Below are positions 1 through 64,000 of a stretch of DNA of 64,000 bases, in pieces. The notes under the pieces were generated by a model. That model was not told the origin of the DNA and ran no database searches. It saw only the letters and a program-made list of their open reading frames with translations. A program made the translations under genes and the position numbers. Each line of letters begins with the position of its first letter. The stretch's first letter is position 1. The DNA comes from Candidatus Poribacteria bacterium (GTDB taxonomy: Bacteria; Poribacteria; WGA-4E; WGA-3G), in the NCBI GenBank assembly GCA_012270865.1, contig JAAXHL010000132.1, forward strand, positions 62,001 to 126,000, in the 5' to 3' direction.

Positions 1-1003
1 GGCGGCTCAATAACCCGTGCCAGAATATTTCGCCTACCTGTTGCTCCGAAAATGGCGGCACATTGTAATCAAACGCGAGGCAGATAATTTGTCCGTCTCC
101 AAATTTCCGTTTCGCGACGTATATCTGTTCTTCTGTCCCGATCAGCGTTTCACATCCGGCTTTTGGAGCAAACTGAATACGTTCAAACACAGTACTGTTA
201 GTACCCAGTCCTTGAAAGCCGAGTTTTTCACGCACGGTGTCTGGAAGTCTATCCGTTTTCTGTAGACTTTTCAATTCAACTGGGAGAAAAGGCTCTACGA
301 AGCTGCCCCGTAGGGTACTAAGGTTGTTCCCTCCCGATAGAATGAGTGTTCCGCCGCGCTGCACCCAATCCAATAATGCTGTCTGTTGTGTTTTAGCAAT
401 ACGTCTCTCTGTCAAAACCGTCTTACGGATGACCAGCACATCAACTGCACTGTAACCTATCCAGTCCCGTGGCAATAAGGTCGAATTCTGAAGGTATTCA
501 ACGTGTACCTGCGCGCCATCAGAACCGGCTAACTGCTGTTTATCAATAAATCGTTTGAGTTTATCACCACTTTGTGCTAACACCAATACGAGATAGTCTT
601 TACGTGAAAGCGGTATAGGTAACGGTACCTCCTGTATCACACTCGGCTGTGTATTCCCCAATGTTGTGTTTTTCGAGGATATTGTCGGCACAAGTTGAAC
701 GACGAGTTGTGTCGCATTTTTCGGACAATAAACATAGAAACTTTTCTGTTTTTCCGCAGTAGTGCGGAGATGCAGCTCGGCAGCGTAACGTTCAAGATAC
801 CTATCTGAAGAAAAACTTCGGACATCCACTACCAAATCCCCGGTAAACGGTGTCGGTTGCTCCCGACCCTGAACGGTGAGTCGTAAGGGTGCCCATGTGC
901 CTGTTTTGTAACGACCATTGAACCCGAAATTCACATCTGCAGCTTCCGCTACACCGAAGGCAACGGATACCAAAAAAAATGATAGGAAAAGCACGGTTCT
1001 CAT
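1..1003 (-). CDS. Secreted hypothetical protein, partial (C-terminus beyond window edge)
   Basis: Reading the minus strand from ATG at 1003 gives an uninterrupted frame to position 1 (MRTVLFLSFFLVSVAFGVAEAADVNFGFNGRYKTGTWAPLRLTVQGREQ...LLDWVQRGGTLILSGGNN...). It is absent from the ORF track because it has no stop inside the window. N-terminal signal peptide. Confidence 0.8.
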   Translation of the reverse strand, partial: MRTVLFLSFFLVSVAFGVAEAADVNFGFNGRYKTGTWAPLRLTVQGREQPTPFTGDLVVDVRSFSSDRYLERYAAELHLRTTAEKQKSFYVYCPKNATQLVVQLVPTISSKNTTLGNTQPSVIQEVPLPIPLSRKDYLVLVLAQSGDKLKRFIDKQQLAGSDGAQVHVEYLQNSTLLPRDWIGYSAVDVLVIRKTVLTERRIAKTQQTALLDWVQRGGTLILSGGNNLSTLRGSFVEPFLPVELKSLQKTDRLPDTVREKLGFQGLGTNSTVFERIQFAPKAGCETLIGTEEQIYVAKRKFGDGQIICLAFDYNVPPFSEQQVGEIFWHGLLSR

Positions 1004-1039
1004 TGCTGTTCCTCACCCAAAAAACGATATTGTCGGTCT

Positions 1040-1912
1040 CTAAGACATAAGACGTGCCGGGTTCTGAACGAGTTTTGTCTCCACTGCGTCCTCAAAAGGA
1101 TGCGTACTAAAAACGCCGTTCCCTAACATAATCATCGATGCAACACCACCATCTGCTTCAATGTGTGCGATTGTATCTATCACCCGCGCATCGCTAAGCA
1201 ACCCGCTCTCCACCGAAAACTGTTTTGAGACGGCACAACAGGCGTTGAAGAGATCGTCACTCAGTTTCGCGTCAGTAAGTGCTTGCAGGGTGTTCAGTGC
1301 CACGTCCGCAGCACGGTTAATACGCATCGTCTGTTCTCTGTTTCCGAGTACCTCACTTGTCTGGATCGGTCCGAAGTAACGGTAATAGATAGGCTGCTCC
1401 ACAATCGGTAGCCTGTCAGCAGTTAAAGGCGACCCCTCTTTCAACTTGACGAGGCAACCGCCGTGGTATTGTGAGCAGACATCACCTAATCCCGTCCGGT
1501 TTTCAACCTCTGCGATATGCGCTATCATCGCGAGGGCTTCGTTGTCTTTATCTGCCGATAGAAGTTCGTTGAGCGCATAAGCGACCGCGAGCGATGCAGC
1601 ACCACTAAGTCCGAAACCACAACCGAGCGGCAATGGAGAGGTAAGGTCTACCTTTACGCCTGCAATACCACTATTTTGCGTGAGTCGATTAACAACAGCG
1701 CGGACCGTCGGGAAGTTGATACGTGCTCCATTAAATAACACTTCTGTCTCATGATCCTCGGAGACGGTAGCCTCTACACCTTCTGTAACCGTAAAACCCA
1801 TACCGAGCGAGTGCATACGCGCCGGATCGGTGTGCGGAATAACCTTGAAAACACACGAGATATTGCCGGGGGCATAAGCTCTCGCCATTTCGTTCCTTTC
1901 AACAATAATCAT
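1040..1912 (-). CDS. GHMP-family kinase, pantoate kinase-like (archaeal PoK type)
   Basis: 290 aa; N-terminal ARAYAPGNIS and the GHMP motif PLPLGCGFGLSGAASLAVAYALNEL; ENRTGLGDVCSQYHGG. True start may be the internal MARAYAPG. Confidence 0.75.
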   Translation of the reverse strand: MIIVERNEMARAYAPGNISCVFKVIPHTDPARMHSLGMGFTVTEGVEATVSEDHETEVLFNGARINFPTVRAVVNRLTQNSGIAGVKVDLTSPLPLGCGFGLSGAASLAVAYALNELLSADKDNEALAMIAHIAEVENRTGLGDVCSQYHGGCLVKLKEGSPLTADRLPIVEQPIYYRYFGPIQTSEVLGNREQTMRINRAADVALNTLQALTDAKLSDDLFNACCAVSKQFSVESGLLSDARVIDTIAHIEADGGVASMIMLGNGVFSTHPFEDAVETKLVQNPARLMS

Positions 1913-1930
1913 CGAGGGACTGTAAAAAGT

Positions 1931-2039
1931 AGGACTTACGCATTCCGTCTTAAAGTCCCCCTGATAAGGGGGATTTAGGGGGTTAATTCCTACTTTTTGC
2001 GTCTAAACGTCCAATATTTTCTCAATTTGCGTAAGTCCT
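1931..2039. mobile_element. MITE-like element, family A (TIR AGGACTTACGCA), copy 1
   Basis: aggacttacgca...tgcgtaagtcct; flanked by direct repeat AAAAGT (left flank, and right flank after one base). Confidence 0.85.
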
Positions 2040-2135
2040 GAAAAGTTGGCAAATTGCATAACGTCTGCTACTTCAGTTAAGTTTTAGAGACCTAAAGTTA
2101 GAAATAGGATTGACACAATAAGTCTACGGTGAGAA

Positions 2136-2717
2136 TCATGGCGTATCTGTAAATTTGACGCGTCTATAGATATGCTCCAAAGGCAGTTCGCAGCGAATAG
2201 AATCCAGAGGCAGTATATCCGCCAGCTCCTGAAATCCGATCGCTCGCCACTGCGTTCCCAAGCGAAAATGACGTTCAACGTTTACCCTATCTTGCGAAAC
2301 AAGGATATATTCTTGTAAGGACGCGATCTGTTTATAAGCCTCGAATTTCTCTCCCTTGTCATAAACCGCAGTCGAGCGGGAAAGCACCTCTACGACAACA
2401 GTCGGGTTGAGGAGCGTATCAAACACATCATCTTCAAAACGCGGTTCATCACAGACAACAGTAACATCCGGATAGAAGTAAGATATTAACGGATTTGCCT
2501 TCACGCGCATTTCACCGGTAAAGGTGAGGCACTCTCGTTCCATCAATTGGTTGTAAAGACCATTAAATATATTGCCTGTGATGAGATTATGCGCTAGGCT
2601 TGCACCGGACATCGCGAGTATCTGTCCGGCGAGGTATTCATTTTTGAAGGGTGCTTTGCGTTCCCAAGCGAGGTATTCCTCAGGTGTCAGGTGGGTTTGC
2701 ACGGCAATAGCAGTCAT
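2136..2717 (-). CDS. Uma2 family endonuclease (DUF820)
   Basis: TPEEYLAWERKAPFKNEYLAGQILAMSGAS...PDVTVVCDEP...NPTVVVEVLSRSTAVYDKGEKFEAYKQIASLQEYILVSQD: typical Uma2 PD-(D/E)XK-like pattern. Confidence 0.9.
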   Translation of the reverse strand: MTAIAVQTHLTPEEYLAWERKAPFKNEYLAGQILAMSGASLAHNLITGNIFNGLYNQLMERECLTFTGEMRVKANPLISYFYPDVTVVCDEPRFEDDVFDTLLNPTVVVEVLSRSTAVYDKGEKFEAYKQIASLQEYILVSQDRVNVERHFRLGTQWRAIGFQELADILPLDSIRCELPLEHIYRRVKFTDTP

Positions 2718-2825
2718 GATATTCTCCTTAACGGACAGAAAATCTACGTCTTTTATAGTTTCAGTTGCTTGTTACATAGCATATACGAAGTCTGTTCTGA
2801 TGTCAACGTAGAAAACTGGAAAGGG

Positions 2826-4376
2826 CTAAGCATTCCCTCGAGAGGGTGCCTGTCTTGGATTGAAGGCATCTTCTCCATACACGCCATCTCCAATCTTTGC
2901 CTTTTGTCCTCTGCCGGTAACTGCGCATCTTGTGCCGTCCAAACGTGGGTCTACGTATCGTTCAAACCACGTACCCATCTGTCGCCGCATATCGCTTATC
3001 AATGCTTTCTGCGATTTATCATCTATTAGATTTTTCCGCTCTCTTGGGTCCTTCGCTAAGTCGTACAACTCGTGGGGTCCGTAAGAATAACGGTGCACAT
3101 ATTTCCACTCTTGCGTTCGGATCATACGGACAGGACCGTATTCATCAAATACAACAACCTCATCTTGAGCATCGTCTGTTTTTCTGGTAAGTGCTGGGAC
3201 GAAACTCCTACCCGGCGACATATCGTCATTCGGGTCCGGTAAACCGAGATAATCGAGAAGTGTCGGCATGAAATCGTATTGACTCACCATCGCTTCGCTG
3301 ATGCGTCCCTCTGGTATCTTACCGCGGTGGCTCATGATAAATGGCACTTTAACCGAATTCTCATACATATTCAGTGGAAATGTACCGTTACCTTTGTGCC
3401 AAAATCCGTGATGTCCACACGAATAGCCATTATCGCTACTGAAAACGATGAGCGTATTCTCGCGGATGCCTAACGCCGAAAGTCGTTCTAAAATCCTGCC
3501 AACGTTTAAATCGAGTGCTGTTATCGCCGCGAAATAACCCTTCAACGACTCGCGATTGCCCATGTGAGGGAGTGTCCCTCGTCCTGCCCACGGATGTAAT
3601 GCCTCCTGCGGACACGTCTTGAACGGGCAATCGTCATAAGAATCCACAATGTCTTGCGGATGCCCATTAAACGGTGTATGCGGGGCATTATAGTTGACAC
3701 TGAGGTAGAATGAATTTTCACTATTTGCGGAAATGAAATCCAACGCGTCATCGGTAATCACGTCAGTCAAGTAGCCGGGTTGCCTTTCTACTTGTCCATC
3801 TCGAATCATATTGGCGTTGTTGTATTTGCTTCCACCTAAAGGCATAGCGAACCAGTGGCTAAACCCGTGTTGTGGTGTTAGACTATCGCCGAGATGCCAT
3901 TTACCACTTAACCCAACAGTGTAGCCATTGTCAGCGAGTACATCGGTATAGCAAGTCAAACCTTCAAGATAACGTTCAGCATTGGGTGGCATGCTGCCGT
4001 CTCGGCAAAAATCGTGTACGCCGTGGGCAGAAGGGATGCGTCCGGTCATCAGGCTTGCACGTGCTGGAGAGCAAACGGGGGTTGTGCAGAAAAAATTGGG
4101 AAAACGTGTCCCCTCTGAAGCGAGTTGGTCGATAAAAGGGGTGCGGACTTCATCATTACCGCAACACCCCGCAGCCCAGGGGCCTTGGTCATCTGTCAAA
4201 ATAAAAATGACATTTGGCTGATTTGACATGTGATTTCCTCCTGTTTTCTCTGCACCAATAAAAACGGATGGCGTAACTGCTGCAGCAACAGTACCAGTCC
4301 CCACGTTCTTCAAAAAACGCCGGCGCGAAATATTCGGGCTTTGGTTTTTCGACGGATCTGACATGGACTTCTCCAT
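2826..4376 (-). CDS. Sulfatase with Tat-type signal
   Basis: SRRRFLKNVGTGTVAAAVTP Tat-like leader; FGly motif CSPARASLMTGR; alkaline-phosphatase-fold sulfatase motifs. Confidence 0.93.
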   Translation of the reverse strand: MEKSMSDPSKNQSPNISRRRFLKNVGTGTVAAAVTPSVFIGAEKTGGNHMSNQPNVIFILTDDQGPWAAGCCGNDEVRTPFIDQLASEGTRFPNFFCTTPVCSPARASLMTGRIPSAHGVHDFCRDGSMPPNAERYLEGLTCYTDVLADNGYTVGLSGKWHLGDSLTPQHGFSHWFAMPLGGSKYNNANMIRDGQVERQPGYLTDVITDDALDFISANSENSFYLSVNYNAPHTPFNGHPQDIVDSYDDCPFKTCPQEALHPWAGRGTLPHMGNRESLKGYFAAITALDLNVGRILERLSALGIRENTLIVFSSDNGYSCGHHGFWHKGNGTFPLNMYENSVKVPFIMSHRGKIPEGRISEAMVSQYDFMPTLLDYLGLPDPNDDMSPGRSFVPALTRKTDDAQDEVVVFDEYGPVRMIRTQEWKYVHRYSYGPHELYDLAKDPRERKNLIDDKSQKALISDMRRQMGTWFERYVDPRLDGTRCAVTGRGQKAKIGDGVYGEDAFNPRQAPSRGNA

Positions 4377-4450
4377 TTGATGTTACCGAATCGACACTAA
4401 ATGCGCGTATACCATTCAGCATATCTGGTTCAGATGAAGATATGTTGTCT

Positions 4451-4559
4451 AGGACTTACGCATTTCATCTTAAAGTCCCCCTGATAAGGGGGATTTAGGG
4501 GGTTAATTCCTACTTTTTGCGTCTAAATGTCCAATATTTTCTCAGTTTGCGTAAGTCCT
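4451..4559. mobile_element. MITE-like element, family A, copy 2
   Basis: Near-identical to the 1931-2039 copy; flanked by direct repeat TTGTCT. Confidence 0.85.
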
Positions 4560-4564
4560 ATTGT

Positions 4565-5986
4565 CTATACATTTCGTCGAGGCGGAGCATATCTTGGATG
4601 GAAGGAATTTTCACCGTAATTTCCTTCTCCTAACTTTTCTGCTTGTCCGCCACCCGTAACAGAGCATCGCGCCCCATCTAATTCCGGAAGAACGTACCGT
4701 TCAAACCACGCTCCCATCTGTTGACGCATATCACCGATACGAGCATTCTGAGACTTTTCATCTATCAGATTCTTCCGTTCACCCGGATCGTTCACCAAAT
4801 CGTATAATTCATGCGGACCGTAGGGATACCTATGCACATATTTCCATTCCTGCGTCCGAATCATACGGACGGGACCGTACTCATCAAATACAACGACCTC
4901 ATCTTGAGCATCGTTTGTTTCACCGGAAAGCGCGGGAACGAAACTCCTACCCGGCGACATATCGTCGTTCGGATCCGGTAGACCGAGATAGTCAAGCAGT
5001 GTCGGCATGAAGTCGTATTGGCTCACCATCGCCTCGCTAACGCGTCCTTCCGGGATACGACCCGGATGGCTGACGATAAAGGGCACTTTAACCGAATTCT
5101 CATACATATTCAGTGGGAACGTGCCATTGCCTTTATGCCAAAATCCGTGATGTCCACACGAATAGCCGTTGTCGCTACTGAAAACCACGAGCGTATTCTC
5201 ACGGATACCGTGTTCAGCGAGCCTGTCCAATATCCGCCCGACATTTAAATCGAGTGCTGTTATCGCAGCGAAATACCCTTTCAGCGACTCACGGTTACCC
5301 ATGTGCGCCGCTGCACCCTGCACAGCCCACGGATGCAGTGCCTCTTGTGGACACGTCTTGAACGGACAATCGTCATAAGAGTCAACGATGTCTTGTGGGT
5401 GTCCTGTAAATGGCGTGTGTGGCGCGTTGTAGTTGACGCTGAGATAGAACGGCCCCTCTTTGTTCGCTGAGATGAAGTTCAACGCATCATCGGTGATGAC
5501 ATCCGTGAGATAGCCGGGTTGCATCTCTACCTGACCATCTCGGATCATATCTGCGTCATTATACTTACTGCCACCAGTGAGTAGCGCGAACCAGTGGCTG
5601 AAACCGTGTTGAGGTGTCAAGCTATCTCCGAGGTGCCATTTGCCGCTCAATCCGACGGTATAGTTATTATCGGCTAAGACATCCGTATAACACGTCAAAC
5701 CTTCAAGGTATCGTGCAGGGTTAGGCGGCATATTTCCATCTCGGATCCAGTCATGTACACCGTGTGCTGACGGGATACGTCCCGTCATGAGGCTCGCGCG
5801 TGCCGGCGAGCAGACAGGACTCGTGCAGAAGAAATTCGGAAAGCGAGTGCCTTCTGAAGCCAGTTGGTCGAGGTAGGGTGTGCGGACTTCATCGTTGCCG
5901 CAACAACCTGCAGCCCACGGTCCCTGATCGTCCGTTAAAACAAAAATAACATTGGGTCTGTTTTCCATAGTATTCCTCCATTCCAT
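4565..5986 (-). CDS. Sulfatase, tandem paralogue without signal peptide
   Basis: Very similar along its length to the 2826-4376 protein (CSPARASLMTGRIPSAHGVHD); starts directly at NRPNVIFVLTDDQG. Confidence 0.93.
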   Translation of the reverse strand: MEWRNTMENRPNVIFVLTDDQGPWAAGCCGNDEVRTPYLDQLASEGTRFPNFFCTSPVCSPARASLMTGRIPSAHGVHDWIRDGNMPPNPARYLEGLTCYTDVLADNNYTVGLSGKWHLGDSLTPQHGFSHWFALLTGGSKYNDADMIRDGQVEMQPGYLTDVITDDALNFISANKEGPFYLSVNYNAPHTPFTGHPQDIVDSYDDCPFKTCPQEALHPWAVQGAAAHMGNRESLKGYFAAITALDLNVGRILDRLAEHGIRENTLVVFSSDNGYSCGHHGFWHKGNGTFPLNMYENSVKVPFIVSHPGRIPEGRVSEAMVSQYDFMPTLLDYLGLPDPNDDMSPGRSFVPALSGETNDAQDEVVVFDEYGPVRMIRTQEWKYVHRYPYGPHELYDLVNDPGERKNLIDEKSQNARIGDMRQQMGAWFERYVLPELDGARCSVTGGGQAEKLGEGNYGENSFHPRYAPPRRNV

Positions 5987-6026
5987 GGGTGAAGTTGGTG
6001 TAATAGACTATATTTTTTCTTTCTAT

Positions 6027-6644
6027 TTATTCATTGGTTGGATAACTCGCTTTTTGCAATTCTTCAAGGAGACGCACTATATCGCGATAGCATTTATCAA
6101 ATGAATCGGCTTGACGCGCTTGTTCAATATCAAAAAGTGCTGTAAGAGCGGGCTGATCGCGCGTTTCACGATAGGTTCTGCTGTCCTCCATTCGATCCCT
6201 TAACCATCCTTTGGCATCCTTAATTGCCTCCGGATTGTTCGGTGGGTGAATATTATCTCTTAACCCTCTTTGTCCACGGATAGATTCGGCTGCTGCAAGG
6301 AACCACGCCTCAAACTCGTTTTTAGCGATCACAACGGCAATAGGCAAATCACTGCGGGCTTGTGATGCACGGTGAAGTAGTGCAGGTCCCAGTTCTGCTG
6401 GACAGTCACCGTCACTATCAAGAATGATAAATATAGCACCTTGCCCACCAATTCTCTGAGCTGCTAATTCAATTTCTTGCTCAAGTTTACCTGGCTGAAC
6501 AACTTGATTCCTATGAACACGGATAGCGCGCGGTGTGTTGATCGCCAATTCTGGATAAAGTTCGGCTGCGATGCGTCGAATTAAAAGTGGAACAGCTACG
6601 ACATCACCCTGCCCCTCAACAATACAACCGATTTTGACTGTCAT
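6027..6644 (-). CDS. DUF4276-like / TOPRIM-like protein
   Basis: IGCIVEGQGDVVAVPLLIRRI and FIILDSDGDCPAELG match the TOPRIM-like E and DxD motifs; start codon overlaps the upstream ATPase stop (TAATG). Confidence 0.75.
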   Translation of the reverse strand: MTVKIGCIVEGQGDVVAVPLLIRRIAAELYPELAINTPRAIRVHRNQVVQPGKLEQEIELAAQRIGGQGAIFIILDSDGDCPAELGPALLHRASQARSDLPIAVVIAKNEFEAWFLAAAESIRGQRGLRDNIHPPNNPEAIKDAKGWLRDRMEDSRTYRETRDQPALTALFDIEQARQADSFDKCYRDIVRLLEELQKASYPTNE

Positions 6645-7891
6645 TAGTGCTCTTCTTTATTTTTCGCTCGGTTAGAATTCCTTTTCTCGAAATTGAACAG
6701 ACGGAGTTGTTTTGCTTTTTGAGCGGAAACGACAAATGCTGGATCTGGTTGCAATTGATCTCGACTTAAGAGCTCTCCTATTGTAAATAGTTTGTCGTGG
6801 ACCACTGATTTACTTACATCATCCACCGGAGCGATTATCGTATTTCCATCATGTGCTTCAACTGCAAGAATTGAATCCACATCCAGGTGTTTATCCTCAA
6901 GCAGGTCTGGACTGTGGGTGGTGATAATAACTTGCGCTTTATGGGCAGCATGCCGAAATTCATCAAGTAACGTTCCGACCATTGCGGGATGCATCGAGAT
7001 TTCTGGTTCTTCAATTCCGACGAGTGACACGCGTTTTTGAGTGTCGTGATTTCCCTGAAACAGTGCTACCAGAATTCCTAACAGGCGGAGAGTGCCATCA
7101 GACATATTATTTGCCAGAAATCGCCAAGGGTGTTTGTCACCTACTACATTCTGTCTGAACGCTAACGTCTCCTTGCTCCCCAACTTTTCAATTTCTACGC
7201 TATGAACACCCGGAACAATTATTGATAGGTACTCCTCAATGTCTTGCTTCACAGTGGGTGATAACTGTTTGAAAATACTTGTAAGGTTACTCCCATCACG
7301 AAGAAGCACATCTCCAGGATCCGGGTCTTGGATATCTCGAATTTTATCGGGATTGAAGCTGTAAAATCCCATCCGAAAAAAGGCATCATAGACAGGTCGA
7401 AATTCGGGCAATCCAGACGCATTTACCAAGTAGAGTCTATCCGGTGCAGCCGCCGGTGCGACTTCCGTACTCGTATCGGTTACAGTCCCACTTTCAACAC
7501 GGAAGTATGCTTCTGGCGTGAGGCACGACTTGTTTTGAATGCTACACTCTTCAGCCTGAATCTCGTAACCTCCCGATGAACGCGTCCTAATTTGGAAAGC
7601 ATAATGACCCGCAAAACCTTCTGGCAGAGTAAATTCAAGGCGGATGCTGAAATGGTTTGGGTGTCCGCGAGAGCGACGACGGACATCATTGATACCGCCA
7701 CGGTCGCGTATTGCGTGATCTAACGAGAAATTCAACGCATCCGCAACGAAGCGCAGCGCATCAAGAAAATTGCTCTTACCCGAACCGTTGCGCCCTACAA
7801 GAAACGTCAAGGGCCCCAACTGCACATCGCATGCAGCAATGCTCTTATAATTTTTCAGAATAACCCTTGTAATAAACGTTGAATCTTTCAT
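6644..7891 (-). CDS. SMC/RecF-like AAA ATPase (AAA_21 / OLD-type)
   Basis: Walker A FLVGRNGSGKSNFLDAL, signature NNMSDGTLRLLGI, Walker B LVGIEEPEISMHP, IITTHSPDLLE. Confidence 0.9.
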   Translation of the reverse strand: MKDSTFITRVILKNYKSIAACDVQLGPLTFLVGRNGSGKSNFLDALRFVADALNFSLDHAIRDRGGINDVRRRSRGHPNHFSIRLEFTLPEGFAGHYAFQIRTRSSGGYEIQAEECSIQNKSCLTPEAYFRVESGTVTDTSTEVAPAAAPDRLYLVNASGLPEFRPVYDAFFRMGFYSFNPDKIRDIQDPDPGDVLLRDGSNLTSIFKQLSPTVKQDIEEYLSIIVPGVHSVEIEKLGSKETLAFRQNVVGDKHPWRFLANNMSDGTLRLLGILVALFQGNHDTQKRVSLVGIEEPEISMHPAMVGTLLDEFRHAAHKAQVIITTHSPDLLEDKHLDVDSILAVEAHDGNTIIAPVDDVSKSVVHDKLFTIGELLSRDQLQPDPAFVVSAQKAKQLRLFNFEKRNSNRAKNKEEH

Positions 7892-7919
7892 ATCCTTGAA
7901 CCTTAACCTTAACTCTATT

Positions 7920-7975
7920 GTAGGAGGGGTTTGTAACCCCGATTCTTCCTGTAGGAGGGGTTTGTAACCCCGATG
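7920..7975. repeat. Tandem pair of short palindromic repeats
   Basis: gtaggaggggtttgtaaccccgat occurs twice, separated by tcttcct; each unit contains the inverted repeat GGGGTTtgtAACCCC. Confidence 0.8.
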
Positions 7976-7985
7976 CCATACAATA

Positions 7986-8837
7986 TTATGCTACCGGGAA
8001 CCCATCACCAACAAGTGGCTTACCGTCTTCGACTTCAATGGTTGAAACGAGGATATGCCCCGGTGCTTGCGCATTGTTATAGCGGACATCCTGCGCCATG
8101 AAAATCATCACGAATGCTCTACGTTGATGGTCCGTGATATTCGGCGGCGTGCCGTGCCAGTTCAGACAGTGATGGAACATACACTCACCCGCTTTCAATT
8201 CTACTGGGGTACCGTGGCTGATGTCCAACTCCCGTCTCTCTGTCCACGGATTCGGCGGTGGTTCCCGCCCCTCTTCGTTGGCTTTTGCGGATGCCGCATT
8301 GAATGCCGCTCTCGCTTCGACCGAGAACCGTTCATCTTTGTGGCTCTTCGGCATAACGTGCATGCAACCGCTATCGACTGTCGCATCATCGAGCGCGAGC
8401 CAGCAGCTGACAATATTCGGAGGACTCAGGGGCCAAAAAAAGAAATCGTGATGGAATCCGAAATGCCCGTTATCATGCGGCGGTTTGGAGATAATCTGAT
8501 CGTGCCAGAGTCGGACTTCGGGGGTATTCAGAAGTGCACGTGCTGTCCCCGCAATGAGGGGGTTGTGGATAGCTGCCTCATAACTCGGCTCCCGCTTCCA
8601 CATATTCACGTATTGATGAATCGCACGCGGGTGACCGCTGCCGCGCTTGAGTTTATCTTCACGCCGATCGTGTCCAAATTTGAACTCCGGTGAAGAATCG
8701 TCGCCTTCGTTGAGTTCGAGTTCAATAACTGCATCTAAACCCGCACGCATCGCTTCAACGCCGTCGCCATCTAAAACCCTACCGAATTTGAGATACCCAT
8801 TCTCCTGAAAAAAATCGATCTGTTCTTGTGTTACCAT
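7986..8837 (-). CDS. Phytanoyl-CoA dioxygenase (PhyH) family protein
   Basis: VTQEQIDFFQENGYLKFGRVLDGD...HHDFFFWPLSPPNIVSCWLALDDATVDSGCMHVMPKSHK; start taken at MVTQEQ (8837) rather than the upstream M. Confidence 0.88.
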   Translation of the reverse strand: MVTQEQIDFFQENGYLKFGRVLDGDGVEAMRAGLDAVIELELNEGDDSSPEFKFGHDRREDKLKRGSGHPRAIHQYVNMWKREPSYEAAIHNPLIAGTARALLNTPEVRLWHDQIISKPPHDNGHFGFHHDFFFWPLSPPNIVSCWLALDDATVDSGCMHVMPKSHKDERFSVEARAAFNAASAKANEEGREPPPNPWTERRELDISHGTPVELKAGECMFHHCLNWHGTPPNITDHQRRAFVMIFMAQDVRYNNAQAPGHILVSTIEVEDGKPLVGDGFPVA

Positions 8838-9508
8838 TATGTTCCTCCGTTGATTCAAACAATTTATTCCGCCGCTGCTTCCTGCAAAAGGCAAAGTCCC
8901 TCTGATATTAAATCATAGCATGGATACACTTGTTTATCAATCTCAATTTTTCAGACAAATCTGGATTGTGGGTGACACGGATGATGTGGATTGCGGAGGA
9001 GGTCGAGTGGTGATATGTTGTTTGTGTATTTGTCAGAATCACGGATTATTCGTGTTAACTGATTGTTAATTTTTTCTCGTTTCGTGGATAATGGGTTTCT
9101 CGGACGTAAATTATGAACATTTCGTGAACATGGCACGGATTTTCATGAACATTCGCGATCTGTTGAATTTTGGTGTTCGCAGTATATAGGGTTGTGAACG
9201 CATTCAGGGCGTGGGTTTGTGAGCGCAATAGATTCTGTGTACGATAATTTTTTTGCCAGGATGTTCACAAATGTTCACGAAATTGTTCACAATTCTTTTT
9301 TTCGTTTGTAAACAGAGCGAACGCAGTCAGAACGTGGTCTGATGACGTTTTTGAATTCTATGTTTCTGAAATTTTCGTGAACAATTTGGCAATTTTAATT
9401 TTCTCTATCTCTTTTGAAAGCACCACAAGTGTAGTGTTTGATTGGCTTTGTGGCACGCGAGGGATTCAGTCTGTTTTCAAGTTGTTCATGAAATGCGAAT
9501 TCTACCGG

Positions 9509-9742
9509 TTAACATTTGTTAATTTGGTTGGTGTACAGCTCATCTGCGTAAGCAAAACAGGCGCGAATATCTGTCTCGGTTAACTCGGGAAAATCGTGAA
9601 GCACCTCCGCGACTGCCATACCCGATGCCAGATATTCAAAGACATCATAAACGGTGATCCGCATTCCTCGAATACACGGCTGCCCGCTGCGTTTACCCGG
9701 TTCAATAGTAATAATGTCTCTATAGTCGTTCATGGTAGCCAC
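9509..9742 (-). CDS. DUF433 domain protein (VapB-type antitoxin-like)
   Basis: DYRDIITIEPGKRSGQPCIRGMRITVYDVFEYLASGMAVAEVLHDFPELTETDIRACFAYA: characteristic DUF433 sequence. Confidence 0.88.
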   Translation of the reverse strand: MATMNDYRDIITIEPGKRSGQPCIRGMRITVYDVFEYLASGMAVAEVLHDFPELTETDIRACFAYADELYTNQINKC

Positions 9743-9760
9743 CTCTTCTTTATAAATAGT

Positions 9761-9893
9761 AGGACTTACGCATTCCGTCTTAAAGTCCCCCTACCTCCCT
9801 GATAAGGGGGATATGGGGGGTTGGGGGATTTAGGGGTTAATTCCTACTTTTTGCTTCTAAATGTCCAATATTTTCTCAATTTGCGTAAGTCCT
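9761..9893. mobile_element. MITE-like element, family A, copy 3 (with internal expansion)
   Basis: Same TIRs as the other copies; direct repeat AATAGT; extra ~24 bp around the CCCC(TGATAA)GGGG stem. Confidence 0.83.
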
Positions 9894-10137
9894 GAATAGT
9901 TAAGAAAAGTATATCACAACTCGCGTCTGTTATCAACGGTTTTAGTGGGAAATTTCTAATTGGCAGGGTTAGGGGATCACGTTTTCTTATTGTCTGAATG
10001 CAGGTCGCATTTGGGCGAGTACGCCGCAAATCGCGGATTATCACGGATGACACGGATTTCGCAGATTGACACCCTGTGTAACATCAGGTTATCTGCTAAC
10101 CAGAGAACTGAATGACGCTGTCTGTGGGCACAGCAGT

Positions 10138-10419
10138 TTAACTTGCTATATCACGCGCTTGTGGTATTATTTGAGGAACAACGGAGTCTACTTCTCGAAT
10201 AGCATTCCAATCAATCACGGCTGTCCACAACTTTTCTTCTTCTGAGTAGTGAACAACGCCTTCAACCTCCAACTCTTCGCTGTAGATGATCAGGAGTTGT
10301 CCGTCTTGCAGGACAATTCCGGGACACTCAAGATCTGCTATCGTCCCAGCGCAGTTCAACCGGACCCTTCCTTTTGCATCTGCGTTGTGAAAGTCTGCGA
10401 AAACTCTGAGTTTGTTCAT
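10138..10419 (-). CDS. Small conserved-looking hypothetical protein
   Basis: MNKLRVFADFHNADAKGRVRLNCAGTIADLECPGIVLQDGQLLIIYSEELEVEGVVHYSEEEKLWTAVIDW; start chosen at MNKLRV because the longer ORF upstream overlaps a transposase remnant on the + strand. Confidence 0.6.
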   Translation of the reverse strand: MNKLRVFADFHNADAKGRVRLNCAGTIADLECPGIVLQDGQLLIIYSEELEVEGVVHYSEEEKLWTAVIDWNAIREVDSVVPQIIPQARDIAS

Positions 10420-10437
10420 CAGTTTACACTGCTGACT

Positions 10438-10700
10438 GCGACGGTGTATACGGATGGTTGGCGTGGGTATAACTCTATTCAGCTCATCCGTGAGACCGTT
10501 TGTCATAAGATGGCGAGTGGGCGAGAGATACAGACGGTGATGGTCTTTACGAGATCCATACAAATACGATTGAAGGTGTCTGGACAACAGTTCGTAACTT
10601 CCTTTGTCCGTTTCGCGGTGTTGACAAAAAGTTTCTCTCCGGTTACATCGCAATCTGTGAGTTCGTCATGAATCTGAAATCTGTCAATTTTATATCAAAA
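10438..10700 (+). pseudogene. IS1595/ISXO2-like transposase remnant (frameshifted)
   Basis: VYTDGWRGYN in one frame, then HTNTIEGVWTTVRNFLCPFRGVDKKFLSGYIAICEFVMNL in another: the DDE-domain end and C-terminus of ISXO2-like transposases. Confidence 0.78.
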
Positions 10701-10873
10701 CTTGTAAAAAGCATTTACTCTTGAAATGAGCGAACTCCTGGAACCTAATTGCTTTACCCATTCAATAAACTCACTCAACGATGAGATTCGGGTGGGTTCG
10801 TTTGTATCCATTTTGTTCTATGCCTTTCGGTAGTTTGTATTTGTGAAGGCACAACGGCGCGTGCCTACTGCTT

Positions 10874-11632
10874 TTAAATTGGAAATTGGTGATTGCCTGC
10901 AGTCAACCCGCCATCAATGACGAAGACCGCGCCCGTCGCGAAACTGGCTTCATCGGAGGCGAGGAACAGCGCTGCGTTCGCAATATCAACGGGTTGTCCG
11001 ATGCGTCCTAACGGATACCACGGCGTTATCTCGTCCAAGATTTGAGGGTTCCGTTCAATCATCGGTTCCCACACTTCCGTCTGAATCGTTCCGGGACAGA
11101 TACAGTTGATACGGATGTTATCCTTGCCGTGTGCAACTGCCATAGAGCGCGTGAGTGCGATAACACCGCCTTTCGCAGCAGAGTACGCATGGATACCTTG
11201 TAACCCGATGAGTCCGTTGACAGAGGCGATGTTAACAATACTTCCACCACCATTCTGTTGCATGACAGGGATAGCCGCGTTGGAACAGTGACTCGTCCCT
11301 TGGAGCGCGACCGCCAAGTTCGCATCCCAATTGTTGTTTAGAACATCGGCAGTCGAGCAAATGGCGTTGTTCACCAAAATGTCAACCGTGCCGTAGGCAT
11401 CAACAGTCTCCGCAATAAGCCTCTCAGCATCCACAGCATTAGAGACATCAGCATTAACAAACATCGCCTCGCCGCCTGCATCAGTGATTGCAGCAACAGT
11501 CTCAGTGCCGTTGGCATCATTTACATCATCAACGACAACTTTAGCACCTTCTTCAGCAAACCGAAGTGCCACGGCTTTGCCGATCCCGCGTCCTGCTCCT
11601 GTGACAATGGCTATTTTGTTATTCAACCGCAT
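10874..11632 (-). CDS. SDR family oxidoreductase
   Basis: MRLNNKIAIVTGAGRGIGKAVALRFAEEGAKVVV...NNAICS...YSAAKGG; start set at MRLNNK. Confidence 0.88.
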   Translation of the reverse strand: MRLNNKIAIVTGAGRGIGKAVALRFAEEGAKVVVDDVNDANGTETVAAITDAGGEAMFVNADVSNAVDAERLIAETVDAYGTVDILVNNAICSTADVLNNNWDANLAVALQGTSHCSNAAIPVMQQNGGGSIVNIASVNGLIGLQGIHAYSAAKGGVIALTRSMAVAHGKDNIRINCICPGTIQTEVWEPMIERNPQILDEITPWYPLGRIGQPVDIANAALFLASDEASFATGAVFVIDGGLTAGNHQFPI

Positions 11633-11810
11633 TTTTGGTCCTGTATCTTTTTCTTGAAAGTTAGGAATATCAAAAACGGCTTTTGCATTGTAAAATTTAC
11701 CGCGTTCACCTTTAGAGAAATCATATTTTGCTTTCACTTATTTTATATGGTATAATAAGAAGTAGATTGCAAGTTAGCGTTTAGCGTTTAAAGACCTGAA
11801 GAGGAAATAC

Positions 11811-12143
11811 ATGACTCCAATTAGCATACGTTGGAAAGTCCATGACCGGTATGGAAACGAGATTTATCTAACACATGAACGGTGGCAACATATTACTGCC
11901 TCAATTAATCATCCAGATATGGCAAACTGTGAAGAGCAACTAAAGGCCACAATTCAGTATGGTAGGCGAAAACAAGATTCGTTGAACCCGCAAAAGTACC
12001 GATATACTAATGCTTTCGTCAATTTGCCAGCAGATAATACACATATTACTGCAATTGTCCTTTTCCGGTTTCGCGAAAGTTCAAATGGCGATCCTATCTC
12101 AAATAACTATATTGTTACAGCTTATCAGAAAAGGATTGGATAA
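11811..12143 (+). CDS. Hypothetical protein, possibly PBECR-like nuclease
   Basis: 110 aa; DRYGNEIYLTHERWQHITASINHPDM...IVTAYQKR resembles the LT.ERW.HI..HP / TAY pattern of small PBECR-type toxins; weak by-eye match. Confidence 0.5.
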   Translation: MTPISIRWKVHDRYGNEIYLTHERWQHITASINHPDMANCEEQLKATIQYGRRKQDSLNPQKYRYTNAFVNLPADNTHITAIVLFRFRESSNGDPISNNYIVTAYQKRIG

Positions 12144-12151
12144 AAAAAATT

Positions 12152-12508
12152 ATGGCGCAATCAGTTTCTAACTACGATGAAGTAAGCGACACGTTGTATG
12201 TCTCGTTTGCCCCCAGTGAACACGCAACAGGTATTGAATTGACTTCCCATATTTTATTGCGGTTCAACAAACAGGAGCGTAAAGCTGTTGGGTTAACGTT
12301 CCTTGAGTACTCTTTACTTGCCCAGAAAACGGACATGGGCCCCCGGAGTTTTCCGCTCACCGGCTTAACCGAATTGTCTGAGGAACTTCGAGACATTGTC
12401 TTAGATATTCTCCAGCGTCCACCTGTCAGCGATGTGCTTTTGCTTTCATTGTATACACCCTCAATTTCCGAAACGATTCCGATTACGCTTCTGCAAGCAG
12501 CCTGGTAA
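12152..12508 (+). CDS. DUF2283 domain protein
   Basis: NYDEVSDTLYVSFAPSEHATGIELTSHILLRFNKQERKAVGLTFLEYS matches the YD...D.LYI.F....E.....I...DFN...K.VGIEIL pattern. Confidence 0.75.
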   Translation: MAQSVSNYDEVSDTLYVSFAPSEHATGIELTSHILLRFNKQERKAVGLTFLEYSLLAQKTDMGPRSFPLTGLTELSEELRDIVLDILQRPPVSDVLLLSLYTPSISETIPITLLQAAW

Positions 12509-12527
12509 ACAGATTTGCAATATAGCC

Positions 12528-13289
12528 TTAATGTTGCAGCGTCTGTGAGATGAAAAGTTTCGTACGTTCGTGCTGTGGATTGTCAAAGAAATCTGCAGGT
12601 GCTGCTTCCTCTACAACGACACCTTCATCGAAGAACATGACGCGATCCGCCACTTCTCGTGCAAATCCCATCTCATGCGTAACAACCAGCATCGTCATAC
12701 CGGAATGTGCAAGTTCACGCATCACATCTAACACTTCTGAGATCATCTCTGGGTCAAGCGCACTTGTCGGTTCATCAAAGAGCATAATCTTTGGCTCCAT
12801 TGCCAATGCCCTTGCGATGGCGACGCGCTGCTGTTGTCCACCCGATATTTCTGCCGGATATTTATACGCTTGATCAGCAATATCCATCCGCTCTAACAAA
12901 GCCAAAGCCGCTTCTTCCGCTGCACGCTTTGACATCTTCCGCACTTGGATGGGACCTAAGGTTATATTTTTTATATTTGTTAGATGTGGGAATAGATTGA
13001 ACTGTTGGAAAACCATTCCGACTTCCTGACGAATAAGATTGATATTACGCAGATCATTGCTCAACTCAATTCCATCAACAATGATGGTGCCGCGTTGATG
13101 TTCCTCAAGGCGATTGATGGTTCGGATAAACGTGGATTTTCCTGATCCAGAGGGACCGCAAATTACCGCCTTTTCTCCCTTTTTGAAGGTGGTGGTAATC
13201 CCTTTGAGGACATGAAAATCATCAAACCATTTGTGAACATCTTCACATATAATAATTGGATCGTTTGTGATATTTTCGTTTTCAGTCAT
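12528..13289 (-). CDS. aapP: General L-amino-acid ABC transporter ATP-binding protein
   Basis: [56 protein letters not shown]...[35 protein letters not shown]. Confidence 0.93.
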
Positions 13290-13353
13290 TTTCTGATTCC
13301 TTCTTCAATCATAGCAAATTAGAGCGGATTGATGTTAAAAATTCCGCGTGCTT

Positions 13354-14550
13354 TCAGATGCCTACATTTCCGTGTCCGAAACTCAACTCTGATTCAACTC
13401 TCTGGCTACCGAAGGACATTGCATAACAAAAAACAAAATAGATAATCGCAATAAATAGATAGACTTCAGGTTGGAGTCCTTGCCAGTTTGGGTTCCCGAG
13501 GATGCTTCTGGCTATCCCTAACAGATCAAGGAGTCCAACAATAGATACCAAAGTTGTATCCTTAAAAAGTGCGATACTTTGTCCAACGATCGCCGGAATA
13601 ACAGCTCGTAATGCCTGTGGTAAAACGATGAAAAGCATCGTTTTCGGGTAAGTGAGTCCCACGGCTTGTGCAGCCTCAACTTGTCCTTGCGGAATCGCTT
13701 GAAGTCCGCCCCGCACGTTCTCTGCCATATATGAAGCGGAGAAAAGCGTTAGCACAACCATCGCGCGTATAACTTTATCAAGTTGAAAATCACCGGGCAT
13801 GAAAATGGGTAACAATATACTACCCATAAACAGTAAAGTTATCAAAGGCACACCACGGATCGTCTCAATATAAACGGTGGAGACCCACCTTACCGCTGGC
13901 AGTTGACTTCTCCGTCCAAGTGCCAATAGTACGCCCAGTGGAAAGCAAGCGACGATCCCGATAGCAGCCAGAATCAGTGTAAGCAGAAGTCCACCCCAAT
14001 GTGTTGTCGTTACAGTGTTCGCACCGAAACCGTGCAGCGTTATCATCGTCAACGGAAAGGAGAGAACCCAACCTATTATTACCCAACGTTTCCAATGATC
14101 CCTGTTTCGTCCAATCGCGAAACAGACTGCGAGGATAACAGTCGCGATCAGCGCGTGTTCTCGAATAGAGACATAAAAAGGCAAAATAACGATGATCGCG
14201 CCAAGGCAACCGATAGCGACTGTAATTTGCCGAATCAATCCATTCCAAATGCCAGCACTCAGCCCCAATAAGACTGCCAACCCATATATAACAACGGCAA
14301 TTTTCCATGCCTGTTCTAAAGGATAAGCACCCATTGACAAGATTTGCAAATTAGCAGGGATAACTGCCCACTGTGCTTGTGTGAATGCCCATGTGAAAAA
14401 ACTCTTAGCAGCAAAGAATAGAACGACAAAACCTAAGCAGGTTAAAATGGTATTATACCATGTGCTAAACAGGTTATCTTTTACCCATTTCACAGGACCT
14501 TTTTTCGTACTTGGGGGTTTAACTTCTTGTGTTGATGTCAGTTCTTCCAC
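13354..14550 (-). CDS. aapM: General L-amino-acid ABC transporter permease
   Basis: WGGLLLTLILAAIGIVACFPLGVLLALGRRSQLPAVRWVSTVYIETIRGVPLITLLFM; order relative to AapQ and AapP. Confidence 0.9.
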   Translation of the reverse strand: MEELTSTQEVKPPSTKKGPVKWVKDNLFSTWYNTILTCLGFVVLFFAAKSFFTWAFTQAQWAVIPANLQILSMGAYPLEQAWKIAVVIYGLAVLLGLSAGIWNGLIRQITVAIGCLGAIIVILPFYVSIREHALIATVILAVCFAIGRNRDHWKRWVIIGWVLSFPLTMITLHGFGANTVTTTHWGGLLLTLILAAIGIVACFPLGVLLALGRRSQLPAVRWVSTVYIETIRGVPLITLLFMGSILLPIFMPGDFQLDKVIRAMVVLTLFSASYMAENVRGGLQAIPQGQVEAAQAVGLTYPKTMLFIVLPQALRAVIPAIVGQSIALFKDTTLVSIVGLLDLLGIARSILGNPNWQGLQPEVYLFIAIIYFVFCYAMSFGSQRVESELSFGHGNVGI

Positions 14551-14579
14551 TTTTCTATCCTTTTTTACATCTATCTTTA

Positions 14580-15809
14580 TTATCTACTAAATCGGGTGAT
14601 TCTACGGTTATACCAATTCATGAAAGCGGATGTCGTTAGACTCAGTATGAGATAACTCACCATAATCATAGCGAAGATAGGAATAGATTGTCCCGTCTGA
14701 TTAATCATCGTTTCTCCAACCATAAACAGGTCAGGGAAGCCGATGAAGATTGCAAGACTTGAGTTCTTGGCAAGGTTCAGATATTGACTCGTGAGCGGTG
14801 GCACAATTATCGGAATCGCTTGGGGGATGACAACTAAACGCAATACTTGTGATTCTTTCAAACCGACGGACCTGGCTGCCTCCCGTTGTCCCTTTACCAC
14901 TGCTTGTATACCGCTTCTCACCACTTCGGCAATAAATGCACTTGTATAGATAGCGAGTCCGATTAAGAGTGCCGAGAACTCTGGGGTAAAATTTATCCCG
15001 CCTTCAAAGTTAAAACCTTGTAGCACAGGTCGTTCTAATTCAAGGGGTGTTTCTGGTGTTAGAAACCATCCGGCAATGGTGATTATCAGAAATATAGGGG
15101 CAGCAGTCCACTTCGCGCTAAAAATTAAATGAGAAATAAAAGAAGGACGGTCGATCTCTCGAATTTTACGAAACTGAAAGAGATAACGGAATGCTGCAAG
15201 ACCCAGAACAACAAAAATCGCTAAAATGATACCCGACAGAAGATACCACAACCAAGTGTTAAATCCAGCGGCTCGTTCAACGGAGGGAAGGTATACACCC
15301 CGATTGTTAATGAAAATATTATTGGAAAAACTGATACTCTCTCGCACAACAGGAAGTACCCGCGTGAGCGCATACCAAAACAGAATCTGTAGGAGGAGCG
15401 GAACATTACGAAAACATTCTACGTAGACGGATGCTATTTGACGGATGAGCCAATTGCTCGAAAGGCGAGCAATCCCAAAAAAGAAGCCGATAAAAGTCGC
15501 ACAAAATATCCCAATAATACTTACTTTGAGCGTGTTAACAATACCAACCCAAAACGCTTTGAGATATGTTTCGGAAGGATCGAAATCAATGCCTTCGGAT
15601 AATTCAAATCCTGCTTCGGTGTTTAGAAAACTCAGACTCAGTTCTATACCCTGTCTACTGAGTCCGTTTAGCATATTTGAGTATAGGAATACTGCTAACA
15701 AAATGATGCCGACAACGAAAAGCACCTGAAAAAAGACTTTCAGAAACCGAACGTCTCGATAGAATGGGATTTTATCTGATATGATCTTATGTGTATTATC
15801 TTCCATCAT
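14580..15809 (-). CDS. aapQ: General L-amino-acid ABC transporter permease
   Basis: YLKAFWVGIVNTLKVSIIGIFCATFIGFFFGIARLSSNWLIRQIASVYVECFRNVPLLLQILFWY; EVVRSGIQAVVKGQREAARSVGLKESQ. Confidence 0.9.
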   Translation of the reverse strand: MMEDNTHKIISDKIPFYRDVRFLKVFFQVLFVVGIILLAVFLYSNMLNGLSRQGIELSLSFLNTEAGFELSEGIDFDPSETYLKAFWVGIVNTLKVSIIGIFCATFIGFFFGIARLSSNWLIRQIASVYVECFRNVPLLLQILFWYALTRVLPVVRESISFSNNIFINNRGVYLPSVERAAGFNTWLWYLLSGIILAIFVVLGLAAFRYLFQFRKIREIDRPSFISHLIFSAKWTAAPIFLIITIAGWFLTPETPLELERPVLQGFNFEGGINFTPEFSALLIGLAIYTSAFIAEVVRSGIQAVVKGQREAARSVGLKESQVLRLVVIPQAIPIIVPPLTSQYLNLAKNSSLAIFIGFPDLFMVGETMINQTGQSIPIFAMIMVSYLILSLTTSAFMNWYNRRITRFSR

Positions 15810-15917
15810 TTGCTGCTTTTGCGATACAGTTTCAAGCGGATATGAAAACGGAAACCCAAACCAAGTTATTACTGGATTCAGGTTTCCGATTTAGGAAATG
15901 TCCGATATTGCTTGTGC

Positions 15918-16613
15918 TTATCGGGCGTTTTTGATGCGTCCCCATGTCGTTGCGAGCTTGCGCTTAGGTTCTACGGGATAACTATCATCGCCGAAGAACT
16001 CAATTTCGCCAATTTGAAAGTACGCCCCAGCAGGGTTCGATGCGGTGTCAAAAGTAACATGCCGGAAAAACCGATACCCGACCTTTTGAACATCGTAATC
16101 TTCGCCTGCCTCAAACAGGACGACTTGCAGTCGTTGATCCCAAAAGCTATCCCCATCGTGAGCATAGATGGTCTCAAATTCCTCGCCGTCGTTTGATCCC
16201 TGAACTTCCCACACTGTCGGGTCCCTTGCGGGAACATCGTTTGCTGAAGATACGGTGAAGTGTGTCAAGGCATACTGCTCCTCAAACTCAGCTGTCACAT
16301 GTAGACCTTCATCCGGAATGCCGCCGCCACGTCCGCAGCACCATTTGTCATTGCTGGGTCCAAGGCGGTTATCGAAGACGTTAAACGCAAATTCCCCGCC
16401 CGCGAATCCGGGTTCATCGTTAGCCGTGAAAATGGCATCGTAACCTTCATCTGCTTCAGGATCGCCATCGTCTTCTGGGTCGGTGAGGTCGCCTCCGAGC
16501 AGTTCATCCGTTCCTGTTCCCAAGACTTCCTCCGCTTGTGCTATGTTGATCGTACCGATAACACAAAAGGCTATCATCAGCACAAGTCCTGCTAATATGA
16601 ACATATTTTTCAT
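15918..16613 (-). CDS. Secreted discoidin-like protein with KLATTWG C-terminal tail
   Basis: Signal peptide MKNMFILAGLVLMIAFCVIGTINIAQA; ALTHFTVSSANDVPARDPTVWEVQGSNDGEEFETIYAHD (discoidin/galactose-binding-like); ends KRKLATTWGRIKNAR. Confidence 0.72.
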   Translation of the reverse strand: MKNMFILAGLVLMIAFCVIGTINIAQAEEVLGTGTDELLGGDLTDPEDDGDPEADEGYDAIFTANDEPGFAGGEFAFNVFDNRLGPSNDKWCCGRGGGIPDEGLHVTAEFEEQYALTHFTVSSANDVPARDPTVWEVQGSNDGEEFETIYAHDGDSFWDQRLQVVLFEAGEDYDVQKVGYRFFRHVTFDTASNPAGAYFQIGEIEFFGDDSYPVEPKRKLATTWGRIKNAR

Positions 16614-16856
16614 ATTGTTCAATCTCCTAAGAGAAATGAATCTCACTTTTACGTGAGTTTCGCGTTAAGTAGGTGCGTTTGAATAAACTGCACCCTTTTT
16701 ACCATACAATCTTTAGTGTAGTGGATTTCAGAATTAATGAAACACGCCATAGCGGGCAAGGTAACCTTGAAGAAACACCCAAGGAAAACCCTACAAAGGG
16801 TGGTCTCCTCAATCACTGAAATGTCTCTTTAATTATTGGTTTTACCGTAATCTGTG

Positions 16857-16892
16857 TTCCATAATAATATATTATTCCATATTATTATGGAA
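16857..16892. repeat. Perfect 14-bp inverted repeat
   Basis: ttccataataatat - attattcc - atattattatggaa. Confidence 0.85.
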
Positions 16893-16922
16893 AATTCAAT
16901 ATCATTTTCAGAAATATAGAAA

Positions 16923-17041
16923 AGGACTTACGCAATTTTGACTTCGGCCCGTTCTGTTAGATGAGAATTTTCGGAAAAAATAGGGTCTCCTGCCACAAAC
17001 TGGGAAGTTTGTGGTACAAAAGAGCAGCATGCGTAAGTCCT
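16923..17041. mobile_element. MITE-like element, family A TIRs with a different interior (type B), copy 4
   Basis: aggacttacgca...tgcgtaagtcct; direct repeat ATAGAA on both sides (right side after one base). Confidence 0.82.
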
Positions 17042-17090
17042 AATAGAAAACAAGCGCGCATTCAAGATGGAATTCCTGAAAAGTACGATT

Positions 17091-18107
17091 CTAACGGAAC
17101 GGCATAGCGTAGAGCAAACCGCCTTGCGTCCACGGTTTATTAACGCCACGCGGCAGACCGATCGGCGTGAGGTTACGCTCAAAGATTTCGCCATAGTTAC
17201 CGACAGCCATAATGACCTGTTTTGCCCAGTCTTCAGGAAGTCCAAGCTTTTTACCCATTTCGCCAGATTCACCTAAAAAACGTTTGATCTCAGGGTTTTC
17301 AGTTTCAAAGGTCTTGACACTTTCCTGCGTAATATTGTGCTCTTCCGCGAAAAACGTTGCATAAACAACCCAACTCACAGCGTCATTCCATTTATTATCA
17401 CCGTGAATGGTGAGGGGACCCAACGGTTCCTTTGAGATAGTTACATCCAAAATAACATGATCGTCTGGGTTTTTTAGATCCTTACGCCGCGCAACAAGTT
17501 GAGACTTGTCGCTGGTAACGACATCTACACGTCCCGCGTCATAACTACTGTAAAGGGTATCAGTGTCGGCGTAAACAACCGGATTGAATTCCAGCTCTAA
17601 TGACCGCATTGTATCTGCAAGGTTTAGTTCAGTTGTGCTACCTGCAGTGACACCGATGCTTGCCCCGGCTAATTGCTCAATGGATGTAATCTTTAGAGAT
17701 TTCGGTAGCATGAATCCTTGTCCATCGTAGAATGTCGGTGGTGCGAAGTCAGTACTTAACTCAGCGTCTCGGCTAAGCGTCCAAGTCGTGTTTCGGATTA
17801 AGACATCTATTTCACCGGTTTGAAGTGCGGTAAAACGTTCGGCGGCATTTAAGGGCACAAATTCAACCTTGCTCGGATCCCCAAGAACAGCAGCAGCGAT
17901 GGCGCGTCCGAAATCCGCGTCAAAACCGCTCCATTTGCCATCTTCACCCAGGAAACCGAACCCCGGCAAACCACCATGCACACCACAGATGACTCTCCCT
18001 CGGTTCTTAACTTTGTCCAGAATACTGTCCTGACTATTCGCAACAAGTGGTGTTACCAATAAAATTGCTAAAACTAACGCAGCTGTTTGAAACAAGTATT
18101 TACGCAC
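17091..18107 (-). CDS. aapJ: Amino-acid ABC transporter substrate-binding protein
   Basis: SILDKVKNRGRVICGVHGGLPGFGFLGEDGKWSGFDADFGRAIAAAVLGD...FTALQTGEIDVLIRNTTWTLSRD: AapJ-type binding protein. Confidence 0.92.
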   Translation of the reverse strand: MRKYLFQTAALVLAILLVTPLVANSQDSILDKVKNRGRVICGVHGGLPGFGFLGEDGKWSGFDADFGRAIAAAVLGDPSKVEFVPLNAAERFTALQTGEIDVLIRNTTWTLSRDAELSTDFAPPTFYDGQGFMLPKSLKITSIEQLAGASIGVTAGSTTELNLADTMRSLELEFNPVVYADTDTLYSSYDAGRVDVVTSDKSQLVARRKDLKNPDDHVILDVTISKEPLGPLTIHGDNKWNDAVSWVVYATFFAEEHNITQESVKTFETENPEIKRFLGESGEMGKKLGLPEDWAKQVIMAVGNYGEIFERNLTPIGLPRGVNKPWTQGGLLYAMPFR

Positions 18108-18347
18108 GAAAAAACCCTCTCTTTTATGATGTGACCTCTATTGAAGAGATCGTTAAAATATGGCGATTTATAGTTATATGAAATCGCATTTATGTCTGAA
18201 GTTATATTGGGTAAACATAAGGATACGGAAAGAAGGGAAATAATTTGTGTCCTTTTCTTTACGCTTCAGATCCCTATTTACTTTGAATTCTTAGTTCTTA
18301 CTCGCTCTGAATTCATTAAAAAACAAAACCGTTATTACCTTTTATAG

Positions 18348-18376
18348 ATTGTATCAGACTATCGGCATATTGTCAA
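18348..18376 (-). promoter_or_regulatory. Sigma70-type promoter for aapJ
   Basis: Minus strand TTGACA - 17 nt - TACAAT. Confidence 0.65.
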
Positions 18377-18658
18377 GCAATTAATGGAAGCCAGCAGAAT
18401 GATAAGGGGTCCCTCTTGTTTCGATTGACCGGTTAGGATTATAACCGATAGCGTCTTGTCAACGCTGCCCTATTTTGTGCAGTCGGATACTAAAGTATGC
18501 CCTATTTTGTGCAGGATATTGTGGATGTTTATCAAGTTCCTATCCATTCAGTCTCGTTCAGGTCGGCACGAAAATTGCTATAGTTATATTGAATTCAGTT
18601 CTCCAATAGATTAGCAGGCGTTCTTCTGGCAACTGAAAATTAACCGTTTCTAAGATGT

Positions 18659-18799
18659 CAGGACGATTTAGTTTTCGGTTTTTTCCTCCAATTTTAGACA
18701 CCCAGGCCCGGTAGGTGCGGTTTCTAACCGCACCGGGACTGAAAAGGAAAATCAAATATCTTTGAAATCCGATAATTTAACTAAAACTAAATAACCCTG
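18659..18799. mobile_element. MITE-like element, family C (TIR CAGGnCgATTTAGTTTT), copy 1
   Basis: caggacgatttagtttt ... aaaactaaataaccctg; flanks TCTAAGATGT / TCTAAGACGT (9 of 10 direct repeat); carries a ccggtaggtgcggtttctaaccgcaccggg palindrome. Confidence 0.8.
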
Positions 18800-18818
18800 T
18801 CTAAGACGTAAGCTGCAC

Positions 18819-18847
18819 TTGACATATTTTAAAAGTCTTGCTAATAT
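18819..18847 (+). promoter_or_regulatory. Sigma70-type promoter for the TPR gene
   Basis: TTGACA - 17 nt - TAATAT upstream of ATG 18881. Confidence 0.65.
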
Positions 18848-18880
18848 ATTCGGAACTAATACTTGGCAAGGAGAAGAAAA

Positions 18881-20119
18881 ATGAAGAAATTCATAATTGC
18901 AGAAATCTGCGTCCTGCTTGCGCTTGCTGGTGGATTCTGGCTGGGGCGTGTCACAGGCGACAGCAACAGCTACGAAGATTACTACGACAACGCAGATAAG
19001 GCGTGGGCAGCGGCAAAGGCACTTGACGAGCCACCCATAGAACTCGATAGCCCAGATACAGCCCGTTTACGGAAGGTACGAGCCGCATACCGCGAAGTTT
19101 TTGACAGATTCCCTGACAGCCTCTGGGCAGATGATGCCATCTACCAACTCGCTTCACGTATCCCACGCACCGATGAAGAAGCGTTCGCACTCTTCCGTCG
19201 GCTCATCAACAATTATCCTGATAGTGAGTGGGCAGACGATTCAATGTATGCCATCGCTTTCGCCTCTTATCAGATCGCAGAGGACCTAAAGAAGACCGGC
19301 ACACTTGAATCCCTGGATGCCTACTATGATCGCGCACTCGCGCTTTTTCAACAATTAATCGTCACATACCCCGGCAGTGAACTGTCAGACCAAGCGCAGT
19401 TTAATACCGCGATGTGCTACTATGGAAAAGATGAATTGAACCTCGCACTCTCAACATTTGACGCACTTCGAGAACCGTTCCGTGCCAGTCCGCTTCTCTA
19501 CCAGATTTTGTATGTTACCGGCGAAATTTATCTCAAGATGCAGCAATATGAAAACGCACGCGTCGAATTCACAAACGTCGTTGACTCTGGCGATCCAGAC
19601 CTGTCACCTTTCGCGAGTTTCGGGATCCCGCAGGCTTATCTCGCAGAAGGGAAATATCAGGAGGCGATTGATGGCTACCAAAAGGTCATTGATCTCTATC
19701 CAGAAACCAAAGCCGGTCAAGATGCACACTTCTACATGGGATGGGCTTATGAAAGGCTCGGTAAATACAACGAAGCCATTGCCGGACTTGAGAAAGCGAT
19801 ACAACTCTATCCACGCAACGAAAATGCCGCCAATTCTCAGGTTTACATCGCACAGATCGCTTACGCGAGTGAAAATGTAACGGGCGCAATTGAGGCATAT
19901 CAGAAAGTGGCGGACAACGGCACTTACGATTACGATAACCGGCGGGCAGCGCAATATTGGATCGGTAAAATCTATGAGGACAACGGCGATACGGATTTAG
20001 CGATAGGCGCCTATCAGAAGCTACTCAAGGATTTTCCAGAACCGCATAGAGAGGCAGCGCATCAGTCAAATAACATCACTGAAAACCATATCCAAAGTCT
20101 AAGAAGCGCAGGCCTCTAA
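18881..20119 (+). CDS. Tetratricopeptide repeat protein, membrane-anchored/exported
   Basis: N-terminal hydrophobic segment MKKFIIAEICVLLALAGGFWLG; repeated TPR units (AEGKYQEAIDGYQKVIDLYPETKAGQDAHFYMGWAYERLGKYNEAIAGLEKAIQLYP). Confidence 0.9.
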   Translation: MKKFIIAEICVLLALAGGFWLGRVTGDSNSYEDYYDNADKAWAAAKALDEPPIELDSPDTARLRKVRAAYREVFDRFPDSLWADDAIYQLASRIPRTDEEAFALFRRLINNYPDSEWADDSMYAIAFASYQIAEDLKKTGTLESLDAYYDRALALFQQLIVTYPGSELSDQAQFNTAMCYYGKDELNLALSTFDALREPFRASPLLYQILYVTGEIYLKMQQYENARVEFTNVVDSGDPDLSPFASFGIPQAYLAEGKYQEAIDGYQKVIDLYPETKAGQDAHFYMGWAYERLGKYNEAIAGLEKAIQLYPRNENAANSQVYIAQIAYASENVTGAIEAYQKVADNGTYDYDNRRAAQYWIGKIYEDNGDTDLAIGAYQKLLKDFPEPHREAAHQSNNITENHIQSLRSAGL

Positions 20120-21322
20120 CGCTTGTTCGAGATCCGCACAAATATCTTCAATGTCCTCTAAACCGACGGAGATTCTGACCAAGCCGTCCGTAATTCCGAT
20201 CTGCTGGCGGATTTCTGCCGGAACGTGCGAGTGCGTTGTGGATGCGGGGTGACAGATAAGTGTCCGCACATCTCCGAGGCTGACCGCAAGCGCGCAGCGT
20301 TCAAGACGGTCAACAAGATGTTCACCTGCGGTGCGTCCACCTTTCAGTTCTAAAGTTATCATGCCGCCAAAAGCTTCCATCTGCCGTCGCGCCAGTTCAT
20401 GCTGTGGATGGCTTGGTAGACCCGGATACCGGACCCACGCCACGGCTCGATGTGTCTCCAGAAACTCGGCAACTCGCAGTGCATTCTCACAGTGCCGGGC
20501 AAATCGGAGAGGTAACGTCGTGATACCTTGAAGCGTGAGCCACGCAGTGAACGGACTGATGACTGCACCGAAGTTCCGTAACGCCCCTTTTTTCGCATGC
20601 GTAATGAATTCGCTTTGTCCGACAATCGCACCAGCGACAACTGCACCGGTACCACTCAGATATTTTGTCATACTGTGGACGACGACATCAATACCGAGGG
20701 TAATCGGTTGCTGCCCGCACGGTGTCGCGAATGTGTTATCAATAATTGAGATGAGTCCGTGTGCCTTGGCAATCTCGGCGGCTCCGCGCAAGTCTATCAG
20801 TTTTAGAAGTGGGTTTGTTGGACTTTCGAGATAGAGTACTTTCGTATCCATCCTGATAGCGCGTTCGATTTCTGATAGGTTGCTGGCATCAACGAAAGTG
20901 GTCTCAATGCCAAACCGTCGGAGGTCTTCGTTGAGAATTTGGAACGTAGCGGAATAGAGGTTTGCCATGGCGACGACATGTCCACCGTCGACTAAGGCGG
21001 TCAATAGTGCCGTGCTGACGGCTCCCATTCCAGATGCGGTTGCGAGGGCATCTTCACCTGCTTCCAAGACAGCGAGTTTCTTTTCTAATACCTCCTGTGT
21101 CGGATTTCCCCAACGCGTATACACATAACCGCTCTCTTCGTCTCGGAACGCTTCCGCGCATTCTGCGGCTGTTGTGAAACGAAAAGTACTGTTCTGATGG
21201 ATAGGCGGTAGTAGAGGTATCCCACTTTTTTCGGTAGAGGGTGTGTCTCTTTCGCCTGCATGAATGGCTTGTGTAGATTTGCCTAATTTTTTCTTAACAG
21301 TCATTATAGATAAAACTCCCAA
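20099..21322 (-). CDS. Trans-sulfuration PLP-dependent enzyme (methionine gamma-lyase / cystathionine gamma-synthase family)
   Basis: TQAIHAGERDTPSTEKSGIPLLPPIHQNSTFRF...YTRWGNPTQEVLEKKLAVLE...HSMTKYLSGTGAVVAGAIVG. Confidence 0.92.
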   Translation of the reverse strand: MGVLSIMTVKKKLGKSTQAIHAGERDTPSTEKSGIPLLPPIHQNSTFRFTTAAECAEAFRDEESGYVYTRWGNPTQEVLEKKLAVLEAGEDALATASGMGAVSTALLTALVDGGHVVAMANLYSATFQILNEDLRRFGIETTFVDASNLSEIERAIRMDTKVLYLESPTNPLLKLIDLRGAAEIAKAHGLISIIDNTFATPCGQQPITLGIDVVVHSMTKYLSGTGAVVAGAIVGQSEFITHAKKGALRNFGAVISPFTAWLTLQGITTLPLRFARHCENALRVAEFLETHRAVAWVRYPGLPSHPQHELARRQMEAFGGMITLELKGGRTAGEHLVDRLERCALAVSLGDVRTLICHPASTTHSHVPAEIRQQIGITDGLVRISVGLEDIEDICADLEQALEACAS

Positions 21323-21357
21323 AAACTACTTTTGATACTTGTGCGAAGTTGGCATCC

Positions 21358-21927
21358 TTACTTCCATCTTTCGATGTCCTGCCCTTCAAGTGCTAACAAT
21401 CGACGTTTCCGCTCTAATCCGCCGCCGTATCCGCCCAACGCGCCATTACTTCTGATGACACGATGGCACGGAATGAGGATGGATACCGGATTTGCGCCAA
21501 CCGCATTTCCAATAGCGCGCGCCGATTTCGGTCGCCTGATCTGGTCGGCGATCCACTGATAGGATCGGACTTTTCCATAAGGAATCCTCTGAATCGTCTT
21601 CCAGACGTGCTGTTGGAACTCCGTACCGTATGCTAATTGTACCGGTATCTCAGCGAAATCAACCGAGCCTCCAGCAAAATAGCGGTCCAACAATTCAATC
21701 GTTCTCGCGAGAACGGGGTGTGTTGATGGGACGGTAGGTTTAGACGAAGGCTCCACTTCACTAAAGGAAGCATTCAAAATACAGTTTTCTTCCGGGATGA
21801 GGTCTATCTGTCCTATAGGGGATTCATAACAAAAACCGGGCATATCGAAGGCGTTTCTTAACCTTCTTAAACTGTCATCGCCGCTTAATGCGTTGGCGGT
21901 AGTTTCTAACGAATTTGATTTGCTCAT
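21358..21927 (-). CDS. ogt: Methylated-DNA--protein-cysteine S-methyltransferase
   Basis: FQQHVWKTIQRIPYGKVRSYQWIADQIRRPKSARAIGNAVGANPVSILIPCHRVIRSNGALGGYGGGLERKRRLLALE (PCHR active site). Confidence 0.94.
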   Translation of the reverse strand: MSKSNSLETTANALSGDDSLRRLRNAFDMPGFCYESPIGQIDLIPEENCILNASFSEVEPSSKPTVPSTHPVLARTIELLDRYFAGGSVDFAEIPVQLAYGTEFQQHVWKTIQRIPYGKVRSYQWIADQIRRPKSARAIGNAVGANPVSILIPCHRVIRSNGALGGYGGGLERKRRLLALEGQDIERWK

Positions 21928-22003
21928 TTTACAACTCCTAAAATTTTGTTATAGTAAATTCCAAAAATAAATATACACTTTCAACCTGCGGTAGGCGCAG
22001 TTT

Positions 22004-22063
22004 TGCGGCGTACACGCCTGCCCCCCTGATAAGGGGGGATAAAGGGGGGTTTCGATCTGCATT
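22004..22063. mobile_element. ~60 bp element (gcggcgtac...gatctgc) inserted inside a palindromic repeat, copy E1
   Basis: gcggcgtacacgcctgcccccctgataaggggggataaaggggggtttcgatctgc splits ggtaggcgcagttt / ctaaccgcacc. Confidence 0.7.
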
Positions 22064-22163
22064 CCTAACCGCACCGATGCTGAGTGTATAGGTAATTACA
22101 GCATCCACTATAAAAAGTCACTTGACTTTAAGGGTGCTGTTACGGTATGCTATACCGCAAATT

Positions 22164-22559
22164 ATGGCTATATTTGAAACATCTGAACAACTCCATGGTT
22201 ATATCAGTGAGTTGTTTTCAGAAATTGCGACTTTACCAGAGGCGCGTGAGGCACTGAAAACCTTGACGCTGAGCGTCCAGTTTAACTACACCGCGCCTGA
22301 TTGTACAATGACGCTAACGGCAGCGAATGGCGAGTATCGCATTACCCGTGGTATCTGTGATGCCCCGGGACCAGATGTTGAACTCACGATGACAGGCGAT
22401 GTCGCCCACAAATTTTGGACAGGTCAACTCAACGTCATGGGTGCCATTACGACACGCGAAATCGGTGTCATCGGTTCCCTCGGTAAAGTGATGCGCCTCG
22501 CACCGCTCATTAAGACTGCCGTTCGCTATAACCGTGATCGACAAACCACTTGCGAATGA
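22164..22559 (+). CDS. SCP2 sterol-binding domain-like protein
   Basis: MAIFETSEQLHGYISELFSEIATLPEAREALKTLTLSVQFNYTAPDCTMTLTA...DVELTMTGDVAHKFWTGQLNVMGAITTREIGVIGSLGKVMRLAPLIKTA. Confidence 0.75.
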   Translation: MAIFETSEQLHGYISELFSEIATLPEAREALKTLTLSVQFNYTAPDCTMTLTAANGEYRITRGICDAPGPDVELTMTGDVAHKFWTGQLNVMGAITTREIGVIGSLGKVMRLAPLIKTAVRYNRDRQTTCE

Positions 22560-22579
22560 TAACATGCAAGGAGGCTTCA

Positions 22580-23371
22580 ATGGAAACCGACAACTTATTA
22601 GAATCAGCTGAACCCTACGTTACGCAGTTGCAGGAAGAGGGTTGGTGCGTTATAGAGGACGTTATACCCGCCAATGTCGTTGACGCAGTTCGTGAAGAAG
22701 TCGAAACCTCAGAAGCGGACTATAACGCGTTCAGCAAAGAACACGGCAGATGGGAACGCAATGTAATCAGTTTCATGCCGAAATTTGCTGAGCACCTCGC
22801 GAATGAGCGACTCCTGACGACTATCCGTCAACTCTTAGGACCGCAGGTGCGTATATCGCAGACCGAGTATAAGATCCGTCCACCCCATTATGAATTGGTG
22901 CGTGCATATCACTCTGACTTCCCTTACGACCTGAACCAGAAGTGGCATATCACGCAGCCGTTCCCGAGTGCTGTCATCGGCATTACGACCCTCTGGATGC
23001 TCTCCGAATTTACAACAGAAAATGGCGGCACCTGGATCGTACCGAAAACGCATATAGACCTACGGAATCCGAGAGGTAAAGAAGACGGTATCGGTGACCG
23101 GAACCCACTTGACGGCGAGATGCAAGCCATCGGGAGCGCGGGGAGTGTACTCATCATGGATAGCCGGATATGGCACTCCAATGCCGAAAATCCGAGTGCT
23201 GGCAAGCGGACTGCTGTTGTCGTCAGATACGCACCGTGGTGGTTGAATTTAGAACTCTTCGGTGTCAACACTGCCACAGTTCCCGGTGAGACTTTCGACA
23301 ATTTCCCAGAGGATGTCAAAGTCCTCTACGAGCACCGCGCCGAGAATCGTGAACCGACTGTCTGGCTCTAA
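22580..23371 (+). CDS. Phytanoyl-CoA dioxygenase family protein
   Basis: YVTQLQEEGWCVIEDVIPANVVDAVREEVE...HSDFPYDLN...TTENGGTWIVPKTH...SRIWHSNAENPSAGKRTAVVVRYAPWW. Confidence 0.88.
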   Translation: METDNLLESAEPYVTQLQEEGWCVIEDVIPANVVDAVREEVETSEADYNAFSKEHGRWERNVISFMPKFAEHLANERLLTTIRQLLGPQVRISQTEYKIRPPHYELVRAYHSDFPYDLNQKWHITQPFPSAVIGITTLWMLSEFTTENGGTWIVPKTHIDLRNPRGKEDGIGDRNPLDGEMQAIGSAGSVLIMDSRIWHSNAENPSAGKRTAVVVRYAPWWLNLELFGVNTATVPGETFDNFPEDVKVLYEHRAENREPTVWL

Positions 23372-23513
23372 AACTTCACGCAACCACGCCGAAACTTGAT
23401 TCTGATAATGTTTGTACTGAAACTGTGTCAGAGGCAGACCGCTTTAGCCCAGTAGCGGCGGCATGTCTATAGAAGTAGGCACGCTCCGTGTGCCGTAACA
23501 GAAGGAATTTATT

Positions 23514-23942
23514 ATGTCAACAACACTTGTACACATCGGTGTCCGTACGACCGACTTGGAGAAGAGTATCCGTTTCTGGCGCGATGCGCTCGGATTGCAG
23601 GTCTTTTCAACGATGAACGGTTGCTACGATCTTACCGACGGTTATCACAATTTCCGAGTCTTTCAACACCGCGGCCCCGAACGTCCCCAACATGTCGGTG
23701 GAATGTTAGACTACCTCCATATCGGTGTCCGCGTTCCGAATTTGCGGGAAGCAGCACAACGGTGTGAGGAACTCGGTTTTGAAATCACTTGGGAAGGCTT
23801 GGACGGTAGCAAACCCTACGAGCCGAATTCGGATGAACTGCCCTCAATCGCTTTCAAAGTGGAAGACCCGGACGGCATCGTTGTCGATATTACCGAGCAA
23901 GACGATCAATGGCCCGGTGTTGATATCGAAAGCAAGGCTTGA
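23514..23942 (+). CDS. VOC family (glyoxalase/dioxygenase superfamily) protein
   Basis: LVHIGVRTTDLEKSIRFWRDALGLQVFSTMNG...DYLHIGVRVPNLREAAQRCEELGF...IAFKVEDPDGIVVDITEQ. Confidence 0.9.
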   Translation: MSTTLVHIGVRTTDLEKSIRFWRDALGLQVFSTMNGCYDLTDGYHNFRVFQHRGPERPQHVGGMLDYLHIGVRVPNLREAAQRCEELGFEITWEGLDGSKPYEPNSDELPSIAFKVEDPDGIVVDITEQDDQWPGVDIESKA

Positions 23943-23993
23943 GCTCTAATCTCTCCAATAGGCGCGGTTTGAAACCGCGCCATCTACCCGATT

Positions 23994-24692
23994 TTATTCA
24001 TCGCCACCAAACACACCTAACTGTATCAGGTAATAAACCAGCGTCAGCACGCTTGTCACTGCCGCTGCGAGATACGTCATAAACGCAGCGTTAAGCACCT
24101 TACTGGCGTGTCGATTCTCTTCCGGTGAAAGCATTCCCACTTCGTCCATTGCCAATTTCGCGCGCCTGCTGGCATCCCATTCAACTGGAAGCGTGATTAG
24201 TGAAAAAAAGACTCCTATCGCAAATAGACATACGCCAAGGAATATCAAACCTGTGAAATGGAGTAAAAATCCTGCTATCAGCAAAATATACGCAAAAGTT
24301 GAACTAAAATTCGTCGCGGGTACGAGGGCAGTGCGTAGGCTTAGCATCCCATAATTATGGGCATCCTGAATTGCGTGTCCTGCTTCGTGGCAAGCAACAC
24401 CTATTGCAGAAAGCGACTGGCTGGAATAGACATCCTCAGACAATCGTAATGCCTTCTTACTCGGATCGTAGTGATCGCTGAGCCATCCACGAGAGCGTTC
24501 AATTCGCACATCGCTAACACCCTGTTTCTTCAGCATCAGCTCAGCAGCCTGTGCACCCGTCAACCCGCTACGCGATCCAACTTTTGAATATTTTGAGAAT
24601 GTCGATTTTGTGCGAAATGTCGCATATAGGGATAATGCGAGTCCCGGTGCAATAATTATAATATACAGTGGGTCAAATAAAGCCCAAAGCAT
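23994..24692 (-). CDS. Zinc metallopeptidase (YugP-like)
   Basis: SGLTGAQAAELMLKKQGVSDVRIERSRGWLSDHYDPSKKALRLSEDVYSSQSLSAIGVACHEAGHAIQDAHNY; HEAGH motif. Confidence 0.93.
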   Translation of the reverse strand: MLWALFDPLYIIIIAPGLALSLYATFRTKSTFSKYSKVGSRSGLTGAQAAELMLKKQGVSDVRIERSRGWLSDHYDPSKKALRLSEDVYSSQSLSAIGVACHEAGHAIQDAHNYGMLSLRTALVPATNFSSTFAYILLIAGFLLHFTGLIFLGVCLFAIGVFFSLITLPVEWDASRRAKLAMDEVGMLSPEENRHASKVLNAAFMTYLAAAVTSVLTLVYYLIQLGVFGGDE

Positions 24693-24823
24693 AATAAAAA
24701 CCTCCGAATTCTGTTTTTGTTGCTGTTATTAAGTGTCCGTTCTTAAGGAAATTATACAGAAAATCTCCATGAAATTCAAATCATTTTTCTAACAACTGAA
24801 AATCTCTCGCAATCAGATTTTGC

Positions 24824-24852
24824 TTGTCTTAATTCCGAAAAATCGCTATAAT
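24824..24852 (+). promoter_or_regulatory. Sigma70-type promoter for radC
   Basis: TTGTCT - 17 nt - TATAAT 32 bp before the ORF start. Confidence 0.55.
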
Positions 24853-24883
24853 CTCTACTAAAATCTCTATTAGACCGAAAGGA

Positions 24884-25636
24884 ATGCAACGTATGACCTA
24901 CCACTCCGTGCGAATTAAAGACCTCCCCGAAAATGAACGCCCGCGGGAAAGGCTTCACAAATACGGACCGGAAATTCTCAAAGATTCCGAATTATTAGCG
25001 ATCATCCTCAAAAGTGGATTCAAAGGAACAACTGCCGTTCAACTCGGCGAACAAATTCTGATGGCACTTGATGGCGATCTCAAACGGATGGCTGATTACA
25101 AATCCAAGCAATTTGAGAAAATTAAAGGGGTCGGAGAAGCGAAAGCAGCACAGATCGTCGCAGCACTTGAACTTGGTAAACGACTCGCGCGCTTCCACGC
25201 CGACAGAGATAAAATCACCTCTCCCTCCGATGTCGCCGATCTCATGATGTCTAAAATGCGGTACCTACAGAAGGAAATCGTCTGCGTCTTATGCCTCGAT
25301 ACGAAGGGCGGCGTAACCACAAAAGGGATCGCAGGCGACCTTGATAGTGACGTGCTGTGGGGAAAAAAATTATCCGAAGCAACAGTTTTTGAAGGGACAC
25401 TAAACGCCAGTGTCTTTCATCCGCGGGAAATCTTTCGGTTCGCAATCGAGGAATCAGCGAACTCAATTGTCCTCGTCCATAACCACCCATCCGGGGATCC
25501 GCAGCCGAGTCAAGAAGACATCCGAGCAACGAAGCAATTGATTGAGGCTGGCAACCAAATCGGGATTAAAGTGTTAGATCACGTTATCATCGGGGATGGC
25601 ATCTTCGTCAGCCTAAAAGAAGAAGGTTTCATCTAA
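24884..25636 (+). CDS. radC: DNA repair protein RadC (JAB domain)
   Basis: KDLPENERPRERLHKYGPEILKDSELLAIILKSGFKGTTAVQLGEQIL...SIVLVHNHPSGDPQPSQEDIRATKQL. Confidence 0.94.
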   Translation: MQRMTYHSVRIKDLPENERPRERLHKYGPEILKDSELLAIILKSGFKGTTAVQLGEQILMALDGDLKRMADYKSKQFEKIKGVGEAKAAQIVAALELGKRLARFHADRDKITSPSDVADLMMSKMRYLQKEIVCVLCLDTKGGVTTKGIAGDLDSDVLWGKKLSEATVFEGTLNASVFHPREIFRFAIEESANSIVLVHNHPSGDPQPSQEDIRATKQLIEAGNQIGIKVLDHVIIGDGIFVSLKEEGFI

Positions 25637-26382
25637 GGTAACGCATGACGCTGCCGAACAACTTCGTATAACAGGATACCCGCCGCAACCGAAACATTCA
25701 GCGACGAGATCTTACCCAACATCGGCAGATGCACAAGGTAGTCGCATTTCTGTTTCACGAGCCGCCGAATACCCGTCCCTTCACTCCCCAAAACCAGACA
25801 TAACGGAACATTAAAATCTACATCCGTGTATAGACTTGAGGCATCCCCCGCAGCACCCGCGATCCAGATACCGGCATCTTTAAGTGTATCCAAAGTACGT
25901 GCAAGGTTCGTTACCCTGACAATAGGGATATAAGTCGAGGCACCCGCCGATGCTTTGTGAACAGCAGCCGTGATACCAACAGCACGGTCCTTCGGAATGA
26001 TAACCGCATCCGCATTCGCCGCTTCAGCAGTTCTAAGGATCGCACCAAAATTCCTTGGGTCCTGGATACCGTCCAACATCACCAACAGCGCGTTGTCTTC
26101 ACTACGTTGTATTTTCGAGAGTATAGATGACAAGTCACTATAATGCGCGGCTCTGACAACCGCAATAACGCCTTGATGTGGCAGCGACGGCTCAAGTCTA
26201 TCCAACTCACGCCGCGCACAGTATTGTATCGGAATCCCAATCCGTTCCGCCATCGCAACAATTTGGCGGATCCGCGCATGCCGATTCCCTTCGGCGACAC
26301 AGACCCGCTCTATACCCTGAGACCCACTCTGTAGACACTCTATAACTGGATTTCTACCGACGATGTATTCGGACATTCTCAA
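25633..26382 (-). CDS. rlmB: 23S rRNA (guanosine-2'-O)-methyltransferase RlmB
   Basis: SEYIVGRNPVIECLQSG...LDGIQDPRNFGAILRTAEAANADAVIIPK...LGSEGTGIRRLVKQKCDYLVHLPMLGKISSLNVSVAAGILLYEVVRQ. Confidence 0.94.
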   Translation of the reverse strand: MRMSEYIVGRNPVIECLQSGSQGIERVCVAEGNRHARIRQIVAMAERIGIPIQYCARRELDRLEPSLPHQGVIAVVRAAHYSDLSSILSKIQRSEDNALLVMLDGIQDPRNFGAILRTAEAANADAVIIPKDRAVGITAAVHKASAGASTYIPIVRVTNLARTLDTLKDAGIWIAGAAGDASSLYTDVDFNVPLCLVLGSEGTGIRRLVKQKCDYLVHLPMLGKISSLNVSVAAGILLYEVVRQRHALP

Positions 26383-26418
26383 ACAAGAAAGGACGGATTC
26401 AACATCCGCCCTCTAAGG

Positions 26419-26658
26419 TTAACCGCCACGGACAAACTTAATATCGGGTCCACGCGGCGTAATTTTGATATCCGGGTCCGCTGCTTGACACTGGACGCAG
26501 GTAATAGCACCAACGTTCACGTTCTCCATACGTGGCGCGAGTTTTCCCAACTTAAACACGAACCCTAAAACCGCGTCCGCCGGAATTTTTTCATCACAGC
26601 CATCGCAAGGGATCGCCTCGCCTGATTTGACCTTCGCTAAAAGTTCTGAAGCTTTCAT
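26419..26658 (-). CDS. Small protein with two CxxC pairs (zinc-ribbon-like)
   Basis: MKASELLAKVKSGEAIPCDGCDEKIPADAVLGFVFKLGKLAPRMENVNVGAITCVQCQAADPDIK; RBS-like GAGAGGAAATT before ATG. Confidence 0.7.
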   Translation of the reverse strand: MKASELLAKVKSGEAIPCDGCDEKIPADAVLGFVFKLGKLAPRMENVNVGAITCVQCQAADPDIKITPRGPDIKFVRGG

Positions 26659-26690
26659 AATTTCCTCTCGTTTTAGAGCAACACAATTGT

Positions 26691-28577
26691 CTATAAGAAA
26701 TAACGTTCCTTCTGTTTATCCGATTCGTAGGCTTCGTAAGCCTCTTGTGCCGTGTCCACTTCGGAGACCTCAGCGACAGGGACATCCCACCAAGACTCAT
26801 AACCCGGAACCTGCTCGTAGTAATCCACATCAATCTTTACGACCGTTGTCTGCGGTGCTTCGCGCGCTTCATGCAGCGCGGCTTTCAGACTCTGTAAACT
26901 CGTCGCTTCAATGACATTAGCACCGAGGCTCGCGGCATTCGCTGCCAGATCCACCGGCAAAAAGTCGCCTGAAAGCTCACCACTCTCCTCGTCACGGTAA
27001 CGAAAACGCGTGGCAAATCCCTGCACACCCGTCGCACGAGATAAACCGCCAATGCTGCTATGACCCTCATTGTTGACCAGCACAATAATCAGTTTATAGT
27101 CTTCCTGAATCGATGTAATAATTTCCTGTGCCAACATCAGATACGAACCATCACCGACCATAACATAGACATCACGGCTCGGATCCGCCATCTTGATGCC
27201 TAACCCACCGGCGATTTCATATCCCATACACGAATAACCGTATTCCAAATGGTACTGTTTCGGATTACGGGTCCGCCACAGCTTATGTAAATCACCCGGC
27301 ATGCTACCCGCAGCACAAACCATGACATCTTCAGGACGTGAAAATTCATTGACCACACCAATCACTTCGCTTTGGCTCGGCAAACCTGGGCGACCGGGTA
27401 GGATCGGTTTGATCTTCGCATGGTAAAGCCGATTGACCTCTTCCTCCCACTCGGCACGATATTTCTCAATCTGTGCAGCATAAGTTGCATCGACCTGATA
27501 CCCCGCGACAGCGGTAGCAAGTTCCGAAAGTGTGACACGTGCATCGGCGACAAGTGGCAGAGCCGCGTGTTTATAAGCATCGAATTCGGTGACATTGATA
27601 CCGATAAAACGGACATCCGGGTTCTGGAAAGCAGTTTTAGAGGCAGTCGTAAAATCACTCAAGCGTGTGCCGATAGCGATAACCAAGTCCGCCTCCCGTG
27701 CCGAGATATTCGCACCCGGTGTACCCGTCACACCTATCGCGCCGAGGTTCTGTGGGTGATTATATGACAGTGAACCTTTACCAGCGAAAGTCTCACCGAC
27801 CGGAATACCGGTACGCTCTACAAACTCAGCAAGTTCTGCCGTCGCCTCACTATAGATAACACCGCCACCAGCGATGATTAACGGACGTTTGCTCTCACGA
27901 ATCCACGCCACCGCTCGATTCAACAGACCTTCGTCTGCCCGAGGACGCGGAATCGTATAGACACGCTTTTCAAAGAGTTGCGACGGATAGTCGTACGCCT
28001 CTGCCTGTACGTCTTGTGGAAGTGCCAACGTCACGGCACCCGTCTCCGATTGCGAGGTCAGCACGCGCATCGCCTCCGGCAGTGCTGTGATGATCTGCTC
28101 CGGGCGATTAATCCGGTCCCAATAGCGTGAAATCGGTTTGAAGCAATCGTTCACCGAATAGTCCTGCGAACTCGGAGATTCCAACTGCTGTAAAACAGGA
28201 GCGACCAAACGGGTCGAGAAAATATCTCCCGGTAGCAGAAGCACAGGCAACCGATTGATCGTCGCACCCGCGGCACCCGTAATCATGTTCGTCGCACCCG
28301 GTCCGATAGAAGTCGTGCAAGCGAAGGCACGTAAACGGTTGTTCATCTTCGCGAAAGCAGCAGCGGTATGCACCATTGACTGTTCATTCCGGGTCTGGTA
28401 GAAGCGAAAAGAATCGGCGTACTGATGCAGTGCTTGTCCAATCCCGGCGACATTTCCGTGACCGAAGATACCGAACATCCCCGCGAAAAACTGTCCCTCG
28501 TTTCCGTCTCGTTCAACATATTGTTGCTGAAGAAATTCAACGATGGCTTGTCCCATCGTAAGTTTTCGTGTTTCCAT
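26691..28577 (-). CDS. iolD: 3D-(3,5/4)-trihydroxycyclohexane-1,2-dione hydrolase
   Basis: TMGQAIVEFLQQQYVERDGNEGQFFAGMFGIFGHGNVAGIGQAL...: ThDP-dependent IolD signature over the whole length. Confidence 0.95.
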   Translation of the reverse strand: METRKLTMGQAIVEFLQQQYVERDGNEGQFFAGMFGIFGHGNVAGIGQALHQYADSFRFYQTRNEQSMVHTAAAFAKMNNRLRAFACTTSIGPGATNMITGAAGATINRLPVLLLPGDIFSTRLVAPVLQQLESPSSQDYSVNDCFKPISRYWDRINRPEQIITALPEAMRVLTSQSETGAVTLALPQDVQAEAYDYPSQLFEKRVYTIPRPRADEGLLNRAVAWIRESKRPLIIAGGGVIYSEATAELAEFVERTGIPVGETFAGKGSLSYNHPQNLGAIGVTGTPGANISAREADLVIAIGTRLSDFTTASKTAFQNPDVRFIGINVTEFDAYKHAALPLVADARVTLSELATAVAGYQVDATYAAQIEKYRAEWEEEVNRLYHAKIKPILPGRPGLPSQSEVIGVVNEFSRPEDVMVCAAGSMPGDLHKLWRTRNPKQYHLEYGYSCMGYEIAGGLGIKMADPSRDVYVMVGDGSYLMLAQEIITSIQEDYKLIIVLVNNEGHSSIGGLSRATGVQGFATRFRYRDEESGELSGDFLPVDLAANAASLGANVIEATSLQSLKAALHEAREAPQTTVVKIDVDYYEQVPGYESWWDVPVAEVSEVDTAQEAYEAYESDKQKERYFL

Positions 28578-28668
28578 AATTTTTTAATTTCCCTTGCGGT
28601 TCGTTGCGTCCGGTAGGTTCGGTTTCCCAACCGGACCGGACTTATCCAAAGAACAGCGAATCATCACG

Positions 28669-29670
28669 TTACCAACCGCCGCGTTCGGCGACAAATTCAT
28701 CAACTTCAGGCATTGTCGGCATAAAGTTAGCACAACCGTGCCGTGTTACAACAATCGCACCCGTCGCATTCCCAAGACGGGCAGACTTTTCCCAACCCCA
28801 ACCGCTGAGGTTACCAAAAATAAAACCGCTCGCGAAGGCATCGCCAGCACCGAGTGTGTTGTACACTTCAACAGGAAATGGTGCCGCATGAATGACCTCA
28901 CCGTTCGCAAGATGGACATCCGCGCCCTCAATACCGCGTTTCACTATCAACGCTTCTGGACCAGCACCTAAAAGCGTTCTAATAGCATTCGCCATATCTC
29001 CTTCAATCGTAGGATTCGAGATTTGGGAGTGTTCAATCGTGAGTTGCGATAAATCCGTAAGTGTCGCCGCCTTGATCTCCTCTTCCGTGCCGATAGCGAT
29101 GTCAATATAACGCAACGCAGATCGGACGACAACACCGAATGCCCGCGGATCATGCCACTGATCTGCTCGGAAATCGAGGTCCAAAAAAACGCGATGACCA
29201 ACAGATCGCGCCTTCTCAGCAGCATAAAGCGTCGCACTACGGCTCGGCTCTTTACTCAAACCGGTACCCGATATCAGCACCGCCCGACTTTCAGCAACAG
29301 GCGCGGCGAGAACATCGTCAATCGTAAGTTCGATATCCGCACAATTGTCACGGTAATAGATAAGTGGAAACCGATCCGGCGGTTCAATACCGAGGACGAC
29401 AGCACTCGTTCGGTGGTTCGGTTTGTACGGGATGAACCGAGTTTCAACGCCTTCGTTCTTCAGAAACTTCAGCAAAAACTCGCCGACAGGGTCCTCACCG
29501 ACAGCCGTCAATAACGCAGCCCGAAGTCCCAATCGCTGAACACCGACACTGATATTTGTAGGACACCCACCGACAAAAGCACCGAAACTCTTGATGTCTG
29601 GAAACGCGGCACCGATGTCGTTCGCATATAAATCTATAGAACTCCGTCCGATGGTAAGAATATCGTACAT
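28669..29670 (-). CDS. iolC: 5-dehydro-2-deoxygluconokinase
   Basis: YDILTIGRSSIDLYANDIGAAFPDIKSFGAFVGGCPTNISVGVQRLGLRAALLTAVGEDPVGEFLLKFL; PfkB NTLGAGDAFASGF. Confidence 0.93.
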   Translation of the reverse strand: MYDILTIGRSSIDLYANDIGAAFPDIKSFGAFVGGCPTNISVGVQRLGLRAALLTAVGEDPVGEFLLKFLKNEGVETRFIPYKPNHRTSAVVLGIEPPDRFPLIYYRDNCADIELTIDDVLAAPVAESRAVLISGTGLSKEPSRSATLYAAEKARSVGHRVFLDLDFRADQWHDPRAFGVVVRSALRYIDIAIGTEEEIKAATLTDLSQLTIEHSQISNPTIEGDMANAIRTLLGAGPEALIVKRGIEGADVHLANGEVIHAAPFPVEVYNTLGAGDAFASGFIFGNLSGWGWEKSARLGNATGAIVVTRHGCANFMPTMPEVDEFVAERGGW

Positions 29671-29672
29671 TT

Positions 29673-30473
29673 TTACTTTGAAACCACGGCGTTTTTGAAC
29701 TTCTGATGCTCCTCAGCGAATTTACGGGTTAAAAGAAACGCATCATTCCCACAGGCAATGAGTTGAACCCCCGAACGCAACCACTGTTCACCGCTCTCAA
29801 AATCGTTGACATAACAGCCTAAAGCGATATTGTGTGTCTGCGTAAGTCTGATAACTTCTTTTATAGCGTCCAAAAGGCGCGGATGATCAAGCTCACCGGA
29901 AATCCCCATAGATGTAGATAAATCATAGGGACCGATGAACACAACATCCAATTCACCCGTACTGAGGATGTCGTTTAGGTTTTCAACGGCTTTAACAGTC
30001 TCAATCTGCCCGATAGTCAGGATTTCTTGATTTGCGTCGCGCACATATCTTCGGGTATCCAGTTTCGTGAAATCGCCATAATCGGTATGTCCGATACCAA
30101 ACGCAACACCGCGATCACCTTCAGGTGCGTATTTCGTCCACATTCTAATCTTTTCGATATCTTCGCAGGATTCAACGCGCGGGATCATCACACCCGTAGC
30201 ACCGGCATCAAGCACGCGGGACACAAAATAGCGTTCAAGTGCCGGAACACGCACAATACACGGAAGATTCGCACCGCGAGCGTCCCGAACAATACGTCCT
30301 ACAGTCTCTATAGAAAACGAACTGTGTTCCAAGTCCGCAATCATAAAGTCGGCACCGGCATTCGCAAGGAGCGTCGCAATCGCCGAACCACCGAACTCAA
30401 GGACAAAAGTCCCAACAAGTACTTCTCCACGTTTTAAAGATGTTTTCACGTTAAACAACCTTTTAACTAACAA
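29673..30473 (-). CDS. HpcH/HpaI aldolase family protein
   Basis: GEVLVGTFVLEFGGSAIATLLANAGADFMIADLEHSSFSIETVGRIVRDARGANLPCIVRVPALERYFVSRVLDAGATGVMIPRVES. Confidence 0.92.
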   Translation of the reverse strand: MLVKRLFNVKTSLKRGEVLVGTFVLEFGGSAIATLLANAGADFMIADLEHSSFSIETVGRIVRDARGANLPCIVRVPALERYFVSRVLDAGATGVMIPRVESCEDIEKIRMWTKYAPEGDRGVAFGIGHTDYGDFTKLDTRRYVRDANQEILTIGQIETVKAVENLNDILSTGELDVVFIGPYDLSTSMGISGELDHPRLLDAIKEVIRLTQTHNIALGCYVNDFESGEQWLRSGVQLIACGNDAFLLTRKFAEEHQKFKNAVVSK

Positions 30474-32397
30474 CCGGAATTTCTGACATCAATTTTTGTG
30501 CTTCACTAACCATTTTCGTCGGGACAGACATCTTCTCGCCAATCGCTAAGATCAGTAGGTAAAAGTCGTAAGCGGTCTGTAGTTCATTATTAAGGTGCGC
30601 ACTCTCAGCAGCGTTGAAATAACAGACAGTCGCCATTCGGTGGCACTCTTCAACCTCGGATAACATATTCGCGTAGCCGTGATTGAAGGCAGCAAGGATA
30701 TAACATTTTCCCGCTTCTTCCCACGAACGCTGGAGTTCAAACTGACGGGCGAGTCGTGTATAGTAGTCGGCACCTTTTTTAGCATTACGCCGCGCCAGAC
30801 GGTGTTTCTCGGCAACTGTGTAAGCGAATCGGGCACGCGTGTAGCAGTTCGCAACAAGCTCTAAATCGTCTTTCCTAAGGAAACCGCCAGCCTGTTTCTG
30901 ATAGAACTTGCCTAACTTATTATACAGTGAGAGCCATTGTCGAGTGCGACCCTGTTGTTCAAAAATCTGGATTTGTTGGAAGATGTGAAGTGCCTCTTCT
31001 TCATGCGGATACTGCACATCACTATGGACCTGATCGAGTAGATATTCCGGTGAGGCTTCCTCAATGAGATGCCGATAACTACCCGCCGCTTTCACCTCGG
31101 GTTGTATCGGCTTTATATCCATCGGTTCCTCCGGCACCAACTTCTGATGCTCAAGCCACGTCCGAAGGTCCATACTCTCACTGTCCGGCAACTTTTGAAT
31201 CAGGGCAACAACTTCTTCAACAGTCGGATTTTCTGAGAGCGGAACATTGATGGTATTAAGTTTCTGAAATAGGCTATCAACAACCTTGGATACACCTTGA
31301 TCATCAATACAGAGGCGATTCGCTTTGTGAAGTTCAGTCAGCGCGTTTGTATAGTTTCGGGTCTCAATGTAGCGGACAGCGAGTGTATAATGCTTTTCGA
31401 CTTGCGCTAACAATCTTTCGCGTTTGGTACCCTCCTCTTTCTGGCGCCGCTGGAAAAACAGGTTTTGGTTTATCCGTTCCGCATCCGAAAGCGACAGACG
31501 GAACGTCTTGCGGTAACGTTCAAGTGCCTCCGCCAACTTCGGACCACTCGAATTCGCACTCGCATCAATTAACTCCGAAGCCTGTTTGATGTATTCATCT
31601 TGTCGGATACGATCCAACTCGTTGTGCATCTCAGTCGCACTTTGGTGCCGTTCTGAAAGTTGCCGATGGAGTGCTTTTTGTAAGAAATTGCGAAGCACTT
31701 CCGGACATCTCTCAATCTCTTCTATCTCGCCAGCCGCTTTCTTTTTATCTATCTCTTTGTTTTCTCCTGAGAACGGGAACCGTCCCGTTACCGCTTGAAA
31801 CAGAATGAGAGCTGTAGAATAGAGGTCCGCGCGGAAATCATAAGAACCATACGTCTGCTCGGGTGCCATGTAACGCCGAGTACCTGCCATCGTTTCCGCG
31901 AATTCTGTCGTTTCACCAAAGATACGGGCGATGCTGAAGTCCGCAACCTTCGCCTGTTTGTCCGTCGTGAGTAAGATATTTTGCGGTTTGATGTCCCGGT
32001 GCATAATCTTATGAGCGTGTGCCGCCTTTAAACCGCCACAGATGTCCAAACCGATATTAAGCGTATCTGTTAGGCTAAGCACGCCTTCCTGCATAAGTTC
32101 ATGAAGGCTCTTACCTTTAACAAACTCCATCACGATCCAGGCAACGTAGTCATCTTCTCCCGGTTCAACGGTATGGATAGAGACAATGTTCGGATGCCCC
32201 CAGATTTTTGACATCGCTTGAAATTCTGTCAACAAAAATTTCATTCGGCTCGAAGGATACGCAGTTTTTGCTAACGCTTTAATCGCAACTTCGCGGTTCG
32301 TCATCTCTTCGCGCGCGCGAAAAACCGAGGAGAAACCTCCCGAATTAAGATATTCCAGCAATCTATATTTGCCTAAGATCAATTGATCAATCTGCAT
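30463..32397 (-). CDS. Serine/threonine protein kinase with long C-terminal helical-repeat region
   Basis: YRLLEYLNSGGFSSVFRAREEMTNREVAIKAL...HRDIKPQNILLTTDKQAKVADFSIARI...GTRRYMAPEQ; C-terminal TPR/SNAP-like repeats. Confidence 0.92.
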   Translation of the reverse strand: MQIDQLILGKYRLLEYLNSGGFSSVFRAREEMTNREVAIKALAKTAYPSSRMKFLLTEFQAMSKIWGHPNIVSIHTVEPGEDDYVAWIVMEFVKGKSLHELMQEGVLSLTDTLNIGLDICGGLKAAHAHKIMHRDIKPQNILLTTDKQAKVADFSIARIFGETTEFAETMAGTRRYMAPEQTYGSYDFRADLYSTALILFQAVTGRFPFSGENKEIDKKKAAGEIEEIERCPEVLRNFLQKALHRQLSERHQSATEMHNELDRIRQDEYIKQASELIDASANSSGPKLAEALERYRKTFRLSLSDAERINQNLFFQRRQKEEGTKRERLLAQVEKHYTLAVRYIETRNYTNALTELHKANRLCIDDQGVSKVVDSLFQKLNTINVPLSENPTVEEVVALIQKLPDSESMDLRTWLEHQKLVPEEPMDIKPIQPEVKAAGSYRHLIEEASPEYLLDQVHSDVQYPHEEEALHIFQQIQIFEQQGRTRQWLSLYNKLGKFYQKQAGGFLRKDDLELVANCYTRARFAYTVAEKHRLARRNAKKGADYYTRLARQFELQRSWEEAGKCYILAAFNHGYANMLSEVEECHRMATVCYFNAAESAHLNNELQTAYDFYLLILAIGEKMSVPTKMVSEAQKLMSEIPVVS

Positions 32398-32504
32398 AAT
32401 GACATCTTAATACGAACAGAATAGAATGAGAAAACACAGTCCCTAACAACCAAATTAGCAAAATTTAGACTAATTGTCAACAGAAAAACTGATTTTCAGT
32501 GGAT

Positions 32505-33185
32505 TTAAGCGGATTTAACGCCTGAACGGGCGCGTTGGACCGCCTCGACCAACTTCTCAGCTCTTTCAGTGAGAAGCGCGAACGCCTTCGCTTCAATCAA
32601 TTGATTATTAACAAGCGCACTCCCAACCCCCAAAGCAGCCGAGCCAGCAGTGATGAACTCGGCAGCGTTGTCAACGTTGATACCGCCTGTCGGAATCAGA
32701 GGCACCTGCGGAAGCGGTGCTTTCACGTCTTTTATATACGCCGGACCAACACCACTCGACGGAAACACCTTCACATAATCCGCACCCATCTCCCATGCCG
32801 CTAAAATCTCTGTCGGTGTAAACGCACCGGGAATAACCACTTTCCCATAACGGTTACAGATTTCAATAACATCCGACTTTGTAACTGGGCTGACGATGAA
32901 CTCCGCACCTGCCAGCATTACGGCGCGGGCTGTTTCCGCATCCAACACCGAACCAGCACCGACGAGAACTGTCCCGCCATACGCCGATGAAACATCATGA
33001 ATCACTTGCAACGCATTCGGGGTTGTCATCGTGACTTCAATGACGTTAACGCCGCCGGCATGGATCGCCGCAGCAGTTTCAATTAACTCGTTCGCACTGT
33101 TCGCACGAATGATAGCGACAATACCACACGCTTCAATTCGCTGCATCTGTTCTAACTTTGTCATGGACACCCTCAAAATTAGCAC
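32505..33185 (-). CDS. KDPG/KHG aldolase (2-dehydro-3-deoxy-phosphogluconate aldolase)
   Basis: ACGIVAIIRANSANELIETAAAIHAGGVNVIEVTMTTPNALQVI...GAEFIVSPVTKSDVIEICNRYGKVVIPGAFTPTEILAAWEMGADYVKVFPSS. Confidence 0.93.
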   Translation of the reverse strand: MLILRVSMTKLEQMQRIEACGIVAIIRANSANELIETAAAIHAGGVNVIEVTMTTPNALQVIHDVSSAYGGTVLVGAGSVLDAETARAVMLAGAEFIVSPVTKSDVIEICNRYGKVVIPGAFTPTEILAAWEMGADYVKVFPSSGVGPAYIKDVKAPLPQVPLIPTGGINVDNAAEFITAGSAALGVGSALVNNQLIEAKAFALLTERAEKLVEAVQRARSGVKSA

Positions 33186-33265
33186 CCTAAAACCTTCAAC
33201 ACGGTGCTTAAGACTAATATACTCAACCTATAAATAGTGTAACGCTAAAAACAATAATATTTTTG

Positions 33266-33294
33266 TTGCGATTCCGCCGCCAATGTGTTATAAT
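33266..33294 (+). promoter_or_regulatory. Sigma70-type promoter for the CNNM gene pair
   Basis: TTGCGA - 17 nt - TATAAT. Confidence 0.5.
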
Positions 33295-33413
33295 TATAAA
33301 ATAGAAATAAAAAGGCAGAATAAGACGCTTAGTTCAAAAAAATCCGTACGAACTCGGTATGACTACTGCAATTTTGGTTTACAAGCAACCGAAAAATTGT
33401 TGTCTAAAAAAGA

Positions 33414-34754
33414 ATGGAAGTTGTTCCACTACTCCCTTATCTGATTAGTTTGACAGGTTTACTTGTCCTCTCAGGCTTTTTCTCCGGCTCCGAAACAGCA
33501 TTATGCGCACTCACGCAAGTCCAAATTGAACGGATCCGCGCTGAAAAAGGTAGGGCTTCTGCTATTATCAATTTCGTGGATAATCCACGTAGATTGTTTA
33601 TCACTGTCCTACTCGGTAACAACCTCGTTAACGTGGCGTTTGCTATCCTTATGCTCTCGTTCATCGAACGAGTACTCCCCGAACAGTATCCTGACTTTGC
33701 CATCGCCTTAGTCATCAACGTATTCCTCATGCTCATCTTCGGTGAGATGACACCAAAGACCTATGCGATTAAGCACGCCGAACTCTTCTCGAAAACAACA
33801 GCACCCCCCTTGTGGATATTTTCTATCGTTATCACCCCATTACGCGGGTTGCTACGTAGAATCATCGACTTCCTTGTTCCGATATTTGGTGGACACCAAT
33901 ACACTACAGAACACCTTACAGCATCAGACCTGATAGGGATTCTCAACACTTACCCCGAGGAAGCACTCCCATCTGACGAACGCGAAATCGTAAGTAATAT
34001 CCTTCAATTGCGCGACATTGAAGCCAAAGAGATTATGGTACCTCGAACTGAAGTCGTCGCCGTCTCTACGTCAAACACCATTCAAGAAACGCTCAAACAG
34101 GCAAAAGCATCAGGGTTCTCACGGATCCCTGTTTATCGTGAACAGATCGATAATATATGCGGTATCTTCTACGTCAAAGACCTCGCACGCTGGCGACACC
34201 CAGAAATTAACGCACTTACGATTGAGGATTTTCTCGAAAAACGGGACCAAACGCCAGACGCATCGACCGACGCACCCCTGATTCGAGAACCGGTTTTAGT
34301 CCTTGAAACCCGAAAAATTGGGACTTTGTTATTACAACTGAAGGATGAAAAAACGAAAACAGCAATCCTCCTTGACGAATACGGCGGCATCTCCGGTATT
34401 GTCACCACCGAAGACATCATTGAACAGGTCGTCGGGGACATCGTTGATGAACACGATAGAGACGCATCACCCCCCGAATACATTCAGCACTCTGAAAAAC
34501 CGCTCGTACTTGAAACTGCCGGACGGATGAGCATCCGAGAACTCAATCAACAATTTGATTTAAAACTCAGTGAAGACGACGTGGACACGATTGGCGGCTA
34601 CGCACTTGGACTCTTCGGACGAATTCCGTCCGTCGGTGAATCCCATGTAGATGAAAACGGTATTGAATTTGAAATTACCGCAACAGAAGGGAACGTCATT
34701 ACAAGTCTGTTGATTAAAGTACCAGATACGCCCGAAACCGAAACGGACGTGTAA
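33414..34754 (+). CDS. CNNM/CorC-type hemolysin family protein (CBS domains), paralogue 1
   Basis: LSGFFSGSETALCALTQVQIERIR...FGEMTPKTYAIKHAELFS...VPRTEVVAVSTSNTIQETLKQAKASGFSRIPVYREQIDNICGIFYVKDL. Confidence 0.93.
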   Translation: MEVVPLLPYLISLTGLLVLSGFFSGSETALCALTQVQIERIRAEKGRASAIINFVDNPRRLFITVLLGNNLVNVAFAILMLSFIERVLPEQYPDFAIALVINVFLMLIFGEMTPKTYAIKHAELFSKTTAPPLWIFSIVITPLRGLLRRIIDFLVPIFGGHQYTTEHLTASDLIGILNTYPEEALPSDEREIVSNILQLRDIEAKEIMVPRTEVVAVSTSNTIQETLKQAKASGFSRIPVYREQIDNICGIFYVKDLARWRHPEINALTIEDFLEKRDQTPDASTDAPLIREPVLVLETRKIGTLLLQLKDEKTKTAILLDEYGGISGIVTTEDIIEQVVGDIVDEHDRDASPPEYIQHSEKPLVLETAGRMSIRELNQQFDLKLSEDDVDTIGGYALGLFGRIPSVGESHVDENGIEFEITATEGNVITSLLIKVPDTPETETDV

Positions 34755-34778
34755 AATCAGACGCCAGATACAAAACAA

Positions 34779-36104
34779 TTGAAAACCATTTTACTATCTA
34801 TCTTTTTAATCGGCGCAAATAGCACTGAGCAAATTCTCGTCTTAAGTTCACTCGTGCTCGCGGTACTCATCTGTCTCGTGCTTTCTGCCTTCTACTCCGG
34901 TTCCGAAACAGCACTTGTGTCTGTTAATAAAATCCGGATCAATCAGCTTGTTGAATCTAACGATGTCAAAGCGAAAATTGTGCACCGCTTGGTTGAATCG
35001 CCGGATAAAATGCTGGCACTCACTTTGGTCGGAACAAATCTTGCCAACATTCTGATTTCACAATTCGGAGACCGGTTAACCGCGAGAATACTTCCAAACG
35101 CCGATAGTCTAGAAACACTGATCGCCATCGTCGGTGTGACCTCTATACTCCTCATCTTCGGCGAGATCCTGCCGAAAACGATCTTTCGCATTAAGGCAGA
35201 CAACCTCGCTTTACGCTACGCCTACCCGCTACGGATTTCCGAGTATATATTAGCACCCCTGATCTTCCTCGTACAAGCCTTGACAAAACTCATTGTTAAA
35301 CTTATGGACAGAGGCGCAGACGGTCCAAGTCCGGATGCACAACGTGAGGAATTAAAGCTACTCGCAACAATGGGTGAACGCACCGGAAACCTACACACCG
35401 ATCAGCGACGGATGATCCATAGCCTACTGAACTTACAGGATCGGACCGTCGCACAGGTCATGGTACCGCTCGTTGATATCGTCGCCATCGAAAAACATAC
35501 CAACCGCGAAGACTTCTTGAAAATCGCCACAGAAGCCGGCTTTTCGAGAATCCCTGTCTACGAAGAGAAAATCTACAATATCGTCGGGATCGTCAACCTC
35601 TTAGATGTTATCTATGATGACACCGAAACAGAAACCGCAACAATTGAACCGTTTATCCGAACAGACTTGCACTTCGTACCTGAATCGAAGAATATTAACG
35701 CGCTCCTCAAAGAGATTCAAAATACGCGACACACGATGGTCTTCGCGGTCGATGAATACGGCGGCACCGTGGGGCTTGTTACGATCGAAGATTTGGTCGA
35801 AGAAATTGTCGGTGAATTCGCCGATGAGCGCGACGGACCCGATCACATCCGTCTCATCGCACCCCATATCCTCGAATGCGACGCAAGAGCAGAAGTCGAT
35901 CTGCTCAAAGAACACTACAGACTCCCAATCCCGGAAGGCGACTATGAGACCGTCGCCGGTTATATTCTCGAGCGGACGGGAACAATACCAAAAAGCGGCA
36001 CTGAACTCAATCTAAACAACACCATCATCACCGTTACGGACGCTGACGAGCGCGCCATCCGTACAGTTCGTATCCGCCGAAGAGTCGGACGTTTCACAAA
36101 TTAA
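34779..36104 (+). CDS. CNNM/CorC-type hemolysin family protein (CBS domains), paralogue 2
   Basis: LSAFYSGSETALVSVNKIRINQLVE...FGEILPKTIFRIKADNLALRYAYPL...FSRIPVYEEKIYNIVGIVNLLDV; TTG start. Confidence 0.93.
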   Translation: MKTILLSIFLIGANSTEQILVLSSLVLAVLICLVLSAFYSGSETALVSVNKIRINQLVESNDVKAKIVHRLVESPDKMLALTLVGTNLANILISQFGDRLTARILPNADSLETLIAIVGVTSILLIFGEILPKTIFRIKADNLALRYAYPLRISEYILAPLIFLVQALTKLIVKLMDRGADGPSPDAQREELKLLATMGERTGNLHTDQRRMIHSLLNLQDRTVAQVMVPLVDIVAIEKHTNREDFLKIATEAGFSRIPVYEEKIYNIVGIVNLLDVIYDDTETETATIEPFIRTDLHFVPESKNINALLKEIQNTRHTMVFAVDEYGGTVGLVTIEDLVEEIVGEFADERDGPDHIRLIAPHILECDARAEVDLLKEHYRLPIPEGDYETVAGYILERTGTIPKSGTELNLNNTIITVTDADERAIRTVRIRRRVGRFTN

Positions 36105-36153
36105 TCACGACCAACGGCGCGGCACCGATACCCCCAACATAATCACAACACGA

Positions 36154-36900
36154 TCAGAGGATACCGAGCGGCGGCATTACCACCACTTCTTCGGTTACCA
36201 TGCCAGACGGTTGCCCACAAATAGAGACAACCGTATCCGCTACATGCTCCGGCTTAAGCATCTGCGCAAAATCGGGGTGCATCGGAACGTCATCCCAAAA
36301 CGGCGTATGCACCGAACCCGGTAGCACCGCAGTAACCCGAATATTCTGCCGACGGACTTCAGTCGCTAAAACCTTTGTCAGTGCCAACGCGCCCGCTTTT
36401 GCTGCACAATAGGCAGCCGAGGCTTCAAACGCAACCTTCGCAGCGACCGAAAGCACGTTAATAATCTGTCCATTCCCCTGTACTAACATAGACGGAAGCG
36501 CATACTTCGCACAGAGATAGACCGCCTTTAAATTGGAATTCAGAACTGTATCCCAGTCATCAGGTGCGAAATCGACAACCGGACCGAAATAGCCGACACC
36601 AGCGTTGTTGACCAAAATATCCACGCGTCCATAAACATCAAGCGTCCGTTCAAAAAGTCGCTGCACAGCGTCTGCGTCAGTGACATCCGTCGGAACAGCC
36701 AGTGCGTCAGCACCGCCTTTCTTCAGACCCGCTGCGACCTGTTCCAGCGTCTCACGTGTCCGTGCAGCAAGCACGACCTTCGCGTCTACCGCTGCGAAAG
36801 CGGTAGCGATCGACTGACCGATCCCCCTTGAGGCACCCGTAATCACAACGACTTTTCCGGCAAGTTCCCCTATCTCATTCGGACGATTGGAAGAAACCAT
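36154..36900 (-). CDS. SDR family oxidoreductase, in apparent operon with folE
   Basis: LAGKVVVITGASRGIGQSIATAFAAVDAKVVLAART...NNAGVGYFGPVVDFAPDDWD...AAYCAAKAGALALTKVLATEVR. Confidence 0.92.
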   Translation of the reverse strand: MVSSNRPNEIGELAGKVVVITGASRGIGQSIATAFAAVDAKVVLAARTRETLEQVAAGLKKGGADALAVPTDVTDADAVQRLFERTLDVYGRVDILVNNAGVGYFGPVVDFAPDDWDTVLNSNLKAVYLCAKYALPSMLVQGNGQIINVLSVAAKVAFEASAAYCAAKAGALALTKVLATEVRRQNIRVTAVLPGSVHTPFWDDVPMHPDFAQMLKPEHVADTVVSICGQPSGMVTEEVVVMPPLGIL

Positions 36901-36942
36901 TTTTACCTCACACTTGAGATTGTCAGACGTTGATTAAATGTA

Positions 36943-37542
36943 TCAAGATATTTGGACGCACCGCAAAAACTCCGCACGTGTTGAGCTATCCTCTCGGAAC
37001 GCGCCACGCATAACATTCGTTGTCATTTTCGGTGCCTGCTTCTCTACACCGCGCGCCATCATACATAGATGTTGACCTTCTATGACGACCGCAACACCTC
37101 GCGGTTCAAGGGCAGTTTCGAGTGCCTCAGCGATCTCGCGGGTCAGACGTTCCTGAACCTGTAACCGCCGAGCAAACATATCCACAATCCGCGGAATCTT
37201 GCTCAAACCTATAATCCGGTTCTGAGGAAGATACCCGACGTGACATTTCCCCCAAAACGGGAGGATATGGTGTTCACAGAGACTGTAAAACTCAATCTCC
37301 TTCACAATCACCATTTCGTCGTAATCTTCGTCAAAGATCGCCCCATTTAATATCTCATCAACAGTTTGATGGTAGCCGCTTGTCAGAAACTCCATCGCTT
37401 TCGCCGCACGGAGAGGTGTTCTCACTAAGCCTTCACGATTCGGATCCTCACCTAAATTTTCAATAATCTTGGTGAAGAGACCCTCTAATTCTGGGTTCGG
37501 AGGCTCCTGTTTAAGTGTCATCGTTTTAAAGTTTGTCTCCAT
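36943..37542 (-). CDS. folE: GTP cyclohydrolase I
   Basis: [26 protein letters not shown]...[61 protein letters not shown]...[18 protein letters not shown]. Confidence 0.96.
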
Positions 37543-37577
37543 TGTGCTGTGTTTGCCGACTTCCGAGGTAAAACGGA

Positions 37578-38405
37578 TTACGCGCCGTAATAATCAAAGT
37601 GATTTCTCGGTGTTTCTCTCAAGCGGAGACGATGTAAAACCACCGGACGTAAATTCGGTTCTAATACATCCCAAAGCACTTTGACGAAGTTCTCCGAGGT
37701 CGGATTGAGTATCTCAAATTCAGGCGCGTCAATATTCAGATGCTTGTAGTCGAAACGCGCAGACACCTGTTTTTCAACGACGTCATCGAGAAGATTTAAA
37801 CCCGCGACCAGACCCGTCCGCTCATCGACATCACCTTTTACGGTAACCTCAAGGACGTAATTATGCCCATGTCCAGCAGGATTGTTGCACTTCCCGAAGA
37901 CCTCACGGTTCTCATCTTCACTGAGTACGTGGCTATGCAAACGATGTGCCGCGCTGAACTCGTAGACCTTGGTCAGATAAACCATCAATCCTTCCCCATA
38001 ATAGTCGGCAAAATTTGATGTGCTTTCGTAGAGCCGTACCCTATATAGCATCCCATTCGGCAGAGAAGGCAGAAGCCGCTGCCAAATTTCCACGGTGATA
38101 TTCTCACACGTCGGTTGCAGGGACGGATTTTCCGAGAAAACCGGATGTTGACGGTTCAGGTGTTTGTGATCGTAATTCGCAATCACTTCCGTTTTCAACA
38201 ACGCATCCAATGTCACGAGATTAATGACCATACCGTCATCGGTATCGACTTCACCTTTTACCATCACCTCAAGGACGTAGTTATGTCCGTGGCTGTTTGG
38301 GTTCGCGGCGGCACCGAACAAGGCGAAATTCTCCGCGTCGCTCAAGTCAGGAAGCCGATTGTAATGCGATGCCTCAAACGCTGTTTGACGGGTTAAGTAG
38401 TACAT
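37578..38405 (-). CDS. Tandem-fused 6-pyruvoyl-tetrahydropterin synthase / QueD-like protein (two PTPS domains)
   Basis: Domain 1 [16 protein letters not shown]...[14 protein letters not shown]...YDHKHLN...PTCENI...YES; domain 2 [14 protein letters not shown]...[17 protein letters not shown]...FDYKHLN...PTSENF...RET. Confidence 0.93.
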
Positions 38406-38441
38406 CGGTTTTCGCGTTTTATCTTACAGTATTTAGTTTAA

Positions 38442-38798
38442 CTAACGTGTCGGGACAACTAACTCGCTGTCGATAGATTCATACTGGACTGCCATGACCC
38501 ATTCGCCTGTCCCACGTATCTGGACGTTACACTTTTTCAACCACTCAATGAGAGCCGGACGGTCGCGCGCTTCCCATTCACAGACCAGCCGTCCTGACAA
38601 CGTATCACACAGAACTCGGATATTACGAACATCGTCGTTCTCTTCTTCCTTGAAACGCTTCAACAATCGTGCAACATCTTGGCGCGTCATGCAAGCAATA
38701 GCGTGGGTAGAAACAAATTTAGGCACTTTTAATTTTACCTTGCGGAGGAATAACGGATGCTTCAACTTTGATAGACGTTCCTCATATCCGCTCTCCAT
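38442..38798 (-). CDS. Small DUF4242-like protein (start uncertain)
   Basis: PKFVSTHAIACMTRQDVARLLKRFKEEENDDVRNIRVLCDTLSGRLVCEWEARDRPALIEWLKKCNVQI; the first ~24 codons of the ORF lie in a repeated leader, so a GTG start (VPKFVSTH) is likely. Confidence 0.6.
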   Translation of the reverse strand: MESGYEERLSKLKHPLFLRKVKLKVPKFVSTHAIACMTRQDVARLLKRFKEEENDDVRNIRVLCDTLSGRLVCEWEARDRPALIEWLKKCNVQIRGTGEWVMAVQYESIDSELVVPTR

Positions 38799-38825
38799 TA
38801 CATTACGAACTACAGATTTTGTGAC
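38730..38825 (-). repeat. Repeated 5' leader, copy A
   Basis: Shares ttttaatttt(a)ccttgcgg...caactttga...ccgctctccatt.cattacgaactac with 43123-43216 and 52204-52360. Confidence 0.75.
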
Positions 38826-38904
38826 TATCTCAAGAGGTGCCCTCTGTTAGACGAACACCTCTTAACCGATAACTGAAAACCAAAAACCGACAACCATTCT
38901 TCCT

Positions 38905-39753
38905 TTAGTCGCGTGCAATCGGCGCGCCGACGAGGTTACCCCACTCCGTCCAACTGCCATCGTAGTTGCGGACCTTCTCGTAGCCGAGTAGATATTTCAG
39001 CACAAACCACGTATGCGATGAACGCTCTCCAATACGGCAATAGGCGATTGTCTCTTTACTATTATCGACACCTGCACCACCGTAGATTTCCTGCAGTTCG
39101 TCGTGAGATTTAAAAGTGCCGTCCTCAGCAACCGCAGTCGCCCACGGAATATTCGCAGCACCCGGGATATGTCCACCGCGTTGCGCAGTCTCACTCATAC
39201 CCGGAGGCGCGATAACTTCACCAGAGAACTCAGCAGGAGAACGGACATCAACGAGGTTAACAGTGCCCTGTCCGAGTGTGGCGCTGACGTTACCCGCTGT
39301 GGAACGGACGTTGTCATCGGGAAATTTCGCCTGATACCCAGGGCTCGCGTAATCTGGCACGTCAGTGACCAGCTCTCTACCTTCATCAATCCACTTCTGA
39401 CGACCGCCGTTCATCACCTTCAACAGACTTTCATCGTGTCCGTAATAACGGAACTGCCACAAGGCATAAGTTGCGAACCAGTTATTATTATCGCCGTAGA
39501 AGATAACAGTCGTATCGTTCGCGATACCGCTATCATTGCAAAGTGTTTCAAACTGCTCTTTCGTGAGAATGTCGCGGCGAATCTGATCGCACAGTTGCGT
39601 CTGCCAATTCAGCCCGACTGCGCCAGCGATATGTCCTTCACCGTAAGCCGACGTATCAACATCTACCTCAAGGAGCCGAATACCGGCATCGCCGCCGTGT
39701 TCAGCTACCCACTCCGTACTCACCAAAACATCAGGATTTGCGTAATCAGCCAT
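38905..39753 (-). CDS. Thiosulfate/3-mercaptopyruvate sulfurtransferase (two rhodanese domains)
   Basis: VLVSTEWVAEHGGDAGIRLLEVDVDTSAYGEGHIAGAVGLNWQTQL...NLVDVRSPAEFSGEVIAPPG...IAYCRIGERSSHTWFVLKYLLGYEKVRNYDGSWTEWGN. Confidence 0.94.
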   Translation of the reverse strand: MADYANPDVLVSTEWVAEHGGDAGIRLLEVDVDTSAYGEGHIAGAVGLNWQTQLCDQIRRDILTKEQFETLCNDSGIANDTTVIFYGDNNNWFATYALWQFRYYGHDESLLKVMNGGRQKWIDEGRELVTDVPDYASPGYQAKFPDDNVRSTAGNVSATLGQGTVNLVDVRSPAEFSGEVIAPPGMSETAQRGGHIPGAANIPWATAVAEDGTFKSHDELQEIYGGAGVDNSKETIAYCRIGERSSHTWFVLKYLLGYEKVRNYDGSWTEWGNLVGAPIARD

Positions 39754-40099
39754 TTCTATTTTAAGCCTCCTTATTTTTGTTTAGGCTTGCAACGTTATGC
39801 AACCCGCAAGCCGTGTCCTATCAACAGATAAAATAGTACTTTCTTATATTATACATGTCTAAAAGCGATTTGTCAAATGGAGACGCGGTTTTACGACTAT
39901 CTTGACTATTTTCACGGAATTTGTCAAGTCTTTTCCAAATTTCACACAATTTTCGCCTTGTCCCGATAAATTTAGTGTATTGGTGATGAGAGTAACAGAT
40001 AAAAAAAATACCAGTCCGCGCCAAACAATTGACGCGTGCTGGTATTATAGATCAGTTTTCCGCTTGCCTATTAGAACGTCAGCTGTCTCACCAAGTGGC

Positions 40100-42556
40100 C
40101 TATATCCCGAACCAATACCGACATTTAATCAGGAATATATCTTTCCCCTCATCCGTGAAGCTGCTTCGCAATCGGTGAAACGGACGAAACTCAAGATCAT
40201 CTGCTCCTACCTCTTCTAACGCAATTGCACGTGATTGGGACCACACCAGAAACAGCGTGCTGCCCGGTTGGAATTCCCAGCGGAGAAGGGTGTTTCCTCG
40301 TAAGGAACGGATATGGAAATCGGGGTTTCGATTTAACGGATAGGGTTTGAATTGATACGACTTCGGTTCGACTAACGCTTTGAAGTTTGAATAATCACCG
40401 ATGGTAATGAAGGGCTGCACATAGAATTGGAGGCTCAGCGTCGGTGTGAAACTGATGTTCGCACGCGTCGTGAAATCGAGTGTTTGACTTGTTAATTCTC
40501 CATAGACGTAGTGTTTCTTGACGTGTCCATTGATATTTTCCTCAACCAACTCGACCCACTGCGCATCGTCAATCCGGTAACGGTACATCGGTCCAATACT
40601 TAGCTCAATGTTTGACACAGGACGAATATTGAGACGGAGGCTGACCTCTCTCTCGGAAGTCTTGTTATCATCGTCCCATGCAAAAATCGGATTCAGTTCA
40701 AGTTGAACCATTTTACGACTATCGGTTCTAAGTTGGGTAAAAATCCACCAACCTGCGGGATTTTTAATCAGCGTCCCGCCACGTAGAACATCCGCGTCGT
40801 TAAACGACTCCAAATTCCGTCCGATCCAAAGGTCATAGTCCCAATAGTTTTTAAATTTACCCTCGGTCCATATCTCGGAGTAGCGACCGATGCTAACACT
40901 GTCATAATTCCATTCTCGCCAACCGTAGAGTCCCAAACTCACTTCTCTGAAAATGCTAAATGGCTGCTCTTTTTTCACGATGAAGTCATAGAACCATCTC
41001 ATCATATCGCCGCGTTGTGTGTATCCGATGTCATTTATGTCTAAATTTGGCGATCGGGCATTAAAATTGGTGTGAAGTCGCCACCACCCGCCCTGCTTAT
41101 CAAATCCGAGATGTGCAAGATACCCAGACTTGCGAGCCTCAAGTTTGCCTGCTTGGCTCGCTGCTACCATTCCACTTACCTTATAGCGTTCCTTCGCGAA
41201 CCTCAAGTCCCAGTCAAATCCACCTACATAAGAGGCGTTGGAAGTCTGTCGATTTACTGCTGTCGTTATGAGTCCAACACGGGGATTCCCTTCCAATATA
41301 TCTTGTGTCACTCGCCCTACAAAGTAGTTTGTCAACGGCTCAACGAGGTAATCAAGGCTTTTGCCCTTTTCTTTAATTTGCACGTACTCCGGTGCTGTGA
41401 CAGCCTCCATGATACCGAAAGAGGTGTTGCCTTTAGTTCTGCCAACGATTTTGGTAGCACCGAGAATAGTTGTCGCTTCTGGACGATTCAGTTCAGTTGT
41501 ACCCTCCGGAATCTTAAAATGTCCGGGTTGCCGTCCGATCCGCCGCGAGTAAAAGAATTGGCTTTCGCCCGCTCCAAAGTTAAAAATTGATGATCCTTTA
41601 ACAAAAAAGGGTCTGCGTTCCTCAAAATACTCTTCATACGCGGAGAGATTTAAAGTTGCAGGGTCCGCTTCCACCTGTCCAAAATCAGGGTTGACTGTGG
41701 CATTGAGTGTGATACCAGAAGTAATACCGTATTGGACATCACCGCCGACATTCCCCCACAAATCAACATCGCTGTTGAGAGTCGTTCTACCCATGGTATA
41801 GGGTATCAACTCCAAATGGCGGGAAGGGCGGATATTCTCGATGCCTACGAGGTCCCCGAAATGTGATATCCACCCCGGATCCGCTTTCTTAATCAAACGC
41901 CAGTGTGCACGCTCTTTTCTACGGCTAATTTCGCGTTCTACTTGTAGTCCCCAGGTGTATTTCTCTTTCGGTGAAAAGCGGAACATGTAAAACGGGATTT
42001 GGCATTCTACTGCCCATCCGTTTTTGTGGATGCGGGTCTTTGCTTCCCATACGCCGTTCCAGGCATTATTCCATCCGTCCGGGCCGCTGCCTCCGACAAT
42101 ACCATCTATTACAGAACCAGAAGGATAGACAGTAAACGAGAAGCCGCGTTGTCGATTATAGTGCGGATCAAGGATAATCTGAACTTTATCCGACTCAACA
42201 TAATCGTCGCGCCTGACGAGACGGGAGACGATTTTATCGGGTTCACTGTCGTAACACATAACAGCGAAATAAACTGCCTCATCATCGTAGGCGACTTGGA
42301 AGATGGTGCGTTCAGAGGCGGGTTCTCCTTCATCAGGATCGCGTTGACGGAAACCTTCATGGAGAGGCGCGGTTTTCCAAATGTTATCATCTAAAACGCC
42401 GTCTAACTTCGGCGGTGTGCCTTCGATACGGACAGCGGTCGCAACTCTGTGAGCGGATTCGGTTTCTGTGTTAGCCTTTACTGCGCTTGCGAGTTGTAAT
42501 GCGAAAACTACAGCGAACAAAACCCAAGCGCGCCAAAACACCCGTTCTGTTTTCAA
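40100..42556 (-). CDS. Outer-membrane-type DUF5916 / CBM9-like protein
   Basis: Signal peptide; IEGTPPKLDGVLDDNIWKTAPLHEGFRQRDPDEGEPASERTIFQVAYDDEAVYFAVMCYD; C-terminal alternating beta-strand-rich region. Confidence 0.87.
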   Translation of the reverse strand: MKTERVFWRAWVLFAVVFALQLASAVKANTETESAHRVATAVRIEGTPPKLDGVLDDNIWKTAPLHEGFRQRDPDEGEPASERTIFQVAYDDEAVYFAVMCYDSEPDKIVSRLVRRDDYVESDKVQIILDPHYNRQRGFSFTVYPSGSVIDGIVGGSGPDGWNNAWNGVWEAKTRIHKNGWAVECQIPFYMFRFSPKEKYTWGLQVEREISRRKERAHWRLIKKADPGWISHFGDLVGIENIRPSRHLELIPYTMGRTTLNSDVDLWGNVGGDVQYGITSGITLNATVNPDFGQVEADPATLNLSAYEEYFEERRPFFVKGSSIFNFGAGESQFFYSRRIGRQPGHFKIPEGTTELNRPEATTILGATKIVGRTKGNTSFGIMEAVTAPEYVQIKEKGKSLDYLVEPLTNYFVGRVTQDILEGNPRVGLITTAVNRQTSNASYVGGFDWDLRFAKERYKVSGMVAASQAGKLEARKSGYLAHLGFDKQGGWWRLHTNFNARSPNLDINDIGYTQRGDMMRWFYDFIVKKEQPFSIFREVSLGLYGWREWNYDSVSIGRYSEIWTEGKFKNYWDYDLWIGRNLESFNDADVLRGGTLIKNPAGWWIFTQLRTDSRKMVQLELNPIFAWDDDNKTSEREVSLRLNIRPVSNIELSIGPMYRYRIDDAQWVELVEENINGHVKKHYVYGELTSQTLDFTTRANISFTPTLSLQFYVQPFITIGDYSNFKALVEPKSYQFKPYPLNRNPDFHIRSLRGNTLLRWEFQPGSTLFLVWSQSRAIALEEVGADDLEFRPFHRLRSSFTDEGKDIFLIKCRYWFGI

Positions 42557-42635
42557 TTGATTTTCCTCAATTTTCCATAGATTTATCTACAGATTGAAAC
42601 CCGATTCGGACAAAAAACTTCAGAATTTTTGAGGA

Positions 42636-43103
42636 TCAATCAGAAACATCTGCACCGCACTGTGGACAGGTGTCACCCCACGTTGAACGCCTACCTTCAC
42701 CGCAAACATCGCAGACACCGAGCCGGAATTCATCCGGTTTCGCGCGAGCACCGCCTTTCCTGTAGGTGATGGTACGCCATATTGTCTCGCCATCCTCCTC
42801 ATAGCAGAGCCAGACCCCTTCTTTTCTGCCATCAGCGGAGCTGCCATCATGTTTTCGGTAGGGACCGCCCCACTTACGGTTACCGTTCTCATAATAGCAC
42901 ATATACTCGCCTTCGTTCTTGCCATCGCGGAAGAAGGCTTCGCTCGCCTTGTTGCCGTTTTTGTGGTATTGAATCCAGGGACCATCTTTCTTGCCGTGAA
43001 TATAGTTCCCTTCGCTCCGCTTTAATCCGTTTGCGTAATAGGTAATCCAATACCCATGCTTTTTGCCGTTGACCATTTCGCCAGTATCTCGTGAACTTGC
43101 CAT
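42636..43103 (-). CDS. MORN_2 / YwqK-like repeat protein with C-terminal zinc ribbon, paralogue 1
   Basis: GEMVNGKKHGYWITYYANGLKRSEGNYIHGKKDGPWIQYHKNGNKASEAFFRDGKNEGEYMCYYENG...; C-terminal VCDVCGEGRRSTWGDTCPQCG. Confidence 0.88.
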   Translation of the reverse strand: MASSRDTGEMVNGKKHGYWITYYANGLKRSEGNYIHGKKDGPWIQYHKNGNKASEAFFRDGKNEGEYMCYYENGNRKWGGPYRKHDGSSADGRKEGVWLCYEEDGETIWRTITYRKGGARAKPDEFRLGVCDVCGEGRRSTWGDTCPQCGADVSD

Positions 43104-43122
43104 CTTTTTACCTTTCCTTCTT

Positions 43123-43216
43123 TTTAATTTTCCTTGCGGTTAAATAACGTGGGTTTGAACTTTGATGTTCCGTTCTTAGGTCCGCTCTCCATTTCATTAC
43201 GAACTACGCACTTTGG
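43123..43216 (-). repeat. Repeated 5' leader, copy B
   Basis: ttttaattttccttgcggttaaataacgtgggtttgaactttgatgttccgttcttaggtccgctctccatttcattacgaactacgcactttg. Confidence 0.75.
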
Positions 43217-43379
43217 CCATTCTATAAACATATCGAAGAAACACCCAAGAAAATAAACCCTACAGGACTGAAGAGGTATTTGAAGTCTTCAAGGTTTTCG
43301 CGTAGGATCCGGTTCGGTTGCAAACCGAACCTACCGGGCCTGGGTCCGAGGTGGTTTTTTCTTTTAATATGTTAAATTT

Positions 43380-44213
43380 TCAGATGTCACTGGTAAGTAT
43401 GAAACCCCAATCCCACTTCTCCATACGATGCTGGACGACTGTGGCTGTGGCTGACGGATAAATCGCTTGATGCGCCAGCATTTCAAGCAGTGGGTGGTCC
43501 ATCGAAACACAGAACATGTGAACATAATCATCGATCGGTTCGGTATGTCCCTGCTCCGCACACGGTCCGAACTGAACGTGTAGCAACGGCATCGGTGCTT
43601 GGGTACTCTGCAAAATGATGTCCTTTTTACCTGCTAACGATAGATAAGAGACACATCCGAAATGCTCTCGTAAAACCGGCTCAACTTCTCGCATTTGTTC
43701 AGCATCTAAGGAGACGATCCCTAACCTCGTTCCGATTGACATCGGCGCGAGCCGAAAACGGCTCAACATAAGCGCGACGCGATTCGGACGTTCTGGGTCC
43801 GCATCCATAGAGATGGCATACCCGCGAGCGGAGAGTGGATACAGTTTTGGAAAGGCATGCGCGCATATTGCGGCTGGCAGATAGCGTCCGCGGTATTCGG
43901 GGTGGACTTTCAAGTCACACAGATACCATACCGGTTTTGGATTTTGACAGTTCGCTGGCGGCACACTACGCAAGATCGCAGCGGCTACTGCGACTACCCG
44001 ATCTCCGTCAAGCACCACATAGTAGTGGAGCCGACCCAAGCGCGTGAAGAAAGCGAAGTAATCCTCACCGTGATCAATCTCAAATCGGTCTTCACCTAAC
44101 GGGTAGCTTGTTCCTTCCTCTAAGTCCGAGATCCGAGATTGAAAAACTTGCCACTCCGAATTGGATAGCTCCCTGACCTTCAAAGAACGGTTTATCCGCA
44201 TCCGATACCTCAA
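43380..44213 (-). CDS. GNAT-like acyltransferase
   Basis: LHYYVVLDGDRVVAVAAAILRSVPP...PVWYLCDLKVHPEYRGRYLPAAICAHAFPKLYPLSARGYAISMDADPERPNRVALML: GNAT core pattern. Confidence 0.72.
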   Translation of the reverse strand: MRYRMRINRSLKVRELSNSEWQVFQSRISDLEEGTSYPLGEDRFEIDHGEDYFAFFTRLGRLHYYVVLDGDRVVAVAAAILRSVPPANCQNPKPVWYLCDLKVHPEYRGRYLPAAICAHAFPKLYPLSARGYAISMDADPERPNRVALMLSRFRLAPMSIGTRLGIVSLDAEQMREVEPVLREHFGCVSYLSLAGKKDIILQSTQAPMPLLHVQFGPCAEQGHTEPIDDYVHMFCVSMDHPLLEMLAHQAIYPSATATVVQHRMEKWDWGFILTSDI

Positions 44214-44218
44214 TACTG

Positions 44219-44938
44219 CTATGATGCCCGCGTATGGGGACCGCGTACCTCACGATAGATACGCCGTTTTCGCGCCTTGTAAAGTCCTTCATAAAGCGAA
44301 TTGAAAACACACGCACCGAGACGCAACCCCTGCTCAATGTAGTATCTATTTTCGGCAGCCGCATCCCATGCCGGACGAAGCACATCAAAGAAATCGTCTG
44401 CATGTTTAATATCAAGGTCTTCATGAAGATTGTAGTGAATCAACTTTTCTTCAGGAATCCAGCCGTGATGCACAACCTGTTCTCCGAGCCACGCGGCAAT
44501 ATCTGAAAACATCCGCTCAATGATCCCCATAACACCGGCACCGATCAAGTATTCATCCATCACGCAAGCACCGACAAGCACCGTATTAAATGCGCGAACT
44601 TCGGGCCACATTGCCCGTTTCTCAATATCTTCCGGTTTAATGCCAGCCAATCGGTCAAGAAAAGCGGTAAATGTTTTCTCGTGCATCAGTGCCGGACTGC
44701 CTTCACCGTGTTCCTCCCAAACGTTACGGATAACCTCTAAGCGTAATTCCGATGTCGGAATCTTGGCAGCGAGTGCTGCCATCGGACGGTTGAAGAACAC
44801 CACAGCAAAATAGAACTGAATCTGTGTTTCAACAAAATCATCGAAATCAAACGTCCCCTCGCGCAGAGACTTAAAGTATGGATTCATCCACACATTCGTC
44901 TCTTTCAGAATAGCGTCAATGCTTTCGTTCATCGGCAT
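44219..44938 (-). CDS. Haem-oxygenase-like diiron oxidase (HDO; PqqC/CADD-like)
   Basis: FVETQIQFYFAVVFFNRPMAALAAKIP; NVWEEHGEGSPALMHEKTF; HEDLDIKHADDFFDVLRPAW: metal-ligand pattern ExxH / HxxxDxxH. Confidence 0.8.
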   Translation of the reverse strand: MPMNESIDAILKETNVWMNPYFKSLREGTFDFDDFVETQIQFYFAVVFFNRPMAALAAKIPTSELRLEVIRNVWEEHGEGSPALMHEKTFTAFLDRLAGIKPEDIEKRAMWPEVRAFNTVLVGACVMDEYLIGAGVMGIIERMFSDIAAWLGEQVVHHGWIPEEKLIHYNLHEDLDIKHADDFFDVLRPAWDAAAENRYYIEQGLRLGACVFNSLYEGLYKARKRRIYREVRGPHTRAS

Positions 44939-45928
44939 TTACCTCCTTTTTCCTACGTGAACGTTGGAATAAAACAGACTACGTTCAGTGCTTTGGCATC
45001 GGACTCCCAACGCCGCATTAAATTCAAACGAATCGCCGAAGCAGGCAGAGAGATCCGTGTCATTATTCAGTTGACGATACAAAACGCTTGCACCCGACTT
45101 CATCTCGCGCTGAAGATGACCGATAAGGGCACTAATTTCAACTAACGGCATCCAATCCATAATGTTAGAGAGAGAGACTATATCGAAGCGTTGCAAATCC
45201 GGCACCCGATCCAGTGTCCCTTCAATCATCTGAAAACAGTAATCGGTAGGTGGCGATAGAAGGTAGTAAGGCAGGCTCGCCGGACGTTGGAGATAGTATC
45301 CAAGAAATACATGGTGCAGGAAGTAATTATCGAACGCCGCCGCAGAAGTTAACCCTTTCTCAAATAACCGCTGAAAGTAGCGCGGATAACTTCCGGGTTC
45401 AGCGTGCTGCGTAGCATCCGGTCCAAACATCGCATTCAGAAGCGAGTCACTAAAGTATAAATCGAACGCCACTTGCCAGTACTGACTCGAAAAGAGTAAC
45501 TCCGAAACATTGGCAAGCCGATCTTTCTCTTCAAACAACGCTCGGATTTCAGATTCGTCAGCGACCAAATCAAAGATAAACTCGCGTAAACCCCGAAACA
45601 GCGACTCAAAGTTCCCATTTTGATTGAGTCCGTTTGGATCGCTGGTCCCAATATTAAATCTCCGATGTCGTGTTGCTGTATCGGTCTCTCGCAAGGCACG
45701 CATCTTTTCCCGAACGCGTTCTAACTGCGCAGGATTAAAATCAACCAGCGTGATATGCAAGTCGGGAAATAGTGCCTGCAGCGTTAGGGCAGTACACCCA
45801 CCAGAAGCAATTAACAGCACACTGCTTGCGTTTGTTAACCGCACCAACTCCGCCTCCACCATCGGATCTTCTCTAACGACTGCGAATTGTACATCGTTCT
45901 CCCGCATGTGTATTGACTCCGCAGACAA
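44939..45928 (-). CDS. DUF3419 family (BtaA-like) SAM-dependent transferase
   Basis: REDPMVEAELVRLTNASSVLLIASGGCTALTLQALFPDLHITLVDFNPAQLERVREK...FNIGTSDPNGLNQNGNFESLFRGLREFI...FDIVSLSNIMDWMP. Confidence 0.8.
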   Translation of the reverse strand: MSAESIHMRENDVQFAVVREDPMVEAELVRLTNASSVLLIASGGCTALTLQALFPDLHITLVDFNPAQLERVREKMRALRETDTATRHRRFNIGTSDPNGLNQNGNFESLFRGLREFIFDLVADESEIRALFEEKDRLANVSELLFSSQYWQVAFDLYFSDSLLNAMFGPDATQHAEPGSYPRYFQRLFEKGLTSAAAFDNYFLHHVFLGYYLQRPASLPYYLLSPPTDYCFQMIEGTLDRVPDLQRFDIVSLSNIMDWMPLVEISALIGHLQREMKSGASVLYRQLNNDTDLSACFGDSFEFNAALGVRCQSTERSLFYSNVHVGKRR

Positions 45929-45935
45929 CCGTTGC

Positions 45936-46708
45936 TTACTGCTTAAGGTCCCCCCAAGTCGTCGTCAATTTACCAGCCGGTGAAACGGCGAGGGCACCTT
46001 CAAGCCCTTCTGTCATGACGGTATTCAAGTCGTCTTCACTCAGCGGTGCATTGAAGATCGCAACTTCGTCAAGGACACCCTTGAAATCCCATCCGGCTCC
46101 GCCTTTCCAACGAGTTAACCAGATGGAACCGCCATCGTTATCCTGCGTGAAAGTCGGTTTTCCTACATCTAAATCCCCGACAACCTCGCCATCAACATAG
46201 AGGACAAGCGTCTTACCATCGTGGGTTAGAGCGACAAAACTCCATTCTTCCATCTCCCATGTTCCGCCCCGGATTTGGCTGTTATCTATCCCACCGTGAA
46301 ACAGAAAACTACCGTAGAAGTCGTTGGGACCGATAAGGATGTTTGGGTTGTGCCAATCCCGCTCTATGAGTCGGACGTGCGGACCGGAAGGGTTCCCCAG
46401 CGGTTTGACCCAGAGTAAATATGTGAATCCGTCGAGGAAATCATCTGTCGTCTCGCTCGCTGGAATGACGACATGATTGCTTCCATCAAATTCGAGGCCC
46501 ATACCTTCATAGCCTTCGACCCGCTTGGCATCAACGATTTCTCCATCGTTCCCGTTTGGTGAAAAGTCTTTAACTGTCTTCCCTGTCCGTGATCAAAGTT
46601 CCACATACCCATCAGAGATTCTGGATCAATTTCCGATGTACTTTCCTGAACCCATACCGCTGAAACAGAGAGAACCGTCATAGCGATCAAAGCACTGATA
46701 ACTCTCAT
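45936..46708 (-). pseudogene. LamG-domain secreted protein with apparent -1/+1 frameshift; KLTTTWG C-terminal tail
   Basis: Frame 1 MRVISALIAMTVLSVSAVWVQESTSEIDPESLMGMWNFDHGQG..., frame 2 ...GKTVKDFSPNGNDGEIVDAKRVEGYEGMGLEFDGSNHVVIP...LDEVAIFNAPLSEDDLN...GKLTTTWGDLKQ; the frames join near 46590. Confidence 0.78.
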
Positions 46709-47294
46709 CGTTTTTTAGCCTCCTATTCAAATCATGCATTCAGTTCAGATTTGCCGTCTTTTCCGTTGCCAAGATTATACCGCAAAACTATTGACAGCGC
46801 AATACTTTCTTCCGAGGTAATCAGGGATTCAATTTTAAGAAATTATTGGATTTTAGGTCTTTTTTTTAGGATTCGGTGCGAAATCTAGCGAAATCTAGCG
46901 AAAATTTCAGCGGTTTTTAAAAATAATAACATAAGTTAAGTATTAACACCTGCAAAAAGGACAACACCCAAAACGGACAATTGAATGCCCTGCCGAGGTG
47001 AGTTGCGATATCCTCAATTTCAAAACGATGGAAAGCACTTTGTGATGTGATTGAATTGTGAAGGTTGGGTTCTTGCTATTTTTCCGGTGGTCTCTCAATG
47101 GGTTCAAATTGTGAAGTGCCAACGTTTATTCAGACCAAAAATTAGCAAAGTTAAGACAAGTTTTGTCTTTAAAATTCGACAGATCTCAGATCCCCTAATG
47201 CTGAGTGAGGACGTTTCGGATACTCCTTTCAATCAGATTGTTATTGTATCACAATCTTGGTTTAGAGGGGGCTGAATTCCCGATGGTAGTACAT

Positions 47295-49301
47295 CTAACT
47301 ATTCAGATCCATCTCAATACTTTGGACAATATTATAGATACGTCCTGCTTCTTCATTTTTGTCCAAATATGCTTGATAATTTCGTTCGGCATCTAGAATG
47401 AGTTCATCATAAAGAACAACGCGAACATCTTGTTGTGCCATCGTTCTTCTAGATCGATCTTCTTGCTCGGCATCCTCCCAATTCGATAGACGTTTCCCAA
47501 CTATGCAGATGATTTCAACAGGCTCATTCTTATTTGATGCTCGAAGTAATTTCCGCAGGGCATTCCCATATTTTTCAACTTGATCAAGCAAGCGATTGTG
47601 ACTCAATATCCTATCAGCCTTTTTTAGCTCAATAATAACATGCTTCCCCGATGTCATTTTGTATTTTATATCATATCGTCCACTTTTTTCCTCTGGAGTA
47701 AGCCCTGCATCAAGTTTGGCAAACTCTCTTTGGACGTTTTGTTCCATGGACGGCTGTGAAGTTGCTCTATCCCATGAGGGATTTAACAACCATAGGTGAT
47801 CATAGAGATATTTCTGAATAACTTTTTCTTTGGCATCTTCTGTAACCTGCTCATGCAATTTTCTAATGACCCTTAACCTATCTTGTACAATCTCGTAATA
47901 TAAATATGCCTCAATCTCATCCAAGCCGCTAAAAATTTCTGTAAGAGCTGGGATATTTTCAGCAGACACCCGATCCAACTTCTCAAGTAATCCTTTATAT
48001 TTTAACTTTTCAAACAAAAGAATACTCTGCCTATAGAAGTCAGCTCGATCCGTTGCATCATCCATGATGAGTTCGTTTATTTTCCCCAACATAGCATGTG
48101 CTTGTCTTTTTCTGTCCTCCCTCAACCCATCCAGCCATTCAGCAATTGAGGGAATATCTCTGGCATCATCTATGGCAGTCTTGTGCCGTAATTCGGTCCA
48201 CCGACTCCTAATATTTTTCAACTCACCCTCAACCCATTCCCGAAGGGCTATGTATCGATGATCATCCTTTATAATCTCTTGTCGATTGCTCGTTGCAATG
48301 TCTTTTTTCCCATCTAAATCCAGAAAATCAGCGTGAATTTCACCGATGAGATATTTCGTGTAGATACTAGATTCAGGGAAATCTTCAAGTATATCTTCCT
48401 GCGCGAGCTTGCCACGAACCATGATAACAATTTTATTCAGATTGTCCGCATCCTCATCTTTAAGTTCTTTAGGTTCAACGACAGTGCCAATCCAACCTTT
48501 TACCGAGTAAACACAGCTTTCGGAATCGTCTTCATCTATAACTTCAATTTTGCTATCTCTCGGTTCTTCGTTTTCAAGTTTATGAGTACTGCGACGTTTG
48601 CAAAATTCAACGTATTTCTCACTCTTATTTCCGAAATGCCACAAATATTGAATTTTATGAAAGTAGTCCCGGTCCATAACTGTAACACTTTCTCCATTGA
48701 TTTTAACATCAAAATCGTCAGTACCAATAATACTAAATCGACGTGCTAGCCGCTTTTGTAAAGCTGCTGCTGAGATCTGAGTAACTTTCTTCTTCAATCC
48801 AGTTAGAATAACTCGTGTTCCTTGTTTACACAGAGTCAGTTTATCGTTGGGCAGAGAATCAGGCTCATAAGGTATTTGTTCTTTTCGACTGATGTGGTCT
48901 TCAATTGCTTTCACCGACATCACAAATCCGTTCATTTCTTTTCCTTTCACAGTTTCAACTCTAACAATATTTGCAATTGAAAAAAGTGAAAGTTTACCGA
49001 TGCCCTTACGACCCATAACATCACGCCCCTTTGGGGTTCTTTCATCTTGATGCTTTTTTCTCCGTTCATAACCAACCATGAGGTATTTTTTATTGATTTC
49101 GGCATGCGTCATACCGTCTCCATCGTCAGTTATAGTAATTTTGCCTTCCTCTATTTGAATATCAACGGTTTCTGCATCAGCATCCCAAGAATTTGCTACT
49201 ACCTCAGACAGAACAGCAGGAACGTTACTATAGAGATTTATACCGAGATGGTTTAGTACGTTAAGGTTGATAGTCATCTGATACTTACTGGAATTGCTCA
49301 T
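47295..49301 (-). CDS. GHKL (MutL/MORC-like) ATPase with C-terminal PD-(D/E)XK-like nuclease domain
   Basis: N-box LSEVVANSWDADA, G1 ITDDGDGM, G2 GRKGIGKLSL; C-terminal GRYDIKYKMTSGKHVIIELKKADR (D...ExK). Confidence 0.85.
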   Translation of the reverse strand: MSNSSKYQMTINLNVLNHLGINLYSNVPAVLSEVVANSWDADAETVDIQIEEGKITITDDGDGMTHAEINKKYLMVGYERRKKHQDERTPKGRDVMGRKGIGKLSLFSIANIVRVETVKGKEMNGFVMSVKAIEDHISRKEQIPYEPDSLPNDKLTLCKQGTRVILTGLKKKVTQISAAALQKRLARRFSIIGTDDFDVKINGESVTVMDRDYFHKIQYLWHFGNKSEKYVEFCKRRSTHKLENEEPRDSKIEVIDEDDSESCVYSVKGWIGTVVEPKELKDEDADNLNKIVIMVRGKLAQEDILEDFPESSIYTKYLIGEIHADFLDLDGKKDIATSNRQEIIKDDHRYIALREWVEGELKNIRSRWTELRHKTAIDDARDIPSIAEWLDGLREDRKRQAHAMLGKINELIMDDATDRADFYRQSILLFEKLKYKGLLEKLDRVSAENIPALTEIFSGLDEIEAYLYYEIVQDRLRVIRKLHEQVTEDAKEKVIQKYLYDHLWLLNPSWDRATSQPSMEQNVQREFAKLDAGLTPEEKSGRYDIKYKMTSGKHVIIELKKADRILSHNRLLDQVEKYGNALRKLLRASNKNEPVEIICIVGKRLSNWEDAEQEDRSRRTMAQQDVRVVLYDELILDAERNYQAYLDKNEEAGRIYNIVQSIEMDLNS

Positions 49302-49379
49302 AGTTCTCCTCTACGTGTTTCTGGATACTCCCACCGACTCCATTTTATACGGTGGTACGGTGGTCTGGAATCAATTATG

Positions 49380-50441
49380 TTATTCTTCATCGCGAGTTTC
49401 TTTTTCTTCTTGAAATGAATTGATGATTGATTCGCCCAGGTGTTCAGCGAGTTTAACAGGGACAGCGTTACCAATTTGCCGAGCTATTCCGCTAATGGAG
49501 GTCCCGAAAAATTCGTAATCATCCTCGAAAGTCTGCAAAGCAGCGGCTTCTCGCAATGAAATACCTCTGTCTTGTTTGGGGTGTACGAAGCGACCGGAGT
49601 AAATATCAACACAGCGAGATGTCAATGTTGGAGCAGGCTTATCCCATGCCATCCGTCCAAACACATCTGTATGTGAATCTGGTTTTTCTTGATGACATTT
49701 TAGCAAGATAGACGTGTCAGTTATGTCTCCCCGGCTACCACCATCTTCTGGCACTGCTTCAACAATCGCTTTATGATGAGGTTTCAGTTTCCTAGCCTTG
49801 TGGTTTAGACAATCTTCTGATTCTCCTCCATCAACAATCTCAGGGTATTGTTCAATACACGCTCTAACTGTCACAAACTGGCTTGGATCGGTCATTGGGG
49901 TCGGAAGTGAGATCGAGCCTTTTTTAGATGCCAAAAGGATGAATCTCTTTCGTGTTTGTGGAACTTCAAAGTGTCTCGCATCAAGTAAACCTGCCGCTGG
50001 CTCCGAAAATTTGCAATCTTCCAGAATCTCCAAGAATTCATTGTAAATTTCCTTTCCAGAACCGTTGTTCAGACCAGGAACATTTTCAACGAGAATAAAA
50101 TCAGGTGGGCATTCTTTTACGATCTTAGCGAAAGTTAAAAGTAGTATTTTCCGATCGTCATCTTCCGAAGTCTGTCTGCTAAGAGTGGAGAATGGTTGGC
50201 ATGGTGTGCAGGCAGCATATAGCGTTGTATCTTCGTCTTGAATTCCGATTTCTTTGCGTAGTTCGTGGATTTTAATTTCACCGATGTCTTTATTGATGAA
50301 ACGGCTCGGTTTGTTGTTGTAGGTATAGGTTTCTTGCAGACGCTCGTCATTATCTACTCCTGCTCGTACTTTTATTCCAGCATCTAATAAACCTCTTGTT
50401 AAACCACCGGCACCACAGAAGAAATCAATCGCTTTAATCAT
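49380..50441 (-). CDS. DNA (cytosine-5) methyltransferase
   Basis: IKAIDFFCGAGGLTRGLLDAGI; ACTPCQPFS; LVENVPGL; TLTSRCVDIYSGRFVHP; REAAALQTFEDDYEF; RQIGNAVPVKLAE. Confidence 0.96.
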   Translation of the reverse strand: MIKAIDFFCGAGGLTRGLLDAGIKVRAGVDNDERLQETYTYNNKPSRFINKDIGEIKIHELRKEIGIQDEDTTLYAACTPCQPFSTLSRQTSEDDDRKILLLTFAKIVKECPPDFILVENVPGLNNGSGKEIYNEFLEILEDCKFSEPAAGLLDARHFEVPQTRKRFILLASKKGSISLPTPMTDPSQFVTVRACIEQYPEIVDGGESEDCLNHKARKLKPHHKAIVEAVPEDGGSRGDITDTSILLKCHQEKPDSHTDVFGRMAWDKPAPTLTSRCVDIYSGRFVHPKQDRGISLREAAALQTFEDDYEFFGTSISGIARQIGNAVPVKLAEHLGESIINSFQEEKETRDEE

Positions 50442-50482
50442 AATATTTTACCTACGTCGAGAACCATTACCATTGCAGCAGA

Positions 50483-50740
50483 TTAAAAAACGGTTAGTTT
50501 TGAATCATTGACTTCTTGTGAAAGTTTGTTTTCGGCGATTTCTACATACTTCGTGTCGAGTTCGATCCCGATATACTTTCTACCGGGTCGTTTTGCTGCC
50601 AGAGCCGTTGTCCCTATTCCCATGAAAGGGGCCAGAACCGTATCCCCCTCATCAGAACTCATTAAGATCAATCATTCAAGCAAATGAATTGGCATTTGTG
50701 TGAGAAACATTCAGTAAAATCAGCAGTGCTTTGGGAACCG
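50483..50740 (-). pseudogene. Remnant of a second DNA methyltransferase (N4-cytosine/N6-adenine type)
   Basis: MSSDEGDTVLAPFMGIGTTALAAKRPGRKYIGIELDTKYVEIAENKL, preceded out of frame and past stop codons by STADFTECFSHKCQF: decayed C-terminal half. Confidence 0.82.
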
Positions 50741-50820
50741 GTCGTTAACCCGATAGAAACTGTCCAAACTATAGTATAACATATAACGGCGCGTAAAATC
50801 AAGGGAGAGTGTTTACATGA

Positions 50821-50964
50821 CAGGCCGATTTAGTTTTCGGTTTTGACTTTGATTTCCGTTTACATAAGTTAACGTTTTTTCACAAAAATCGCGAGCACAG
50901 CTCGCTCCTACCGGGGAAGTATATTCACATAGATAAAGTGGATATTTAAAACTAAATGGCCCTG
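50821..50964. mobile_element. MITE-like element, family C, copy 2
   Basis: caggccgatttagtttt ... aaaactaaatggccctg flanked by perfect 10-bp direct repeat GTTTACATGA. Confidence 0.88.
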
Positions 50965-51177
50965 GTTTACATGAAGATAGGTAAAACAACCTATATCATC
51001 GGGAATCACTGCTCGGAGACTGTTAACTCGTCCGACAACTTGATTGGATTTTCCACCTATTTTCTGTTGTCAAGATTATACTATAAAACTCTCTACAGCA
51101 CAAGACTCTCCAATTCAGCACCGCACCTCAGACAGGTATCACCCCACTTTAAACGTCTACCTTCACCAGATTTGCCT

Positions 51178-51712
51178 TCATGCTTCGGGTAGAAACCTTG
51201 CATCAAGGTATTTCTCAAAATTCTCTATCGTTTTCTGACCGATGCCTTTGACACCTTTCAACTTACCTTCATCAATTGCTGTTCGGAGTGATAGAAGACT
51301 GTCAATGCCTACCTCCTGATACAGAAGTTTAATCGTTTTAGGACCCAGACCGGGGATAGGTATAAGTTCAACAATTGTCTGCGGGACACCACTTGCGTAC
51401 TCCTGTAATTTCGAGCACGTTCCGGTTTCAACGTATTCAGTAATGATCGTAGCAACTATGTCTCCAACACCTGGAATCTCCGCTTTCAACCGTCCTTGAG
51501 CGACCAGTTCCGCTACAGATGCCTCCATACGAGAAATTGTATATGCTAAGCGAGGGTAGCGCGCCGCGTGGTCTTCTGGGTAGTCTGCGACAATCAGAAT
51601 AGTGTGGAGTTCCATTAGTTTATTCGCAATTTCATCGTTGGTCAATCCGGAAGCATCACCACGGTTTGCCGCTTCAACTAAACTTTCATCTAATTCTTTT
51701 TTACTTTTCATA
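51178..51712 (-). CDS. Stand-alone helix-hairpin-helix protein (PolX N-terminal-like), paralogue B
   Basis: MKSKKELDESLVEAANRGDASGLTNDEIANKLMELHTILIVADYPEDHAARYPRLAYTISRMEASVAELVAQGRLKAEIPGVGDIVATIITEYVETG...PIPGLGPKTIKLLYQEVGIDSLLSL...GVKGIGQKTIENF. Confidence 0.85.
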
Positions 51713-51736
51713 TTACCTCCACTATAGAGTCCTATG

Positions 51737-52201
51737 CTAATCAAGCTCTGCGCCGCACTTCGGACAGGTATTCTTCCACGCCAAACGTCTGCCTTCACCA
51801 CAAACGCTACAGACACCGAGCGGGTACTCATCCGGTTTCGCACGGCTACCACCTTTTTTGTACGTTACGATTAACCAGACTGTTTTACCATCTTCTTCGT
51901 AACCGTAAAACGGACCTTCCTTTTTGCCATCATAGGATTTGCCGACATGTTTAGGATAGGCTCCTGTAGACCTAAGGTTCCCGTTCTCATGATAGGTAAT
52001 ACAGGACCCCTCGTATTTGTTATCTCGGAAGGAGGCTTCGCCTGCCTTATTCCCATTTTTGTGGTAAGTAATCCAAGGTCCGTCCTTCTTACCGTGAATG
52101 TAGGCACCTTCGCTTCGCTTATTCCCATTCGCATAATAGGTAATCCAATAGCCGTGCTTCTTACCATCAACCATTTCGCCAGTTGTTAATGAATTCGCCA
52201 T
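51737..52201 (-). CDS. MORN_2 / YwqK-like repeat protein with C-terminal zinc ribbon, paralogue 2
   Basis: MANSLTTGEMVDGKKHGYWITYYANGNKRSEGAYIHGKKDGPWITYHKNGNKAGEASFRDNKYEGSCITYHENG...VCSVCGEGRRLAWKNTCPKCG; start at MANSL. Confidence 0.88.
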   Translation of the reverse strand: MANSLTTGEMVDGKKHGYWITYYANGNKRSEGAYIHGKKDGPWITYHKNGNKAGEASFRDNKYEGSCITYHENGNLRSTGAYPKHVGKSYDGKKEGPFYGYEEDGKTVWLIVTYKKGGSRAKPDEYPLGVCSVCGEGRRLAWKNTCPKCGAELD

Positions 52202-52203
52202 TT

Positions 52204-52360
52204 TTCTAATTTTCCTTGCGGTTAAACAATACGAATTTAAACTTTGACGTTCCCTTCTCAAGTCCGCTCTCCATTTTGCGGCGTACTACTCGCCTACCCC
52301 CTTGATAAGGGGGATAAAGGGGGGTTGCGATCTGCTTCATTACGAGCTACGGACTTTGAT
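52204..52360 (-). repeat. Repeated 5' leader, copy C, interrupted by element E2
   Basis: ctaattttccttgcggttaaac...aactttgacgttc...agtccgctctccattt [insert] cattacgagctacggactttg. Confidence 0.75.
52277..52337. mobile_element. ~60 bp element, copy E2, nested in leader repeat
   Basis: gcggcgtactactcgcctacccccttgataagggggataaaggggggttgcgatctgc, highly similar to 22004-22063. Confidence 0.72.
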
Positions 52361-52888
52361 TTACTTTTTCACCAAAGCTGCATCAAGATACGCCTCAAAT
52401 TTCTCTAAAGTTTTCTTACCGATGCCTTTGAAACCCTTGAGTTTCCCTTCATCAATCGCTGCTCGGAGCGAAGCGAGGCTATCGACACCGAGTTCTTCAT
52501 AAAGTCGCTTAATCGTCTTGGCACCGAGTCCCGGAATAGGCACGAGTTCCACGACGGTTCGCGGTGTATCGCCTGCGAATTCTTCGAGTTTCGCGCTCGT
52601 GCCAGTGTTCAGAAATTCCTCGACGATTTTCGCTACGACTTCGCCAGCCGCCGGAATCTCCTCTATTAATCGTCCTTGGGCGATGAGGTCCGACATCGGT
52701 TCCGGAAAACGAGAGATATAATTCGACAACCACGGGTATCGCGACGCGTGGTCTTCTGGATAGTCGGCGATAATCAAAAATGTATGAAGTTCTAAGAACT
52801 TTAACGCAATCTCATCGTTCTGATGCCAGCGCGTCCGCCCTTTCGCATCAATATAAGAGCCTTCTTCTAAGTTTTTTTCATCGCTCAC
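52361..52888 (-). CDS. Stand-alone helix-hairpin-helix protein (PolX N-terminal-like), paralogue A
   Basis: GTG start preceded by ggaggaaaaaca; NDEIALKFLELHTFLIIADYPEDHASRYPWLSNYISRFPEPMSDLIAQGRLIEEIPAAGEVVAKIVEEFLNTG...PIPGLGAKTIKRLYEELGVDSLASLRAAIDEGKLKGFKGIGKKTLEKF. Confidence 0.85.
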   Translation of the reverse strand: MSDEKNLEEGSYIDAKGRTRWHQNDEIALKFLELHTFLIIADYPEDHASRYPWLSNYISRFPEPMSDLIAQGRLIEEIPAAGEVVAKIVEEFLNTGTSAKLEEFAGDTPRTVVELVPIPGLGAKTIKRLYEELGVDSLASLRAAIDEGKLKGFKGIGKKTLEKFEAYLDAALVKK

Positions 52889-53028
52889 TGTTTTTCCTCC
52901 AATGTAGTATCTGAATCGTAGCATCCCACAACGCGACCGCTAAATAATCGCCATTTGGTGAGAATGCTAACGCGTGAAAAGCAACCTCCAAAGTCGCTCC
53001 TTGCACCGACAAACATAAGAAATTAAAT

Positions 53029-53208
53029 AGTACTTACGCATGCTGTTCTTTTGTATCATAGGCTTTTAGCCTGTTCTTTTGTATCATAGGCTTTTAGCCT
53101 GTTCTTTTGTAGGATATGCTTTTGGTCTCCTGTGCCCTGAGAACCTTTCTGTTTTTTGAGAGTTTACTGGCTAACGAAGCAGCATATCGTCAACATTGGG
53201 TAAGTCCT
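53029..53208. mobile_element. MITE-like element, family A TIRs, type B interior, copy 5 (contains tandem repeat)
   Basis: agtacttacgcatgctgttcttttgta ... gggtaagtcct; direct repeat TTAAAT on both flanks. Confidence 0.78.
53043..53121. repeat. 28-bp tandem repeat, ~2.8 units
   Basis: ctgttcttttgtatcataggcttttagc repeated at 53043, 53071 and (degenerate) 53099. Confidence 0.9.
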
Positions 53209-53318
53209 GTTAAATAGAAGAAAGACAAACAAATTTTTCATGGAATAAGAATAAAAAGCAGTTCGTAGGGGCTGGGTTACCCGGTTTCCCCTACGAAGTT
53301 GCGAAGTGTAAAATTCTG

Positions 53319-55067
53319 CTATTCGTAGAGTTCCGTCGCGGTTTCGCCGCGTGCGAAACGGTGTGCAGTCTGGACAGCGGAATCGTTTCCAGCGTTTCGG
53401 CGGATATCCGTTGCCCATCGTGCCAACCCTACTATCAACTGATTTCTCGCAGGGTGCGCTTCACATGTCTCCCACTCCTCAGAGACGATAGAAATTGAAC
53501 TGAGAAGTTCATCGCCGTTATCGTCCTTGAGGATACAGAGTCCCATCTCAGTCATCAACCGCTCCGCGGAGCCGCCCGCATTAAGATATTCGCGGGTACG
53601 TCGTCCAATTTCTTGGATACGGACCGATTCAATCGCCTCTAAAATTTCGTCAATCGCCGAGTCTTCATCAAGTGCTATAGGCGTTGCAGATGTCCTCGCC
53701 GCTGTGACGGGTTGATGCCGAATGTTAAGCCACCGGTTGTTGAAAAATCGCCACGCGGCATGATAAAGTGCCTTCGCTGCGATTTTCGTGCCACCGTACC
53801 GAAGCACCTTCCTCACCACTGATGAGATTTCCATTTCATCCTTTAACTCCCACCAACCCGGACTCATATTTACCGGTGTCCGTGCCATTCTATCCGCTGC
53901 CGTCATAACCATAGTCGTCGCAAGCGTGTTAATCGGGACACCCGCAGTAAGCATTTCCGTTACAGCATCAAACACTTCATCGAGATCTCCACTCACGAGT
54001 GCTGCCGAAAATTTATCTTCGTCGTAATCGGCGGTACTTTCAGTTGACGTGCCTTGCGGAAGTTCATCAAAGATAGGGTCAATTTCTTCAAGTTTTTGGA
54101 TGGCTTCACGGTGAAGCTCTCCCGGTCTACCACGTCCCTGTCCAAGAATCTTCGCGCCGAGGCTGCAGACTAACTCGCCTGTTAATTCCCAGCCAAATCG
54201 TTCCTGTAACTCAGCCAAATGTACAAGATCAATAAGGTTTCTGTAATGGTTGAGGAAGAACGGTTGAACCGCACATTCAAAGAAGAGCGGGAGGATCTTT
54301 TCATCATGTCCGCCCAATCGTCGTGCGGTAATCAGACATTTTTCGATGCCTTCCCACTCTTTATCAGCAGTGAACACACGAATCCAATTTTCGAGTTTTT
54401 CCCAGTCAATCGGTGGTGGCAAAGGTTGACGGTCGGGACGATCGCCGAGTCTACCGGCTGCACCTGACGCAGACATCATCAGCGGAATGAGACGGTCTTC
54501 AGGCTGATACTTATGTGCGACCTTAAGTCCGTTCATCATCCTTGCCAACTTTCCACCGCCATTGAAGGCATCCTCATCTGTAGAAATATGGTGTCCCATG
54601 TGCTTCACCATGATTTCCAACGTCTCTTCTTCCGAAACACCCCTCGCCAACATAATAGCAATGGCTTTAGAAAGCGTCCAGTTGTCATGGGACAGCAACC
54701 CCTCTTTTAGCAGGAGGAAATGCGCATCGTCGCGTTTCTTACCGCCGCTCGCGACATCCACATAAATATCGCCATTTCGGACTTCAACAGGAAACGTGGC
54801 GAGGTCATCACAACCGCCGGTGAAGCAGCCGCCGCCTTCCATGTCGTAACTCCAACCGTGCCAATCGCACGATAAAACGCCTTTCCTGACGCGTCCCCTC
54901 ACAAGCGGATACCCCATGTGTGGACACTGATTATCCGTCGCATAGACGGCACCTTCATGTTCAAAGAGAGCGATGCTATGCCCCTCAACCCTGACTGCCC
55001 TCGGTTTTCCCTCTGCTATATCGCTGCGGGCAGCAACTTTAACGAAATTTCCATTTTCTGATGACAT
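53319..55067 (-). CDS. Rieske [2Fe-2S] protein with large uncharacterised C-terminal domain, paralogue 1
   Basis: CPHMGYPLVRGRVRKGVLSCDWHGWSYDMEGG (CxH...CxxH); ~480 aa C-terminal region; start at MSSENGNF. Confidence 0.9.
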   Translation of the reverse strand: MSSENGNFVKVAARSDIAEGKPRAVRVEGHSIALFEHEGAVYATDNQCPHMGYPLVRGRVRKGVLSCDWHGWSYDMEGGGCFTGGCDDLATFPVEVRNGDIYVDVASGGKKRDDAHFLLLKEGLLSHDNWTLSKAIAIMLARGVSEEETLEIMVKHMGHHISTDEDAFNGGGKLARMMNGLKVAHKYQPEDRLIPLMMSASGAAGRLGDRPDRQPLPPPIDWEKLENWIRVFTADKEWEGIEKCLITARRLGGHDEKILPLFFECAVQPFFLNHYRNLIDLVHLAELQERFGWELTGELVCSLGAKILGQGRGRPGELHREAIQKLEEIDPIFDELPQGTSTESTADYDEDKFSAALVSGDLDEVFDAVTEMLTAGVPINTLATTMVMTAADRMARTPVNMSPGWWELKDEMEISSVVRKVLRYGGTKIAAKALYHAAWRFFNNRWLNIRHQPVTAARTSATPIALDEDSAIDEILEAIESVRIQEIGRRTREYLNAGGSAERLMTEMGLCILKDDNGDELLSSISIVSEEWETCEAHPARNQLIVGLARWATDIRRNAGNDSAVQTAHRFARGETATELYE

Positions 55068-55195
55068 TATATATTTCTCCTTTTGGCACGACGTTGTAAT
55101 CGCACCAACGGTTATCGGTAATATTCCATCTACAACTGTAATCGTTCTTATCAGACAAATCCGTGTCACTAACACATCGGCTGAATCAGTGGATT

Positions 55196-55762
55196 CTATA
55201 CCTCCGAAGCACCAATCTTTTGCAAATACGCAATCGCGCCTCTGTTCCCGCTTTTTAAAGCAATCCCGAGTGGGGTCTGATTCTGATAGTGGCGACGATC
55301 ATTCATATCGGCACCCGCATCAATCAGGATTTCCAACGTCTCCGCGTATTCTTGTTCTCGACCTTCACCGCAGGAAGAACCCCCAAACGCAGCGGCATGT
55401 AGCGCATCTAAAGATGTTGGATCCGCTCCGTTTTCAAGAAGTAGCCGGATCGTTGAAATCTGTGCATTATTGGCAGCCCAAGAAAGCACAGAACGGTACC
55501 AGTTTGCGTCACTGGCATTAATATCCGAACCGTGTTCAAGCAGCTTAAGAACAAGTCGGTCTTTCCCGTCATTGACAGCGTAATGCAGCGCGGTACTGCC
55601 TTTGACGAACGGTTGTCCTTGTTCATCTGGACCCGGCCACGCCAATTTCGCAATTTCTGGATGCGCTTCGACAATAGCAACGCCAAGAGCCTCTTCTTCT
55701 TCCTTATATTTCGTAGCCAGCAATTTATAGAATGGTGAACTTTCATTGTGCTGCATATTCAA
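55196..55762 (-). CDS. Ankyrin repeat protein
   Basis: GSTALHYAVNDGKDRLVLKLLEHGSDINASDANWYRSVLSWAANNAQISTIRLLLENGADPTS...TPLGIALKSGNRGAIAYLQ. Confidence 0.92.
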   Translation of the reverse strand: MNMQHNESSPFYKLLATKYKEEEEALGVAIVEAHPEIAKLAWPGPDEQGQPFVKGSTALHYAVNDGKDRLVLKLLEHGSDINASDANWYRSVLSWAANNAQISTIRLLLENGADPTSLDALHAAAFGGSSCGEGREQEYAETLEILIDAGADMNDRRHYQNQTPLGIALKSGNRGAIAYLQKIGASEV

Positions 55763-55798
55763 ATCCCCCTACGCTTGATTAGGAAAAATAAACTTCGG

Positions 55799-57073
55799 TT
55801 ACTTATCGGTCTCCGCTCCTAATTTTATCAGGAAATCTGCAACCGATTTCCGTTTCGCTTCCTTGGCGTAATCAACAGGTGTCTGTCCCGAATCATCACG
55901 TACGTTTAAATCCGCACCGTGTTCAATCAACAACGCTGCTTGGTTTTTACCGACACCCTTCTGCGCAATAAAATGTAGAGGGGTCTGCCCTTTATCATCC
56001 GTTACATTCGGGTCAGCACCGTTTGCCAATAAACAGGCGACACCGTTCGTCAAACCGCGTTGTGAAACCCAATGTAGCGGTGTCCACATTCCACGCCGAT
56101 GTTTCTGACGCGCGTTGATGTCCCAACCTTTGGCGAGAAACCCTTTCACCAATGCATCAAACCGCTTCGGTCCCTGCCCAACAAGCACATACCAATCCCG
56201 CAAATTGATCTCATAGCCTAAGTCAATGAGCAAGTCAACGATTGCCATCTGTTTGGATTGAAGTGCTATTTCGAGCAGTGGCATCGTCGGTCCAACCTGA
56301 TACGCATAGACATGTCCACCCGGAACTTCGGACGTTTGCTGGCTATCAAGATTAGGTATCACGTAGCCTTTAGCGGATTTCACATTGATCCGAAGTTTGA
56401 GGAGTTCCGTTTTTTTTTCAAATTCCGCCTTTGCGCGTTGAACATCCCCCATCGCGCAATAGAGAACAACATCCGCCTCGGCACCTTGGTCAAGGAGATA
56501 CCGACACACCTCGGGCCGTCTTCGCATTGTCCACTGCGCTGGCGTTCCGTAATGGTCACGATCCCGTAGGTTTATGTCTGCCCCGTGTGCAAGCAGTAGC
56601 TCAGCAATGCGAGGGGTCGCTGCGAAATGGAGTGGCGACATACCGTCGCTTCCCGGAGCGTTGACAACCTCTGGGTTTTCACGTATCAACGTTTCAAGCG
56701 TGTCGGACATATCTAAACCCGCGGCAGAGTGTGCGTCAATTGTTGCACCCTGTTCGATGAGGTATTCAGCGAGTTCTCTGTTGTAACTCAGCATAGACCC
56801 CGCAGCGTGCTGGAGTGCTGAAGTGCCACCTGCCCACCAAGAACTCTTGGCATCAATACCCGCCCCGGCATCAAGTAGCACCTGAATGAGTTCGCGGTTG
56901 CCAGATGCAGCGGCAAACACAATCGCTGGCGCGTCAAAGGCAAACCAAGGCGCATCAATGAATTCGAGAAGCGCATCGTTATCTGCTAACAGGGACCTGA
57001 CGAGGGTCGCGTCCCCGTTATTCACAGCCTCAATATATTCCGCACGCGAGAAGTGCCAAGCGTTTTGGCTCAT
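55799..57073 (-). CDS. Ankyrin repeat protein
   Basis: GDATLVRSLLADNDALLEFIDAP...TPLHWVSQRGLTNGVACLLANGADPNVTDDKGQTPLHFIAQKGVGKNQAALLIEHGADLNVRDDSGQTPVDYAKE. Confidence 0.94.
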   Translation of the reverse strand: MSQNAWHFSRAEYIEAVNNGDATLVRSLLADNDALLEFIDAPWFAFDAPAIVFAAASGNRELIQVLLDAGAGIDAKSSWWAGGTSALQHAAGSMLSYNRELAEYLIEQGATIDAHSAAGLDMSDTLETLIRENPEVVNAPGSDGMSPLHFAATPRIAELLLAHGADINLRDRDHYGTPAQWTMRRRPEVCRYLLDQGAEADVVLYCAMGDVQRAKAEFEKKTELLKLRINVKSAKGYVIPNLDSQQTSEVPGGHVYAYQVGPTMPLLEIALQSKQMAIVDLLIDLGYEINLRDWYVLVGQGPKRFDALVKGFLAKGWDINARQKHRRGMWTPLHWVSQRGLTNGVACLLANGADPNVTDDKGQTPLHFIAQKGVGKNQAALLIEHGADLNVRDDSGQTPVDYAKEAKRKSVADFLIKLGAETDK

Positions 57074-57079
57074 AACGGA

Positions 57080-58817
57080 CTACTCCTCAAAAACCGCAAT
57101 CGTTGTTCTGCCTTCCGCAAACCGCATTGCCGTCGTCGCCGCAGATTTGTTATCCGTGTTCGATCGAATATCGGTGACGTAGCGCGCCAATCCGACCAAC
57201 AGTTGATTCTGTGCCGGGTGACCCTCCGCACGTTTCCATTCTTCAAACACGGTACGCAGTGTCGGCAGGACTTCACTGCCCGTATCATCCCACAGTACCG
57301 TATGACCGATCTCTTCCATCAGTCGCTCAGCAGCGTAGCCAGCATTTAGGTAACCCAGCACCTTTGTTCCGACACCTTGAACGTCGAGCGTTTCGATTGT
57401 ATCAATAATGTCCTTGAGTCCCTCCGCCTCATTCGCAACATCCAGTTTTTCTTGACCCAAAGGTTCGCTGAGATTCCGGGCAGGAATGTTTATCCAGCGA
57501 TCCACAAAAATTTGCCATGCAACGTGGAAAACACCCTTCGCCGCAACAAGATTCCCACCAACCGCTTGTGCACTGCGTAATGATGCCGCAAGGTTGAGCT
57601 CCTGCGTTAAGTTTTCCCAACCCGCATCTACATTTACAGGTGTGTTTGCCATGCGGTCTGCTGCGAGCAGGACAAGCGTTGTAATAATTCTGTCTAACTT
57701 TACACCATCCACCAAGACTGTCTGCACCGCCGCAAAGGATCGTTGGAGATTGACGCTCGTGAGTGCCGAGACGAAAGCATCTTCGTCAAACGCATCGTTT
57801 TCGTCTAAGGTTGCTCCTTCAACGGTAGGCAGCATCTCTCTCATCAGTTGGATAGCGTCTCTGCGGTATCGTTCTGGCTCATCTGGACGATGTCCGATGA
57901 GTTGTGCGCCAAGATAGAAAAGCAGTTCCGAGGCGCGTTCCCACCCGAATTCATCAATCACTTCCGCAAGATAACTGACATAAAGCGGAATATGTGGGGC
58001 ATCAATAAAATGCGGTTCAACTGCACACTCAAAGAGCAACGGACACAATTTGTCCGCATCACCTTTGTGATATGCAGTAAACAAGCAGCGCTCGATGCGT
58101 CCTGACTGTCCTTCATAAGAGAAGTTACGAACCCAACGGCTGATCTTCTCCCACGCAACCGGCTCCGGTAACGGTACAACTTCAAGCCGTTCCGAAGCGG
58201 GACCCGCCGCCGAGCATGCCGCAGTTGTAACGGCGATGAGTCTATCAGCCTCCGTATACCTGCGTCCGACTTTGAGTCCGTTGATGAGTCTGGAGACATC
58301 GCCGCCGCCTTCGGCACCGTGAGAGGTCGCAATATGCCGACTGACGTGTTCCAGAATTGAACCCATCACCTCTTCTTCCGGCACACCGCCTTTCAGTAAC
58401 AGCGCAATCGCTTTGGACATCGTCCATCGGTCTTCGCTTAAAAGACCTTCTCGGAGCAGCTGCTTATGTTCTTCTGCACGCCGGTAGGTCATATCCCCTG
58501 GATCAATCCAAATTTCATCACCTCGGACTTCTACCGGAAAGACGCGCAGATCATCGCATTCGACGTGGAAACAGCCGCCCCCCTCCAAATCAAAACTCCG
58601 ACGGTGCCAATCGCATGTTAGGATACCATTTCGGACCGTCCCTCGCGTCAGTGGATACCCCATGTGCGGACACTGGTTATCCGTCGCGTAAACCTTACCT
58701 TCAACGTTGAAGATCGCAACGCTGCGCCCTTCTCCCATCTGAACCGCCTTCGGTTGCCCTTCAGGAACTTCACTTAACTCGGCGACTTTCACCCAGCTTT
58801 GTGTTTGATCTCCCATA
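57080..58817 (-). CDS. Rieske [2Fe-2S] protein with large uncharacterised C-terminal domain, paralogue 2
   Basis: CPHMGYPLTRGTVRNGILTCDWHRRSFDLEGGGCF; full-length similarity to 53319-55067; start at MGDQTQSW. Confidence 0.9.
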
Positions 58818-58897
58818 ATTTTCCGTTCCTCCAAATTGTGTTAGTATACCATAAATTAAAATAAAAAACACCCGTCCAAACTTAACGACTATAAAGT

Positions 58898-58926
58898 ATT
58901 ATACCACAAAAAACTTAAACTGTCAA
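58898..58926 (-). promoter_or_regulatory. Consensus sigma70 promoter for the 57080-58817 Rieske gene
   Basis: Minus strand TTGACA - 17 nt (GTTTAAGTTTTTTGTGG) - TATAAT. Confidence 0.75.
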
Positions 58927-59098
58927 TAGGAAATTAAGAATAGGTAAATATGGATTAGCCTTAAAAAACGGATCTATTCCGAATAATTGTCCTGTTGGAA
59001 AGTGAATTTTTGGGGCATTTTCATCAATATACACGATGAAAAATGGAGAAATGTTACAAAATGTTGCCTCGAAACTAAATCTTTTTCTCGGAAGCACA

Positions 59099-59325
59099 GT
59101 AGGTTGGGTTGAACGGATACCTCCGAAAAAAGCCGCCATAGCAAGCAACTTCGGGTGCCTCGGGATCCCTGAACATTCCAAAGCCGAGAGAAACCCAACG
59201 ATTTTTTCTCAAAGCGGTGTGTTTGTTGGGTTTCGCTGCCCCTATTTTGATGAAGGGGTCTCGGCGAACAGCAGTTTCGGTAGCACTACAAGGGCACTGA
59301 GTTTTACCGCTCAACCCAACCTACG
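59099..59325. repeat. Inverted-repeat-bounded element (gtaggttgggttga ... tcaacccaacctac)
   Basis: Terminal ~14 bp inverted repeats; internal further aaacccaacg / ttgggtttcg copies. Confidence 0.65.
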
Positions 59326-59447
59326 GGTCTGGAAAACTTTATCAAACTCACGTTATATGAGTGAAATAGAAAAAAATTAGCACAAATTGTTAAAATCCTG
59401 ACATATTACGCGCTTTTTAAGCAGAATTAGCACTTTTCACACGGATA

Positions 59448-59558
59448 TTTAGTTTTCGCGTTTTTCAGCAGTTTGCACGAAGCGTCGCGAGCAGAGCTCG
59501 CTCCTACAGAAGAGCACATTTGAAAAATCGTCAAAAATATGGAGAACTAAATGATCCT
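59448..59558. mobile_element. MITE-like element, family C, degenerate copy 3
   Basis: acggatatttagttttcg ... gaactaaatgatcct; flanks share ACTTTTCA; carries gcgagcagagctcgctcctac palindrome. Confidence 0.6.
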
Positions 59559-60033
59559 ACTTTTCATGGAAATAATTTTGATTTTTTTATAATTTCCTAT
59601 AATATAATTCCCTATAATAGACATTATCCATCTCCACTTCGACAACCCTACCGCGTCCGTTTGTTCTGAATTGCTCCCCACCGTCTACTGAACAACGCAT
59701 ACCTAAAATAGCCGATTTTTGACAATCATCTTTTGTGAAAATACCTATAATTCTGCGTTTTAAACGCAATTTTTGTTTCATCGGCGATATAAGCAGAATT
59801 GCAAACGGACATCATCTCCACAAGCGACAACGGTTATTAAAAAATCATACTGCCACTTTTTACCCGATTAACAAATATAGTCAGAGTCTGTGTTTTAGGC
59901 ACTTCGTCATGAAGGAAATTCTCATAACCTTTCCAGCAGTTTTGACACTAATAACAGAATTGGCATGAAATTTGCTTTCAACACCGATGTGATTCAGATT
60001 TACGAACAAACGTTTAATAGAAAATTATATTTA

Positions 60034-60135
60034 GAGCTTACACAAATTGAACAAATATCGGACATTCAGACGCAAAAAATAGAGATTTCTGTCCTTTAAA
60101 ACCCCTAAATTCCCTTATCAGGGGACTATAAGAAG
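60034..60135. repeat. Degenerate inverted copy of family A type-A element
   Basis: gcttacacaaattgaacaaatatcggacattcagacgcaaaaaatag...cccctaaattcccttatcagggga parallels the reverse complement of 1931-2039. Confidence 0.6.
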
Positions 60136-60145
60136 GAGAATAGAA

Positions 60146-61501
60146 ATGTTTAGGCTTTTTCTGGCTACGTTGTTAGCCATTTCAATGCTCTCTTGTGACC
60201 AAGATGTTGAAAACAGTGCGGGTTTAGCAACAACTTTAGGAGACCTGCGGTCAGAATACGAAAATGCACCCGGCGCACCAGCAGTCTGTGCTGTGGAAGA
60301 CAACAGAGGCGAATTCAATTCAGACAGATTGCTTGCGTCTTATGAAAAGTTTTATGCGGATTATGACCCAGTGGACGCAGATGGAGACCAAGCGTACGCA
60401 GTCATCGTCGCGCGAAAAAGGCGGAACATACATACGATCCGCGTTGTCAGGATTAACGCGAACATCCGAGAGAAGCGGGCCGACAACAAGTACGTCCGTG
60501 GTTTTGACGCGTGTCAAGCGGCAAACGATTTTAGAACGCTTGTGCTAAACGATTATCACGGCATCCAACTCGCAGAGACACAACCGGTCGGTCAAATGGG
60601 TATGTGGAGACTTTTCATATACCGGCAGAGTTTGAATTTCAAACTTGACATCCAAGCGACCGATGGGATGGGTCTTGAAAAAAGCGGGTACATGGTGTAT
60701 GACTACCCCGACTATGACGAGACGACAACTTTCCCCGATGAACAAGCAGCACTTCAGAAGCGTAAAGAACTGATGCTTGATTATACGAAAGGGGCAGAAA
60801 CGAAACAAGGGGGTCTCGTTATCTATTTCTTTGAGATCGCACCCAACGGTTTCCCATTCGACACCTACGAAATCAAGGGTGAGAACTCACGTCCTTGGAT
60901 CCAAGGCGGTCGTTGGCGTAGAATTTCTGCAATGGGTGAAGATAGTGATACGTTTGAGGCGGATGTTACGCTTGCCGATGCACAAGCCGATGGCTTGTAT
61001 ATCTGGAACAACACCCATGTCTTTGAGTGTGGAATTAGCACTGATAAGATTGATATTAATCAAGATGGCGTAAAAAGTGTTAGTAACCCAAATGAATTAG
61101 ATACGGATGGAGACGGATTTCACACTCGGAAAGATCAAGACTTCAACCAAGATGGCGAGTTTGATGGCAGAGACCTCGCTGCGCTCTTTGGTCAATACAC
61201 GATTGACGGGTCAACGAAAAACCCTGCGCACCCTGACAAACGCGACATCCGGGTCATGCAAGCGTTTGACAAAAACGGTGATGGCTGGTTGGACGCTTCA
61301 GACTTTGGGCGTAGGAGTGATTCGGAACTCACCAAAACGGACATTTGGCGTTTTATCTTCGGAGATTCTGTTTTTGTTCCAAGACCCGGACGCTGTGATA
61401 CGGTCGTTGGTGCAGAGTACTTCCCACGTCAGAAAGAGGGTATCTCAGGTGAGATTTGGGCGCAGCATCGGCGAGATTCTTGGCTTGAATTTGGGGAATA
61501 A
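60146..61501 (+). CDS. Lipoprotein with EF-hand/dockerin-like calcium-binding loops
   Basis: Lipobox LLAISMLSC; DINQDGVKS, DTDGDGFHT, DFNQDGEFDGRDLAALF, DKNGDGWLDASDF. Confidence 0.85.
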   Translation: MFRLFLATLLAISMLSCDQDVENSAGLATTLGDLRSEYENAPGAPAVCAVEDNRGEFNSDRLLASYEKFYADYDPVDADGDQAYAVIVARKRRNIHTIRVVRINANIREKRADNKYVRGFDACQAANDFRTLVLNDYHGIQLAETQPVGQMGMWRLFIYRQSLNFKLDIQATDGMGLEKSGYMVYDYPDYDETTTFPDEQAALQKRKELMLDYTKGAETKQGGLVIYFFEIAPNGFPFDTYEIKGENSRPWIQGGRWRRISAMGEDSDTFEADVTLADAQADGLYIWNNTHVFECGISTDKIDINQDGVKSVSNPNELDTDGDGFHTRKDQDFNQDGEFDGRDLAALFGQYTIDGSTKNPAHPDKRDIRVMQAFDKNGDGWLDASDFGRRSDSELTKTDIWRFIFGDSVFVPRPGRCDTVVGAEYFPRQKEGISGEIWAQHRRDSWLEFGE

Positions 61502-61589
61502 GATGAAAACGCAATTCACGGCAAGCATTTCGCAAGAGACGGAAATGTTTATCACGCAATGTTTAGAAATAGATATTGCCAGTTGACCG

Positions 61590-61620
61590 TAGGGGCTGGG
61601 TTACCCAGCCCCTACGAGCG
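61590..61620. repeat. Short palindrome
   Basis: cgtaggggctgggttacccagcccctacg; related copies at 53267-53296 and 63221-63252. Confidence 0.8.
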
Positions 61621-61688
61621 CGCAACGTTATCGTGGCGTGTCAACGCATTGATCTTTTCGTGTCTGCCGTTCAACCCAACCGACACGC

Positions 61689-63110
61689 CTAATTTCTGTT
61701 TTTTCTCGAAAACCAATCACCTGTGACCTCTTCAAACGGCTCAACAGGTTCAAACGGCTCATCATAATCCCCACCGTTATGACTCACCTTACAGGAGTCG
61801 AGCCATTGACGCAGGGACTCGCGAGTTTGCCCTAATCGCTCGCGTTGTTCATCTGCCAAGTTGACGGTTTCTCCGCGGTCTTCAATCATATCAAAACACA
61901 AATCTTCGCTGCCATCATCTGATAGATTCGTCAAGCATTTATACCGGTTATCGGTCATAGCGATGGTCGGTGCCTGAAACATCAAGTTTTTTCGACTATT
62001 GAACCGATACGGAATCGGGGTCGGACGTTCCGTCATGTCTCCTTCAATCATTGGTAGCAGACTGATACCGTCAATGGGGCGATTGTCGGGCATTGCAAAT
62101 TGCAGGGTTTCGGCGATTGTCGGGAAGTAATCCAGGGTACTGCACGGCATTTCCACCACACGTCCAGGGTCAGCATGACCCGGCCAGTGCAAGAAGGCAG
62201 GCACCCCTACACCGCCATCGAACAGAGAACGTTTGCGTCCGCGCAAGCCACCTGTCGAACCCCGATTACGACCCTCCTGACCTGTGCGCCCTTCGGGCCC
62301 GTTGTCCGAACAGAACCAGATCATCGTGTCTTGCGATACACCCCATGCTGCCAAAGTGTGATACAACCGCCCCACCTGATCGTCTATTGCCGTAATACAG
62401 CCGTAATAGTGTTGCTCGTTTTTGCTGTATTCGGCGTACATTTTGCGGTATTCCGGTCCAGCAAAGACCGGGGTATGCGGCGCGTGAAACCAGATGGTCG
62501 TAAAGAACGGTTCGCCCTTTTCGAGCGTCTGTTCAATAAACGCAATTGCGCGATCCATCAACACCCGGGAATCGCAGCCTTTTAGGTTCTCCGTAGCCAG
62601 TTTCCCATTCTCGTAGTAAGGCGATGCCCACGGGCGGTCCGAACGTCTATCACCCCTCTCGACCCCTACTGCGGGGTCCCAAGTCGGAACTGCATACTCC
62701 GTCGCAAAAGACGCATCGTAATCCCGTTCCCACGGCGGCGCGTAATTACGCGCCGGCTCCCGATCAGGCTTCCCCGAATAATTCGGGTCCAACGTTCCAA
62801 GATGCCATTTCCCAAAATGTCCGGTTGCATAGCCAGACGATTTTAGCATTCGTGCCAGCGTCATTTCTTGCGCGGGTAAGTGCCCACGATTCGCGTGTGT
62901 TACGCCGTATCGAAAATAATGCCGCCCCGTCAAACACGTCCCCCGCGTCGGGGAACAGACCGGACCTCCGGCATAAAACCGCGTAAATCGGATCCCGTCA
63001 CTCGCCAGCCTGTCCAAATTCGGCGTTTTGATAATTTCGTTGCCGTTAAATCCGACATCGCCATATCCAAGGTCGTCGCACATCATTAAAATTATGTTCG
63101 GTGAACGCAT
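61689..63110 (-). CDS. Sulfatase (arylsulfatase type)
   Basis: MRSPNIILMMCDDLGYGDVGFNGNEIIKTPNLDRLASDGIRFTRFYAGGPVCSPTRGTCLTGRHYFRYGV; FGly motif CSPTR. Confidence 0.95.
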   Translation of the reverse strand: MRSPNIILMMCDDLGYGDVGFNGNEIIKTPNLDRLASDGIRFTRFYAGGPVCSPTRGTCLTGRHYFRYGVTHANRGHLPAQEMTLARMLKSSGYATGHFGKWHLGTLDPNYSGKPDREPARNYAPPWERDYDASFATEYAVPTWDPAVGVERGDRRSDRPWASPYYENGKLATENLKGCDSRVLMDRAIAFIEQTLEKGEPFFTTIWFHAPHTPVFAGPEYRKMYAEYSKNEQHYYGCITAIDDQVGRLYHTLAAWGVSQDTMIWFCSDNGPEGRTGQEGRNRGSTGGLRGRKRSLFDGGVGVPAFLHWPGHADPGRVVEMPCSTLDYFPTIAETLQFAMPDNRPIDGISLLPMIEGDMTERPTPIPYRFNSRKNLMFQAPTIAMTDNRYKCLTNLSDDGSEDLCFDMIEDRGETVNLADEQRERLGQTRESLRQWLDSCKVSHNGGDYDEPFEPVEPFEEVTGDWFSRKNRN

Positions 63111-63439
63111 TTTTACCTCCATCCTCTCCCGCTGTTTTATTTTTTACTGTAGTTTGGACAGTTTTCAAGACTCACGTTATATTACAGTAGAACCGGTAAT
63201 TATTTGCATGCGTGAGGGAAACGTAGGGGTTGGGTTACCCAACCCCTACGAGTTACAAGTGTAAACTTATTTTCGGAATTTATAATTACTATAAACCTAA
63301 ACTGTTGTCTAAGCAGAAGTCTAGGACCATTTGCTAAACTTATATTAGGCGATATTATAGATATATCATATATATAAAATATGTCTTTATGTAAGTAATT
63401 ATACTCTAATTTAACGCCTGTGTCAAATTATAGTGAAAC

Positions 63440-64000
63440 CTACACGGTGAACTGGATTGTATCGAAACGCCGCGCGACTTCTGCAACCTGCGGTTTCAGC
63501 TCTTCAGGAGTCCCGCCAGAGAGTGCTGCGACGATACATTCCGCAATGTCCGGTGCATCCGTCGGTGTCATCCCCCATCTCGTGACTTCCTGAACACCGA
63601 TCCGCAAGCCAGATGTCCCGACTTCCGGTGATAATCCCGCCGCGCCTGAAATAATATGGCACGCTTCAAGATGGTTCGCAAGCGCGCTGCCTTCACCATA
63701 CTTGTCTACAATCAGTATTAACGTATGTGACTCCGTGAAACCGAGGTCGGCACCCAACATCGGAACACCGCGCTCCGATAACGCTTGACCGAGTGCTTTC
63801 GCGTTCGCGACAATCGCATCCGCTTGTGCCTCACCGCATTCCATCCACTCTATAAATGTCCCCGCCAACGCCGGCAACCGATTCAGGTGGTGGTTGCTCA
63901 TCAACAACGGATAAACACCCCTCGCAACGCGTTCAGCGATAGATGCGTCGTTGGTTAGCACCATTCCGCCCTGCGGTCCCGCAAGCGTCTTATGCGTACT
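63440..64000 (-). CDS. Serine hydroxymethyltransferase-like protein, C-terminal part (runs off window edge)
   Basis: Open frame to 64000: STHKTLAGPQGGMVLTNDASIAERV...; the THKTLxGPxGG PLP-lysine motif is typical of SHMT. Confidence 0.88.
   Translation of the reverse strand, partial: STHKTLAGPQGGMVLTNDASIAERVARGVYPLLMSNHHLNRLPALAGTFIEWMECGEAQADAIVANAKALGQALSERGVPMLGADLGFTESHTLILIVDKYGEGSALANHLEACHIISGAAGLSPEVGTSGLRIGVQEVTRWGMTPTDAPDIAECIVAALSGGTPEELKPQVAEVARRFDTIQFTV

Follow-up and report, generated by a model that had tools for sequence, protein, structure and literature searches.

Tandem PTPS domains in Candidatus Poribacteria probably divide an inter-subunit catalytic triad between them

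Introduction

In rat PTPS the active site is said to combine residues of different subunits; Nar (1994) reportedly assigned Cys42 and Glu133 to subunit A and His89 to subunit B, the site being bounded by A, A′ and B. PMC7546909 and PMC2229834 both cite Burgisser 1995, whose title names an intersubunit triad of PTPS. The motif CxxxxxHGH marks PTPS-II, and CxxxHGH marks QueD (PMC5041015). Catalytic residues are also divided in bimodular QueF, where the catalytic Cys lies in the C-terminal module, has been lost from the N-terminal module, and the site is assembled between domains (PMC5372742). In urate oxidase, tandem T-folds form an eight-stranded sheet, two chains make up each 16-stranded barrel, and two barrels are stacked head to head (PMC5138847). 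A search of openly licensed papers found nothing on tandem or fused PTPS.

Here we describe a gene encoding two PTPS domains in one chain from Candidatus Poribacteria, a sponge-symbiont bacterium. The two domains probably divide the inter-subunit catalytic triad, domain 2 holding the Zn, the pterin anchor and the Cys nucleophile, and Cys-less domain 1 supplying the activating Asp-His. Comparison of 186 such fusions suggests that domain 1 no longer does chemistry itself and lends its Asp-His to the Cys of domain 2.

Results

The gene lies in a 64,000-nucleotide stretch of DNA, called the window throughout. The features of the gene are as follows.

37578..38405, minus strand: tandem PTPS gene, 275 aa, ATG start, stop codon within the span
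37989..38405, minus strand: domain 1 (residues 1-139), proposed Asp-His donor; Zn/pterin pocket without Cys
37581..37988, minus strand: domain 2 (residues 140-275), bearing the catalytic Cys
38307..38309, minus strand: domain 1 Ala33, at the position of catalytic Cys42 in the rat PTPS alignment
38166..38171, minus strand: domain 1 Asp79-His80, equivalent to rat Asp88-His89 in the same alignment; invariant across Poribacteria
37887..37889, minus strand: domain 2 Cys173, equivalent to rat Cys42 in the alignment, within CNNPAGHGH (CxxxxxHGH; motif from PMC5041015)
37746..37751, minus strand: domain 2 Asp219-Tyr220, equivalent to rat Asp88-His89 in the alignment, His lost
37977..38000, minus strand: short link from the last strand of domain 1 to the first strand of domain 2 (residues 136-143; AF2 secondary structure)

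In a profile search the protein matched PF01242 over two stretches, with a total of 194.6 bits against a curated cut-off of 22.4. Its closest relatives are other Candidatus Poribacteria proteins. Residues were numbered by alignment to rat PTPS at positions 23, 42, 48, 50, 88, 89, 107 and 133. Domain 1 reads H-A-H-H-D-H-E-E at these positions, with Glu101 and Glu127 corresponding to E107 and E133, and domain 2 reads H-C-H-H-D-Y-E-E, with Glu238 and Glu264 in the equivalent places. Each domain has the three Zn His and the two pterin-site Glu. Complete Cys-Asp-His was found in neither, domain 1 having Ala-Asp-His and domain 2 Cys-Asp-Tyr. By profile the protein is therefore a member of the PTPS family, though not a standard PTPS. 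The alignment bore out the initial annotation, which had read domain 1 as lacking Cys and keeping Asp-His, domain 2 as having Cys and Asp-Tyr, and both as retaining Zn His and Glu. The motif coordinates it gave were near enough, except that those for domain 2 were a few bases off; the 13-residue stretch containing the Cys lies at 37857-37895 and FDYKHLN at 37734-37754.

The chain resembles the PTPS-II enzymes of rat (1b66, 1gtq) and human (3i2b) in fold (Foldseek TMt 0.93-0.95, over one domain). The Zn His, both Glu, the CxxxxxHGH of domain 2 and an inter-subunit triad are likewise shared. The window protein differs in having two domains per chain, neither with the complete triad. E. coli QueD (4ntk) has the same PF01242-type fold and was also matched by Foldseek to one domain, but it is a single-domain protein with CxxxHGH (PMC5041015) and 28-32% identity.

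To see the fusion across its relatives, we assembled 186 tandem proteins from Poribacteria, Armatimonadota and Planctomycetota, after manual removal of eight loci that duplicated a gene already retrieved. The Armatimonadota sample is the phylum searched from the genome of locus L096. The proteins, which are related sequences and not independent events, fell into the following classes.

Domain 1 with Asp-His, domain 2 with Cys and without Asp-His: 60 (Poribacteria 57, Armatimonadota 3)
Domain 1 with Asp-His, domain 2 complete: 20 (Poribacteria 14, Armatimonadota 6)
Domain 1 stripped, domain 2 complete: 102 (Armatimonadota 96; all 6 Planctomycetota, whose N-terminal halves give a weak partial PTPS match of 4-12 bits with triad and Zn residues not assignable, and which add to regime ii only)
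Domain 1 with Cys only, domain 2 complete: 3 (Armatimonadota)
Both domains complete: 1 (Armatimonadota)

The Cys of domain 2 was kept in 186/186 proteins and that of domain 1 in 4/186. Loss of the domain 2 Asp-His was found only where domain 1 has Asp-His (60/60), and no protein had lost both Asp-His pairs (0/186). Among the 71 Poribacteria proteins, domain 1 never has Cys at the C42 position (in a few the position is gapped or truncated) and always has Asp88-His89. Domain 2 has C42 in 71/71, and its Asp-His pair is lost in 57/71, mainly to Asp-Tyr. The division of residues is therefore systematic over the family and not the oddity of one genome. Both triads intact, an arrangement that would have told against a divided site, occurred in the single Armatimonadota protein listed above and in none of the 71 Poribacteria. 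Sequencing error or a pseudogene was ruled out, since 71 Poribacteria proteins with open reading frames show this same arrangement. At locus L121 of genome G077, overlapping ORFs of 174 and 152 aa in different frames encode the two domains separately, either as a split gene or through an assembly frameshift.

Two regimes can be distinguished. In regime i, comprising all 71 Poribacteria and nine Armatimonadota, the domain 1 Asp-His is invariant and the domain 2 His has been lost repeatedly. In regime ii, comprising most Armatimonadota and the Planctomycetota, the domain 1 Asp-His is lost and that of domain 2 is always kept. Column conservation was scored on 40 non-redundant regime i proteins (excluding L122, described below) and 92 regime ii proteins. 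In regime i, D88 and H89 of domain 1 were present in 40/40, with A, T, S, K, E, M and others at the C42 position. C42 of domain 2 was present in 40/40, with H89 occupied by Y in 19, H in 17, F in 3 and G in 1. Across regime i the replacements in domain 2 included Phe, Gly and Asn at the His position and Gly, His or Arg at the Asp position, Tyr being the commonest by far. In regime ii, the C, D and H of domain 2 were each present in 92/92, and the D88/H89 positions of domain 1 were dispersed. Parsimony on one tree gave eight state changes of the domain 2 Asp-His and two of the domain 1 Asp-His. An independent-pairs sign test did not reach significance, the number of pairs that differ in both traits being too small. 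The case is therefore built on the contingency table and on column conservation, both drawn from related sequences.

In both regimes domain 1 mostly has the Zn His and both Glu. Its pocket has therefore not just been abandoned, and could still hold Zn or pterin. Trp occupies the catalytic Cys position in 58/92 regime ii domain 1 sequences (Armatimonadota loci L130-L238), in which the Zn His and both Glu are largely kept; this domain 1 pocket of regime ii Armatimonadota appears to serve a separate purpose. In loci L074 and L090 (genus g2) the pterin-anchor Glu133 of domain 1 is replaced by Ser and domain 2 keeps its His; neighbouring lineages differ.

A second tandem copy, L122, was found in the Poribacteria genome G002, on a separate 144-kb contig (G002:C1:64058-74699). 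Its domain 1 lacks HGH, Zn ligands, Cys and PTxEN, and has NFDHKTID at the Asp-His position. In its domain 2 the Cys, the Zn ligands and both Glu are present, RN replaces DH, and the motif is CNTLHGH, of the QueD type CxxxHGH. The same contig has matches to portal, head-protease, tail-tube and DNA polymerase proteins, and to FolE, QueC and QueE (loci L257-L263). The contig has the appearance of a phage that carries a full preQ0 pathway, of which L122 is apparently the QueD, and L122 is probably functional because these three genes accompany it. L122 is a single sequence on a long branch of the tree. A search of viral contigs with L122 as query found no relative, the tandem profile gave weak matches there (at most 43% identity), and a phage collection contained no tandem PTPS match.

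The domains were also placed on a tree with PTPS genes that occur as separate pairs. Domain 1 sequences clustered with gene A from the Acidobacteria/Verrucomicrobia pairs in a single supported group (97/83), and gene B of these pairs fell among the domain 2 sequences. The separate genes have complete triads, except for one gene B with Gln for His. The trees support the correspondence of A and B to domains 1 and 2, so that paralogues A and B, which are separate adjacent genes in Acidobacteria, would be the two-gene form of the fusion, with either fusion or fission as the direction. The gene pairs of Chitinophagaceae formed a separate group and were not used as ancestor.

The AF2 model of the window chain had a pLDDT of 95.1 and a pTM of 0.90. 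In it the final strand of domain 1 (131-135) is followed directly by the opening strand of domain 2 (141-154), across the short link. A model of a regime ii Armatimonadota protein showed the same join, with a two-residue turn. In T-fold rings the last strand of one domain pairs with the first strand of the next. Domains 1 and 2 would therefore most simply be neighbours in one beta-barrel ring. The domain count of such a ring would be even, four in the simplest case, and rings would stack head to head. Both models aligned with urate oxidase over both domains, and GTP cyclohydrolase IB was a further match for the regime ii model. The likeness to urate oxidase lies in the tandem T-folds; the TM is only about 0.4-0.5 at 6-12% identity, and the ring size of the tandem PTPS is a prediction. 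Ring parity favours an even ring like that of uricase over the PTPS trimer.

The PTPS gene is the first of three in the order PTPS, FolE, SDR.

36943..37542, minus strand: GTP cyclohydrolase I (FolE), the next gene after PTPS, by profile match; a conserved neighbour across phyla
36154..36900, minus strand: SDR, the third gene, by profile match; candidate 6-pyruvoyl-tetrahydropterin/sepiapterin reductase, a role suggested by context

A FolE match on the same strand just downstream was found for nearly all of the Poribacteria fusions with sufficient flank, family f7 apart, for many Armatimonadota fusions and for PTPS genes that occur as separate pairs. In most Poribacteria fusions and in many of the Armatimonadota ones it is followed by an SDR match. 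Just upstream of the PTPS gene, most Poribacteria loci carry a conserved 118-aa protein (38442-38798, minus strand, in the window) with no Pfam or NCBIfam match.

FolE and the SDR of the operon are candidates for the steps on either side of PTPS in the making of tetrahydrobiopterin. From its motif and its place at the head of this PTPS-FolE-SDR operon, the enzyme most likely makes 6-pyruvoyl-tetrahydropterin, which would go into a cofactor of the tetrahydrobiopterin type. The window's genome yielded no gene of the phenylalanine hydroxylase family, and no openly licensed paper was found that links Poribacteria to tetrahydrobiopterin. Domain 2 carries the PTPS-II motif, domain 1 lacking its Cys, and the QueD motif is absent from the protein, which scores 114.3 bits against the NCBIfam QueD cut-off of 89.25. 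That the protein passes the QueD equivalog cut-off despite its PTPS-II motif is a warning for annotation. Family f1 of the Poribacteria has a strong QueC match in 44/46 genomes (G000 and 43 others) and a stand-alone QueD-type gene in 0/46.

Discussion

The complementary loss proposed in the initial annotation, with the domain 2 Cys served by the Asp-His of domain 1, agrees with three features of the family: the domain 1 Asp-His of regime i is invariant beside no Cys of its own, loss in domain 2 is contingent on it, and the two pairs are never lost together. Not every fusion has lost the domain 2 His, as 14/71 Poribacteria have a complete domain 2 triad. For the same reason the loss of His from domain 2 is probably later than that of Cys from domain 1. 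We propose that domain 1 lost its Cys early, as seen in nearly all fusions. The domain 2 Asp-His, which would formerly have served that Cys, would then have been free to decay, and the domain 1 Asp-His would have been held under selection by its use with the domain 2 Cys; the observed losses follow this pattern. Domain 2 is possibly self-sufficient in the 14 Poribacteria and in 6 Armatimonadota, where its complete triad stands beside a domain 1 Asp-His. Counting against a shared site, domain 1 keeps its Zn ligands and both Glu, and its pocket may bind something itself.

It is quite unlikely that domain 1 is a purely structural pseudo-domain beside a self-sufficient domain 2 in which Tyr220 replaces the triad His. 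By their residues, most Armatimonadota and all six Planctomycetota fit such an arrangement, with domain 1 stripped and domain 2 complete, and Tyr is the favoured replacement in domain 2. A structural role does not account for the invariance of the regime i domain 1 Asp-His after its own Cys had gone, nor for L122, whose domain 1 retains little except Asp-His, and the other residues found in place of the domain 2 His or Asp cannot mimic Asp-His. PTPS has been described as a dimer of trimers (PMC7546909), and three fused chains could in principle keep that hexamer, with one or two mixed sites per hexamer working. We regard this as unlikely, since the short link is read as a hairpin in both AF2 models, putting both domains in one ring, and a ring of three is impossible from such pairs alone. 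The initial annotation had pictured an obligate pseudo-heteromer with half the sites; domains 1 and 2 cannot alternate in the three-domain PTPS ring, so an enzyme of that kind would need another ring size.

As to function, a role chiefly as the QueD (6-carboxytetrahydropterin synthase) of Poribacteria, or in both jobs, appears unlikely. The window's genome has QueC and TGT, the tandem gene is the only PF01242 gene found in it, and 45/46 family f1 genomes of at least 90% completeness have one tandem only, the 46th adding only a second tandem. With QueC and TGT but no separate QueD, the tandem enzyme may also, or instead, feed queuosine. The phage-like contig moreover pairs a CxxxHGH tandem PTPS with FolE, QueC and QueE. 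The window gene itself has the PTPS-II motif, heads a FolE-SDR operon and finds its best PDB matches in animal PTPS, all of which speak for 6-pyruvoyl-tetrahydropterin synthesis.

Returning to the divided triad, the three rat PTPS PDB entries contain two chains each. Together with the arrangement attributed to Nar, this would fit A, A′ and A″ forming one trimer with B in the other, the Asp-His being donated from the opposite ring, across the head-to-head interface. If so, ring register would set whether domain 2 faces domain 1, as in regime i and the window gene, or another domain 2, as in regime ii. If the Asp-His came from a ring neighbour instead, regime i would still be explained and regime ii would need a different assembly. 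Our tentative suggestion, possible though doubtful, is a uricase-like ring of alternating domains in which the stacking register decides whether a second domain 2 (most Armatimonadota) or a domain 1 (Poribacteria) completes the domain 2 site. A single architecture would then have two evolutionary outcomes, with an endpoint close to a pure Asp-His donor domain, as in L122.

By its residues and predicted fold, the window protein combines tandem T-folds with divided catalytic residues. Like the bimodular QueF of V. cholerae and E. coli it has two tandem T-fold domains with Cys kept in the C-terminal one only. It differs in that QueF is a nitrile reductase with another motif, the V. cholerae enzyme forms a homodimer that has no tunnel, and the tandem PTPS splits Cys from Asp-His. 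By analogy the tandem PTPS may work like the bimodular split-site T-fold enzymes; it is not proposed to be a QueF. The split-site principle is thus already known from bimodular QueF and looks new in PTPS, extending it to pterin synthases. The predicted ring would no longer have three domains but an even number. With both domains in one chain, point mutants can be used to test the inter-subunit triad of PTPS. The fusions provide a family-wide natural record of a duplicate dividing one active site, in which the domain 1 Cys goes first, the residue then freed can be read off, and no protein has lost its two Asp-His pairs together.
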